Shown: in pieces, positions 1 through 36,199 of the stretch
How positions within the stretch are numbered: position 1 is the stretch's first letter
Layout: the number at the start of each line of letters is the position of its first letter
From: a virus
Reading direction: 5' to 3' (one strand)
Virus record (IMG/VR): IMGVR_UViG_3300031251_000068
Location: 1-36,199 of that record
Length of the DNA: 36,199 nucleotides
Program-made: the position numbers and the translations under genes
The notes under the pieces: generated by a model
The model's input: only the letters and a program-made list of their open reading frames with translations
Told to the model about the DNA's origin: nothing
The model's database searches: none

Positions 1-132
1 CAGGGATAAAAGTATGAGAGTATTGATTACTGGTGCAGACGGCTTTATAGGTAGCAATGTTCTTGAATATATGCTTGATAAGACTGACTGGGATTTTGTT
101 TGTATTTGTAGCTGGCGACACAAGGGCAACCC
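1..132. repeat. Terminal overlap, left copy
   Basis: Bases 1-132 recur at 36068-36199. They differ only at base 6 (A here, G at 36073), leaving 126 identical bases at the outer ends. The repeat joins the last methyltransferase gene to the dehydratase gene through a shared ATGA, which is exactly how the neighbouring genes are joined. That makes a circular or circularly permuted molecule more likely than a true packaged terminal repeat. I infer that the overlap comes from assembly. Confidence 0.9.
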
Positions 133-976
133 CTTAAATATCAAGCCTAATGAGCGAGTTGATGTTGTTACGCATGACCTTACTGGCCCTGTGCCTGATC
201 TCGGTCAGTTTGACTATATTCTTAACTTAGCTAGTGAAAGCCATGTTGACAGGTCAATAGAAGACCCTGTTAACTTTGTTGAAAACAATATAACTAGTAC
301 CTTGCAAATGCTTGAGTACGCTAGAAGTTACCCACCTAAAGTGTTTGTGCAATTCTCAACTGATGAAGTTTACGGTGCAATGGAGCATAAAGAGTGGGAT
401 ATTCTACTACCAAGTAACCCTTACGCTGCTAGTAAGGCAGCACAAGAAATGATTGCTATTGCTTACTGGAAAACTTATAAGTTACCGATTGTCATTACCA
501 ACTCAAATAACATCATTGGTAAAAACCAAGACCCTGAGAAGTTTGTGCCGAAAGTAGTTAAGTTAGTCAATGCTGGCGACGAGGTGACTATTCATACTAG
601 CAATGGCAGGCCAGGCAGACGATACTGGAACGCTGTGCAGAATACAGCAGACGCTTTGCTATTTATTCTTGGTTTTACACCTACTAAGTATGGCGAAATG
701 GTAGAAGTACCAGTTATGAACGGTGAAAATATAGAGGCAGGTTTCGCTGATATGCCTGACCGTTACGCTTTAAGCGGTGGCAAGGAGCTTGATAATCTTG
801 AAATGGCTCAGTTGATTGCCTCTATTCTAGGCAAAGAATTAAAATACACCCTGTTAGACGCTGAGACTATACGACCTGGCTACGACGAGTTCTATGCAAT
901 GACCGAGGGTGAGCTTGACCGCAAGGGCTGGGTTGCACCGTATAGCTTAGAAGAGGGCTTATCATGGATAAAATAG
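14..976 (+). CDS. NAD-dependent sugar epimerase/dehydratase, RmlB-like
   Basis: This 320-residue protein is a short-chain dehydrogenase of the extended NDP-sugar type, close in motifs to dTDP-glucose 4,6-dehydratase. It shows the nucleotide-binding G7-x-x-G10-x-x-G13, the STDEVYG block at 115-121 that carries the Thr-Asp-Glu catalytic set, and Tyr137-x3-Lys141. Length is near the family norm of about 320-350. It probably makes a 4-keto-deoxy sugar nucleotide for the glycosyltransferases around it. On the circle its ATG overlaps the TGA of the upstream methyltransferase gene, so it is complete, and its end overlaps the next gene by 13 bases. A UDP-sugar epimerase activity is the main alternative. 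Confidence 0.88.
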   Translation: MRVLITGADGFIGSNVLEYMLDKTDWDFVCICSWRHKGNPLNIKPNERVDVVTHDLTGPVPDLGQFDYILNLASESHVDRSIEDPVNFVENNITSTLQMLEYARSYPPKVFVQFSTDEVYGAMEHKEWDILLPSNPYAASKAAQEMIAIAYWKTYKLPIVITNSNNIIGKNQDPEKFVPKVVKLVNAGDEVTIHTSNGRPGRRYWNAVQNTADALLFILGFTPTKYGEMVEVPVMNGENIEAGFADMPDRYALSGGKELDNLEMAQLIASILGKELKYTLLDAETIRPGYDEFYAMTEGELDRKGWVAPYSLEEGLSWIK

Positions 977-1872
977 ATGTAATATGGAAGTCATATCACA
1001 AGCCAGAGATTATTGATCGTGGCTACTGGGACGACGGTTTACTAGAAGACATCTTTAAGCAACTTCAGCTTGAGGTAGTACACCACTACGATTTTGACTG
1101 GGTAGGCAAAAAAGACGGTGCAGTTGTTATTATCAATGGTCGCACCCATATTAAAGATACTGACGCTATCAATGAAGACATTGCTAAGCTTCGCTGGGTG
1201 CTCTTCATTGACACTGGCGACGAAGAGGCAAGTTTTCCCTGGCGTAATGTTAAACACCCCATAATGCGTGTTTGGATTATGCTGCCGAGAATGAACATAC
1301 ATGACGACGTGAGTTATCACCTACCAAACGGCTACCGAAACGAAACCCACGAAATGCTTAAGGATATTGGTTTTCAAGACAAAGGTGTTGATTGGTTTTT
1401 CGCTGGCCAAGTCAATCATGAGAGGCGTGAGCACTGTGTCAATGAACTCATTTACCTCAGAGACAGTGGCGAAAATGCCAACGGCGTACTCTATACAGGC
1501 GATACTTTCGGCAAAGAGCTGCTACCATACAAAGAATATCTGGCTCAAATGGCCGACACCAAGATTGTTTTATGTCCGTCAGGCATTGAGAGCCCTGACA
1601 ACTTCAGGCTTTATGAGGCTCTTGAGGCTGGCTGCTTACCGATTGTTGACGCTTTTAGTACCAACTTTCAGACTTCAGGCTTCTGGCGGTACTTATTTGG
1701 AGACGATATACCATTTCCTATAGTTAATTACTGGGACGTATTACCCAAGTTAATGCCCGAACTTCTGAAAGGCTACCCTGAAAATGCTAACCGTTGCTTT
1801 GCCTGGTGGCAGCTCAAGAAGCGAGAGATGAAATATAAACTGCTTGATGACGTTAAGGAGCTTTCAAAATGA
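964..1872 (+). CDS. Glycosyltransferase, exostosin-like (GT-B)
   Basis: This 302-residue protein resembles the C-terminal half of exostosin-type GT-B transferases. The segment 'CPSGIESPDNFRLYEALEAG', followed by CLPIV, about two-thirds of the way along, is the usual nucleotide-sugar contact region, with a glutamate in 'RLYEALEAG'. The N-terminal half has no motif that I can assign. The start overlaps the dehydratase gene and the stop overlaps the next start as ATGA, so translation is probably coupled. Donor and acceptor cannot be read from the sequence. Confidence 0.75.
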   Translation: MDKIDVIWKSYHKPEIIDRGYWDDGLLEDIFKQLQLEVVHHYDFDWVGKKDGAVVIINGRTHIKDTDAINEDIAKLRWVLFIDTGDEEASFPWRNVKHPIMRVWIMLPRMNIHDDVSYHLPNGYRNETHEMLKDIGFQDKGVDWFFAGQVNHERREHCVNELIYLRDSGENANGVLYTGDTFGKELLPYKEYLAQMADTKIVLCPSGIESPDNFRLYEALEAGCLPIVDAFSTNFQTSGFWRYLFGDDIPFPIVNYWDVLPKLMPELLKGYPENANRCFAWWQLKKREMKYKLLDDVKELSK

Positions 1873-2600
1873 GTAAGGACGTAACCGTAATAATTCCGAC
1901 AAGTGCAATGCCAAGTCACCCTAGTACAGAAGTGCTAGACATTACGCTTGATAGCATACGCACTCGGCTACCAAATGCTGAGATTATAGTCATGTTTGAT
2001 GGCATACCTGCCTGGCTTGAAGAACGACGAGCCGACTACGAAAAGTATAAGCAGTCAATGTTATGGAAAATAAACTATATGGAAAATTGTGTACCTCTGT
2101 TATTTGATACCCCACACCACCAAAGCTTAATGACCAAGAAAGCCTTAGAGCTAGTCAGGACACCATATATATTGTGGTCTGAGCAAGACACACCGCTACA
2201 TGGCGATATATCCTTTGATGATTTGCTACCAGTCATTGAAAGTGGCTACGCAAATGTTATCCGTTTTCACTTTGAGGCAACCATACCAAAAGACCATGAT
2301 CACCTTATGCTAGACCAGAAGCCGATTAGTATTTTAGGTCAGCCTTTCATACGAACTCGGCAATGGTCAGGTCGGCCACACTTAGCGAGCACTAAGTATT
2401 ACCGAGACATTGCCGAGCGTTTTTGGGACGATCAGCCAAGATTTATTGAACATATCATGTATGGTATCGTCGCTGAGGGTGGTGATAACTATGATGAGCA
2501 TAGGCTTCACATTTATGCCCCGAAAGGTACATTAGTAAGAAGTAAACACCTGGACGGCAGGAGATATGGAGCAGAACATTATGACCCAGCAGCCAGTTAG
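1869..2600 (+). CDS. Probable GT-A (family 2-like) glycosyltransferase
   Basis: The 243-residue product begins with 'VTVIIPTSAMPS', a typical beta-strand opening of a GT-A fold. It has 'LWSEQDTPLHGD' where the acidic metal-binding motif of family 2 enzymes would sit. An AAGGAG ribosome binding site lies eight bases before the ATG. The acidic motif is a variant rather than a clean DxD, so the fold is likely but activity is less certain. It lies within the overlapping glycan operon. Confidence 0.65.
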   Translation: MSKDVTVIIPTSAMPSHPSTEVLDITLDSIRTRLPNAEIIVMFDGIPAWLEERRADYEKYKQSMLWKINYMENCVPLLFDTPHHQSLMTKKALELVRTPYILWSEQDTPLHGDISFDDLLPVIESGYANVIRFHFEATIPKDHDHLMLDQKPISILGQPFIRTRQWSGRPHLASTKYYRDIAERFWDDQPRFIEHIMYGIVAEGGDNYDEHRLHIYAPKGTLVRSKHLDGRRYGAEHYDPAAS

Positions 2601-3663
2601 ATTAGGTCTATGGGGTGCTCGCATGGATAATAGCGGTTTGGGCATGCAAACGTGGGAGTTCTATAACCACATGAAGCCAGCAAAAACACTTGTGGTTGAC
2701 ATTTCAATGCTTGAGAAAATACCAGAGCGACGAATGAAACAATACCCTGAGCGTTACCCTGACGCAATGATCATCTATGGTTTCCCAAACGAGTTTGACA
2801 TACGCCAATTTCTGACTGGCCTTGATGTCGTCTTTATAGCTGAGAGTGCCTATAACATGAACTTCTACCATATTGCTAAAGAGATGGGTGTTAAAACGGC
2901 TGTGCAGTACAATTATGAGTTCTTTGATTGGTTTGAGGGCTCGATGTGGCACAACGAAACCCCTGACTTATTCATTGCACCTAGCACTTGGCATTATGAC
3001 GAGGTACAATCGCTTTGTGATAAGAAAAACATTAAACACGTTTATCTACACTGTCCTGTCAACACTGAAAAAATACACAGGCGTTATATTGGTAGTGCTC
3101 TCACCTTTGTTCATATTGCTGGCCGTCCTGCTGCTAATGATAGAAACGGTACATATGCTTTTCTCAATGCTCTACAACTTGCCCCTGATGATTTACGAGG
3201 CCGAGTTTACACACAAGATAAAGATTTGGCCAACGAAATAAAGCGTGAGTTCCCAAGCGTTGATGTCAAATACAATGTCAAGGACTACACTGAAATCTAT
3301 AAAAAAGGTTCAGTTCTAGTTTTGCCACGAAAATATGGTGGTAACTGCCTGCCTATGAATGAGGCTCTAGCTGCAGGTATGCCAGTGATTATGTCAAGAG
3401 TGTCACCTCAAACTGATTTCTTACCTGAAGAGTGGCTTGTTGAAGCTCAGAAGACAGATATTGATTTCGCACCACGCTTTAAACTGGACGTATACGAATG
3501 TGACCCTGCTGCACTTATGCTTAAAATGCGTTGGTTTAAGAGCCTTGATGATATGCGAATGTTAGAGATGTCACAAACCGCTAGTGATTTAGCTCACAAT
3601 ATTAGCTGGTCAGAGATGAAACCTAAATATGAAGAGGTGTTTGAAGCGTTATGCCAACTATAA
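2581..3663 (+). CDS. Glycosyltransferase, family 4-like (GT-B)
   Basis: This 360-residue GT-B protein has the conserved C-terminal block 'GGNCLPMNEALAAGMPVI', with the acidic residue that contacts the donor sugar, as in family 1/4 transferases. I chose ATG 2581 because GGAG at 2568-2571 sits nine bases upstream. ATG 2566 is in frame, but its AGGAG is only two bases away. The gene overlaps the previous one. It probably adds a sugar to the same glycan as its neighbours. Confidence 0.8.
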   Translation: MTQQPVRLGLWGARMDNSGLGMQTWEFYNHMKPAKTLVVDISMLEKIPERRMKQYPERYPDAMIIYGFPNEFDIRQFLTGLDVVFIAESAYNMNFYHIAKEMGVKTAVQYNYEFFDWFEGSMWHNETPDLFIAPSTWHYDEVQSLCDKKNIKHVYLHCPVNTEKIHRRYIGSALTFVHIAGRPAANDRNGTYAFLNALQLAPDDLRGRVYTQDKDLANEIKREFPSVDVKYNVKDYTEIYKKGSVLVLPRKYGGNCLPMNEALAAGMPVIMSRVSPQTDFLPEEWLVEAQKTDIDFAPRFKLDVYECDPAALMLKMRWFKSLDDMRMLEMSQTASDLAHNISWSEMKPKYEEVFEALCQL

Positions 3664-3818
3664 AGCAGATGGTCAAACAGATGAGACACATTGAAAGCCA
3701 GACCGACAACGAGCCTGGTGCATATCCTGTGACATTCAAAAACGATTGGACGAAAGTAAAGTTTGTCTTACTGCTTCGCTGGTACAACTTTACAGACAAG
3801 GTAAAAAAGTTATGGTAG
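3651..3818 (+). CDS. Small hypothetical protein in glycan operon
   Basis: This 55-codon reading frame starts inside the end of the glycosyltransferase gene and ends in ATGGTAG, which overlaps the next start. It otherwise fills an empty stretch of a tightly packed operon, which is the main reason to accept it. The protein is basic and aromatic toward its C terminus (FVLLLRWYNF near residues 38-47). I recognise no domain. Confidence 0.5.
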   Translation: MPTIKQMVKQMRHIESQTDNEPGAYPVTFKNDWTKVKFVLLLRWYNFTDKVKKLW

Positions 3819-4060
3819 ATTTGAAGCCTGAGGTTGATTTTGTTTTAGCACTACGCACAATAGCTATGCCTTGCAGGATAGATTATCATGCTGAGTTTCA
3901 CTCTAAGCCATCTACAGGCTGCCAAAGGCGTGATAATTACGGAGACAGGTGCTTAAATTGTAGAATTATTGATAACTTGATTGATTTTAATTTTAGGTGG
4001 GCTGACGAAAAGAAGAAAAACAAGTTTGGTGAAGTTGATGGTCATTGGAGATTAAAATAA
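3812..4060 (+). CDS. Small cysteine-containing hypothetical protein
   Basis: This 82-residue protein contains a cluster of cysteines ('CQRRDNYGDRCLNC') that could bind zinc, flanked by acidic and basic stretches. ATG 3812 has AAGG about ten bases upstream and overlaps the stop of the preceding small frame. A longer version from 3746 would lack both features. The stop TAA overlaps the next ATG. I know no family for it. Confidence 0.6.
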   Translation: MVDLKPEVDFVLALRTIAMPCRIDYHAEFHSKPSTGCQRRDNYGDRCLNCRIIDNLIDFNFRWADEKKKNKFGEVDGHWRLK

Positions 4061-4881
4061 TGCCACCTATCACAGTCTTTTGCCCTTTCACTAGACCTGA
4101 GTATGTCAAGAGGTGGTTTGATGATCTAGCCTCAACTGACTTACGGCCTGACATGACTAACCTAGCTTTTATCATTGATGTCGGCGAAGATGACTACGGC
4201 CAACAGCTCGGCCCTAAAATCTACATGCGAATTATGGAAGAAATGCAGCGTACCCATTACCGCAAGTTCTTAATCATACGAAACTACGATCACAAAGTAC
4301 CTGGCAGCATTATATTGAGACGGCGACGCATAGCTGAAATCCATAACCAGAGCAAAGAACTCATTATAGCCCTGGACGGTAAGTATGTGCTTGGACTTGA
4401 GGACGATACTGTTTTTACTAATCTTTGTGTTGAGCGACTGTATGCACCATTCAGAGACTACGAAGACGAGCTTGGCTTTGATGTTGGCTTAGTCAGTGCT
4501 TACGAGGCTGGCCGTTGGAATATGAAAATTATAGGCATATGGGGCTTTGACAATGTGAAAAATCCTAGAGAGTGCTGGACTGAGTTGCCTGGCAAAGACT
4601 ACGCAGAGATAGATGCTGCTGGCATGTACTGTTATCTCACACCAACTAGCCTGTACCTTAAGCATCATTATACAACTGAAGACATAGACCCTTATGGGCC
4701 TGATGTTCGTTACGGCTTAGACCTAAGACAACGAGGCTACCACAACTTCGTAGATTGGTCGCAACCTTGTGGTCACATAGACGGAGACACAATTATTACC
4801 CCGAATGATAATCTATATGTAGAGCGTTTTCACTTTGACGACAAGCTCAAAGGCTGGCTCAGAGATAAGCAGGCAACCTAA
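4060..4881 (+). CDS. Probable GT-A glycosyltransferase
   Basis: This 273-residue protein opens with 'PPITVFCPFTRPEYVKRWF', a family 2-like first strand and helix. It carries 'LGLEDDTVF' around residue 114, a good candidate for the metal- and sugar-binding acidic motif. ATG 4060 is preceded at nine bases by GGAG; an in-frame TTG at 4045 is unlikely. It overlaps the genes on both sides by the TAATG pattern. It is probably one of several transferases that build one glycan. Confidence 0.65.
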   Translation: MPPITVFCPFTRPEYVKRWFDDLASTDLRPDMTNLAFIIDVGEDDYGQQLGPKIYMRIMEEMQRTHYRKFLIIRNYDHKVPGSIILRRRRIAEIHNQSKELIIALDGKYVLGLEDDTVFTNLCVERLYAPFRDYEDELGFDVGLVSAYEAGRWNMKIIGIWGFDNVKNPRECWTELPGKDYAEIDAAGMYCYLTPTSLYLKHHYTTEDIDPYGPDVRYGLDLRQRGYHNFVDWSQPCGHIDGDTIITPNDNLYVERFHFDDKLKGWLRDKQAT

Positions 4882-5141
4882 TGCACTACACCGACATTGA
4901 AAACTTTACTGAAAATGACGAGGCAATAATAAATTGGCGTGTCAGGCATGGTGGTGCTCAACTCAAATGTCCTAAATGCTTTCGCTGGTTTAAGCTACCT
5001 AAAGACATAAAGATTGATGACAATGGCTACTGCTCAGATAGCTTTTACCATTTCTGCCAAGAGCGAGAGGTTGAGGGTGAGCTTTACGAAGACGGTGAGG
5101 GCTGGACTGTGTTAGCTCATCTAGTAGGCTGGGAGTTATAA
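4881..5141 (+). CDS. Small zinc-ribbon-like protein
   Basis: The product is 86 residues with CPKC at 30-33 and further cysteines at 51 and 59 beside a histidine, suggesting one zinc site. It is the last gene of the glycan run and sits directly before the small terminase gene, so it could belong to either module. The start overlaps the previous stop as TAATG. Function is unknown. Confidence 0.65.
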   Translation: MHYTDIENFTENDEAIINWRVRHGGAQLKCPKCFRWFKLPKDIKIDDNGYCSDSFYHFCQEREVEGELYEDGEGWTVLAHLVGWEL

Positions 5142-5142
5142 T
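5137..5142 (+). promoter_or_regulatory. -10 box for leaderless terminase mRNA
   Basis: A perfect TATAAT ends six bases before the ATG of the small terminase gene. A start site seven bases after the box would fall on the ATG itself, so the mRNA would have no leader. No convincing -35 is present. The same spacing recurs at 12050, 21660 and 23888. Confidence 0.5.
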
Positions 5143-5148
5143 AAGGTT

Positions 5149-5619
5149 ATGGCTACAACACTTGATGGCAAAGACCTGACTGAACAGCAAGAGCTCTTTT
5201 GTGAGTTCTATGCTACCGATACTGAGTTCTTTGGTAATGGTGTCAAATCGTACATGGAAGCCTACCCTGATAGTGACTATAATTCTGCTCGTACTAACGC
5301 TTCAAAACTGCTAACAAATGCTAACATACTGGCTAGAATTAACGAGTTGCTTGAAGATATGGCACTCAATGACGCTTTTGTTGATAAGCAGATTGCAATG
5401 CTCATTACTCAAAATGCTGACTGGGGTGCTAAAATGTCAGCCATCAAAGAATACAATGCTCTCAAAAGTCGCATCACTAAAAAGATTGAAGTGAGTACGC
5501 CAGATGAAGAAGACCTTGAGGCTATTGTAAAGGACATAACAAATGACAGAAACAATTTACCAGACGACAGCACAGAAGCTCAAGCCGAAGCAGGAGAGGA
5601 TAGTACGCCGTCTAACTGA
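5149..5619 (+). CDS. terS: Terminase small subunit
   Basis: This 156-residue protein has the XtmA/Terminase_2 pattern: 'LTEQQELFCEFYATD', then a short gap to 'GVKSYMEAYPDSD', an alanine-rich helix 'SARTNASKLL' and 'ILARINELL'. It should bind the packaging site on concatemeric DNA and load the large subunit. The last 40 residues are acidic and probably contact the motor. Its 3' end overlaps terL by 77 bases, supporting coupled expression. ATG 5149 lies seven bases after a TATAAT box, so it may be translated from a leaderless message. Confidence 0.85.
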   Translation: MATTLDGKDLTEQQELFCEFYATDTEFFGNGVKSYMEAYPDSDYNSARTNASKLLTNANILARINELLEDMALNDAFVDKQIAMLITQNADWGAKMSAIKEYNALKSRITKKIEVSTPDEEDLEAIVKDITNDRNNLPDDSTEAQAEAGEDSTPSN

Positions 5620-6988
5620 TGTTTTCCATGACGGTACTTTCACTCCTTACGGCAAGCTTCTAACCTACACACAGATATTTATAATTTACTGCATACTCTT
5701 CAGGGCATACCCACGCATTATTTTGGTGTTGCCTACCCAGTATGGCAAGTCTCTGGCCGTTGCTATTGGCGTATTACTTCGTGCTGCAACTCATGATGAG
5801 AAATGGGCTATTGTTGCACCGTCTGAGGACAAAGGTCGTATCATCATGGACTACATTATTGAGCATATATTTGATCATAGCTGGTTGATTAAAAAGCTAG
5901 ACTATACTGGCACAAAATCAGCGTTGATGCAGCATAGGTCAAAAAACCGTCTAACTTTTAAAGGTGCTGGCGAGATTAGAGTATTCAGTGCTGACGCTAC
6001 AAATACCCAAGCAGTTAAAAAAGCTTTAATGGGTTTTGGCTCACCAAACATTGTGCTGGACGAAAGCCCACAGTTACCTGACGATCTATACGCCACTGTT
6101 AAACGTATGTTAGGTGGCACTAAGGATAACTTCTTGCTTGAGATAGGCAACCCATTTTATCGTAACCACTTCTGGCGAATGTGGCTCAACAAGCGTTATG
6201 TCAGAGTGTGGGTTGATATTTACCAAGCATTAAAAGAGGGTAGATTTACACAGGACTTTATTGACGAAATGAAAGACGAAGCCTTTTTTGACGTGCTCTA
6301 CGAGTGTAAGTTTCCTGATGAAGAAGACGCACCTGCAGGCTATCGTAGTTTGCTTGGCCTGTCACATATCGAAAATGCTTATATTACAAATGAGTTACCG
6401 CTTGGCCATGACGAAGACCACAAGCTACTTGATAGACCGATACTTGGCATTGACCCTAATCATGGTGGTGCAAACTCAACCGTTATGGTTATCCGCTATC
6501 CTATGTTTGCCAAAGTAGTGCTCAAAAAACGCTACTCAGATAGTGGTAACATCACAGAAGACATCATTGCTGACGCTATTAAGATTATTGAAGAATACGA
6601 TATAGGCGACTATCGCACTGCTGTAGATGGTGGTGGTGTTGGTGCAGGCGTGGCAGACGGCCTTGAGCGTAAAGGCTACGCCGTTGAAACTGTACTATTT
6701 GGTCAAAAGCCAGAAAATACTACCCGCTACGCCAATTCAAAAGCTGAGCTTTTTATGAGACTACGCAAATGGATTATTGGCGATAACGGCAAACTGCTTA
6801 AGAATGATGGATTTTTGGAATTGAAAGAGATAAACTACAAAGAGAACAGTAGCAGTAAAGTTCAAATGGAAAGCAAAGAAGAACTTTCAAAGCGTGGTGT
6901 TGCAAGTCCTGACGTTGCCGACGCTCTAGCACTCACCTTTATTAACACAAGCAACATTGTAGAAGATGACGATTACGCTATAATCTAA
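5543..6988 (+). CDS. terL: Terminase large subunit
   Basis: This 481-residue packaging motor has an N-terminal ATPase and a C-terminal RNase H-like nuclease. The Walker A-like 'PTQYGKS' is at 64-70 and the Walker B 'IVLDE' at 170-174. The nuclease acidic residues fit Asp304 ('GIDPNHGG'), Asp362 ('AVDGGGVG') and Asp457 or Asp460 ('SPDVADALAL'). Size and architecture match full-length TerL. AAAGGA precedes the ATG by about eight bases. The packaging mode (cos or headful) cannot be decided from this window. Confidence 0.95.
   Translation: MTETIYQTTAQKLKPKQERIVRRLTDVFHDGTFTPYGKLLTYTQIFIIYCILFRAYPRIILVLPTQYGKSLAVAIGVLLRAATHDEKWAIVAPSEDKGRIIMDYIIEHIFDHSWLIKKLDYTGTKSALMQHRSKNRLTFKGAGEIRVFSADATNTQAVKKALMGFGSPNIVLDESPQLPDDLYATVKRMLGGTKDNFLLEIGNPFYRNHFWRMWLNKRYVRVWVDIYQALKEGRFTQDFIDEMKDEAFFDVLYECKFPDEEDAPAGYRSLLGLSHIENAYITNELPLGHDEDHKLLDRPILGIDPNHGGANSTVMVIRYPMFAKVVLKKRYSDSGNITEDIIADAIKIIEEYDIGDYRTAVDGGGVGAGVADGLERKGYAVETVLFGQKPENTTRYANSKAELFMRLRKWIIGDNGKLLKNDGFLELKEINYKENSSSKVQMESKEELSKRGVASPDVADALALTFINTSNIVEDDDYAII
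6957..6984 (+). promoter_or_regulatory. Possible promoter before portal gene
   Basis: A perfect TATAAT at 6979-6984 overlaps the end of terL, with a weak TTGTAG 16 bases upstream. The portal ATG follows after a 20-base gap containing AAGGGA as ribosome binding site. The box could simply be the codons GCT-ATA-ATC, so the call is weak. Confidence 0.3.
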
Positions 6989-7004
6989 TTAAGGGAAAAT
7001 ACAC

Positions 7005-9137
7005 ATGCAGCTAAAAATAAGCCAGATCGTAAAACTTGCAGTCGCAAAACGCTTATTCGGTTATGGCCCAGTTGATGATTACTCAGCTATTGACCAATTC
7101 GCTGGCCCTGCAAAAGACATCAAACTGCTTGGCATGTACTCAGGCGTGGCGTATCGCTGTATCAACACACTCTCTGAAGCTATTGCAGGTCAATATGTGG
7201 CTTACCCATACTCCCTAGATACTCAAGGCAAAAAAGTTACAGTTATGGCTCACCCATTTTGGGACGTGCTTAATGACCCAAACCCTGATTTGACTTACTA
7301 CCAACTACTTGAGGGCTCAGCCAGCTTTGTTGAGCAGTTTGGTGAGTTCTTTTGGTACTTAGTGCCAGGTAAAGTATCTGGCTCGGTTGCAGACCCTACT
7401 ATGCCAGGCACAGGCATTAAGCAGATATACCTATTACGTCCTGACAAGATGGGTATTGTGCTTGATAAACAAACTGGTGATGTTATCGGTTACAAATACC
7501 AAGCTGGCACAGCAAACAAAGTCATTCCATTCACGACTGACGAGATTAAGCACTTCATGACATTCAACCCTAAAAACCCTTATCGTGGCTTTAGTACAGT
7601 TGAAGCAGCCGTTGATTACATTCAAACCGAAGAAGAAGTATCACGCTTTACTCGCAACTACTTCCGTAACAACGCTGCAATGTCTGGTATCTTGAGTGTT
7701 GAGGGCAAGCTGACTAGAGACAACTGGAATAAGTTTGTCAGGCAGTGGCGTGAGCGATACCAGGGTGTTGATAATGCTGGCAAGGTTGCTCTAGTCCGAG
7801 ACAGCCAAGTTAAGTTTACCCCTGTTACATCTAGCATCAACGATATGCAGCTTACTGAGTTAAAACAGACTACCGTTGACCAGATATTGATGATGTTCAG
7901 AATACCTAAGGGCTTATTTGGCATGGAGAGCGACCAGGGTTTAGGTCGTGCTTCTGTTGAGACGCTTGAATACATCTTTGCCAAGTGGACGGTTGACAAC
8001 AAGTTATCTAGGCTTGATGACTTCATTGAGGGCATACTTAAGGATTACTACCCTAAGCAGAGCTTTCTGGTTGGCCACAATAACATTATCCCTGATGACA
8101 AAGAGTTTCTGTTATCCTCATACAACCAGGGTGTTGACAGATGGATTACTCGCCAAGAGATTAGGGAGAAAGACCCTAACCTGGCCAACACTGAAATACC
8201 TGGTACTCAGCAGTTATTCACTTTGCTAACTCAAATGCCTCTTGAAGCAGCAGGTACTCAGCCTGCAGCCACACCTACCCCACCTGCCAAGTCTGGTGGA
8301 AAGGTCACGCTTGTAAAAGCAAAAAAAAAAGACTTAAAGTATAGCACCAATCAGAAAGAAGCCTTTAGGTTAATCCTTGAAAGACATTCTGCTGCCTATG
8401 CTCGCAAATATAAGCAAGCCTTTGATAAAGTGATTAAGGAACAGGAGAAAACTGTACTTGCAAACATAACTCACCTTAGAGGCAAGGGTATTGCTGATGA
8501 TTTGCTAGATATGTCAGACGAAGATGCAGCCTTTCAAAACGAACTCGGCCCAGTATTGAGTGCATTGACGTTACAGCAAGGCCAGATTGCCTTAGAGTTT
8601 TCAGGCTCAGATCAGAAATACCAACAGAGCCAAGCCTTGCAAGCTGCTATCCAGGCATCTACCAAGAAGATGAGCCAGAACTTTAACCAGGAAACGCTTG
8701 ATCAGCTTAATGCTACTTTGTCTGAGGGCTTAGGCAATTCTGAGAGTATTAGTGAGTTATCGGGTAGGGTAGCTTCAGTTTATGACCAAGCTAGTAACTG
8801 GCGGTCAGACCGAGTAGCTAGGACTGAATCTCAATCAGCCAGTAACGCTGCTACGCTTGACGCTTATCAGCAAAACCCTGTAGTTATATCAATGACATGG
8901 TTTGCAAATCCTGATGCCTGTGAGTACTGTGCAGACTTAGATGGTACGACTGTCGGTCTTGAAGAAGTATTTGTGGCTCAAGGCGATAGCGTTGATGTTG
9001 GTGACGATAGCTACCAGGCTGACTATGGTGATGTTGAAACGCCACCACTTCACCCTAACTGTTCTTGCACGATTGTACCTGAGATTGATGGCGGTGATAT
9101 AAGTGGTAATAGCGATAATGCAGATACAGGAGAATAG
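7005..9137 (+). CDS. Portal protein fused to MuF head-morphogenesis domain
   Basis: The first ~430 of 710 residues are an HK97-type portal, the dodecameric DNA channel at the capsid vertex. Its marks include 'SGVAYRCINTLSEAIAG' and 'IPKGLFGMESDQGLGRASVE'. A Pro/Thr/Lys-rich linker follows (about 420-450). The C-terminal part is a MuF/SPP1 gp7-like domain ending in the paired motif 'CEYCADLDG' and 'HPNCSC', a probable metal-binding site. Fused portal-MuF proteins are known in other phages. The linker is encoded by ten consecutive A residues, and both alternative frames stop within about seven codons, so a portal-only product of about 440-446 residues may also be made. Confidence 0.92.
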   Translation: MQLKISQIVKLAVAKRLFGYGPVDDYSAIDQFAGPAKDIKLLGMYSGVAYRCINTLSEAIAGQYVAYPYSLDTQGKKVTVMAHPFWDVLNDPNPDLTYYQLLEGSASFVEQFGEFFWYLVPGKVSGSVADPTMPGTGIKQIYLLRPDKMGIVLDKQTGDVIGYKYQAGTANKVIPFTTDEIKHFMTFNPKNPYRGFSTVEAAVDYIQTEEEVSRFTRNYFRNNAAMSGILSVEGKLTRDNWNKFVRQWRERYQGVDNAGKVALVRDSQVKFTPVTSSINDMQLTELKQTTVDQILMMFRIPKGLFGMESDQGLGRASVETLEYIFAKWTVDNKLSRLDDFIEGILKDYYPKQSFLVGHNNIIPDDKEFLLSSYNQGVDRWITRQEIREKDPNLANTEIPGTQQLFTLLTQMPLEAAGTQPAATPTPPAKSGGKVTLVKAKKKDLKYSTNQKEAFRLILERHSAAYARKYKQAFDKVIKEQEKTVLANITHLRGKGIADDLLDMSDEDAAFQNELGPVLSALTLQQGQIALEFSGSDQKYQQSQALQAAIQASTKKMSQNFNQETLDQLNATLSEGLGNSESISELSGRVASVYDQASNWRSDRVARTESQSASNAATLDAYQQNPVVISMTWFANPDACEYCADLDGTTVGLEEVFVAQGDSVDVGDDSYQADYGDVETPPLHPNCSCTIVPEIDGGDISGNSDNADTGE
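8321..8330 (+). other. A10 slippage run between portal and MuF domains
   Basis: Ten A residues encode Ala-Lys-Lys-Lys at the linker, around residue 440. Adding one A (or a -1 ribosomal shift) leads to TAG at 8342-8344. Losing one A (or a +1 shift) leads to TAA at 8335-8337. Either event releases a protein of normal portal length. That runs of nine or more A promote polymerase slippage is established knowledge; use of this site here is inference. Confidence 0.45.
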
Positions 9138-9144
9138 TTTTCAT

Positions 9145-9315
9145 ATGAAAGAAATACATTGCTCAAACTGTGGTCGTTTCCTATGCAAGCTAAGTTTCGG
9201 TGAATTAGAATTAAAATGTCCTAATTCTAAATGTAAGGTAATAAATAGAATTAGAGTTGATAGTTACATACAGCTATTGACGGCTAAGCCAGCAGAGGCT
9301 AGTATTAAATTATGA
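9145..9315 (+). CDS. Com-like zinc-finger protein
   Basis: This 56-residue protein has 'CSNCGRFLCK' near the N terminus and 'LKCPNSKCKVINRI' after a short beta segment. That is the layout of the Mu Com family, small zinc proteins that bind mRNA; in Mu, Com activates translation of mom. ATG 9145 is chosen because AGGAG lies 12 bases upstream; an in-frame GTG at 9103 lies inside the portal gene. No mom gene is apparent, so its target is unknown. The ATG of the next gene overlaps its end. Confidence 0.72.
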   Translation: MKEIHCSNCGRFLCKLSFGELELKCPNSKCKVINRIRVDSYIQLLTAKPAEASIKL

Positions 9316-9638
9316 GTACACAAAAAATACGCCAAATCTCGGCAGTCCTAGTAAACACCACGCCTTTTGTGCTTGAGACTGATACACCTGGACAATCTGC
9401 ACCTGCTGACATTAACAAACTTATTCTTGCTAACTCTTCAGCTACGGCTGTTCAGGTCACACTGAGCGACGGTGTTAATAACTATTACTATGTTGTGCCT
9501 GCTGGCGGTACTGTGATTGATAACAACATCTTGTCTGACGGTGGTGACATTGCTCTGAACTTGCCTGCTAGTACACAGTGGACTTTGACACTGGCTGCTA
9601 ATGTCACAAGCATCTTGGCCACAGCTACCTTTAGTTGA
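9312..9638 (+). CDS. Small beta-rich virion protein (decoration-like)
   Basis: The 108-residue product is rich in Thr, Val, Ala and Asn, with no charged patches and alternating hydrophobic residues. It looks like a compact beta sandwich and includes 'YYYVVPAGGTVIDNN'. Its place between portal and protease suggests a capsid decoration or minor head protein. No catalytic motif is visible. The ATG overlaps the end of the Com-like gene. Confidence 0.55.
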   Translation: MSTQKIRQISAVLVNTTPFVLETDTPGQSAPADINKLILANSSATAVQVTLSDGVNNYYYVVPAGGTVIDNNILSDGGDIALNLPASTQWTLTLAANVTSILATATFS

Positions 9639-9667
9639 TTGACAACACAATAAATTATAGCTATTCT
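9639..9667 (+). promoter_or_regulatory. Promoter of protease-capsid operon
   Basis: A consensus TTGACA at 9639-9644 is followed after 17 bases by TATTCT at 9662-9667. Transcription should start near 9674, leaving about 90 bases of leader before the protease gene. The downstream terminator at 12014 would close a two-gene transcript for the most abundant virion protein. Confidence 0.7.
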
Positions 9668-9700
9668 TAAACCATAAGCTCATCTAAGGGCATACAGCTC

Positions 9701-9746
9701 AAGAGCAAGTAACTGAAATAATTAGTTATTTGTTTTGGGCTTTTTT
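9701..9746 (+). promoter_or_regulatory. Leader hairpin with U tract before protease gene
   Basis: AAGTAACT (9707-9714) pairs with AGTTATTT (9724-9731). An outer arm AAGAGC (9701-9706) can pair with GCTTTT (9739-9744), which runs into six T residues. The shape resembles an attenuator, but unpaired GTTTTGG in one arm makes it imperfect. TAGGAG for the protease ATG follows at once. Confidence 0.35.
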
Positions 9747-9763
9747 ACTAGGAGAAAACTAAC

Positions 9764-10558
9764 ATGAGCGACGTAGACAAAGATGAAAAACAGCCTATCG
9801 TAAGAGAGGTTGGTGAACGTGTTGATGTGATAATGAACATTGACCAAACTACCGTCAAAGATTTAGGTGACGGTGTTTTTTCTGCCGTAGTTACTACTTC
9901 AGATATTGACCGCATGGGTGAAAGCATTGATACCCAGGGCATTACTACCGACATGTATATGAAAAACCCAGTTGTGCTGTATGGCCACGACTACCAGGGC
10001 TTGCCGATTGGTAAGGCCACGAAACTTAGTCAGTTCAAAAACAAGCTGACTGCTACATTCCAGTTAGCTATTAAAGAATACCCATTTGCTGCTACTGTCG
10101 CTGACATGATCAAAGGTGGCTACCTTAATGCTGTTAGCATTGGCGGTGTCGTTAGAGAGTGGAATGAAAAATACACAGAAATACTTGCAATGGAGATGGT
10201 AGAGTTTTCAATCGTACCTGTACCTGCAAACCCCAGTGCTTTAATTACAGCTCGATCATTTGAAAAGGCTACAGGTAAATCAGTTGAGCAAGTTGCTGAG
10301 GAATATCACGACTTTGTGCAAGGCACTACTGCTGAGAAGCTAGAAAAAAGCCTTGACATTGATGAATTAGACCGTCATATTAAATCACTGAAAGACCTTA
10401 CGGCTATACTTGAAACCGCTAAAACGGCCAAGACAAGCGAAAAGGACACTCCTGAGGCAGATGAGAAAATCATACTCACGCTTCGTAAAACTGCTGGCAA
10501 AGTCAGCGAAACAGGACAACAAATAATCAGGCTTACTAAAGCCAAGAAAGAAGAATAA
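9764..10558 (+). CDS. Prohead maturation protease (U35 family)
   Basis: This 264-residue serine protease cuts the capsid delta domain during head maturation. The putative catalytic His75 lies in 'LYGHDYQGLPIG', Ser125 in 'NAVSIGG', and Glu147 in 'EMVEFSIVPVPANPSA', the family signature. The C-terminal 90 residues are charged and helical, and may act as a scaffold-like tail. GGAG lies nine bases before the ATG. The capsid gene follows five bases after the stop. Confidence 0.92.
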   Translation: MSDVDKDEKQPIVREVGERVDVIMNIDQTTVKDLGDGVFSAVVTTSDIDRMGESIDTQGITTDMYMKNPVVLYGHDYQGLPIGKATKLSQFKNKLTATFQLAIKEYPFAATVADMIKGGYLNAVSIGGVVREWNEKYTEILAMEMVEFSIVPVPANPSALITARSFEKATGKSVEQVAEEYHDFVQGTTAEKLEKSLDIDELDRHIKSLKDLTAILETAKTAKTSEKDTPEADEKIILTLRKTAGKVSETGQQIIRLTKAKKEE

Positions 10559-10563
10559 ATATC

Positions 10564-11991
10564 ATGAGTGAAGTTGAAATTACCGAAGAGCTACAAAGCG
10601 AAATCGTAAAAGGTGTCGTTGAGAGCGAAGAGTTCAAAGCTGCACAGGTTAAAGTTGCTGAAGACGCTGCTAAGGCTGCTGCTGAAGCTGTGTTTGCTAA
10701 GTTTGATAAGCCTGCTAAGAAAGACCTACCTGCTGGTGACGGCGATGGTGAGGGTGAAGAAGAGGCTGACGTTGAGGGTGAAATTGAGAAAGGTATCATC
10801 AATAAGAGCATAACTGGCGTTGTTGAAAAGCAAATTGTTAAGCGTTACTTCGGTGATCGTGCTGAACTAGCCAAAGAGTTTAGTGCCATAGTTAAGAGCC
10901 CATACGCAAATATGAGCAAAGAAAAGCGATTTTACTTAGGTATTAAAGCTTTGCTTAATAAAGACCAAGAAGAAATCAAGCGACTTAATGAGTTCTCTGG
11001 CGAGATGTACGCACTTAACGCCTACAAAGATGGCCGACTTGCTGACCTAGCTGAAAAAGCTGGCTATGCAAACGACGCTGTTTCTGCCGACGGCGGTGCT
11101 TTAGTCCCTGACCCTGAGTTCAACACAACTGTTTACGAGAACTTGCCTAAGTACGGTGTTATCTTCCGAGATGGCAACGTGCAGAACACTGATCGTACTG
11201 CCGTCTACGCTCTGAGCCTGACTGGTACGATTGTCTTCACTAACGTTGCTGAAGCTGGTGCAATTTCTGGTACGAAGCTTGCCTTTGACCGTAAGCAAAC
11301 CAACTTGATCAAATACGCTGCTATCGTACCTGCAACACACGAACTGACTGAAGATAGTATTGTTGACTACTGGAACATTGTTACCAACGAAATTAGTCGT
11401 GCATACGGCTTAGTCTCTGACACTCAGGTGTTCATTGACGGGACTAACGGTATTGTTCACGCAACTGGTGTACTGACCCACGCTTTGATTAGCGGTGGTG
11501 CTGGTACAACTATTGCTTGGGACGACCTGCTTGCTTCTGAGGGTAAAGTTGAAGATGCTCTTGATACTAGCGATTTTGTCTGGTACATGCGACGTGAGAC
11601 ATACTTCACGCTGGCTCAGCAAAAGGCTTCAACCTCTGGCTTGTACCTGTCTACTAACTTGTTAGCTGGCTGGTCGCCAAATCCAAATCAGCCTGCAACT
11701 CCCTGGGGTACGCCTGTTCACTTCTGCCGTATCTTGCCTAAAGCAACTGAAGTTGCTGGAAACCAAGCATTTGCAGTATTCGGTAGCCTGAAAAACACGA
11801 ACTTCTACAACAAGAATGGCCTAGCTCTGACACTGCTTCAAGAAGCAACTGTTAAAGACAGCTCTGGCTCTGACTTCAACCTGGCAACCCAGGACGGTCT
11901 AGCCATGCGAGTAGTCGTCCGTATTCTACACATCTTGCCAAAGGGTAATGCCAGCAAGTTTGTCGTAGTCGGTGTCGGTAACGTCTCCTAG
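10564..11991 (+). CDS. Major capsid protein, HK97 fold
   Basis: This 475-residue protein starts with a charged, Ala/Glu/Lys-rich delta-like region (about 1-150), expected to be removed by the adjacent protease. 'ADGGALVPDPEFNTTVYE' then opens the HK97 shell domain. The block 'RKQTNLIKYAAIVPATHEL' followed by 'DTQVFIDGTN' is typical of the A and P domains. It has its own promoter with the protease gene and a strong terminator just after its stop. I see nothing pointing to HK97-style cross-linking, but one cannot exclude it from sequence. Confidence 0.93.
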   Translation: MSEVEITEELQSEIVKGVVESEEFKAAQVKVAEDAAKAAAEAVFAKFDKPAKKDLPAGDGDGEGEEEADVEGEIEKGIINKSITGVVEKQIVKRYFGDRAELAKEFSAIVKSPYANMSKEKRFYLGIKALLNKDQEEIKRLNEFSGEMYALNAYKDGRLADLAEKAGYANDAVSADGGALVPDPEFNTTVYENLPKYGVIFRDGNVQNTDRTAVYALSLTGTIVFTNVAEAGAISGTKLAFDRKQTNLIKYAAIVPATHELTEDSIVDYWNIVTNEISRAYGLVSDTQVFIDGTNGIVHATGVLTHALISGGAGTTIAWDDLLASEGKVEDALDTSDFVWYMRRETYFTLAQQKASTSGLYLSTNLLAGWSPNPNQPATPWGTPVHFCRILPKATEVAGNQAFAVFGSLKNTNFYNKNGLALTLLQEATVKDSSGSDFNLATQDGLAMRVVVRILHILPKGNASKFVVVGVGNVS

Positions 11992-12013
11992 TCCTAACGA
12001 CTAGCCACAAAAT

Positions 12014-12044
12014 AAAGAGCTGCTTTGCGAGGGCAGCTCTTTTT
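12014..12044 (+). terminator. Intrinsic terminator after capsid gene
   Basis: A perfect 10-base stem, AAAGAGCTGC (12014-12023) with GCAGCTCTTT (12033-12042), has a nine-base loop, and the T run continues to 12044. It is one of the two clearest terminators in the genome and ends the protease-capsid transcript. Confidence 0.85.
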
Positions 12045-12046
12045 GG

Positions 12047-12055
12047 TGGTATAAT
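12047..12055 (+). promoter_or_regulatory. Extended -10 promoter restarting transcription
   Basis: TGGTATAAT, an extended -10, begins three bases after the terminator T run. TATAAT (12050-12055) lies six bases before the ATG of the next small frame, so the transcript would be leaderless. No -35 is possible inside the hairpin, which fits an extended -10 site. Confidence 0.55.
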
Positions 12056-12061
12056 AAAAGC

Positions 12062-12145
12062 ATGAGCACATCAAAAGTCATTGTCATTGTCTTAGTGGTA
12101 CTGGTAGTACTTTATTTACTTCTTGGCCATGTAGTTATACGTTAG
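12062..12145 (+). CDS. Tiny single-span membrane peptide
   Basis: This 27-residue frame starts MSTSK and then runs as about twenty Val, Ile and Leu residues broken by one Tyr, ending GHVVIR. It would be a single transmembrane helix with few residues outside. It follows a TATAAT box at leaderless spacing. The next frame starts after TAGGAG just beyond its stop. Position between capsid and connector genes gives no function; roles as a lysis helper or a leader peptide are both possible. Confidence 0.5.
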   Translation: MSTSKVIVIVLVVLVVLYLLLGHVVIR

Positions 12146-12152
12146 GAGTATC

Positions 12153-12320
12153 ATGCTTGATCGCTCAAACATACATAACTCAGCTATGCTGAAGCCTGAC
12201 CTTGCAAAAAAGCCTGTTAAACCAGATACTAAGAGTAAGAAAAAAGAGAAAGGCAAACAGAATGGACTACGGCAAAGACAGTTACACAACAGCAGCAGCA
12301 GTTCAAGTCTACCTAGATAG
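12153..12320 (+). CDS. Small lysine-rich protein overlapping connector gene
   Basis: The frame encodes 55 residues, very lysine-rich in the middle (KSKKKEKGK), then a serine run. ATG 12153 has TAGGAG five bases upstream. Its last 59 bases overlap the connector gene in another frame, so the C-terminal part may be constrained by that gene. It may be a nucleic acid-binding protein or only a leader frame for coupled translation. Confidence 0.4.
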   Translation: MLDRSNIHNSAMLKPDLAKKPVKPDTKSKKKEKGKQNGLRQRQLHNSSSSSSLPR

Positions 12321-12936
12321 GACACTGACTTCTAATGAGCTGACTATTCTAGCTAATGTTATTCCTGCTGCCTCACGTTGGATTGACCGTACATTAGGTA
12401 CTAACTTTGATAACTTAAACCAAGCAGCCTTTGGTCAGCCAGGCTCAGGTGCTACTCAAAAGCACTTTGCAGGTGGCTACAGAGAGATAAGTATTAAGCC
12501 TTGCCAGCAAATCACAGCAGTCCAGGCTATCAATCCTTATGACTTCAGTGTGTTTTATACCTACCAGACACCACTTGAATACGTTGCCAGCCCTTACGAT
12601 CAGCCAGTCAAGCGGTCTTTGATTATCAAACTGAACGAGTTTACGGCTTCGCCAGGCGATCAGCTTAAATGGCCAGGTGACGAAAATGGCATTATGGTTA
12701 CTGGTCTGTTCACTGAATACGATTACGTCAATTCTTGCTATCCTAACGACATTGTACTGCTCTGTAACCACATAAGTGCTGTCTGGCTGCAAAACAACCA
12801 GAACGCTGACCCATTTCAGCGAGAGCAGGTTGAGGGCCACCTAGTTATGAAGCGTATTGATGAGTTACTATTATCCGACCCTATGGTAAATCGTGTATTA
12901 CAAAGCCGTGAAGAAGTATGGCTAGATGAGATGTAG
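12262..12936 (+). CDS. Head-tail connector (gp6-like adaptor)
   Basis: This 224-residue protein is mostly helical at its start ('SNELTILANVIPAASRWIDR'), as in HK97 gp6 and SPP1 gp15 adaptors that ring the portal. Position directly after the capsid gene and before the neck genes supports this. ATG 12262 follows AAAGG at ten bases; an in-frame TTG at 12202 has no support. The middle is longer than in the smallest adaptors, possibly an inserted beta domain. Confidence 0.75.
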   Translation: MDYGKDSYTTAAAVQVYLDRTLTSNELTILANVIPAASRWIDRTLGTNFDNLNQAAFGQPGSGATQKHFAGGYREISIKPCQQITAVQAINPYDFSVFYTYQTPLEYVASPYDQPVKRSLIIKLNEFTASPGDQLKWPGDENGIMVTGLFTEYDYVNSCYPNDIVLLCNHISAVWLQNNQNADPFQREQVEGHLVMKRIDELLLSDPMVNRVLQSREEVWLDEM

Positions 12937-12939
12937 CCC

Positions 12940-13272
12940 ATGAAAAAGCTACGCCTCAGAGAGAGCTGCACAATATATGGCTCAGCCACCAGAACTAGAT
13001 ACGGTGACTTAAAACTTAATAATGGCACAAGCGAACTGTGTCTTTACCGCAATATTGAACAGTTAAACAGAGGTATAAACTTTCGTGAAGACGTACAGAT
13101 ACAGGGTATTTTCTGGTTTGACCCCTCAACAGTTGCCAAAAAAGGTAGCGTCGTGCAGTACAGTGGTCTGCTTTACCGCATAGAAAACGTCGTTACGGCC
13201 AAGCAATTACTGACTTCTAACGCTGTTCACTTCGTTAAATGCCAGGTAAGCTTGTATAGGGCAATATCATGA
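12940..13272 (+). CDS. Head closure (stopper) protein
   Basis: This 110-residue, beta-rich protein sits second in the neck cluster, where head-closure proteins of the HK97/SPP1 gp16 type occur. 'GSVVQYSGLLYRIENVVTA' resembles the late beta hairpin of that fold. There is no enzymatic motif. Its stop overlaps the next ATG by four bases. Confidence 0.6.
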   Translation: MKKLRLRESCTIYGSATRTRYGDLKLNNGTSELCLYRNIEQLNRGINFREDVQIQGIFWFDPSTVAKKGSVVQYSGLLYRIENVVTAKQLLTSNAVHFVKCQVSLYRAIS

Positions 13273-13682
13273 TAAAAACTACCGTAAAGATTACAGACCA
13301 CACCACTGAGTTCAAAGCTAGAACTGCTATATTCACAGATACTATGATGGCTCTTATGTCTGCCAGCATTGAGAATAAAATAAAAACAGGTGGTGAAGTA
13401 CCTTTTTTGCCTAAATCAACCAAGTGGGCTCAGCGTGGGGCTTTGCGTACCTCAATTCGGTCACAAAAGGTATCTGTCGGTAACTACAAAGTTACTGCTG
13501 GTGAAAACTCACCTGCTGGTGACTATGCTGCTGCACAAGAAGCTGGTGTTACCAGAGGACACCCGATTAAGAACTACAGCACCCCTGGCACTGGGCCACA
13601 TTGGTTTCAACACGCCATTGACATAGTAAAAAAGCGATCAAGCGAATATGCTCAGACCGCTAAGAAAGCTGCAGGTCTATAA
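13269..13682 (+). CDS. HK97 gp10-like neck protein
   Basis: The 137-residue product contains 'STKWAQRGALRTSIRSQKV', 'GDYAAAQEAGVTRG' and 'GPHWFQHAIDIVKK', the usual blocks of the HK97 gp10 family, which helps join tail and head. It overlaps genes on both sides by a few bases. Family assignment rests on these motifs and on order. Confidence 0.8.
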   Translation: MIKTTVKITDHTTEFKARTAIFTDTMMALMSASIENKIKTGGEVPFLPKSTKWAQRGALRTSIRSQKVSVGNYKVTAGENSPAGDYAAAQEAGVTRGHPIKNYSTPGTGPHWFQHAIDIVKKRSSEYAQTAKKAAGL

Positions 13683-14134
13683 TGCCACCTATCAACGGAC
13701 AACCAGATAGAAACGCTTGGCTCGCTGATGAACTAGCTAACCTGTTATCTAGCAACCTCGGCTTGACTATGGGTACTAATATGTTCGTCGGTGAATTACC
13801 TGAAGAGAATGTGGACGGCGTACCGCTTAACGACGCTATGTATCTGATTGAGCTACCTGGCCCTATGGGTAAAGACGAAGACTTATACCTTGATACTGAG
13901 ACGCATTTATTTGACCTATGGTCTACGTCAGCCGATACAAAAACGGCCTATAGTTTACTTCATAGAGCTTATGATATACTTGAGAGGAAAGCGAATTATG
14001 CTTTAGTAAATTGGTATGTTTACTTATCGTACGCAAATAGTACAATAAGGGACGAAGACCGAAGTAGAGAGGGCAATAAGCTCTTCTCGCTTGGTATAAC
14101 CGTAATTTGCCGAAACTTAAATAATATCTCATAG
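13682..14134 (+). CDS. Tail terminator protein
   Basis: The 150-residue product lies just before the major tail protein, the standard place for the tail terminator that caps the tube. The alternation of a helical N terminus ('AWLADELANLLSSNLGL') with strands fits the lambda gpU/DUF3168-type fold. No sharper motif is present. It shares bases with the upstream stop. Confidence 0.65.
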   Translation: MPPINGQPDRNAWLADELANLLSSNLGLTMGTNMFVGELPEENVDGVPLNDAMYLIELPGPMGKDEDLYLDTETHLFDLWSTSADTKTAYSLLHRAYDILERKANYALVNWYVYLSYANSTIRDEDRSREGNKLFSLGITVICRNLNNIS

Positions 14135-14146
14135 GGGGATAAAAAA

Positions 14147-14668
14147 ATGGCCAACATACAAAACGTAAGAATGGGTGTCTGCAGTATCGTCTGGAACGGC
14201 GTTGATGTAGGCCACACACTCGGTGGGACTAAGGTGACTATCACCCGAAAACTCACACCATTAAAAGTTGATAAGTACGGTGACAGCAATGTTGATATGG
14301 TTGTTACTGACGTGCAGATGGAAGCAGAAGCTAAGGTTGCTGAGCCTGTAGTTGCATTGCTTAAGAACGCTATACCTGAGGGTGACTTTGAGCAAGGTGC
14401 TACTGGTAGCCGTCTCGGTATACCTGCAGGTGAGGGTGCAGCTCTTCGTGCTGGCTCTGCCCTATTAACGCTTCACCCACTTAGCAAAGCTGCTACTGAC
14501 TTCTCTGAAGACGTACAGATTTACAAAGCTGTTGCAAGCTCTAGCCCAGTCATCAACTATGATGTTGCTGGTCAAAGGGTATTTGATCTTAAGTTTACTG
14601 CTTTGGTTGATGAAACTGAGGGTGCTGGTCGCCGTCTTGGTCACATTGGCCCTGTAAACATCAGCTAG
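14147..14668 (+). CDS. Major tail tube protein
   Basis: This 173-residue protein forms the tail tube. The N-terminal 'NGVDVGHTLGGTKVTI' and the C-terminal 'RVFDLKFTALVDET' are typical of small siphovirus tube proteins. A strong GGGGGAT ribosome binding site precedes the ATG, as expected for an abundant product. It lies between the tail terminator and the tail chaperones. Confidence 0.85.
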   Translation: MANIQNVRMGVCSIVWNGVDVGHTLGGTKVTITRKLTPLKVDKYGDSNVDMVVTDVQMEAEAKVAEPVVALLKNAIPEGDFEQGATGSRLGIPAGEGAALRAGSALLTLHPLSKAATDFSEDVQIYKAVASSSPVINYDVAGQRVFDLKFTALVDETEGAGRRLGHIGPVNIS

Positions 14669-14690
14669 TAATCTAACGAAAGGGACGACT

Positions 14691-15095
14691 ATGAACGATA
14701 AAAAGAGTGATGTTGCTTTAGACCTAGACGCTCTAGCACCTGCAAAAGTACAAATCAATTACAATGGCAAAACTGTTGAAGTGATACCCCCTACACTTGA
14801 GCAGTACGTCAAAGTCATGGAGTTTGCCGACGCCATGAATAAGATTGAAGACAAGCAGGAAAACTATAAGCAGGTCATTGACCTTTACGGTAAAATCAAA
14901 GATTTCATTTACGAGTGCGTACCTGGCCTGAAAGACGAGCCGTTAAATGTCGCTCAGCTTACCTCTGTATTTGAACTGCTTAGCACACTGGGAGCACCGA
15001 GCGATAGAGCCGTTGAAGAGCTGAAAGAAAGAGGTATCAACCTCAAAAGCGACGGTAAAAACGACCCAAAAGCTTCAGCCTCACCAAAACAGTAG
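14691..15095 (+). CDS. Tail assembly chaperone G
   Basis: This 134-residue acidic helical protein is the unshifted product of a G/GT pair, located between tube and tape measure genes as in lambda. It should coat the tape measure during tail assembly. It reads through a CCCAAAA heptamer at 15065 and stops at 15095. The ribosome binding site AAAGGGACGA precedes the ATG. Confidence 0.8.
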   Translation: MNDKKSDVALDLDALAPAKVQINYNGKTVEVIPPTLEQYVKVMEFADAMNKIEDKQENYKQVIDLYGKIKDFIYECVPGLKDEPLNVAQLTSVFELLSTLGAPSDRAVEELKERGINLKSDGKNDPKASASPKQ

Positions 15096-15370
15096 CAAGA
15101 TTTATTCACTACTACCCTGGTTATAGCGTGAGGCAAGCCCTCAATGAATACGCTATAACTTTCTTCGCATTGCTCAATGAGGGCTATAAGCAAGATGTTT
15201 ACGCTAAACGCTGGCAGTTAGTCGCTTCGGCCTACCCAAACATGGACGAGGAAAAGCAAGAAGAGCTTAGGGCAAGTCTTGTATTACCTGATGACGTATT
15301 GAATGATATACTTGAAAGTGAAGTAAAAGACGACATAAACACTATCAAGGACATACTAAATGGCAACTGA
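14691..15370 (+). CDS. Tail assembly chaperone GT (-1 frameshift product)
   Basis: A -1 shift at CCCAAAA (15065-15071) would join 127 residues of G to 99 residues in the overlapping frame, giving about 226 residues. The second frame is open from 15059. Its protein contains 'YYPGYSVRQALNEYAITFFA', a sequence style common in T domains of tail chaperones. A separate start at GTG 15128 has no good ribosome binding site. The T part should recruit the tape measure to tube subunits. Its stop overlaps the tape measure start. Confidence 0.75.
15065..15071 (+). other. -1 frameshift slippery heptamer
   Basis: C CCA AAA fits the X XXY YYZ rule in the zero frame of the chaperone gene and leads into the only open frame downstream. 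The nearby T AAA AAC does not fit, because the -1 frame meets TAA there. I see no strong downstream pseudoknot. Confidence 0.7.
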
Positions 15371-17078
15371 TCTCGGACAACTAGTCTACACACTCACACT
15401 TAATGACGAGGGCTTTCAGGGTCAGTTAGGTAGTGCTTCGGCCAAAGTCAAAGAGAGTAGCGGTCAAATGTCTGGTGCTCTGGCCCAGACTGAAGAGCAA
15501 AGCGGTAAGACTGGTGGTGCTTTCTCAGGTATGGCTGCTCAGTTCGTCGCTGGCCAGGCCATGTTTACCATAGCTCAAAAAGGGCTTAGCTTAATTAAAG
15601 ATACACTCAAAGATGGGGTTAAAAGCTTTGAAGACTGGCAGACAAACCAAGCTCAGATTGCTAATGCACTAAAGACTACTCATGACGCCTCTGGCCAAAC
15701 CACTAAAAGCTTGAATGAATACGCTGATAGCTTGAGCTCTCAGACTGGTATTACTGGCAACGCCATAAACTCTGCTCAGGAAATGTTACTTAAATATACC
15801 AACATTGGTAAAGATGTTTTTCCTGGTGCTACCAAAGCAACTGCTGATCTAGCTTCCGCTATGTCTGGTGGTGGTGTGCCTGGTCTTGACGCTATGACTG
15901 GTGCTTCAAAGCTTCTAGGGGTTGCCTTAAGTGACCCTGAACAATCATTCGGACGCTTGAAGAAAGCAGGAGTTGTATTAACAGATCAGCAAAAAGAGCA
16001 GATTAAAACTATGCAACAAGCTGGTAATGTGGCTGGTGCTCAAAAAGCCGTCCTTGACGATTTAGCAGGCAGTATAGGCGGTAAGGCAGCGACAGCAGCC
16101 CACACTCTAGCTGGTGAACAGGCTCAGCTACACGCTAACCTTGAAAAAGTAGAGATAGTTATAGGCCAGAAGCTAACGGCTGCTTTCAAAGCCATTGAGC
16201 CGTATCTAATTAAGTTTGGTAACTGGGTTATGGAACACAAGGTAGTGCTTGCAGCCTTAGTCGGTATATTTGCAGGACTAGCAATCGCTATTGGCGTGGC
16301 ACTCGTCACCGCTTTATGGGCTATTGTTGCCCCAGCTATCGCTGCCGTTATAGCTCTGTGGCCAATTATTCTTATCGGTGGTGCTATTGGTGCTATCGCT
16401 TACGAAATAGCTACTCACTGGTCAACCCTAAAGCAATGGTTTAGCGACTTTATTAGAGACGTAAAACAATGGTTTCAAGATGGTATTAACTTTGTCAAAG
16501 AGCACTGGGCTCTAATCGTTGATATTATTCTTGGGCCACTCGGTATAGTTATTACTCAAGTTATTGAACATTGGAAGTCTATTAAAAACGGCTTCTTGGA
16601 CGCTGTTAATTTCGTCAAGAATGTATGGGGCAGCATTGTAAGCTTCTTCAGTGGTATCTGGCATGGTATCTCTAGTGCAGTTGGTCAAGTAGGTACTGTG
16701 CTTAAGGGTGTCTTCAGAGACGCTTTCAACGCTATTATTGGCCTATGGGACGACACAATGGGTAAACTGTTTCATGGTCAGCGTATTGGCGTTGGCCCAG
16801 CCCACTTTGACCTGCCTAATTTGAACATTCCGAAGATGGCCACTGGTGGTATTGTAGAAAGTGCAACACTAGCGTTGATTGGTGAAGCTGGGCCAGAAGC
16901 AGTAGTGCCACTTAGTAAAGGTAATAATCCTATGGGTAATACGAATTATAACTTTAGTGCTGGTTCAGTAATCCTTTCTACGGCTGAAGCAGTTGATGAG
17001 TTCTTTAATATCGGCAATCGAAGCACTGCACTTGAATTACAGGGTGGAGCACCATTAGCAGGGACGACAAGGGTTTAA
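15360..17078 (+). CDS. Tape measure protein
   Basis: This 572-residue protein sets tail length and enters the cell with the DNA. It has an Ala/Gln/Ser-rich helical N terminus and a central hydrophobic stretch of two or three membrane segments around residues 290-350. The C terminus carries 'GGIVESATLALIGEAGPEAV', a conserved tape measure ending. At about 1.5 angstrom per residue the tail would be near 85 nm. No peptidoglycan hydrolase domain is visible. It is short for the family. Confidence 0.92.
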   Translation: MATDLGQLVYTLTLNDEGFQGQLGSASAKVKESSGQMSGALAQTEEQSGKTGGAFSGMAAQFVAGQAMFTIAQKGLSLIKDTLKDGVKSFEDWQTNQAQIANALKTTHDASGQTTKSLNEYADSLSSQTGITGNAINSAQEMLLKYTNIGKDVFPGATKATADLASAMSGGGVPGLDAMTGASKLLGVALSDPEQSFGRLKKAGVVLTDQQKEQIKTMQQAGNVAGAQKAVLDDLAGSIGGKAATAAHTLAGEQAQLHANLEKVEIVIGQKLTAAFKAIEPYLIKFGNWVMEHKVVLAALVGIFAGLAIAIGVALVTALWAIVAPAIAAVIALWPIILIGGAIGAIAYEIATHWSTLKQWFSDFIRDVKQWFQDGINFVKEHWALIVDIILGPLGIVITQVIEHWKSIKNGFLDAVNFVKNVWGSIVSFFSGIWHGISSAVGQVGTVLKGVFRDAFNAIIGLWDDTMGKLFHGQRIGVGPAHFDLPNLNIPKMATGGIVESATLALIGEAGPEAVVPLSKGNNPMGNTNYNFSAGSVILSTAEAVDEFFNIGNRSTALELQGGAPLAGTTRV

Positions 17079-17079
17079 T

Positions 17080-17889
17080 ATGACAGCCATTACTACCAGT
17101 CGCTATGCAATCTTCAACGGTTATAACTTAAACAATGTCCCTGGTCTTTCAGTCTATGCTATAACACCGCCAGGACAAGGCAACCGAGTTCTTAACATTT
17201 TCCCATTAGCTCGTAACTCAGCTAGAAAAGTAAGTGCTGGTTTCTACCAATCAAATAAAATACAGATTGGCGTATATGTTACGGCAGCCAGCCGAGAGGC
17301 TTTAGAGGCTGCACTTGATACGCTTTATGCTAACCTGCAGCAGCTAGAAGCTTCACTTGTAATACCTATGTCTGGTGGTACTGCCAGGGCTTACACCGCT
17401 TCATATGTTAATAGTAATATAAATAACGCTGTGCCTGGTACAGATAGCCCTAATTCTGGCTACGCTGATCTTACTTTGATATTTGAGTGTTCTGACAACT
17501 ACGGCTATGATCAGTTTTTCACGCCTATGATTGGCCCAGTATCAAGCACAGGCTCACCCGATAACTGGAATTATACTTTTAAGGGTAGTGCAGATCAGCA
17601 ACTACCTTTCCTGCAATTCTATTTCACAGGTGGAACTTTAGGCTCTGGTACGGTAGTTATCGGTAACTTAAACTCTGGTCAGCAAGTCTCAATCACTAGA
17701 GTGTGGGCTGTAGGCGATACGTTGCAGATAAACGCTCAAAATAATACAGTGCAGGTTAATGGTGTAGACGTGGCGTTTACTGGTGCAATACCGACATTTG
17801 GTACTGGGCTTCAGACAATTACCTACAGTGATAACTTCACCTCAAGGACTAAGCAGTTTTATTCTTATGTATATAATCGGTGGAACTAG
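17080..17889 (+). CDS. Distal tail protein (Dit)
   Basis: This 269-residue protein follows the tape measure gene, the usual place for Dit, the hexameric hub at the tube end. The second half has 'LPFLQFYFTGGTLGSGTVVI' and 'VWAVGDTLQINAQNNTVQVN', close to the galectin-like C-terminal domain of many Gram-positive-phage Dit proteins. The stop is three bases before the next ATG. Confidence 0.8.
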   Translation: MTAITTSRYAIFNGYNLNNVPGLSVYAITPPGQGNRVLNIFPLARNSARKVSAGFYQSNKIQIGVYVTAASREALEAALDTLYANLQQLEASLVIPMSGGTARAYTASYVNSNINNAVPGTDSPNSGYADLTLIFECSDNYGYDQFFTPMIGPVSSTGSPDNWNYTFKGSADQQLPFLQFYFTGGTLGSGTVVIGNLNSGQQVSITRVWAVGDTLQINAQNNTVQVNGVDVAFTGAIPTFGTGLQTITYSDNFTSRTKQFYSYVYNRWN

Positions 17890-17892
17890 GCT

Positions 17893-19632
17893 ATGGCACA
17901 ACCACAAAACCTATTACTACGCCAGAAATACCATCAATACAAGATATATACGCCAGCAGGCGTTTATCTCGGCTTGCTTCAAAATGTCACAACGCCTTTT
18001 CAATATAATCAACCTATAGCTACTGCCTTTGTGCAGCTACAAATTACTGTTGGTCAGACGGCAGACGTAGCAGATCAGGCTGTAACACCGATCACAGACG
18101 AGGCTGGCAACCCGATCACAGACGAGGCTGGAAATAATCTGCTTATAGAGCGTCAGCCAGACGTAGTTGGTTCAAGCAACTCAAATGCCCTAATTGCCAA
18201 TGACAACATAATTGTAGTTGTTGAATACTCAAATTATTATCCGAATGGGTTAGTCAAGTTTACTGGCTATATATCAAAATGGAAAGCAACTTTTGGTGCA
18301 AGTAACGACATTTTGATTACCTGTATCAGCAATGGCCAAGACTTAGTAAACTATCCTGTCCAGGGGACACCAATACAAGACCAGGCACAAACCAATACAG
18401 ATGGTAATACAACAATAAATAATCTTACCTCTACTTCATTTCAGATTATAACGCCAGGTGCTTCAACGACTACGCTTAATAGAATTACGTTACAGTTAGC
18501 TTCTGTCATTGCGAATAATCCTACTCTTACCGTCAATCTTTATGCCTCATCTTCCAGTGGAATACTTAACCTTTCTTCAGCTCTATCTGCTAATCCCCCC
18601 GACGCAACTGCATCTGCGGTAGTGGCATCTACAAGCCCGACAAACTATGATTTTATATTTAACTACACCTACCCTAATGGTACACCTGGCTATTTCATAA
18701 TTATACTCACTACCACTGATACAAACGGTGTCAAGCTATACTACCAAGATGGCTCGCCGTATGCTGGCGGTAACTTATTCAATGGTAAAGGGTTATTCCC
18801 ATTTGACGGTACTTGTTCACTGTACTTCAAGACCTTTTATTCTTCTTCTACAATCAATGCTGCTTACGTAAATGATGACCCCAGCTTTGTAATGAACGAT
18901 TTGGTTACTAACTATAATAAGTTAGGTGGCTCTATAACTGTGCCTGTAGGTGGCTATAGTAATACAAACACACTAGCAACATACACATTTAAGATGCAGA
19001 CCATTTTACAAGCTATCCAAGCAACAGTAGCTCTCGCACCCGCAAACTGGTACTGGTATGTTGACCCTGCAACTGGTGTACTACAATTTGCTAAAGCTAA
19101 TACGGTTGCAGATATTACAATAATCCGCAAGAGACATATCAACGAAATAGATATTGAAGCCACCAAAGAAAACATTAAGAATACAGCTTACTTCACTGGT
19201 GGTGACGACGGTACAGCTACTAGCACAAACATCTTAGTTAAAGTTTCTAAAGCTCTTGGTGGCAACCGAGTGGGACTAGCTTTACTATCAGATAACAGGG
19301 TAAACAGTGCAACAGGTGGAACGGTGACTGCAAAGTTGATTGCTCAGAACTATTTGAATGTCAATAACTCTGAACAATACATTGCTAATGCCATAATCCA
19401 AGATCAGACCATGGACATTAACCTGCTGAAACTTGGCTTAATGGTTGGCTTCTCAGGCTTTGGTAACTTCGTTGATAACCTACTACTACAAATTGTCGGT
19501 GTAAATTACCAGTCAGACCAGGCAATTTTGCAACTCGGCACATTGCCGAAGCGTGATACCGCCGTTGTTGCAGCCATTCAAGCAGGCTTGCAATACGCTC
19601 AGACTGTTGCTAACCCATCAACACCAAGCTAG
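17893..19632 (+). CDS. Tail hub / baseplate protein with inserted beta domain
   Basis: The 579-residue product sits where the tail-associated hub (Tal or gp37-like) occurs. The N-terminal third binds the tail ('VKFTGYISKWKATF'). Residues around 160-320 look like an inserted Ser/Thr/Asn-rich beta domain that may bind sugars. The C-terminal third returns to the hub fold ('VDPATGVLQFAKANTV'). A 20-bp DNA repeat at 18088 encodes a doubled ITDEAGN loop. No protease or muramidase motif is seen. Confidence 0.72.
   Translation: MAQPQNLLLRQKYHQYKIYTPAGVYLGLLQNVTTPFQYNQPIATAFVQLQITVGQTADVADQAVTPITDEAGNPITDEAGNNLLIERQPDVVGSSNSNALIANDNIIVVVEYSNYYPNGLVKFTGYISKWKATFGASNDILITCISNGQDLVNYPVQGTPIQDQAQTNTDGNTTINNLTSTSFQIITPGASTTTLNRITLQLASVIANNPTLTVNLYASSSSGILNLSSALSANPPDATASAVVASTSPTNYDFIFNYTYPNGTPGYFIIILTTTDTNGVKLYYQDGSPYAGGNLFNGKGLFPFDGTCSLYFKTFYSSSTINAAYVNDDPSFVMNDLVTNYNKLGGSITVPVGGYSNTNTLATYTFKMQTILQAIQATVALAPANWYWYVDPATGVLQFAKANTVADITIIRKRHINEIDIEATKENIKNTAYFTGGDDGTATSTNILVKVSKALGGNRVGLALLSDNRVNSATGGTVTAKLIAQNYLNVNNSEQYIANAIIQDQTMDINLLKLGLMVGFSGFGNFVDNLLLQIVGVNYQSDQAILQLGTLPKRDTAVVAAIQAGLQYAQTVANPSTPS
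18088..18131 (+). repeat. Tandem 24-bp repeat in hub gene
   Basis: A 20-base unit at 18088-18107 recurs exactly at 18112-18131 with a 24-base period. It encodes the doubled peptide ITDEAGN-P-ITDEAGN, probably a surface loop. Copy number could vary by slippage. Confidence 0.85.
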
Positions 19633-19655
19633 AATAAGGATAAGGACTAAAAATT

Positions 19656-20630
19656 ATGCCAAAACAGTCACAACTCCCACAAGATGCTGCACCTACCCTA
19701 CCCGATAGGCTCACTGGTTTACAGGTAGCTGCTTCACTAGCCGTCAGCTATACACTACAGACACTTATAAACTTCATTTGGACGTTAGCTAATATACCTA
19801 CTGGTGCAACAAGCCCAATCACAAGGGATAACTACACCACCGTACCATTCGTGACAGGTAATACAGGGGTTTGGACTGCTGACGCTGCTGGCTCAACAAG
19901 AAACGCCTCAATGACGGCTATCACCGTATTTATCAACGGACGGTTTATAACGATTACATCTGTGACGGCTCGCACTTTCACAGCTTCAAAAGATACCTAT
20001 ATTGATATTCTTGATAACACTGACGGCACTGGCACACTGGTCTACACCGAAGTCACCAACAATGCAGCCTCACCAGCATTAGCAGCCAACTCTATCAGAA
20101 TCGGCATTATTATAACTGGTGCTACAAACATTTTGAACTCAGGCTCAGTAAACCAGGGGCAAGAAACCATGATACTGCCAATTGCCTCAAGTAACGCCTA
20201 CTCTGTTACTGACTCACTTGGCAACCTAATTTGTAATCGTGACCCTAGCAGTAAGCTGATAGGCTACAGGCAAATCCTAGCTACCTTTAATGCAGGTACA
20301 AATGCCCTGACGGACGTAACTGGATTAAACCTTGTGCCATTTATCGTGCCTGCAGGCCGTAAGATAAAGGCTACTGCTGAGGGACAACTACAACAATCAG
20401 GCACAATCAGACAAAGTTTGCTACACATTAAAGATGGATCAACAGACCTAACAAATGGTCAGGTATGGACTGGTCTTACTAACCCATCTACTGTGACACC
20501 GCAGATAGTCCTCACCCCATCAGCAGGTTCGCACACATATAAGGCAGTCATTGAGTGTGCTTCTGGTGCTAACGTATCTATTGCTGCTGCTACCACCCAG
20601 CCTGCTTATGTAAGAATTGAGTTAGAATAG
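19656..20630 (+). CDS. Tail tip / receptor-binding candidate
   Basis: This 324-residue protein is the last in the tail run. A short helical N terminus ('LTGLQVAASLAVSYTLQTL') is followed by Thr/Ser/Asn-rich beta structure. The C-terminal half ('SLGNLICNRDPSSKLIGYRQ' and a beta domain to the end) looks like a compact head for receptor contact. It lacks collagen-like or chaperone repeats. A receptor role is inferred from position and composition. Confidence 0.6.
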   Translation: MPKQSQLPQDAAPTLPDRLTGLQVAASLAVSYTLQTLINFIWTLANIPTGATSPITRDNYTTVPFVTGNTGVWTADAAGSTRNASMTAITVFINGRFITITSVTARTFTASKDTYIDILDNTDGTGTLVYTEVTNNAASPALAANSIRIGIIITGATNILNSGSVNQGQETMILPIASSNAYSVTDSLGNLICNRDPSSKLIGYRQILATFNAGTNALTDVTGLNLVPFIVPAGRKIKATAEGQLQQSGTIRQSLLHIKDGSTDLTNGQVWTGLTNPSTVTPQIVLTPSAGSHTYKAVIECASGANVSIAAATTQPAYVRIELE

Positions 20631-20637
20631 GAGTAAT

Positions 20638-20904
20638 ATGTCTGCATTATTAAAACACGGCCAAAAAGTAGAATATCTTTACGAGGGTAAATGGCGTAAG
20701 GGCATTATTCATGGCGTTAAAACCCATGAGACACCCGACGGTCAGATAACCAGGGTTGCTTACTTAGTTGATACTGGCAATAAACTGAAAGTGTCTGTTG
20801 ATAAACGGCATAAAGAAACAGGGCAATTCGTATTCAGCCACGAAGAAGAAACAGATCAACCCGAACAAGTTGAAGTTGAACAAACTCTTGTAAAGCTGGC
20901 GTAA
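20638..20904 (+). CDS. Small basic/acidic hypothetical protein
   Basis: This 88-residue protein begins with a strand-rich part, 'VEYLYEGKWRKGIIHGVK', resembling small SH3 or Tudor-like barrels, and ends in an acidic tail (EEETDQPEQVEVE). AGGAG precedes the ATG at good distance. It opens the lysis region after the tail genes. The role is unknown. Confidence 0.6.
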   Translation: MSALLKHGQKVEYLYEGKWRKGIIHGVKTHETPDGQITRVAYLVDTGNKLKVSVDKRHKETGQFVFSHEEETDQPEQVEVEQTLVKLA

Positions 20905-20907
20905 TCT

Positions 20908-21381
20908 ATGCGTATGGTTGTCACTACCTCTGATGTTGAAATCTTAATTGCTACTGCAGGCATAATTGCTATCGGTGTAATTGGTAAACGGGCTGGTTGG
21001 TTCAAGATTATTAGTGGCACTAACGCTTTACTTCGTGAGCAAAACGCTATTCTTACCGAGCAGAATATTACTTTGAAAACTCAGTTAGAAACAACTACCA
21101 AGTTACATATCCAAGATAAAACTGACTGGGCTCAGCGACACAGTGAAAGCCTGACACAGATAGCCAAATTACAAGGTAAAGTTGAGACTCTTACGGCGTT
21201 GCCGTTAAGTAAGATTGACGAAACCTTAAAAGAGTTCACCGCTTTTGGTCAAAAGTTCGTTGAAAGTAATGACAAGATTTTAGAACAGCTTAAGATGTCT
21301 GCTAAAACCTTAGCAATAGATACTCAAGATGCTGCCACTCACGTTAAAGAAGTCCAAGTAAGCCTTGAAGAAAACAAATAA
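20908..21381 (+). CDS. Membrane-anchored coiled-coil protein
   Basis: This 157-residue protein has one N-terminal membrane span (about 10-27, 'ILIATAGIIAIGVIGK') and then a long charged helix with heptad character. The outline fits i-spanins or other lysis accessory proteins, though in a host without an outer membrane that role would not apply. It overlaps the next gene by one base and is placed just before the endolysin. Confidence 0.55.
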   Translation: MRMVVTTSDVEILIATAGIIAIGVIGKRAGWFKIISGTNALLREQNAILTEQNITLKTQLETTTKLHIQDKTDWAQRHSESLTQIAKLQGKVETLTALPLSKIDETLKEFTAFGQKFVESNDKILEQLKMSAKTLAIDTQDAATHVKEVQVSLEENK

Positions 21382-21656
21382 TGATTTTGCAATATTTCCA
21401 GCAGCATTACCAAGACAATGTTATAGCTGGATTTATAAACTCTTTAATTGTCCTGGTACTCGCCTACTTCTTAATAATAAAGAAAATGCTCACCTGCCAA
21501 GAGAAGTGGTGCTTTCGTATCGGTCATCACAAAGTTACTGGTACGCACTATAAAACCTGCAACAAACACGCCACGAAAGAGATACACACCAAATGGCAGC
21601 ATAAACACTACGCTAAATACCCGAAACAGCATGAGTTCTTGAAGTCAAAGCATTAG
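21381..21656 (+). CDS. Small membrane protein with Cys/His tail
   Basis: This 91-residue protein has one hydrophobic span ('FINSLIVLVLAYFLIIKK', about 18-35), followed by a basic His-rich tail containing CQEKWC and several histidines. Topology and position before the endolysin make it a holin or holin-partner candidate. The tail could bind metal. No family is recognised. Confidence 0.5.
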   Translation: MILQYFQQHYQDNVIAGFINSLIVLVLAYFLIIKKMLTCQEKWCFRIGHHKVTGTHYKTCNKHATKEIHTKWQHKHYAKYPKQHEFLKSKH

Positions 21657-21659
21657 TAG

Positions 21660-21665
21660 TATAAT
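21660..21665 (+). promoter_or_regulatory. -10 box for leaderless endolysin mRNA
   Basis: TATAAT lies exactly six bases before the endolysin ATG, and no Shine-Dalgarno sequence lies between them. The best -35 is a poor TTGAAG at 15 bases. It matches the spacing seen at 5137, 12050 and 23888. Confidence 0.5.
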
Positions 21666-21671
21666 AAGTTT

Positions 21672-22334
21672 ATGAACTTAGCTCAGTTTATTGCCACCTA
21701 CACAAACCAAGCTACAGATGTAGATGGTGTTGCTGCAGACATAGGCCAATGCGTACAGCTAGTATCGCTTTACTGTCAAAAGGTATTAAACGTACCCTAC
21801 CCGAACGCCAATGCTAAGGACTGGTGGAATAACCCTGTCTGTCTGGCAAACTTTGATCAGGTTGCAGCAGGCCAGCCCATGTTGCCAGGCGACATTGTAG
21901 TTTGGGGAGCTTCTAATTTGATTAACTCGCCCTTGTATGGCCACATAGACATCTGTGTTTCAGCAGATGCTAATGGTTTTACAGGCTTTGATAGCAACTG
22001 GGGTGGCGTAAATAATGCACAGGGGCAGCCAGTCGCTCACGAAGTAAGACATATATTAACTGATGTGCTAGGATATTTAAGGATAAAGGAGAAACCAGCT
22101 ATGAACACTGACGGAGTAGTAAACGACGATATTTGTAACTTAGTTTTTGTGGCGGTATTGCATAGACATGCAGCAAAAGTTGACCTTGATGCTTGGCGTG
22201 GCCATGATCTGGTAGACATGATTAACCAGCTCTACCATTCTCAGGAGTGGAGCGATCAGGGTGCTGTACTTGCTAATGGCTCTGGCGTTACTAAGGCCAA
22301 TGTTCAAACTTATATTAACCAGCACTTGAGTTAA
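21672..22334 (+). CDS. Endolysin with CHAP domain
   Basis: This 220-residue peptidoglycan hydrolase has an N-terminal CHAP domain. Its probable catalytic residues are Cys27 ('DIGQCVQL') and His91 ('LYGHIDICV'), with 'FDSNWGG' at 106-112 completing the fold. CHAP enzymes cut amide or peptide bonds of the cell wall. Residues 144-220 form a separate helical domain, probably for cell-wall binding. No signal peptide is present, so a holin is needed. The gene appears leaderless, and an internal start at 22101 may make the C-terminal domain alone. Confidence 0.88.
   Translation: MNLAQFIATYTNQATDVDGVAADIGQCVQLVSLYCQKVLNVPYPNANAKDWWNNPVCLANFDQVAAGQPMLPGDIVVWGASNLINSPLYGHIDICVSADANGFTGFDSNWGGVNNAQGQPVAHEVRHILTDVLGYLRIKEKPAMNTDGVVNDDICNLVFVAVLHRHAAKVDLDAWRGHDLVDMINQLYHSQEWSDQGAVLANGSGVTKANVQTYINQHLS
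22085..22103 (+). promoter_or_regulatory. Internal ribosome binding site in endolysin gene
   Basis: AAAGGAG at 22085-22091 lies nine bases before an in-frame ATG at 22101-22103 (residue 144), exactly between CHAP and C-terminal domains. It is a better initiation site than that of the full-length gene, and would yield a 77-residue binding domain. Confidence 0.6.
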
Positions 22335-22336
22335 TC

Positions 22337-22933
22337 ATGCAAGATGACCCTAAGCTTCAGCAACTAGCTGTGTTCACCCCTGAGCAAGAGCTTAACCCTG
22401 GCTATGGTAATCATTATCTATTCTTTGTGGGTCGTGATGACGTGCATGGTATTCTATTACACCTTATCAAACAAGAAAAACTAGGCTTTGACTTCAATCA
22501 ATTCGGCTTTGATGATCAAGAGTTGAATGACGCTATCTTAGCGTTGCTTAATAATCCTACTGTATCCGTCCAAGCCACACTTGATAAGTCTCAGGCAGGT
22601 GGAGTCCACGAAAGAGCTATACTATCTGCTGATGAAGCGAATGACCCTACTTTTTTGAACTCTTTTGCTATCGGTGAAAGTGCTACACACCAGATCAGCC
22701 ATACCAAAGGCGGTATCTTTGTTGGCCAGGGTATCGGCTACGAGGGCTCAACTAACTGGTCTTCTAGCGGTGAGGGTGTCGGCATTAGTTTGAAAGCTGA
22801 CGTTAATGCACCTAAAGGCTTCAAGGCTCAGAATAATACCTTGCTTGTGTCTACCAGTCCTGTCTTTATTTCACGTTTCCAGCGTCAGTTACTTGCCGAG
22901 CACAGGATTGCTCAAGGTCAGAAGACCGCTTAA
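22337..22933 (+). CDS. Phospholipase D-like protein with degenerate HKD motif
   Basis: This 198-residue protein has the single-domain phospholipase D/Nuc layout: 'SHTKGGIFVGQGIGYEGSTN' around 121-140, with His122, Lys124 and the Gly-Ser-x-Asn element. Such proteins are nucleases or lipid phosphodiesterases that act as dimers. The Asp expected five residues after Lys is Val129, so activity may be altered. A conserved tail 'KGFKAQNNTLLVSTSPVFIS' matches the family. It starts three bases after the endolysin stop, pointing to a lysis or host-DNA role. Confidence 0.75.
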   Translation: MQDDPKLQQLAVFTPEQELNPGYGNHYLFFVGRDDVHGILLHLIKQEKLGFDFNQFGFDDQELNDAILALLNNPTVSVQATLDKSQAGGVHERAILSADEANDPTFLNSFAIGESATHQISHTKGGIFVGQGIGYEGSTNWSSSGEGVGISLKADVNAPKGFKAQNNTLLVSTSPVFISRFQRQLLAEHRIAQGQKTA

Positions 22934-22939
22934 TTTGTT

Positions 22940-23037
22940 GGTGGGTTAGCAATGTTTGTGAAACAAACAACGAATAAATACAGATATAAAAACCACGCCC
23001 ACCTTACACACTAAGTCTCTCAAGTTACAGCATTGCT
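22940..23037 (+). repeat. Nested inverted repeats after lysis genes
   Basis: GGTGGG (22940-22945) can pair with CCCACC (22998-23003). TGTTTGT and ACAAACA (22953-22969) form a tight hairpin with a GAA loop. AGCAATG (22948-22954) can pair with CATTGCT (23031-23037). Some pairings exclude others. No T run follows, so this is not a simple terminator; an RNA switch, a processing site or a DNA-binding site are options. Confidence 0.45.
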
Positions 23038-23059
23038 ATACTCACCACTGGTGTATAAT
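23033..23059 (+). promoter_or_regulatory. Promoter with palindromic operator candidate
   Basis: TATAAT at 23054-23059 is preceded by a weak TTGCTA. The palindrome CACCA-C-TGGTG (23043-23053) abuts the -10 box where a repressor would block polymerase. The 13 bases 23044-23056 recur with one change at 25361-25373. Confidence 0.55.
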
Positions 23060-23086
23060 AGAAGTATCAACTAAGGAGAAAAAACT

Positions 23087-23272
23087 ATGAACTTATCAGC
23101 AATCAGTAAAGCAATAGCAGGTGGACTAGTCGGTTTAATCGTAGCTGAAGCTGCACGTTATGGCTTCCACGCTGGGGCAGAAGTAATTACAGCCTTAGGC
23201 GTAATCGTAACAGGTGTAGTCGGCTATGTTGTCGGCCACGTCGCTGTTTACTTAGCACCTGCCAACAAATAG
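23087..23272 (+). CDS. Small two-span membrane protein, holin candidate
   Basis: This 61-residue protein has two hydrophobic segments (about 8-25 and 34-55, the latter 'ALGVIVTGVVGYVVGHVAVY'), joined by a short loop, with a Lys at the end. It looks like a class II-type holin in size and topology. AAGGAG lies before the ATG. It is separated from the endolysin by the phospholipase-like gene and a structured gap, and it has its own promoter. Confidence 0.6.
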   Translation: MNLSAISKAIAGGLVGLIVAEAARYGFHAGAEVITALGVIVTGVVGYVVGHVAVYLAPANK

Positions 23273-23280
23273 CGTATAAT
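23252..23280 (+). promoter_or_regulatory. Promoter of 23310 gene
   Basis: TTAGCA (23252-23257), 17 bases and TATAAT (23275-23280) overlap the end of the holin-like gene. Transcription would start about 20 bases before the next ATG, whose AAAGGACGA ribosome binding site lies within the leader. Confidence 0.55.
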
Positions 23281-23309
23281 TAGGGTACTAATTAACAGAA
23301 AGGACGACT

Positions 23310-23519
23310 ATGAGTATGTTAAGTGATCTACTCGCTAAAGCTCAGCAACTAGAGATTGAGCTTGCCAAGTTTGCACAAGGTGAATTAGCTGATGCCAAAA
23401 GCCTAGCCACAGAGATTAAAGAAAATCTGCAGCACGAAGTTAGCAAAGAAGTTGGAGCACCTGCCCCACCTGCTAACCCTGGTGCTGGTGTTCAGACACT
23501 TTCTGATATTAACGGCTAA
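23310..23519 (+). CDS. Small helical protein with GVQT tail
   Basis: This 69-residue protein is a charged amphipathic helix (residues 5-48) followed by a Pro/Ala linker and 'GAGVQTLSDING' at the end. The next gene product ends with a related 'AEGVQTTDDLK', although the two proteins are otherwise unlike. It is transcribed from its own promoter. Function is unknown; the shared ending may be a binding tag. Confidence 0.6.
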   Translation: MSMLSDLLAKAQQLEIELAKFAQGELADAKSLATEIKENLQHEVSKEVGAPAPPANPGAGVQTLSDING

Positions 23520-23570
23520 AGTGCTCTCAAGTTTGTGACATAACGTACAGACTGCTATTTAGTAGTGGGC

Positions 23571-23576
23571 TATAAT
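23571..23576 (+). promoter_or_regulatory. -10 box of 23613 gene
   Basis: A perfect TATAAT lies in the 93-base gap before the next small gene, with no clear -35. The start would be near 23583, and AGAAAGG precedes the ATG. It is the third of four similar boxes in this stretch. Confidence 0.45.
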
Positions 23577-23612
23577 TTTAGAGACGACACAATAATAGAA
23601 AGGTTTAATATC

Positions 23613-23861
23613 ATGGCCGACGACAATAACCCTAATCCTGGTGGCCTTACACCAGGCATGACACCTGACGGCTCAACAGTTGGCCCACAGCCAACGCCAC
23701 CAGGAACAGACGTAAATGAGTCACCGCCAAAAGACCCAGTAGTTGATACTGGCCCAAAGGCAGGCCCGAACTCTGAGGGCAAAGTCCCTCAAGAGGGTGA
23801 CGGTAATTCAACCCCACCTGCACCTGCAGAGGGTGTTCAAACAACTGACGATCTAAAATAG
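23613..23861 (+). CDS. Proline/glycine-rich disordered protein with GVQT tail
   Basis: This 82-residue protein is almost entirely Pro, Gly, Asp, Asn and Thr and should be unfolded. It ends 'PPAPAEGVQTTDDLK', matching the tail of the preceding product. ATG 23613 follows AGAAAGG at about nine bases; an upstream in-frame start at 23565 overlaps the -10 box and would precede the transcript. It may be a linker or virion-associated peptide, but there is no direct evidence. Confidence 0.6.
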   Translation: MADDNNPNPGGLTPGMTPDGSTVGPQPTPPGTDVNESPPKDPVVDTGPKAGPNSEGKVPQEGDGNSTPPAPAEGVQTTDDLK

Positions 23862-23863
23862 TA

Positions 23864-23893
23864 TTGACAACTATGGCATAAGTGTGCTATAAT
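23864..23893 (+). promoter_or_regulatory. Strongest promoter in genome, drives small RNA
   Basis: A consensus TTGACA (23864-23869), 18 bases and TATAAT (23888-23893), with TGC before the -10 making it an extended site. Both hexamers are perfect. Transcription should begin near 23900 and meet a terminator after about 95 bases. Confidence 0.8.
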
Positions 23894-23899
23894 ACTATT

Positions 23900-23993
23900 A
23901 TGGTCAGATAACGTACCATGAGCAAGTCGGAACAGTCCTACTCATGAGAGCGTAAAACCAAAACAAAACCCCTTGAATTATCAGGGGGTTTTT
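23900..23993 (+). ncRNA. Small RNA of about 95 nt, no known family
   Basis: A strong promoter and a strong terminator enclose only this stretch, so a small RNA is the simplest reading. ATGGT (23900-23904) can pair with ACCAT (23915-23919), and CATGAG (23917-23922) with CTCATG (23941-23946). The two stems share CAT and exclude each other. It lacks tRNA features. It also contains tiny frames: ATG GTC AGA TAA at 23900, a nine-residue one at 23918-23947 and ATG AGA GCG TAA at 23944. It may act as antisense RNA, decoy or minigene transcript. Confidence 0.6.
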
Positions 23994-23995
23994 CT
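23965..23995 (+). terminator. Intrinsic terminator of small RNA
   Basis: AAAACCCC-TTGA pairs with TCA-GGGG around an ATTA loop, with one bulged T, followed by TTTTT at 989-993. It ends the small RNA and would also insulate the next gene. Confidence 0.85.
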
Positions 23996-24024
23996 TATGC
24001 TTAGGCCATAAGGATAAAATCAAG

Positions 24025-24393
24025 ATGGAAAAGCATAGATCGCATCACCTCTTATTTCCTAAAAGACTATGGCGAGCACAGAAGCCCACCAGAGAGTTAA
24101 GTGGGCAGTTCTGGCTTAAAGTACCGCTTTATGATGACGCTCATGCTGAGCTTCACGCTAATGTTAGCTCTGTACCTGTGCCTGACTGGAATATTGGAGA
24201 AATCATTTTAAGACAATTTGAGCCAGTTGTAGGCGATTATTTCAAGTCAGTGGACAATCTACTACAAACGATTGATAGGGTGAGCCAGAACCATAGAAGC
24301 GACCCTGTGCAGCGAAATCTAGGCCAGCTTATGATAATGGCTATAGATTTACAAAGGCCATACGTCGTTGATGGATTGGTTATATCGGAATAG
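24025..24393 (+). CDS. Conserved-looking hypothetical with His-rich N terminus
   Basis: The 122-residue product opens 'RSHHLLFPKRLWRAQKPTRE' and later has 'HAELHANVSSVPVPD', regularly spaced histidines that might bind metal or form a nuclease site. The C-terminal half is helical. AAGGA precedes the ATG. It sits just after the small RNA terminator and starts the next gene block. I recognise no named family. Confidence 0.6.
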   Translation: MEKHRSHHLLFPKRLWRAQKPTRELSGQFWLKVPLYDDAHAELHANVSSVPVPDWNIGEIILRQFEPVVGDYFKSVDNLLQTIDRVSQNHRSDPVQRNLGQLMIMAIDLQRPYVVDGLVISE

Positions 24394-24397
24394 TGAT

Positions 24398-24805
24398 ATG
24401 GAACAAGAGCCTGGCCATAAAGAATTACCACCTATGTCATGGAGTTGTGAACACTGTGGCACAGAATACGAGATAGACGACAATACCACTAATCTATACG
24501 TTGACATGAAACACGACGGTAAGTATACCTTTGTTCAGTTTGACTGTAAGGCCGAAGATTGTGCTGAAGTTACCAAATACTTTACTGACCTGGATAGCAC
24601 TAACGAAATAGGGGTGAGGGTGACGAACATCTATCCTATGTACGACATTCCTAAGTGGGTCAAGCAAGGTTGGAAAGAGTTACAGCACAGCAAGGAAGTT
24701 GAGCAACCAACAATAGAACTATCTTCGGTTGATGCAGATTGTTTGGTTTGGGACGCTATGATTGCTTACCTAGAACCAGACGATTTTAAGAAAGACCACC
24801 TGTAA
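24398..24805 (+). CDS. Zinc-ribbon protein, function unknown
   Basis: From ATG 24398 the protein has 135 residues, with 'CEHCGTEYEID' early and 'CKAEDC' about 35 residues later, together one likely zinc site. GGAA lies eight bases upstream. An in-frame ATG at 24371 inside the previous gene is possible. Its 3' end overlaps the minus-strand gene tail to tail by 20 bases. The acidic remainder gives no further clue. Confidence 0.6.
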   Translation: MEQEPGHKELPPMSWSCEHCGTEYEIDDNTTNLYVDMKHDGKYTFVQFDCKAEDCAEVTKYFTDLDSTNEIGVRVTNIYPMYDIPKWVKQGWKELQHSKEVEQPTIELSSVDADCLVWDAMIAYLEPDDFKKDHL

Positions 24806-25085
24806 GTTTTCTGATAATAAAACTGAACAGCTTTTGAGGATTAGCACCGTCTTGTCTAGCTTCGCTGGCAGCTCGGTGTATTTGATCAAAGGGTAAGTTA
24901 TAAAATCTTGCTGCAAACCATTTTTTGTAATTTGGGTCTATAAGGTCTGAGTAATCGGTCAGCAGTCTATCTACGATTACTGAGCTAGTGGTTTTCTCCC
25001 TATTGGCTATAGGGTTAAAACTTTTATCCAATGGGCTATTGGCTATAGGGTCTTTTTGATTATTGATGATGTCTGAAACTTGCAT
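24786..25085 (-). CDS. Only minus-strand gene, helical hypothetical
   Basis: This 99-residue protein starts after AAAGGTGG, read on the minus strand from about 25094, six bases before ATG 25085. A longer frame to 25253 runs through origin-like repeats and lacks support. The N-terminal third holds a doubled PIAN peptide encoded by a 16-bp DNA repeat. The C-terminal part 'KKWFAARFYNLPFDQIH' followed by a helix looks like a DNA- or protein-binding module. Placed beside an origin-like region, it may be a replication or early-control protein, but this is inference. Confidence 0.65.
   Translation of the reverse strand: MQVSDIINNQKDPIANSPLDKSFNPIANREKTTSSVIVDRLLTDYSDLIDPNYKKWFAARFYNLPFDQIHRAASEARQDGANPQKLFSFIIRKLTGGLS
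25000..25051. repeat. 16-bp direct repeat inside minus-strand gene
   Basis: CTATTGGCTATAGGGT occurs at 25000-25015 and again at 25036-25051, a 36-base period, giving a doubled Pro-Ile-Ala-Asn in the protein. It may be an iteron embedded in coding DNA or a small internal duplication. Confidence 0.7.
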
Positions 25086-25403
25086 TGCGTTGCCACCTTT
25101 TGTTATACTTAATAGTGATTGAGACAAAAGCCTCTTATGACCTCTAGTTTTCGCTAGGGGTCGTTTAATTTTTGCTTGCAAGCTTTCTGTTTGCGATTGA
25201 GACAAACAGGTCATTACATAATAGGCTCGCACAAGCACTTTGCCAAGCCCCACATATAGCGTATGAAACTACTTATGCACAACTAGTATCTGTTAAAAGT
25301 TGTCCACATGTGTGCAAGTCAACGCTAGATTATGATATATAAAAGTATTGACAAGTATATACCACAGGTGTATTGTTGAGGGGTAAACTAAACGAAAGGT
25401 ATC
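25086..25403. other. Origin-like and divergent control region
   Basis: This 318-base gap separates the minus-strand gene from the next plus operon. It holds a 12-base direct repeat GATTGAGACAAA (25117-25128 and 25195-25206) and a hairpin of GACCTCTAG with CTAGGGGTC (25139-25162). It also has two DnaA-box-like sites, TTATGCACA (25273-25281) and TTGTCCACA (25300-25308), and an AT-rich stretch at 25327-25361. Together these resemble a compact replication origin that uses host DnaA. Confidence 0.45.
25348..25376 (+). promoter_or_regulatory. Promoter of 25404 operon with shared operator
   Basis: TTGACA (25348-25353), 17 bases and TATTGT (25371-25376). The spacer end carries ACCACAGGTGTAT (25361-25373), nearly identical to the element at 23044-23056. 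Transcription would start near 25383, before the AAAGG of the next gene. Confidence 0.6.
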
Positions 25404-25574
25404 ATGAATAAAGTAAATATAATCTTAGTTACACTCGTAGTAATACTGGCAGCCAGCACAGGTTACTTCGCCTACCGAAACTGGCAAGCCTCACAAGGTG
25501 ACGTAAACCATGACGGTAAAACTAACGCTTTGGACTTGTCCAAGCTACTCAGCAACTACAATAAAAAAGATTAA
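25404..25574 (+). CDS. Membrane-anchored dockerin-like peptide
   Basis: This 56-residue protein has one N-terminal membrane span (about 5-24), then 'GDVNHDGKTNALDLSKLLS' at 32-50. That is a single dockerin-type calcium loop with the Asp-x-Asn-x-Asp-Gly pattern. Dockerins normally come as two loops and bind cohesins; a lone loop on a short anchor is unusual in a phage. I associate such anchored single loops with Saccharibacteria secreted proteins. It would face the cell exterior. AAAGG lies before the ATG. Confidence 0.75.
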   Translation: MNKVNIILVTLVVILAASTGYFAYRNWQASQGDVNHDGKTNALDLSKLLSNYNKKD

Positions 25575-25597
25575 GTAACATAAGGGGGGCAAAAAAA

Positions 25598-25738
25598 ATG
25601 TCAGCCAAAGAAATAGCAGAAATCAAAAAAGAGCTCGGCAGAATAACATACAAACAGCTCATGAAACTAGCTTACGAGCGAGCCCATGATGTCAGCGAAG
25701 AGCGTTTTATATTGAGGAGAATACCAGTATGCAGTTAA
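25598..25738 (+). CDS. Small charged hypothetical protein
   Basis: This 46-residue helical protein follows a very strong AAGGGGGG ribosome binding site. It starts MSAKEIAEIKKELG, and its stop overlaps the next gene by ten bases. Nothing identifies its role. Strong initiation suggests it is made in quantity. Confidence 0.6.
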   Translation: MSAKEIAEIKKELGRITYKQLMKLAYERAHDVSEERFILRRIPVCS

Positions 25739-26004
25739 ACAGAACGACAGTAGCCACGCTGTTTGAAATCAACTCACCGATCTGGAATGGTGGCAAAAAG
25801 AAAGTTGGCCTAGCAGCCTACAGGCTTAGTAAGCATAACGAGATACATTTTACCTACCGCCGAAAATCTGACGGTGAACTGTCGTTGCCTGATGTGTACT
25901 ACTTTGATGGTGATAAAGCCAAAGATTGTGAACGACAAAACGTAAAAGGCATGGAGCTTGTGCTAGTGCCATTCAGCGACCTTGAGTTGCTTGAGAGGGT
26001 TTGA
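25729..26004 (+). CDS. Hypothetical protein
   Basis: This 91-residue mixed alpha/beta protein is rich in Lys and Tyr. 'PDVYYFDGDKAKDCERQNVK' is the most distinctive stretch. It is co-transcribed with its neighbours, with short overlaps. No domain is recognised. Confidence 0.6.
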   Translation: MQLNRTTVATLFEINSPIWNGGKKKVGLAAYRLSKHNEIHFTYRRKSDGELSLPDVYYFDGDKAKDCERQNVKGMELVLVPFSDLELLERV

Positions 26005-26005
26005 A

Positions 26006-26311
26006 ATGAATAAAATACTTTGGTCGCTATTAACAGTATTCGTCGTGTTCGCTATATATACAACCGCTTTTCACTCTGACTGGATAGTAGTACCTACATT
26101 CCCAAAAGTCGCTGCCCTGGAATGTTCAGACAAATGTGCTCAACCACCAAACGCAAATAGGCCATACTTTGACGCTTGTGGTAACGAATATGATTACCAG
26201 GGCAATCTAATACTACCTGGCACTGGCTGTGTTTCGCCGTCACTTGTGACCCCTGTTCAAAATACGCCTACCCCTGTAAGTTCGCCGTCACCACAATTTG
26301 AGGGCAAATAA
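26006..26311 (+). CDS. Membrane-anchored secreted protein with four cysteines
   Basis: This 101-residue protein starts with a membrane span (about 4-22), followed by an exported region with CSDKC and two further Cys ('YFDACGNEYDYQ' and 'PGTGC') that could form two disulfides. A Pro/Ser/Thr-rich tail follows. GAGAGGG precedes ATG 26006. Together with the dockerin-like peptide it suggests that the phage remodels the host surface early. Exclusion of other phages is one possibility. Confidence 0.6.
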   Translation: MNKILWSLLTVFVVFAIYTTAFHSDWIVVPTFPKVAALECSDKCAQPPNANRPYFDACGNEYDYQGNLILPGTGCVSPSLVTPVQNTPTPVSSPSPQFEGK

Positions 26312-26520
26312 TGAAAGTCTATATTGTTACCTCAGATGATATTGAAGACGGCTATCCTACGAAAGCGTTTGACACTAATGAGAAAGCAGAAGCCTATACC
26401 AAGTTAGAGAAACAAGCAAAAAAAGATATTTTCTACTCTAATCGGCAGCCTCAGTATAGTCATATTGAATGGAAAGAAAGCATGTACTACGCTGAAATAG
26501 TGGAGTTTGAGGTAGAGTGA
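26311..26520 (+). CDS. Small hypothetical, YxVT-type
   Basis: The 69-residue product has the pattern 'MKVYIVTSDDIEDGYPTKAF', then 'NEKAEAYTKLEKQAK', and ends in an acidic strand 'YAEIVEFEVE'. It resembles small phage proteins of unknown role that share this strand-helix-strand order. Its start and stop overlap the genes on both sides. Confidence 0.6.
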   Translation: MKVYIVTSDDIEDGYPTKAFDTNEKAEAYTKLEKQAKKDIFYSNRQPQYSHIEWKESMYYAEIVEFEVE

Positions 26521-26702
26521 TGGTTGATACTGACGAATGTGATCACCCAAACGCCACAGTTGAAATGCTAACCTATGACAAACCTAGCTGGTGGGCTGAC
26601 GCTCAAATGTTCGTGAACGACGATAGCGAAGAGCTACCTACATTAGTTTGTCCTGACTGTGGCTTTGAAGAAATCCAAGAGCCAGACAACGACGAAGATT
26701 GA
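26520..26702 (+). CDS. Small acidic zinc-binding candidate
   Basis: This 60-residue acidic protein has Cys-x-His near its start and 'LVCPDCGFEE' near its end, which can form one zinc site. ATG 26520 shares its A with the upstream TGA. The function is unknown. Confidence 0.6.
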   Translation: MVDTDECDHPNATVEMLTYDKPSWWADAQMFVNDDSEELPTLVCPDCGFEEIQEPDNDED

Positions 26703-26727
26703 CTGTTATAGAATACTGATATATACT
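26699..26727 (+). promoter_or_regulatory. Promoter of leaderless regulator gene
   Basis: TTGACT (26699-26704), 17 bases and TATACT (26722-26727). The ATG at 26735 is eight bases past the -10 end, so the transcript should begin at or next to the start codon. There is no Shine-Dalgarno sequence. Confidence 0.65.
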
Positions 26728-26734
26728 GTACTAT

Positions 26735-26947
26735 ATGGGTAAATTACTAAAACCAAGAGAAATTGCCAAACGTGGGCTGATTAAAAACAGCACTGGCGAA
26801 GATAACGAAAGCACAAACTATCAATTTGTTTTGCAACTAATTAAAGCTGGGAGATTAAAAGCCAAAAATTACGGGACTAAAAGCCGAGCATATTGGCTGG
26901 TAAGCGAGGCTGAAATCAAACGCTACCAGGCAGAAGTCAATAACTAG
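26735..26947 (+). CDS. Small DNA-binding (excisionase/MerR-like) protein
   Basis: This 70-residue protein has '[11 protein letters not shown]', a short loop, '[19 protein letters not shown]' and '[18 protein letters not shown]', the order of a winged helix as in excisionases and helix-turn-helix 17 proteins. No integrase is present, so control of transcription is more likely than excision. Its leaderless mRNA recalls phage repressors such as lambda cI from PRM. Candidate targets are the ACCACWGGTGTAT sites. Confidence 0.65.
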
Positions 26948-26958
26948 AAAGGGTTGCT

Positions 26959-27357
26959 ATGAGCAAAGTGAAGATACAGATCAAGAGTTACATGGGGTCA
27001 ATACTATTTGAGGCAGAGAAAGAAGAGTATACAGTTAAAAAAGCCCTGCGTGATGCTGTCCTGAGTGGTGCTGTCCTGAGTGATGCTGACCTGAGTGGTG
27101 CTGACCTGCGTGATGCTGTCCTGAGTGGTGCTGTCCTGCGTGATGCTGACCTGAGTGGTGCTGACCTGCGTGATGCTGACCTGAGTGGTGCTGACCTGAG
27201 TGGTGCTGACCTGAGTGGTGCTGACCTGCGTGATGCTGTCCTGAGTGGTGCTGACCTATATAATGTTAAGTTCTATGGTTTAGGCGGTAATACTAAAATT
27301 AAGAAAGAGCAGCTTGAGGATTTTCTAAGAGATCTCGGAATTGTAGTAGAGGAATAA
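26959..27357 (+). CDS. Pentapeptide-repeat protein
   Basis: The 132-residue product has about 30 ordinary residues, then 14 pentapeptides of the form [AV]L/DL-[SR]-[GD]-A, and a C-terminal helix. The core should form a right-handed square beta helix of roughly 3.5 turns. Some relatives mimic DNA and inhibit gyrase, but this one is short and less acidic than MfpA or Qnr. The repeats are near-identical at DNA level. Confidence 0.85.
27046..27255 (+). repeat. Fourteen 15-bp tandem repeats
   Basis: Each unit is CTG, then CGTGAT, AGTGGT or AGTGAT, then GCT, then GAC or GTC. Only three positions of choice vary across 210 bases, with no silent changes apart from those. Such uniformity points to recent expansion or gene conversion. 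Confidence 0.9.
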
Positions 27358-27358
27358 A

Positions 27359-27553
27359 ATGGACGATCTTGAACTACAGGCAGGACGACACATACAAAAG
27401 GCTGAACAGACAGCCGAGTATCTTAAGTCCAAACTATCAGACCAACAGATACCTGACCGAAAAAAAACGTATATTCAGAAAGACGTAGATGCCCTAGAGT
27501 TTCTGCTTGAGTACGCTAAAGAAGCACTTGCAGCTAGAGGCATTAAGGTTTAA
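27359..27553 (+). CDS. Small helical hypothetical
   Basis: This 64-residue protein is almost all charged helix, probably a coiled coil ('LELQAGRHIQKAEQTAEYLK'). It starts three bases after the pentapeptide gene stop and may work with it. No family is recognised. Confidence 0.55.
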   Translation: MDDLELQAGRHIQKAEQTAEYLKSKLSDQQIPDRKKTYIQKDVDALEFLLEYAKEALAARGIKV

Positions 27554-27564
27554 TCTAAAATCTC

Positions 27565-27822
27565 ATGTCCGTAATCATTACTTACGATAAAGACGGCAAC
27601 AAAATACCATCAAGAGAGTTCTTGAGCATGGTTATTGTTTTGCTTCGTAAGTGTGAGGTAGAGACGGATATGAGTTTAGTGCAGTGGCTAGAGGGCTTTG
27701 GCGACTTGGACGATCAAGAAGTAGACATTGAAAACGACAAGTCGCTACGCTCTGCTGTTTATAAAATGCTGAAAGAGAACTACTTAGATCAAGAAGAGGC
27801 CAAAAATGCCCAAGCAAATTAA
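27565..27822 (+). CDS. Small acidic hypothetical
   Basis: This 85-residue acidic helical protein contains 'EFLSMVIVLLRKCEVETDM' in its first half. It overlaps the next gene by 17 bases. Its role cannot be inferred. Confidence 0.55.
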   Translation: MSVIITYDKDGNKIPSREFLSMVIVLLRKCEVETDMSLVQWLEGFGDLDDQEVDIENDKSLRSAVYKMLKENYLDQEEAKNAQAN

Positions 27823-28060
27823 AGAAGTTTCATTTATACCTATCCATGTTGGCTTTGATTATTCCACTCGGCCAATAGGCTATGTTGATGTGGCCGACGG
27901 CAACGTGGTGCTCAAGCTTAACGAAAAAGAGCAGATCGCTGTTGAAGATGTCAATACTGGCAAGGTCGTATTTGCACCTAGCTACTTAATCGTGAAAGAA
28001 GAAAACGGCGTAGTCAAAGAGATTTCGGTTGAGAGCTTTAGTCTCTTACGACAGGAGTAG
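27806..28060 (+). CDS. Small beta-rich hypothetical
   Basis: This 84-residue protein with alternating Val and charged residues ('YVDVADGNVVLKLNEKEQ') is likely a small beta barrel. AGAGG precedes the ATG. It is the last gene before the recombination promoter. Confidence 0.55.
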   Translation: MPKQIKEVSFIPIHVGFDYSTRPIGYVDVADGNVVLKLNEKEQIAVEDVNTGKVVFAPSYLIVKEENGVVKEISVESFSLLRQE

Positions 28061-28086
28061 TTACCCCTGATTATTATATATTGTTA

Positions 28087-28115
28087 TTGACTTTTATATA
28101 TGGCTGTGCTATTCT
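28087..28115 (+). promoter_or_regulatory. Promoter of recombination operon
   Basis: TTGACT (28087-28092), 17 bases and TATTCT (28110-28115), with TGC before the -10 as at the small RNA promoter. It serves the run of genes from 28145 to about 31951. Confidence 0.65.
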
Positions 28116-28144
28116 CAAATAGTCAACTAAAAGAAAGGGTAACT

Positions 28145-28351
28145 ATGACAACTACACCAACAAAAACTAACACATCAAAGGAAGTTATTAAATCAGTCAT
28201 GTGGCTGATTGAGGCTACATTTCGTGGCTTCGTGAGCTACATGCTCTTGGTACACTTCCGACACAACTATGTTGCTGTCGCTGCAGGGCTTTACGCACTG
28301 ATCACGTCTGCAATGATTGTGATAGCTCACTTTGTCAAAGCTCATAAGTAA
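28145..28351 (+). CDS. Small two-span membrane protein
   Basis: From ATG 28145 (GAAAGGG upstream) the product has 68 residues. Two hydrophobic segments lie at about 30-40 and 46-64 ('AAGLYALITSAMIVIAHFV'). An upstream in-frame start at 28100 lies before the -10 box and is ruled out by the promoter. Being first in an early operon, it is less likely to be a holin; exclusion of other phages is possible. Confidence 0.6.
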   Translation: MTTTPTKTNTSKEVIKSVMWLIEATFRGFVSYMLLVHFRHNYVAVAAGLYALITSAMIVIAHFVKAHK

Positions 28352-28365
28352 GAAAGGGGGCATCA

Positions 28366-29046
28366 ATGTCCAAAGAAGAAGAAACTAAACCAACGCCACA
28401 GGCTGAGGTTATACCAAAGCCCAGCACTGTGACAGTCCGAGATACCGAGAAAACAAGCCTACTCAATCCAGAGATTTACGTTCAAATGAAAATCCTGGCA
28501 AATGATTTCATAGCTTCAAAAGCTATACCTCAATGTTGGCAAACTGCTTCTCAGGTACTTGTAGGCTTACAGACTGGCCTAGAAATGGGTATGACACCTA
28601 TGGAGAGCATGAACTCTCTGTATGTAGTCAACGGTGCTGTAAACATTTGGGGCAAAGCCGTCACTAAGCGACTTCGCATACATGGCTTTCAGATTAAATA
28701 TACCGACGAAACGCCAGAACAAGTGACCGCAACTATCACCAGGGCCAAAGAAAAGTACAGCTTCACATTCAAATATGCTGATGCTGACGCTTCTGGCTAC
28801 ACCAAAGACAGCTACGGCAAGGATAAGATCGGCTGGAAGCCTGGTCAAAACCGATTGCTCAAGCTCCGTTATGGTGCTCTGAGTGCATTACTTAAGACTG
28901 AAGTACCTGATGTGCTTGATAGTCTTAATGGCGTTGCCGAAATAGAAAACGACTTTGCCGAGCCAGCTAAGGCATTGCCAGTTGGCAGTGAAGACAAAGC
29001 TAAGCAAATCGCTGAGGCAGTCAAAAATGATAGCCCAAGCGAGTAA
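28366..29046 (+). CDS. RecT-like single-strand annealing protein
   Basis: This 226-residue protein has 'CWQTASQVLVGLQTGLEMGM' and then 'MESMNSLYVVNGAVNIWGKA', a pattern found in RecT-type annealing proteins of phages. 'QNRLLKLRYGALSALLK' follows in the C-terminal half. It should anneal strands resected by the exonuclease encoded next, with which it overlaps by 20 bases. The pairing of genes supports the call more than motif strength does. Confidence 0.65.
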   Translation: MSKEEETKPTPQAEVIPKPSTVTVRDTEKTSLLNPEIYVQMKILANDFIASKAIPQCWQTASQVLVGLQTGLEMGMTPMESMNSLYVVNGAVNIWGKAVTKRLRIHGFQIKYTDETPEQVTATITRAKEKYSFTFKYADADASGYTKDSYGKDKIGWKPGQNRLLKLRYGALSALLKTEVPDVLDSLNGVAEIENDFAEPAKALPVGSEDKAKQIAEAVKNDSPSE

Positions 29047-29662
29047 GGCAGAGCAAGGCAGTTACCAGTGGCTTAAAGACCGTATAGGCTTTGTCACTGC
29101 CAGCAACGTCTCTGACGTTATGGCCAAAGGTAGCGGTGCAACACGCACTAATTACATGGTCAAAATGCTTTGCGAGATATTGTCAGGTGAGCCAGTAGTC
29201 GGCTTCAAGTCAAAGTATATGCAGGACGGCAATGACAACGAGCCACTTGCTAGAGAAATATACCAGCAAATCACAGGCAACACAGTCACCGAGTTACCTT
29301 TCTACTACATCATAAAAGAAAAGCTTGGTGCTTCAAGTGACGGTGAAGTAGATGCTGACGGCATTATTGAGATCAAGAATGTCATACCAGCCGAGCAGGT
29401 CAGGTTTCTGACTACTGGCAAAATCAAGTCTGAGTACATCAAGCAAATGCAGACCCAGCTTTATGTACTTGAGAAGCAGTGGTGTGACTTCGTGAGCGTC
29501 AGTCTTGGTGACGAAGAGAAAGGTGAGTTGCCTGATCGTTACAAAGTTAAAATATTAAGGGTCAATCGTGACGAAGATATGATTTTACAGATCAGAAAAG
29601 AAGTAACATTTTTCCACCACGATTTGCAAGAGTTAATTAACAAATTAGAAAGGGTTAAGTAA
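29027..29662 (+). CDS. YqaJ/lambda-type 5'-3' exonuclease
   Basis: This 211-residue PD-(D/E)XK exonuclease has 'QGSYQWLKDRIGFVTASNVS' at the start, Glu72 in 'NEPLAREIY', Asp105 in 'GASSDGE', the Glu115-Ile-Lys117 core, and 'YIKQMQTQLYVLEK', the family's conserved late helix. It resects double-strand ends for the annealing protein. ATG 29027 lies inside the RecT-like gene. A longer in-frame start at 28955 would add 24 unrelated residues. Confidence 0.9.
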   Translation: MIAQASKAEQGSYQWLKDRIGFVTASNVSDVMAKGSGATRTNYMVKMLCEILSGEPVVGFKSKYMQDGNDNEPLAREIYQQITGNTVTELPFYYIIKEKLGASSDGEVDADGIIEIKNVIPAEQVRFLTTGKIKSEYIKQMQTQLYVLEKQWCDFVSVSLGDEEKGELPDRYKVKILRVNRDEDMILQIRKEVTFFHHDLQELINKLERVK

Positions 29663-30630
29663 TGGCAGATAGTGAATTACAGGTAATATTAACAGAGCAA
29701 AATGTTGCCAAAGAAAATGCCGAGCTACTGCTCAAAGCCTTTGGTGCACCATTTGAAGAGGCAGGCAAAATCCTGGCTGAATACAAAACCATAGTTGTCA
29801 CCGAAGAAGATCAGTTTGACCTCATGGCCGACGCACGAAGCAAGAGGCTTGCACTTAAGAATATCCGAGTGGACGTTGAGAAAAAGCGTAAGGAGCTCAA
29901 AGAAGACAGCCTACGCACTGGCAAAGCTATTGACAGTGTGGCCAAGTTCGTCAAAGAAATCATTGAGCCAGCCGAAGAATACCTTGAGCAGCAAGAAAAG
30001 TTTGCCGAAATAGCTCAAGAGGGACGAGCATTGAAACTTAAGCATGAACGCATAGAAAAACTTATGCAATATACTGATGACATCTCGCTCTATAACCTAG
30101 ACGAAATGAATAACGATCAGTTTAACGCTTTACTCGCTACCCTCAAGTCCAGCCTTGAAGCTAAACTTGCTGAAGCCAAGAAGATTGAAGACGAACGCAT
30201 AGCCAAAGAAAAAGCTGACGCCGAAGAGCAAGAGCGTATGCGTGTTGAAAATGCTAGGCTTAAGAAAGAAGCTGAAGAGCGTGAAATCAAAGCTGCCGAA
30301 GAACGTGCTAAGGCCGATAAAGAAAAAGCTGACGCCGAAGCCGAGGCAAATGCCAAGATAGAAGCTGAGCGAAAAAAGCGTGAGGCCATTGAAGCTGAAC
30401 AGCGTGAAGAACGTGCTAAGGCCGAAGCTGCACGTCAGAAAGCCGAAGATGAAAAGCGTCAATCATTACTTGCACCTGACAAAGAAAAGCTGCTTGCCTT
30501 TGCTGCCAGCCTAGAGAAGTTAGAACTGCCTGCATTAGCCAGCAAAGACGCCCAAGACGTACTTAACCAGGTTGAAGAGTTGCTTGCCAAAGTTTCAACT
30601 TATATAAGGGGTAATGTTAAAGGGCTATGA
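29662..30630 (+). CDS. DUF1351-like coiled-coil recombination partner
   Basis: The 322-residue product has a globular N-terminal part ('ARSKRLALKNIRVDVEKKRK', then 'IIEPAEEYLEQQE'), as in DUF1351-type proteins often encoded beside YqaJ and RecT genes. A long Ala/Glu/Lys coiled coil covers about residues 170-275. The coiled coil is made of near-repeating segments (AEERAKADKEKADAEAEA). It probably binds the annealing or exonuclease proteins. Biochemical function of the family is not settled. Confidence 0.7.
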   Translation: MADSELQVILTEQNVAKENAELLLKAFGAPFEEAGKILAEYKTIVVTEEDQFDLMADARSKRLALKNIRVDVEKKRKELKEDSLRTGKAIDSVAKFVKEIIEPAEEYLEQQEKFAEIAQEGRALKLKHERIEKLMQYTDDISLYNLDEMNNDQFNALLATLKSSLEAKLAEAKKIEDERIAKEKADAEEQERMRVENARLKKEAEEREIKAAEERAKADKEKADAEAEANAKIEAERKKREAIEAEQREERAKAEAARQKAEDEKRQSLLAPDKEKLLAFAASLEKLELPALASKDAQDVLNQVEELLAKVSTYIRGNVKGL

Positions 30631-30977
30631 ACGAAGAAAAGGTCTACCCAAAACGTACTAATCAGCAGAATAAAGCATTACATGTTCTATTCAGTCTGCT
30701 GGCCAACATCTTAAACGATAACGGTTTGGATATGCGTAAGACCTTAAAGCCTGAAATTGATATACCCTGGTCTGGCCCAGCAGTTAAAGAGTTCTTGTGG
30801 CGACCAATTCAGACGGCACAACTTAATAAACGCTCAACTACTGAGCTCACCACAGTAGAAATTGACAAAGTATTTGACACGATCAATAAGCACTTAGGTG
30901 AAAAGTTTGGCTTGCATGTACCTTTTCCATCTGTTGAAGACATAATTTTACAACAAGAGGCGAAAGCTAAAAAATAA
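30627..30977 (+). CDS. NinB-like recombination protein
   Basis: This 116-residue protein has 'RTNQQNKALHVLFSLLANIL', 'LKPEIDIPWSGPAVKEFLWR' and 'INKHLGEKFGLHVPFPSVED'. It matches in outline phage proteins of the NinB/Orf region that bind single-stranded DNA. Its place after exonuclease and annealing genes supports this. I rate family identity as likely but not firm. Its ATG overlaps the upstream TGA. Confidence 0.6.
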   Translation: MNEEKVYPKRTNQQNKALHVLFSLLANILNDNGLDMRKTLKPEIDIPWSGPAVKEFLWRPIQTAQLNKRSTTELTTVEIDKVFDTINKHLGEKFGLHVPFPSVEDIILQQEAKAKK

Positions 30978-30992
30978 AAAGGTTATGATAAA

Positions 30993-31532
30993 ATGAGTGG
31001 GCGACTAACAAATATGAAATATATAGCAATAGTCGCTGTAGCAGTGTTCAGCTTGATACTGGCAATTCCATTGTCACATCAGCCTGCAAAACAGCAAATT
31101 GATTTGTCTTTCAAACCTGTTACAAGTAAGGTGGCTTCTACCCCTATAGTCAAACCCACCGTTACCCACCAACTCGCTAATGCTGCAGTTGCTCAACCCA
31201 CGCCAGCACCCAAACCTACAGCCCCAGCACCTACCGTTACTCTAGCCAGCTATAAATGCCAGGCTTACGCTAGTTACTTCAATCAATATAACTGGAACGC
31301 AAACACCGCTATGGCAATCTGCCAGGCCGAGAGCTCAGGCATAGCCAGTGAAATATCAGACCCCAGCATTAACTACGATCACATATCTGATTATGGCCTT
31401 ATGCAGCTTCATGGAATTGCCATACTAGACCCTGCTGCAAACATTAGCTATGCTTACTATCACAAATACTTAACTCAAGGCTGGGGGGCTTGGAGTACAT
31501 ACAACTCTGGTGCTTACTACAAATACCTATAA
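30993..31532 (+). CDS. Membrane-anchored lysozyme/transglycosylase-like protein
   Basis: The 179-residue product has an N-terminal span (about 9-27), a Pro/Thr/Ala-rich linker to about 86, and a lysozyme-like domain. The domain has a probable catalytic Glu113 in 'AICQAESSG', 'DYGLMQLHGIAI', and 'GWGAWSTYNSGAYYKYL' at the end. It should act outside the cell on peptidoglycan. It lies in the recombination operon, not with the endolysin, so cell-wall change early in infection is possible. AAAGG lies upstream of ATG 30993; ATG 31014 is an alternative. Confidence 0.8.
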   Translation: MSGRLTNMKYIAIVAVAVFSLILAIPLSHQPAKQQIDLSFKPVTSKVASTPIVKPTVTHQLANAAVAQPTPAPKPTAPAPTVTLASYKCQAYASYFNQYNWNANTAMAICQAESSGIASEISDPSINYDHISDYGLMQLHGIAILDPAANISYAYYHKYLTQGWGAWSTYNSGAYYKYL

Positions 31533-31546
31533 GAAAGAGGTCATTT

Positions 31547-31951
31547 ATGTTGAAACGTTACCCGACAAAACCTTGTCGGTGGTGTGGCTCAAGAAGTCAC
31601 TTCCCATACCAGTGTTATAAAAACCCAAAAAAGAAAAAATACATCAGGAAAAACGGCAAATATGCGAAAGAGTGGGAGATTACTAAGCATACCTGGTACG
31701 ATAGAAACCCACCAAACCCTGACCCATATCCACATTATGTCTGTTACTTACCTGGACATGGCGAATGGCTACGTCCACCTGGTGAATTAGCAGGTCTTGA
31801 TAACCCATTGACCAAACCGACAACACTAGATCATGTACTTTCAAAGGGCAGACACCCTGAGCTTCGTGCTGCTCAATGGGATTTACGACCATGTTGCCCT
31901 GAGGGTAATGAAGAGAAAGGCAGTAAAGACGGAGTGCTTAAGGTAAAATGA
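31547..31951 (+). CDS. HNH endonuclease
   Basis: The 134-residue product has 'CRWCG' near the start and, late, 'TLDHVLSKGRHPELR', 'DLRPCC' and 'GNEEKGS'. That gives the Asp-His, Cys pair and Asn-x3-Gly pattern of HNH nucleases. ATG 31547 follows AAAGAGG. Phage HNH enzymes often lie beside terminase and help packaging; here the glycan cluster separates them. It is followed by a strong hairpin. Confidence 0.8.
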   Translation: MLKRYPTKPCRWCGSRSHFPYQCYKNPKKKKYIRKNGKYAKEWEITKHTWYDRNPPNPDPYPHYVCYLPGHGEWLRPPGELAGLDNPLTKPTTLDHVLSKGRHPELRAAQWDLRPCCPEGNEEKGSKDGVLKVK

Positions 31952-31954
31952 GCC

Positions 31955-31982
31955 TGGGGCTAGTATAGTCGTCCTAGCCCCA
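31955..31982 (+). terminator. Strong hairpin after HNH gene
   Basis: TGGGGCTAG (31955-31963) pairs perfectly with CTAGCCCCA (31974-31982) across a ten-base loop. No T run follows, so it is a poor intrinsic terminator by rule, but its place between an operon end and the next promoter favours termination or 3'-end protection. Confidence 0.55.
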
Positions 31983-31989
31983 TTATGAC

Positions 31990-32018
31990 TTGATTTATGA
32001 AAAGCCTATGGTTATAAT
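31990..32018 (+). promoter_or_regulatory. Promoter of glycan operon
   Basis: TTGATT (31990-31995), 17 bases and TATAAT (32013-32018). It drives a run of overlapping genes through the circle join toward 5141, and perhaps the terminase genes. Confidence 0.7.
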
Positions 32019-32051
32019 GATATGTAGTAATATATAACATCAGAGGGCAAA

Positions 32052-32249
32052 ATGAAGACGACTAAAAAACAAGGCTCAGTGTTAGAAGACCACAAACTCA
32101 AGTTTGAAATAACACCTGTTGATAAAAAGAAGCTTAAGGTAGTACCACCTAGTTTTAGCGAGAGAAGTTTACCTAGACCAAAGAGGATTAGACGGCCTGG
32201 CATTGTCAGAACATACTTCGGCTGCATGATTGAGGTAATACTTGCATGA
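32052..32249 (+). CDS. Small basic hypothetical, first gene of glycan operon
   Basis: This 65-residue protein is basic ('FSERSLPRPKRIRRPGIVRT') and shows no domain. AGAGGG precedes the ATG. Its end overlaps the first glycosyltransferase gene by four bases. Confidence 0.6.
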   Translation: MKTTKKQGSVLEDHKLKFEITPVDKKKLKVVPPSFSERSLPRPKRIRRPGIVRTYFGCMIEVILA

Positions 32250-33229
32250 AAATCGCTTACGTTGGTAATCGCAATAACCTTGCGTCAGACGGTAAGAGCT
32301 TCAACACCGAAGCCCATATAGCTTTGAGCCTTGAGAAGCTAGGCCATGAAGTTTTATTTATCCAAGAGAGCCTAATTGACCAGAACAACTTTGTGCAACA
32401 GGTTGTAGACGCAAATGTTGATTTCTTTTTATGGACTAGAACCTGGAAACAGACAGATGGTATTGGCTATGTCTCTGACGCTAATCTCAACGCTCTTAAA
32501 GCTGCAGGTATCTTAACAGTTAGTTTCCACCTTGATAAATATGCTGGCATACAGCGTGACGGTGGTTTGGCTTCTGATACATTCTGGCGTACAGACTATG
32601 TATTTAGTCCTGAGGGTAGTGTTCAGAGCAAGGCTATCTTTGAAAGTCATGGTATTAACCAAAGATATTTACCGCCTGGCGTATACGAGGGTGACTGTTA
32701 TATTACCGAGCCTGTAGAGCATTTTAAGCATGATGTCGTATTTGTTGGCGGTGGTGAAGACTATATGCACCCTGAATGGCCATACCGAGCCAAGCTAGTA
32801 CGTTGGCTAAAAGAAACCTATGGTGATAGGTTTGGCAAATACGGACACCCTGAGCGTACTGTGCGTGGCCATGAGCTTAATCAGCTCTATGCAAGCAGCA
32901 AAGTTGTGATTGGCGACAGCTTATGTAAGGACTTCTTTGACAGTTTTTACTACTCAGACCGCATGTTTGAGGTTACTGGCCGAGGTGGTATGCTGATAAG
33001 CCCATACATACCAGGCGTGACCGACCACTTTACTGACCGCAAAGAGATTGTGCTTTATGCCTTTGACAACTGGGCTCAACTTAAGTTTATGATTGACTAC
33101 TACTTAGAACACAATGACGAAAGAGAAGCTATCAGGTGGGCTGGCCATAGCCGTACTCTAGCTGAGAATACCTATACTAACCGTATGGAAGAGATGATTA
33201 ACACCCTTAAAGCCGAGGCAGCACTATGA
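32246..33229 (+). CDS. CgeB-like glycosyltransferase (GT-B)
   Basis: This 327-residue protein matches the CgeB/family 1 outline: 'MKIAYVGNRNNLASDGKSF' at the start, 'DVVFVGGGEDYMHPEWPYR' in the middle, and 'DRMFEVTGRGGMLISPYIPG' as the late donor-binding block. CgeB-type enzymes transfer sugars to surface proteins or polymers. Overlaps on both sides suggest coupled translation. The acceptor is unknown. Confidence 0.8.
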   Translation: MKIAYVGNRNNLASDGKSFNTEAHIALSLEKLGHEVLFIQESLIDQNNFVQQVVDANVDFFLWTRTWKQTDGIGYVSDANLNALKAAGILTVSFHLDKYAGIQRDGGLASDTFWRTDYVFSPEGSVQSKAIFESHGINQRYLPPGVYEGDCYITEPVEHFKHDVVFVGGGEDYMHPEWPYRAKLVRWLKETYGDRFGKYGHPERTVRGHELNQLYASSKVVIGDSLCKDFFDSFYYSDRMFEVTGRGGMLISPYIPGVTDHFTDRKEIVLYAFDNWAQLKFMIDYYLEHNDEREAIRWAGHSRTLAENTYTNRMEEMINTLKAEAAL

Positions 33230-33474
33230 GTAACTTCAGTATTGTTGCACCACAACCACTTCAAGATACAAGCAAGAAGATCTATAAGATAGTTGGCCCT
33301 GACACAGCCATATATGAATATCAACGTGCTCGCAATAATAGGGACTTTGACAGAGCTGACAAGATAACAGCCTTGCTAAAGTCAAACCATATGACACCTA
33401 GCTTTCAGGGCGATAAGTACGAAGTGCATAATCATAAAAGGTTTCTAGCTACAGACTGGAGCAACGAGTTATGA
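33226..33474 (+). CDS. Small hypothetical in glycan operon
   Basis: The 82-residue product has 'YQRARNNRDFDRADKITALL', which recalls a helix pair near the C terminus of cysteinyl-tRNA synthetase, but nothing else of that enzyme is present. The gene overlaps both neighbours. The role is unknown. Confidence 0.6.
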   Translation: MSNFSIVAPQPLQDTSKKIYKIVGPDTAIYEYQRARNNRDFDRADKITALLKSNHMTPSFQGDKYEVHNHKRFLATDWSNEL

Positions 33475-33668
33475 AGCGAGTGCTGACAATTACTACAGTA
33501 AATGTCTTCAAGACTGATGAGAGTTACCTTGAATGGAAAAATGCTATGATCTCACAATTATCTATTGTTGATTTTGAGAAGCTTGAAAAGGTTGGTAATT
33601 ATATAATTGTTTCAGGTGATGCGACTGACGGCTCTGAAAGCCTATATACACTAGAGGTAGAGAAATGA
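33471..33668 (+). CDS. Small hypothetical in glycan operon
   Basis: This 65-residue alpha/beta protein starts 'MKRVLTITTVNVFKTDESYL'. It may be a mini glycan-binding or regulatory subunit, without direct evidence. It shares ATGA overlaps with both neighbours. Confidence 0.6.
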   Translation: MKRVLTITTVNVFKTDESYLEWKNAMISQLSIVDFEKLEKVGNYIIVSGDATDGSESLYTLEVEK

Positions 33669-34123
33669 AAATCAATCTTGGTGCTGGTGGCGACCCCAAA
33701 GAGGGCATGGTCAATGTAGACATGCTTGATTTACCAGGCATTGACGTTGTTCACAATCTTATGGACTTCCCTTACCCCTGGGACGATAACAGTGCCGACT
33801 ACATTGGTGCTGTTGATTTGGTTGAGCACCTTGACCACTACACTGCCGACAGACGGCCAACTGTGATTGCTTTTATTGAAGAGGTACACCGAATACTCAA
33901 GCCTGGTGGCGAACTGTTTATGCAAATGCCTGGTTGGAAATCGCCTTTGCTTTGGATTGATGTTACCCACGTTAGAGGCTTTGATATTCAGAGCTTTGAT
34001 TTCTTTGACCCTGATACTGAGTTTGGCAAGACCAGAGACTTCTATTCTGAGGCTAAGTTTAAGATAACCAAGAAGCATGAGTTTGAAAACGGTGTGCTTC
34101 AGTTCTGGCTGGTAAAGAGATGA
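33665..34123 (+). CDS. Class I SAM-dependent methyltransferase
   Basis: This 152-residue methyltransferase has the SAM-binding 'INLGAGGDPKEGMVNVDM' at the start, a late 'VEHLDHY' and 'HRILKPGGELFMQMPG' as motif III. It belongs to the small group without an extra substrate domain. In this operon it probably methylates a sugar or glycan. Confidence 0.85.
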   Translation: MKINLGAGGDPKEGMVNVDMLDLPGIDVVHNLMDFPYPWDDNSADYIGAVDLVEHLDHYTADRRPTVIAFIEEVHRILKPGGELFMQMPGWKSPLLWIDVTHVRGFDIQSFDFFDPDTEFGKTRDFYSEAKFKITKKHEFENGVLQFWLVKR

Positions 34124-34809
34124 GATACGTTGTTGTCGTGCCTTACGCTTACCAGCCATATTTTGATGAGTTCAAAGCCACGCTAAAAATACCTGAAGAG
34201 AATTGCCTATTTGTAGATGACACAAACCCTGTTGGCGGTATCGGCATTATGAAAGCTCACAACATGGGTATAGATTTTGCCAAGCAACGTGGTGCTAATT
34301 ATCTGATTGTTATGAGTGCTGGCATACGCTTTGGCGAGCCTGGCGGTCTTGATTTCATTAAGGTTATTGAAGATCACCCTGAGCTGTTGGTTATCAACGG
34401 TGCTGGCCGAGTTACTTTTGACGGCGAAGAAGAGCAGGTCATTGCTATGGGCTATCACCTAACAGCTTTCAAGATGGATATTTTCCACGCTATAGGTCGC
34501 TGGGACGAGAACTTCACACCTTACGGCTTTGATGACATTGACCTTATGCTCAGAATGAAAAAATACTTTAATACCGAGTATAAAGTTGATAGTTTCCCTG
34601 TAGATATGGCTCATGTTTCACGAAGCCATAGTATTGAACTTGGCAAAGTTGTTGCACCAAGTGAGCCACGCATAGCTTATTTCACCGAGAAATGGGGTAG
34701 ACACCCTGGTGCATACCAGTGGGACGGCTGGGCTTATCCGTTTAATAACCCTGATCATAATTTAAGCTACTGGCCACAGGCAGCAAATGGGAGTAAATAC
34801 AATGACTGA
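34120..34809 (+). CDS. Family 2-like glycosyltransferase (GT-A)
   Basis: The 229-residue product has a Rossmann-type start ('RYVVVVPYAYQPYFDEFKAT') and the late 'RWDENFTPYGFDDIDLMLRM' block. In galactosyltransferase-like GT-A enzymes that block carries the catalytic Asp pair and the Tyr/Phe substrate contacts. The usual central DxD is not obvious. It overlaps both neighbours. Confidence 0.7.
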   Translation: MRYVVVVPYAYQPYFDEFKATLKIPEENCLFVDDTNPVGGIGIMKAHNMGIDFAKQRGANYLIVMSAGIRFGEPGGLDFIKVIEDHPELLVINGAGRVTFDGEEEQVIAMGYHLTAFKMDIFHAIGRWDENFTPYGFDDIDLMLRMKKYFNTEYKVDSFPVDMAHVSRSHSIELGKVVAPSEPRIAYFTEKWGRHPGAYQWDGWAYPFNNPDHNLSYWPQAANGSKYND

Positions 34810-35524
34810 AACACTTATCAACTACAAGTGGAAGCTCAACCTGCTTGACTTCAGGGCTACTATTCCATCATGGCCGTTTTGGGAGAAAGAACGTCTTGCT
34901 GCTATGTATAACGCTATTCGTCCTGGCGATACGATTTTAGACATTGGTGCTGAGCAAGGTGATTTATCTGTGCTATTCAAAAAATGGGCTGGGCCTGATG
35001 GCAGGATTATTCTAGTAGAGCCGTCGCCTGGCTTTTGGCCAAATATCAAAGCCACCTTTGAAATGAATGACGAGCTACCATACCAAGCATTTCAAGTGCT
35101 AGTATCAAACATCAGCGATAGCGATATAATACCGTTACCATTCCCACTCACGCCGTCATCTGTTAAAGGGTCTGGCTGGCCTAATGCTGCTGAGGGAGAA
35201 GTCAGCGATAACATAGGCTTCAGCCATCTTACTGAAAAGCCTGATATTCCAGTTATGAAGATTGACGATATGAAGCTTGATCACGTTGACATAATCACAA
35301 TGGACATTGAGGGTAGCGAGTATGAGGCTATGCAGGGTGCTTACGAAACTATCATGCGAGACAAACCGATACTGTTTATCTCTGTTCACCCTGAGTTTAT
35401 GTGGGCTGGCCACCACCACTCACCTGATGATTTTCACGTTATGATGGACAACTGGGGCTATGACGCTACTTTCTTAGCTTTTGACCATGAGCAGCATTAC
35501 ATGTATAAGCCGAGGCCAGTATGA
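34802..35524 (+). CDS. FkbM-family methyltransferase
   Basis: This 240-residue methyltransferase has 'GDTILDIGAEQGDLSVLFKK' (SAM motif I), 'ILVEPSPGFW' and 'HVDIITMDIEGSEYEAMQGA', the clear FkbM signature. The family O-methylates sugars and polyketides. ATG 34802 is chosen for GGGAG eight bases upstream, although ATG 34787 is in frame. It is next to another methyltransferase, so the glycan may carry more than one methyl group. Confidence 0.88.
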   Translation: MTETLINYKWKLNLLDFRATIPSWPFWEKERLAAMYNAIRPGDTILDIGAEQGDLSVLFKKWAGPDGRIILVEPSPGFWPNIKATFEMNDELPYQAFQVLVSNISDSDIIPLPFPLTPSSVKGSGWPNAAEGEVSDNIGFSHLTEKPDIPVMKIDDMKLDHVDIITMDIEGSEYEAMQGAYETIMRDKPILFISVHPEFMWAGHHHSPDDFHVMMDNWGYDATFLAFDHEQHYMYKPRPV

Positions 35525-36084
35525 CAGAGCTAGAATACTGGGACAAAGCAGCCCAAGACCCCAATGTAAGCCATAAATACATAGCTGATGTTGAGCTTGT
35601 AGATTGCCTTGACGCTATTGTTAATAGCTTAATCGCTACAAGCATACTTGAGATTGGCTGTGGCATAGGCCGACTAACTACCGCTATTGCCGAGGGAGCA
35701 CCTGCCTGTCAGCTTCATGGTATTGATATTAGCGAGAAAATGCTACAGCTTGCACCTGAGAGCTCAGTGAAGTATAAGTTGTGCAATGGCCATACCATAC
35801 CTTACCCAGCAGAAAGCTTTGAAAGCGTCTACTCAATGCTTACCTTTCAACACATTGATGACGAAAACATGAAAGAATACATTGCCGAGACTTACCGAGT
35901 GCTCAAAGATAACGGCGTGTTTAGATTTCAGTATGTTGAGGGTGAACACAACGGCTTTGTTGACCACAACCATAATGAGAATGACGTTACTAACTGGCTC
36001 AAAAACGCTGGCTTTGAAATAGCTAGTGTTGATAAGGGCTTAATTCACCCACAGTGGACATGGGTAACAGGGGTAAAAGTATGA
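35521..36084 (+). CDS. Class I SAM-dependent methyltransferase
   Basis: This 187-residue methyltransferase has 'ILEIGCGIGRLTTAIAEG' (motif I), 'HGIDISEKMLQLA', and 'HIDDENMKEYIAETYRVLKD' as late motifs, of the Methyltransf_11/UbiE type. Its TGA overlaps the ATG of the dehydratase gene at the circle join. One codon near its end reads GTA at 36073 but ATA in the left copy of the overlap, Val versus Ile. Confidence 0.85.
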   Translation: MTELEYWDKAAQDPNVSHKYIADVELVDCLDAIVNSLIATSILEIGCGIGRLTTAIAEGAPACQLHGIDISEKMLQLAPESSVKYKLCNGHTIPYPAESFESVYSMLTFQHIDDENMKEYIAETYRVLKDNGVFRFQYVEGEHNGFVDHNHNENDVTNWLKNAGFEIASVDKGLIHPQWTWVTGVKV

Positions 36085-36199
36085 GAGTATTGATTACTGG
36101 TGCAGACGGCTTTATAGGTAGCAATGTTCTTGAATATATGCTTGATAAGACTGACTGGGATTTTGTTTGTATTTGTAGCTGGCGACACAAGGGCAACCC
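36068..36199. repeat. Terminal overlap, right copy
   Basis: This is the right-hand copy of bases 1-132, ending 119 bases into the dehydratase gene. It differs at 36073 (G) from base 6 (A). The partial gene here is the same gene as at 14-976 and should not be counted twice. Confidence 0.9.

Follow-up and report, generated by a model that had tools for sequence, protein, structure and literature searches.

A putative small RNA gene with a consensus promoter and an intrinsic terminator near the late-module end of a viral genome

The window analysed here is the whole 36,199-base IMG/VR virus record IMGVR_UViG_3300031251_000068 (positions 1 to 36,199), from a phage of soil or water. Its gene content comprises terminase, portal, capsid and tail genes, a CHAP lysin, a RecT-like protein and a YqaJ-type exonuclease. 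G047, the longest of the records that share its terminase, is syntenic with it across the window end and start (36199/1). This suggests that both ends probably adjoin each other in the genome, and that the window probably represents a complete genome in circularly permuted form. Host assignment was tried through two genes and rejected: the PLD-like gene is scattered across many phyla, and terminase matches in small genomes are weak. The late module ends with the CHAP gene (21672), the PLD-like gene (22337) and three small genes, and early-looking genes start at 25.7 kb. Between them lies the unit 23864-23995, whose features and immediate neighbours are the following:

23613..23861, plus strand: small upstream gene of 82 aa, preceded by a separate TATAAT at 23571
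23857..23899, no strand: promoter region containing a perfect inverted repeat of 9 bp (AATAGTATT/AATACTATT)
23864..23893, plus strand: sigma-70-type promoter, TTGACA-18-TATAAT with extended -10 (sequence scan and shuffles)
23900..23995, plus strand: predicted small RNA of about 95 nt (the -10 gives the presumed start, the terminator the presumed end)
23901..23960, plus strand: 5' domain, a single extended stem-loop (fold prediction)
23965..23997, plus strand: intrinsic terminator, stem and U tract (sequence and fold)
24025..24393, plus strand: downstream gene of 122 aa, function unknown (homologues)
24398..24805, plus strand: second downstream gene of 135 aa, function unknown (ORF)

The upstream gene 23613..23861 is the last of three small units, each of them preceded by an exact TATAAT. 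In total, exact TATAAT occurs four times within 834 bp (window positions 23054, 23275, 23571 and 23888), always shortly 5´ of a small unit, and a comparable cluster of four was found in 4 of 100 shuffles. The PLD-like gene (22337-22933) encodes 198 aa with a phospholipase-D-like motif, H-x-K...GSTNW, recognized by eye; searches of Pfam and PHROG with this protein gave no match. Copies with 41-68% identity are present in viral contigs and in genomes from many phyla.

The promoter consists of TTGACA (23864-23869), an 18-bp spacer and TATAAT (23888-23893), the latter extended by TG at 23885-23886. The first-pass annotation of this DNA had described both hexamers as consensus, the -10 as extended and the whole as the strongest promoter seen, and all of this was borne out: the hexamers match at 12/12 positions, and no other site with at least 11/12 consensus bases exists on either strand of the 36-kb window. 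Its word "perfect" suits the hexamers, but not the spacer, which is 18 bp instead of the optimal 17. In 100 dinucleotide shuffles of the window, 12/12 sites appeared at 0.04 per shuffle and none of them carried the TG. When a terminator was demanded as well, none of the 100 shuffles contained a promoter-terminator unit of such strength. A small RNA with promoter and terminator of its own, as initially proposed, is what the sequence most readily suggests, and the arrangement is not one of chance. Within the 9-bp inverted repeat, an inner palindrome, TATGGCA-N6-TGCTATA at 23872-23891, also overlaps the promoter. It has no other mismatch-free occurrence and its loose matches are at chance level. 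We consider the palindromes a possible operator.

Transcription from this promoter would start near 23900 and run into a terminator with a 12-bp stem and a 4-nt loop (23965-23992) followed by a T-rich tail, in agreement with the earlier estimate of about 95 bases between promoter and strong terminator. The predicted RNA as a whole is more stable than 200 of 200 shuffles (z -3.9), mostly owing to the terminator; the 5´ domain taken alone is moderately structured, with z -2.0 against shuffles. Its pairings are UGGU/ACCA, ACGU/GCGU, CAUGAG/CUCAUG and GGA/UCC, and the loop is ACAG. A leader peptide was considered and rejected: there is a 9-codon ORF at 23918-23947, it lacks a Shine-Dalgarno sequence, and the RNA holds no other ORF of note.

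Two overlapping stems had been noticed earlier and both are present, namely ATGGT (23900-23904) with ACCAT (23915-23919), and CATGAG (23917-23922) with CTCATG (23941-23946), sharing three bases. The suggestion that they exclude each other as in switches did not survive folding. If the ATGGT/ACCAT stem is forced, the fold reaches -23.6 kcal/mol compared with the minimum of -29.6, a gap of 6 kcal/mol, and the pairing probability is below 1e-4. In the dominant fold, ATGGT finds its partner in ACCA at 23957-23960 and closes the main stem. The alternative stem is thus predicted to be negligible at equilibrium, and it may form only transiently during transcription. Neither of the two stems touches the terminator, and fold analysis revealed no upstream RNA segment competing with the terminator stem. 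A riboswitch or attenuator with two comparable exclusive structures, one of them controlling the terminator, does not fit these energies and this uncontested terminator.

The terminator stem is followed by a T-rich tail on the opposite strand too, so it is probably bidirectional. On the minus strand it would face the leftward gene 24786-25253. Together with the palindromes that overlap the promoter, this gives some ground to a reading in which the RNA has no function at all: a strong promoter would merely stand beside a bidirectional terminator at the end of a module, as a transcriptional boundary or an operator. We regard this as very improbable, because a 12/12 extended promoter pointing into a terminator some 70 nt further on would be unlikely without selection for the transcript, and the 5´ domain is moderately structured.

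The downstream genes require a more careful consideration. Gene 24025 is real, since its homologues align from Met1, and it starts 30 nt past the terminator. Between the terminator and this start there is no promoter of at least 9/12; the best site, at 23973, reaches 8/12. Unless the 8/12 site works, the expression of gene 24025 therefore calls for a certain amount of read-through. The promoter could then serve 24025-24805 and the terminator would set or regulate read-through, by factor-dependent antitermination or, in a simpler variant, by low-level leak, with the short RNA as a by-product, much like the one from the lambda late promoter. A leader or attenuator of this kind, in either variant, seems to us rather unlikely, yet it is the main alternative, with a real gene so close behind the terminator and so poorly provided with a promoter. 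Several observations speak against it. The terminator stem is dominant, without an antiterminator pairing or any upstream competitor. The operon comprises just two genes and is then met by the convergent leftward gene. Homologues of gene 24025 in other records lie within operons that have no such leader. Finally, in the two records described below, G013 and G023, a separate promoter-like sequence accompanies the gene past the terminator, most clearly in G013.

The RNA had been called undescribed, and database searches agree. Against Rfam 15, no family exceeded the gathering threshold, and a relaxed threshold yielded only sub-threshold matches, mostly on the terminator. We looked for relatives with blastn, nhmmer, degenerate patterns and a covariance model built on the single window RNA; the last detected no relative, and copies of the RNA or its hairpin were found neither in IMG/VR (pattern scans) nor in GenBank phages, plasmids and about 49-50 related viral records. 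Scans through gene 24025, the tail protein and RecT led to no relatives either. Five matches to a 17-mer of the loop were rejected as homologues, as they are accompanied by neither hairpin nor promoter; four of the five sit in one common repeated context, apparently protein-coding. Relatives of the window terminase are 43-85% identical, and the records in which they occur all stop short of the RNA locus (G047 covers the equivalent of about 26.5 kb, across the window end and start, to about 13 kb), so the absence of conserved copies is weak evidence.

Comparison of gene neighbourhoods was more instructive. Two of the records with the PLD-like gene, G013 and G023, have gene 24025 in common with the window as well. 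Each of them carries a short RNA unit composed of promoter, hairpin and terminator, which is encoded on the other strand than the PLD-like gene:

L014 7384-7300, minus strand: short RNA unit of G013
L026 6715-6620, minus strand: short RNA unit of G023

A 21-nt block, TGAGTTATTTGGCGTTTCCAA, is identical between the two units and its flanks have diverged. When folded, the block is a hairpin that leaves its loop sequence accessible. GGAAACGC, which is complementary to this loop, is found four times per record, where 0.33 (G013) and 0.23 (G023) copies are expected. One copy lies opposite the RNA itself and the other three at translation starts, and start regions represent less than 8% of the two strands. 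The first target is the ribosome-binding site of an ORF of 59/63 aa, hydrophobic and membrane-like. The second is the leader of the rightward operon; in G013, GGAAACGC there forms the loop of the leader's own hairpin. The third target gene is not the same in G013 and G023. Calculated duplexes amount to -16.5 to -20.5 kcal/mol and pairing covers 8-14 bp, the longest continuous stretch being about 14 bp including G-U. Recognized targets rank first among all start regions of each record, and the sum of the top three is equalled by no shuffled 17-mer. Alternatively, GGAAACGC might be a DNA-binding site repeated in both orientations. The two phages provide computational evidence that a promoter-hairpin-terminator unit can regulate genes of the same phage by antisense pairing. 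This leads to a testable hypothesis, in which one phage RNA silences several phage genes by masking their translation starts.

Similar arrangements were observed at other places. Directly 5´ of the rightward operon of both G013 and G023 lies a second promoter, TTGACAGCATAAG..., and a conserved terminator comes about 45 nt later (L014 8088-8170 and L026 7384-7460, plus strand). In G006 (L007 5825-5980), a strong promoter with extended -10, a stretch of about 70 nt and then a strong terminator are located 1.2 kb past the PLD-like gene and upstream of a tyrosine-recombinase-like gene; the sequence is unrelated to that of the window RNA.

Layout and neighbourhood support likening the window unit to that of G013 and G023. 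Homology of the RNAs was not supported by alignment (P 0.15-0.5). With similar layouts and no demonstrable kinship of sequence, the comparison is one of analogy. Target prediction, which the first-pass annotation had suggested, did not identify any phage mRNA: in the searches used for G013 and G023, no target of the window RNA within the window phage stood above shuffles or chance (P 0.4-0.8). The word-count form of these searches gives a weak negative, as it likewise fails to single out the complementarity in G013. Should the window RNA act on mRNAs by pairing, its targets are more likely to be those of the host, because none was found in the phage.

The same result would suit an RNA that acts as a decoy and binds a host protein or RNA, for example as a mimic of a CRISPR repeat in the manner of Racr or as a sponge of a host small RNA. 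The layout of Racr RNAs is compatible with the window unit (PMC10651486). Against a decoy, Rfam, including the CRISPR direct-repeat families of the library, returned no match to it. We consider such a decoy improbable.

We suggest instead that the unit is an independent phage small RNA gene acting in trans by base pairing, with host mRNAs as probable targets; our confidence in this is evenly poised. A strong promoter of host type would produce a structured domain of about 65 nt ending in an intrinsic terminator, and the loop and unpaired segments of the RNA would then base-pair with mRNAs, probably those of the host. One trait expected of phage trans-acting small RNAs is present, namely a non-coding stretch flanked by a dedicated promoter and an intrinsic terminator. 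The sole 12/12 extended promoter, the terminator after about 95 nt, the stable fold and the lack of a notable ORF support this reading, and an exact TATAAT for each of the neighbouring small units fits single-unit transcription in the region. Against it stand the lack of a detectable relative, of a significant phage target and of a good promoter for 24025-24805. The anatomy is read from the sequence, and it is mainly the analogy with G013 and G023 from which we infer transcription, action in trans and target.

One could go further and imagine that phages with this gene neighbourhood harbor, near the late-module end, fast-evolving RNAs of one class, built of promoter, hairpin and terminator, each a loop-pairing hub for several translation starts. 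The window RNA would be a member with a different loop, and the G013/G023 RNA the first with a phage regulon readable from sequence. Such a generalization is speculative and we think it unlikely. Beyond model phages, the known phage small RNAs are few, and those from uncultivated phages are very few indeed. If the window RNA is made, it is the product of the strongest-looking promoter of the phage and gives direct access to the way in which the phage adjusts its host or itself.

Several known systems resemble the unit to different degrees. Racr RNA anti-CRISPRs are short, strongly expressed phage RNAs encoded just past a promoter, and they mimic a CRISPR repeat (PMC10651486). The window RNA is likewise short, strongly promoted and furnished with a hairpin, but comparison with the Rfam CRISPR direct-repeat families revealed no known CRISPR repeat that resembles it. 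The put RNA of HK022, of about 70 nt with two stem-loops and a triplex, acts on terminators further downstream (PMC9378689). Common to both is a structured RNA of about 70 nt right after a strong promoter; the window RNA, however, is one extended stem-loop set directly against the terminator, which does not fit the definition of put. The late promoter of lambda gives rise to a short terminated RNA and is subject to Q antitermination. It shares with the window a strong promoter, a short terminated RNA and genes past the terminator. In the window, by contrast, two genes and then a convergent gene follow, with no recognized Q-like protein and no late structural genes after them. Lambda OOP RNA, too, terminates at its own terminator. 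It belongs with PreS, also of lambda, and with P22 sar to the phage base-pairing small RNAs that have a promoter of their own (reviewed in PMC12197685). The likeness lies in a short phage RNA, a dedicated promoter and the base-pairing action that would be expected for the window RNA. OOP and sar are complementary to the transcript of an adjacent gene, whereas no gene lies opposite the window RNA; PreS is Hfq-dependent and has a host target. OOP, sar and PreS are the nearest known kind, and the window RNA would be a so far orphan addition to it.
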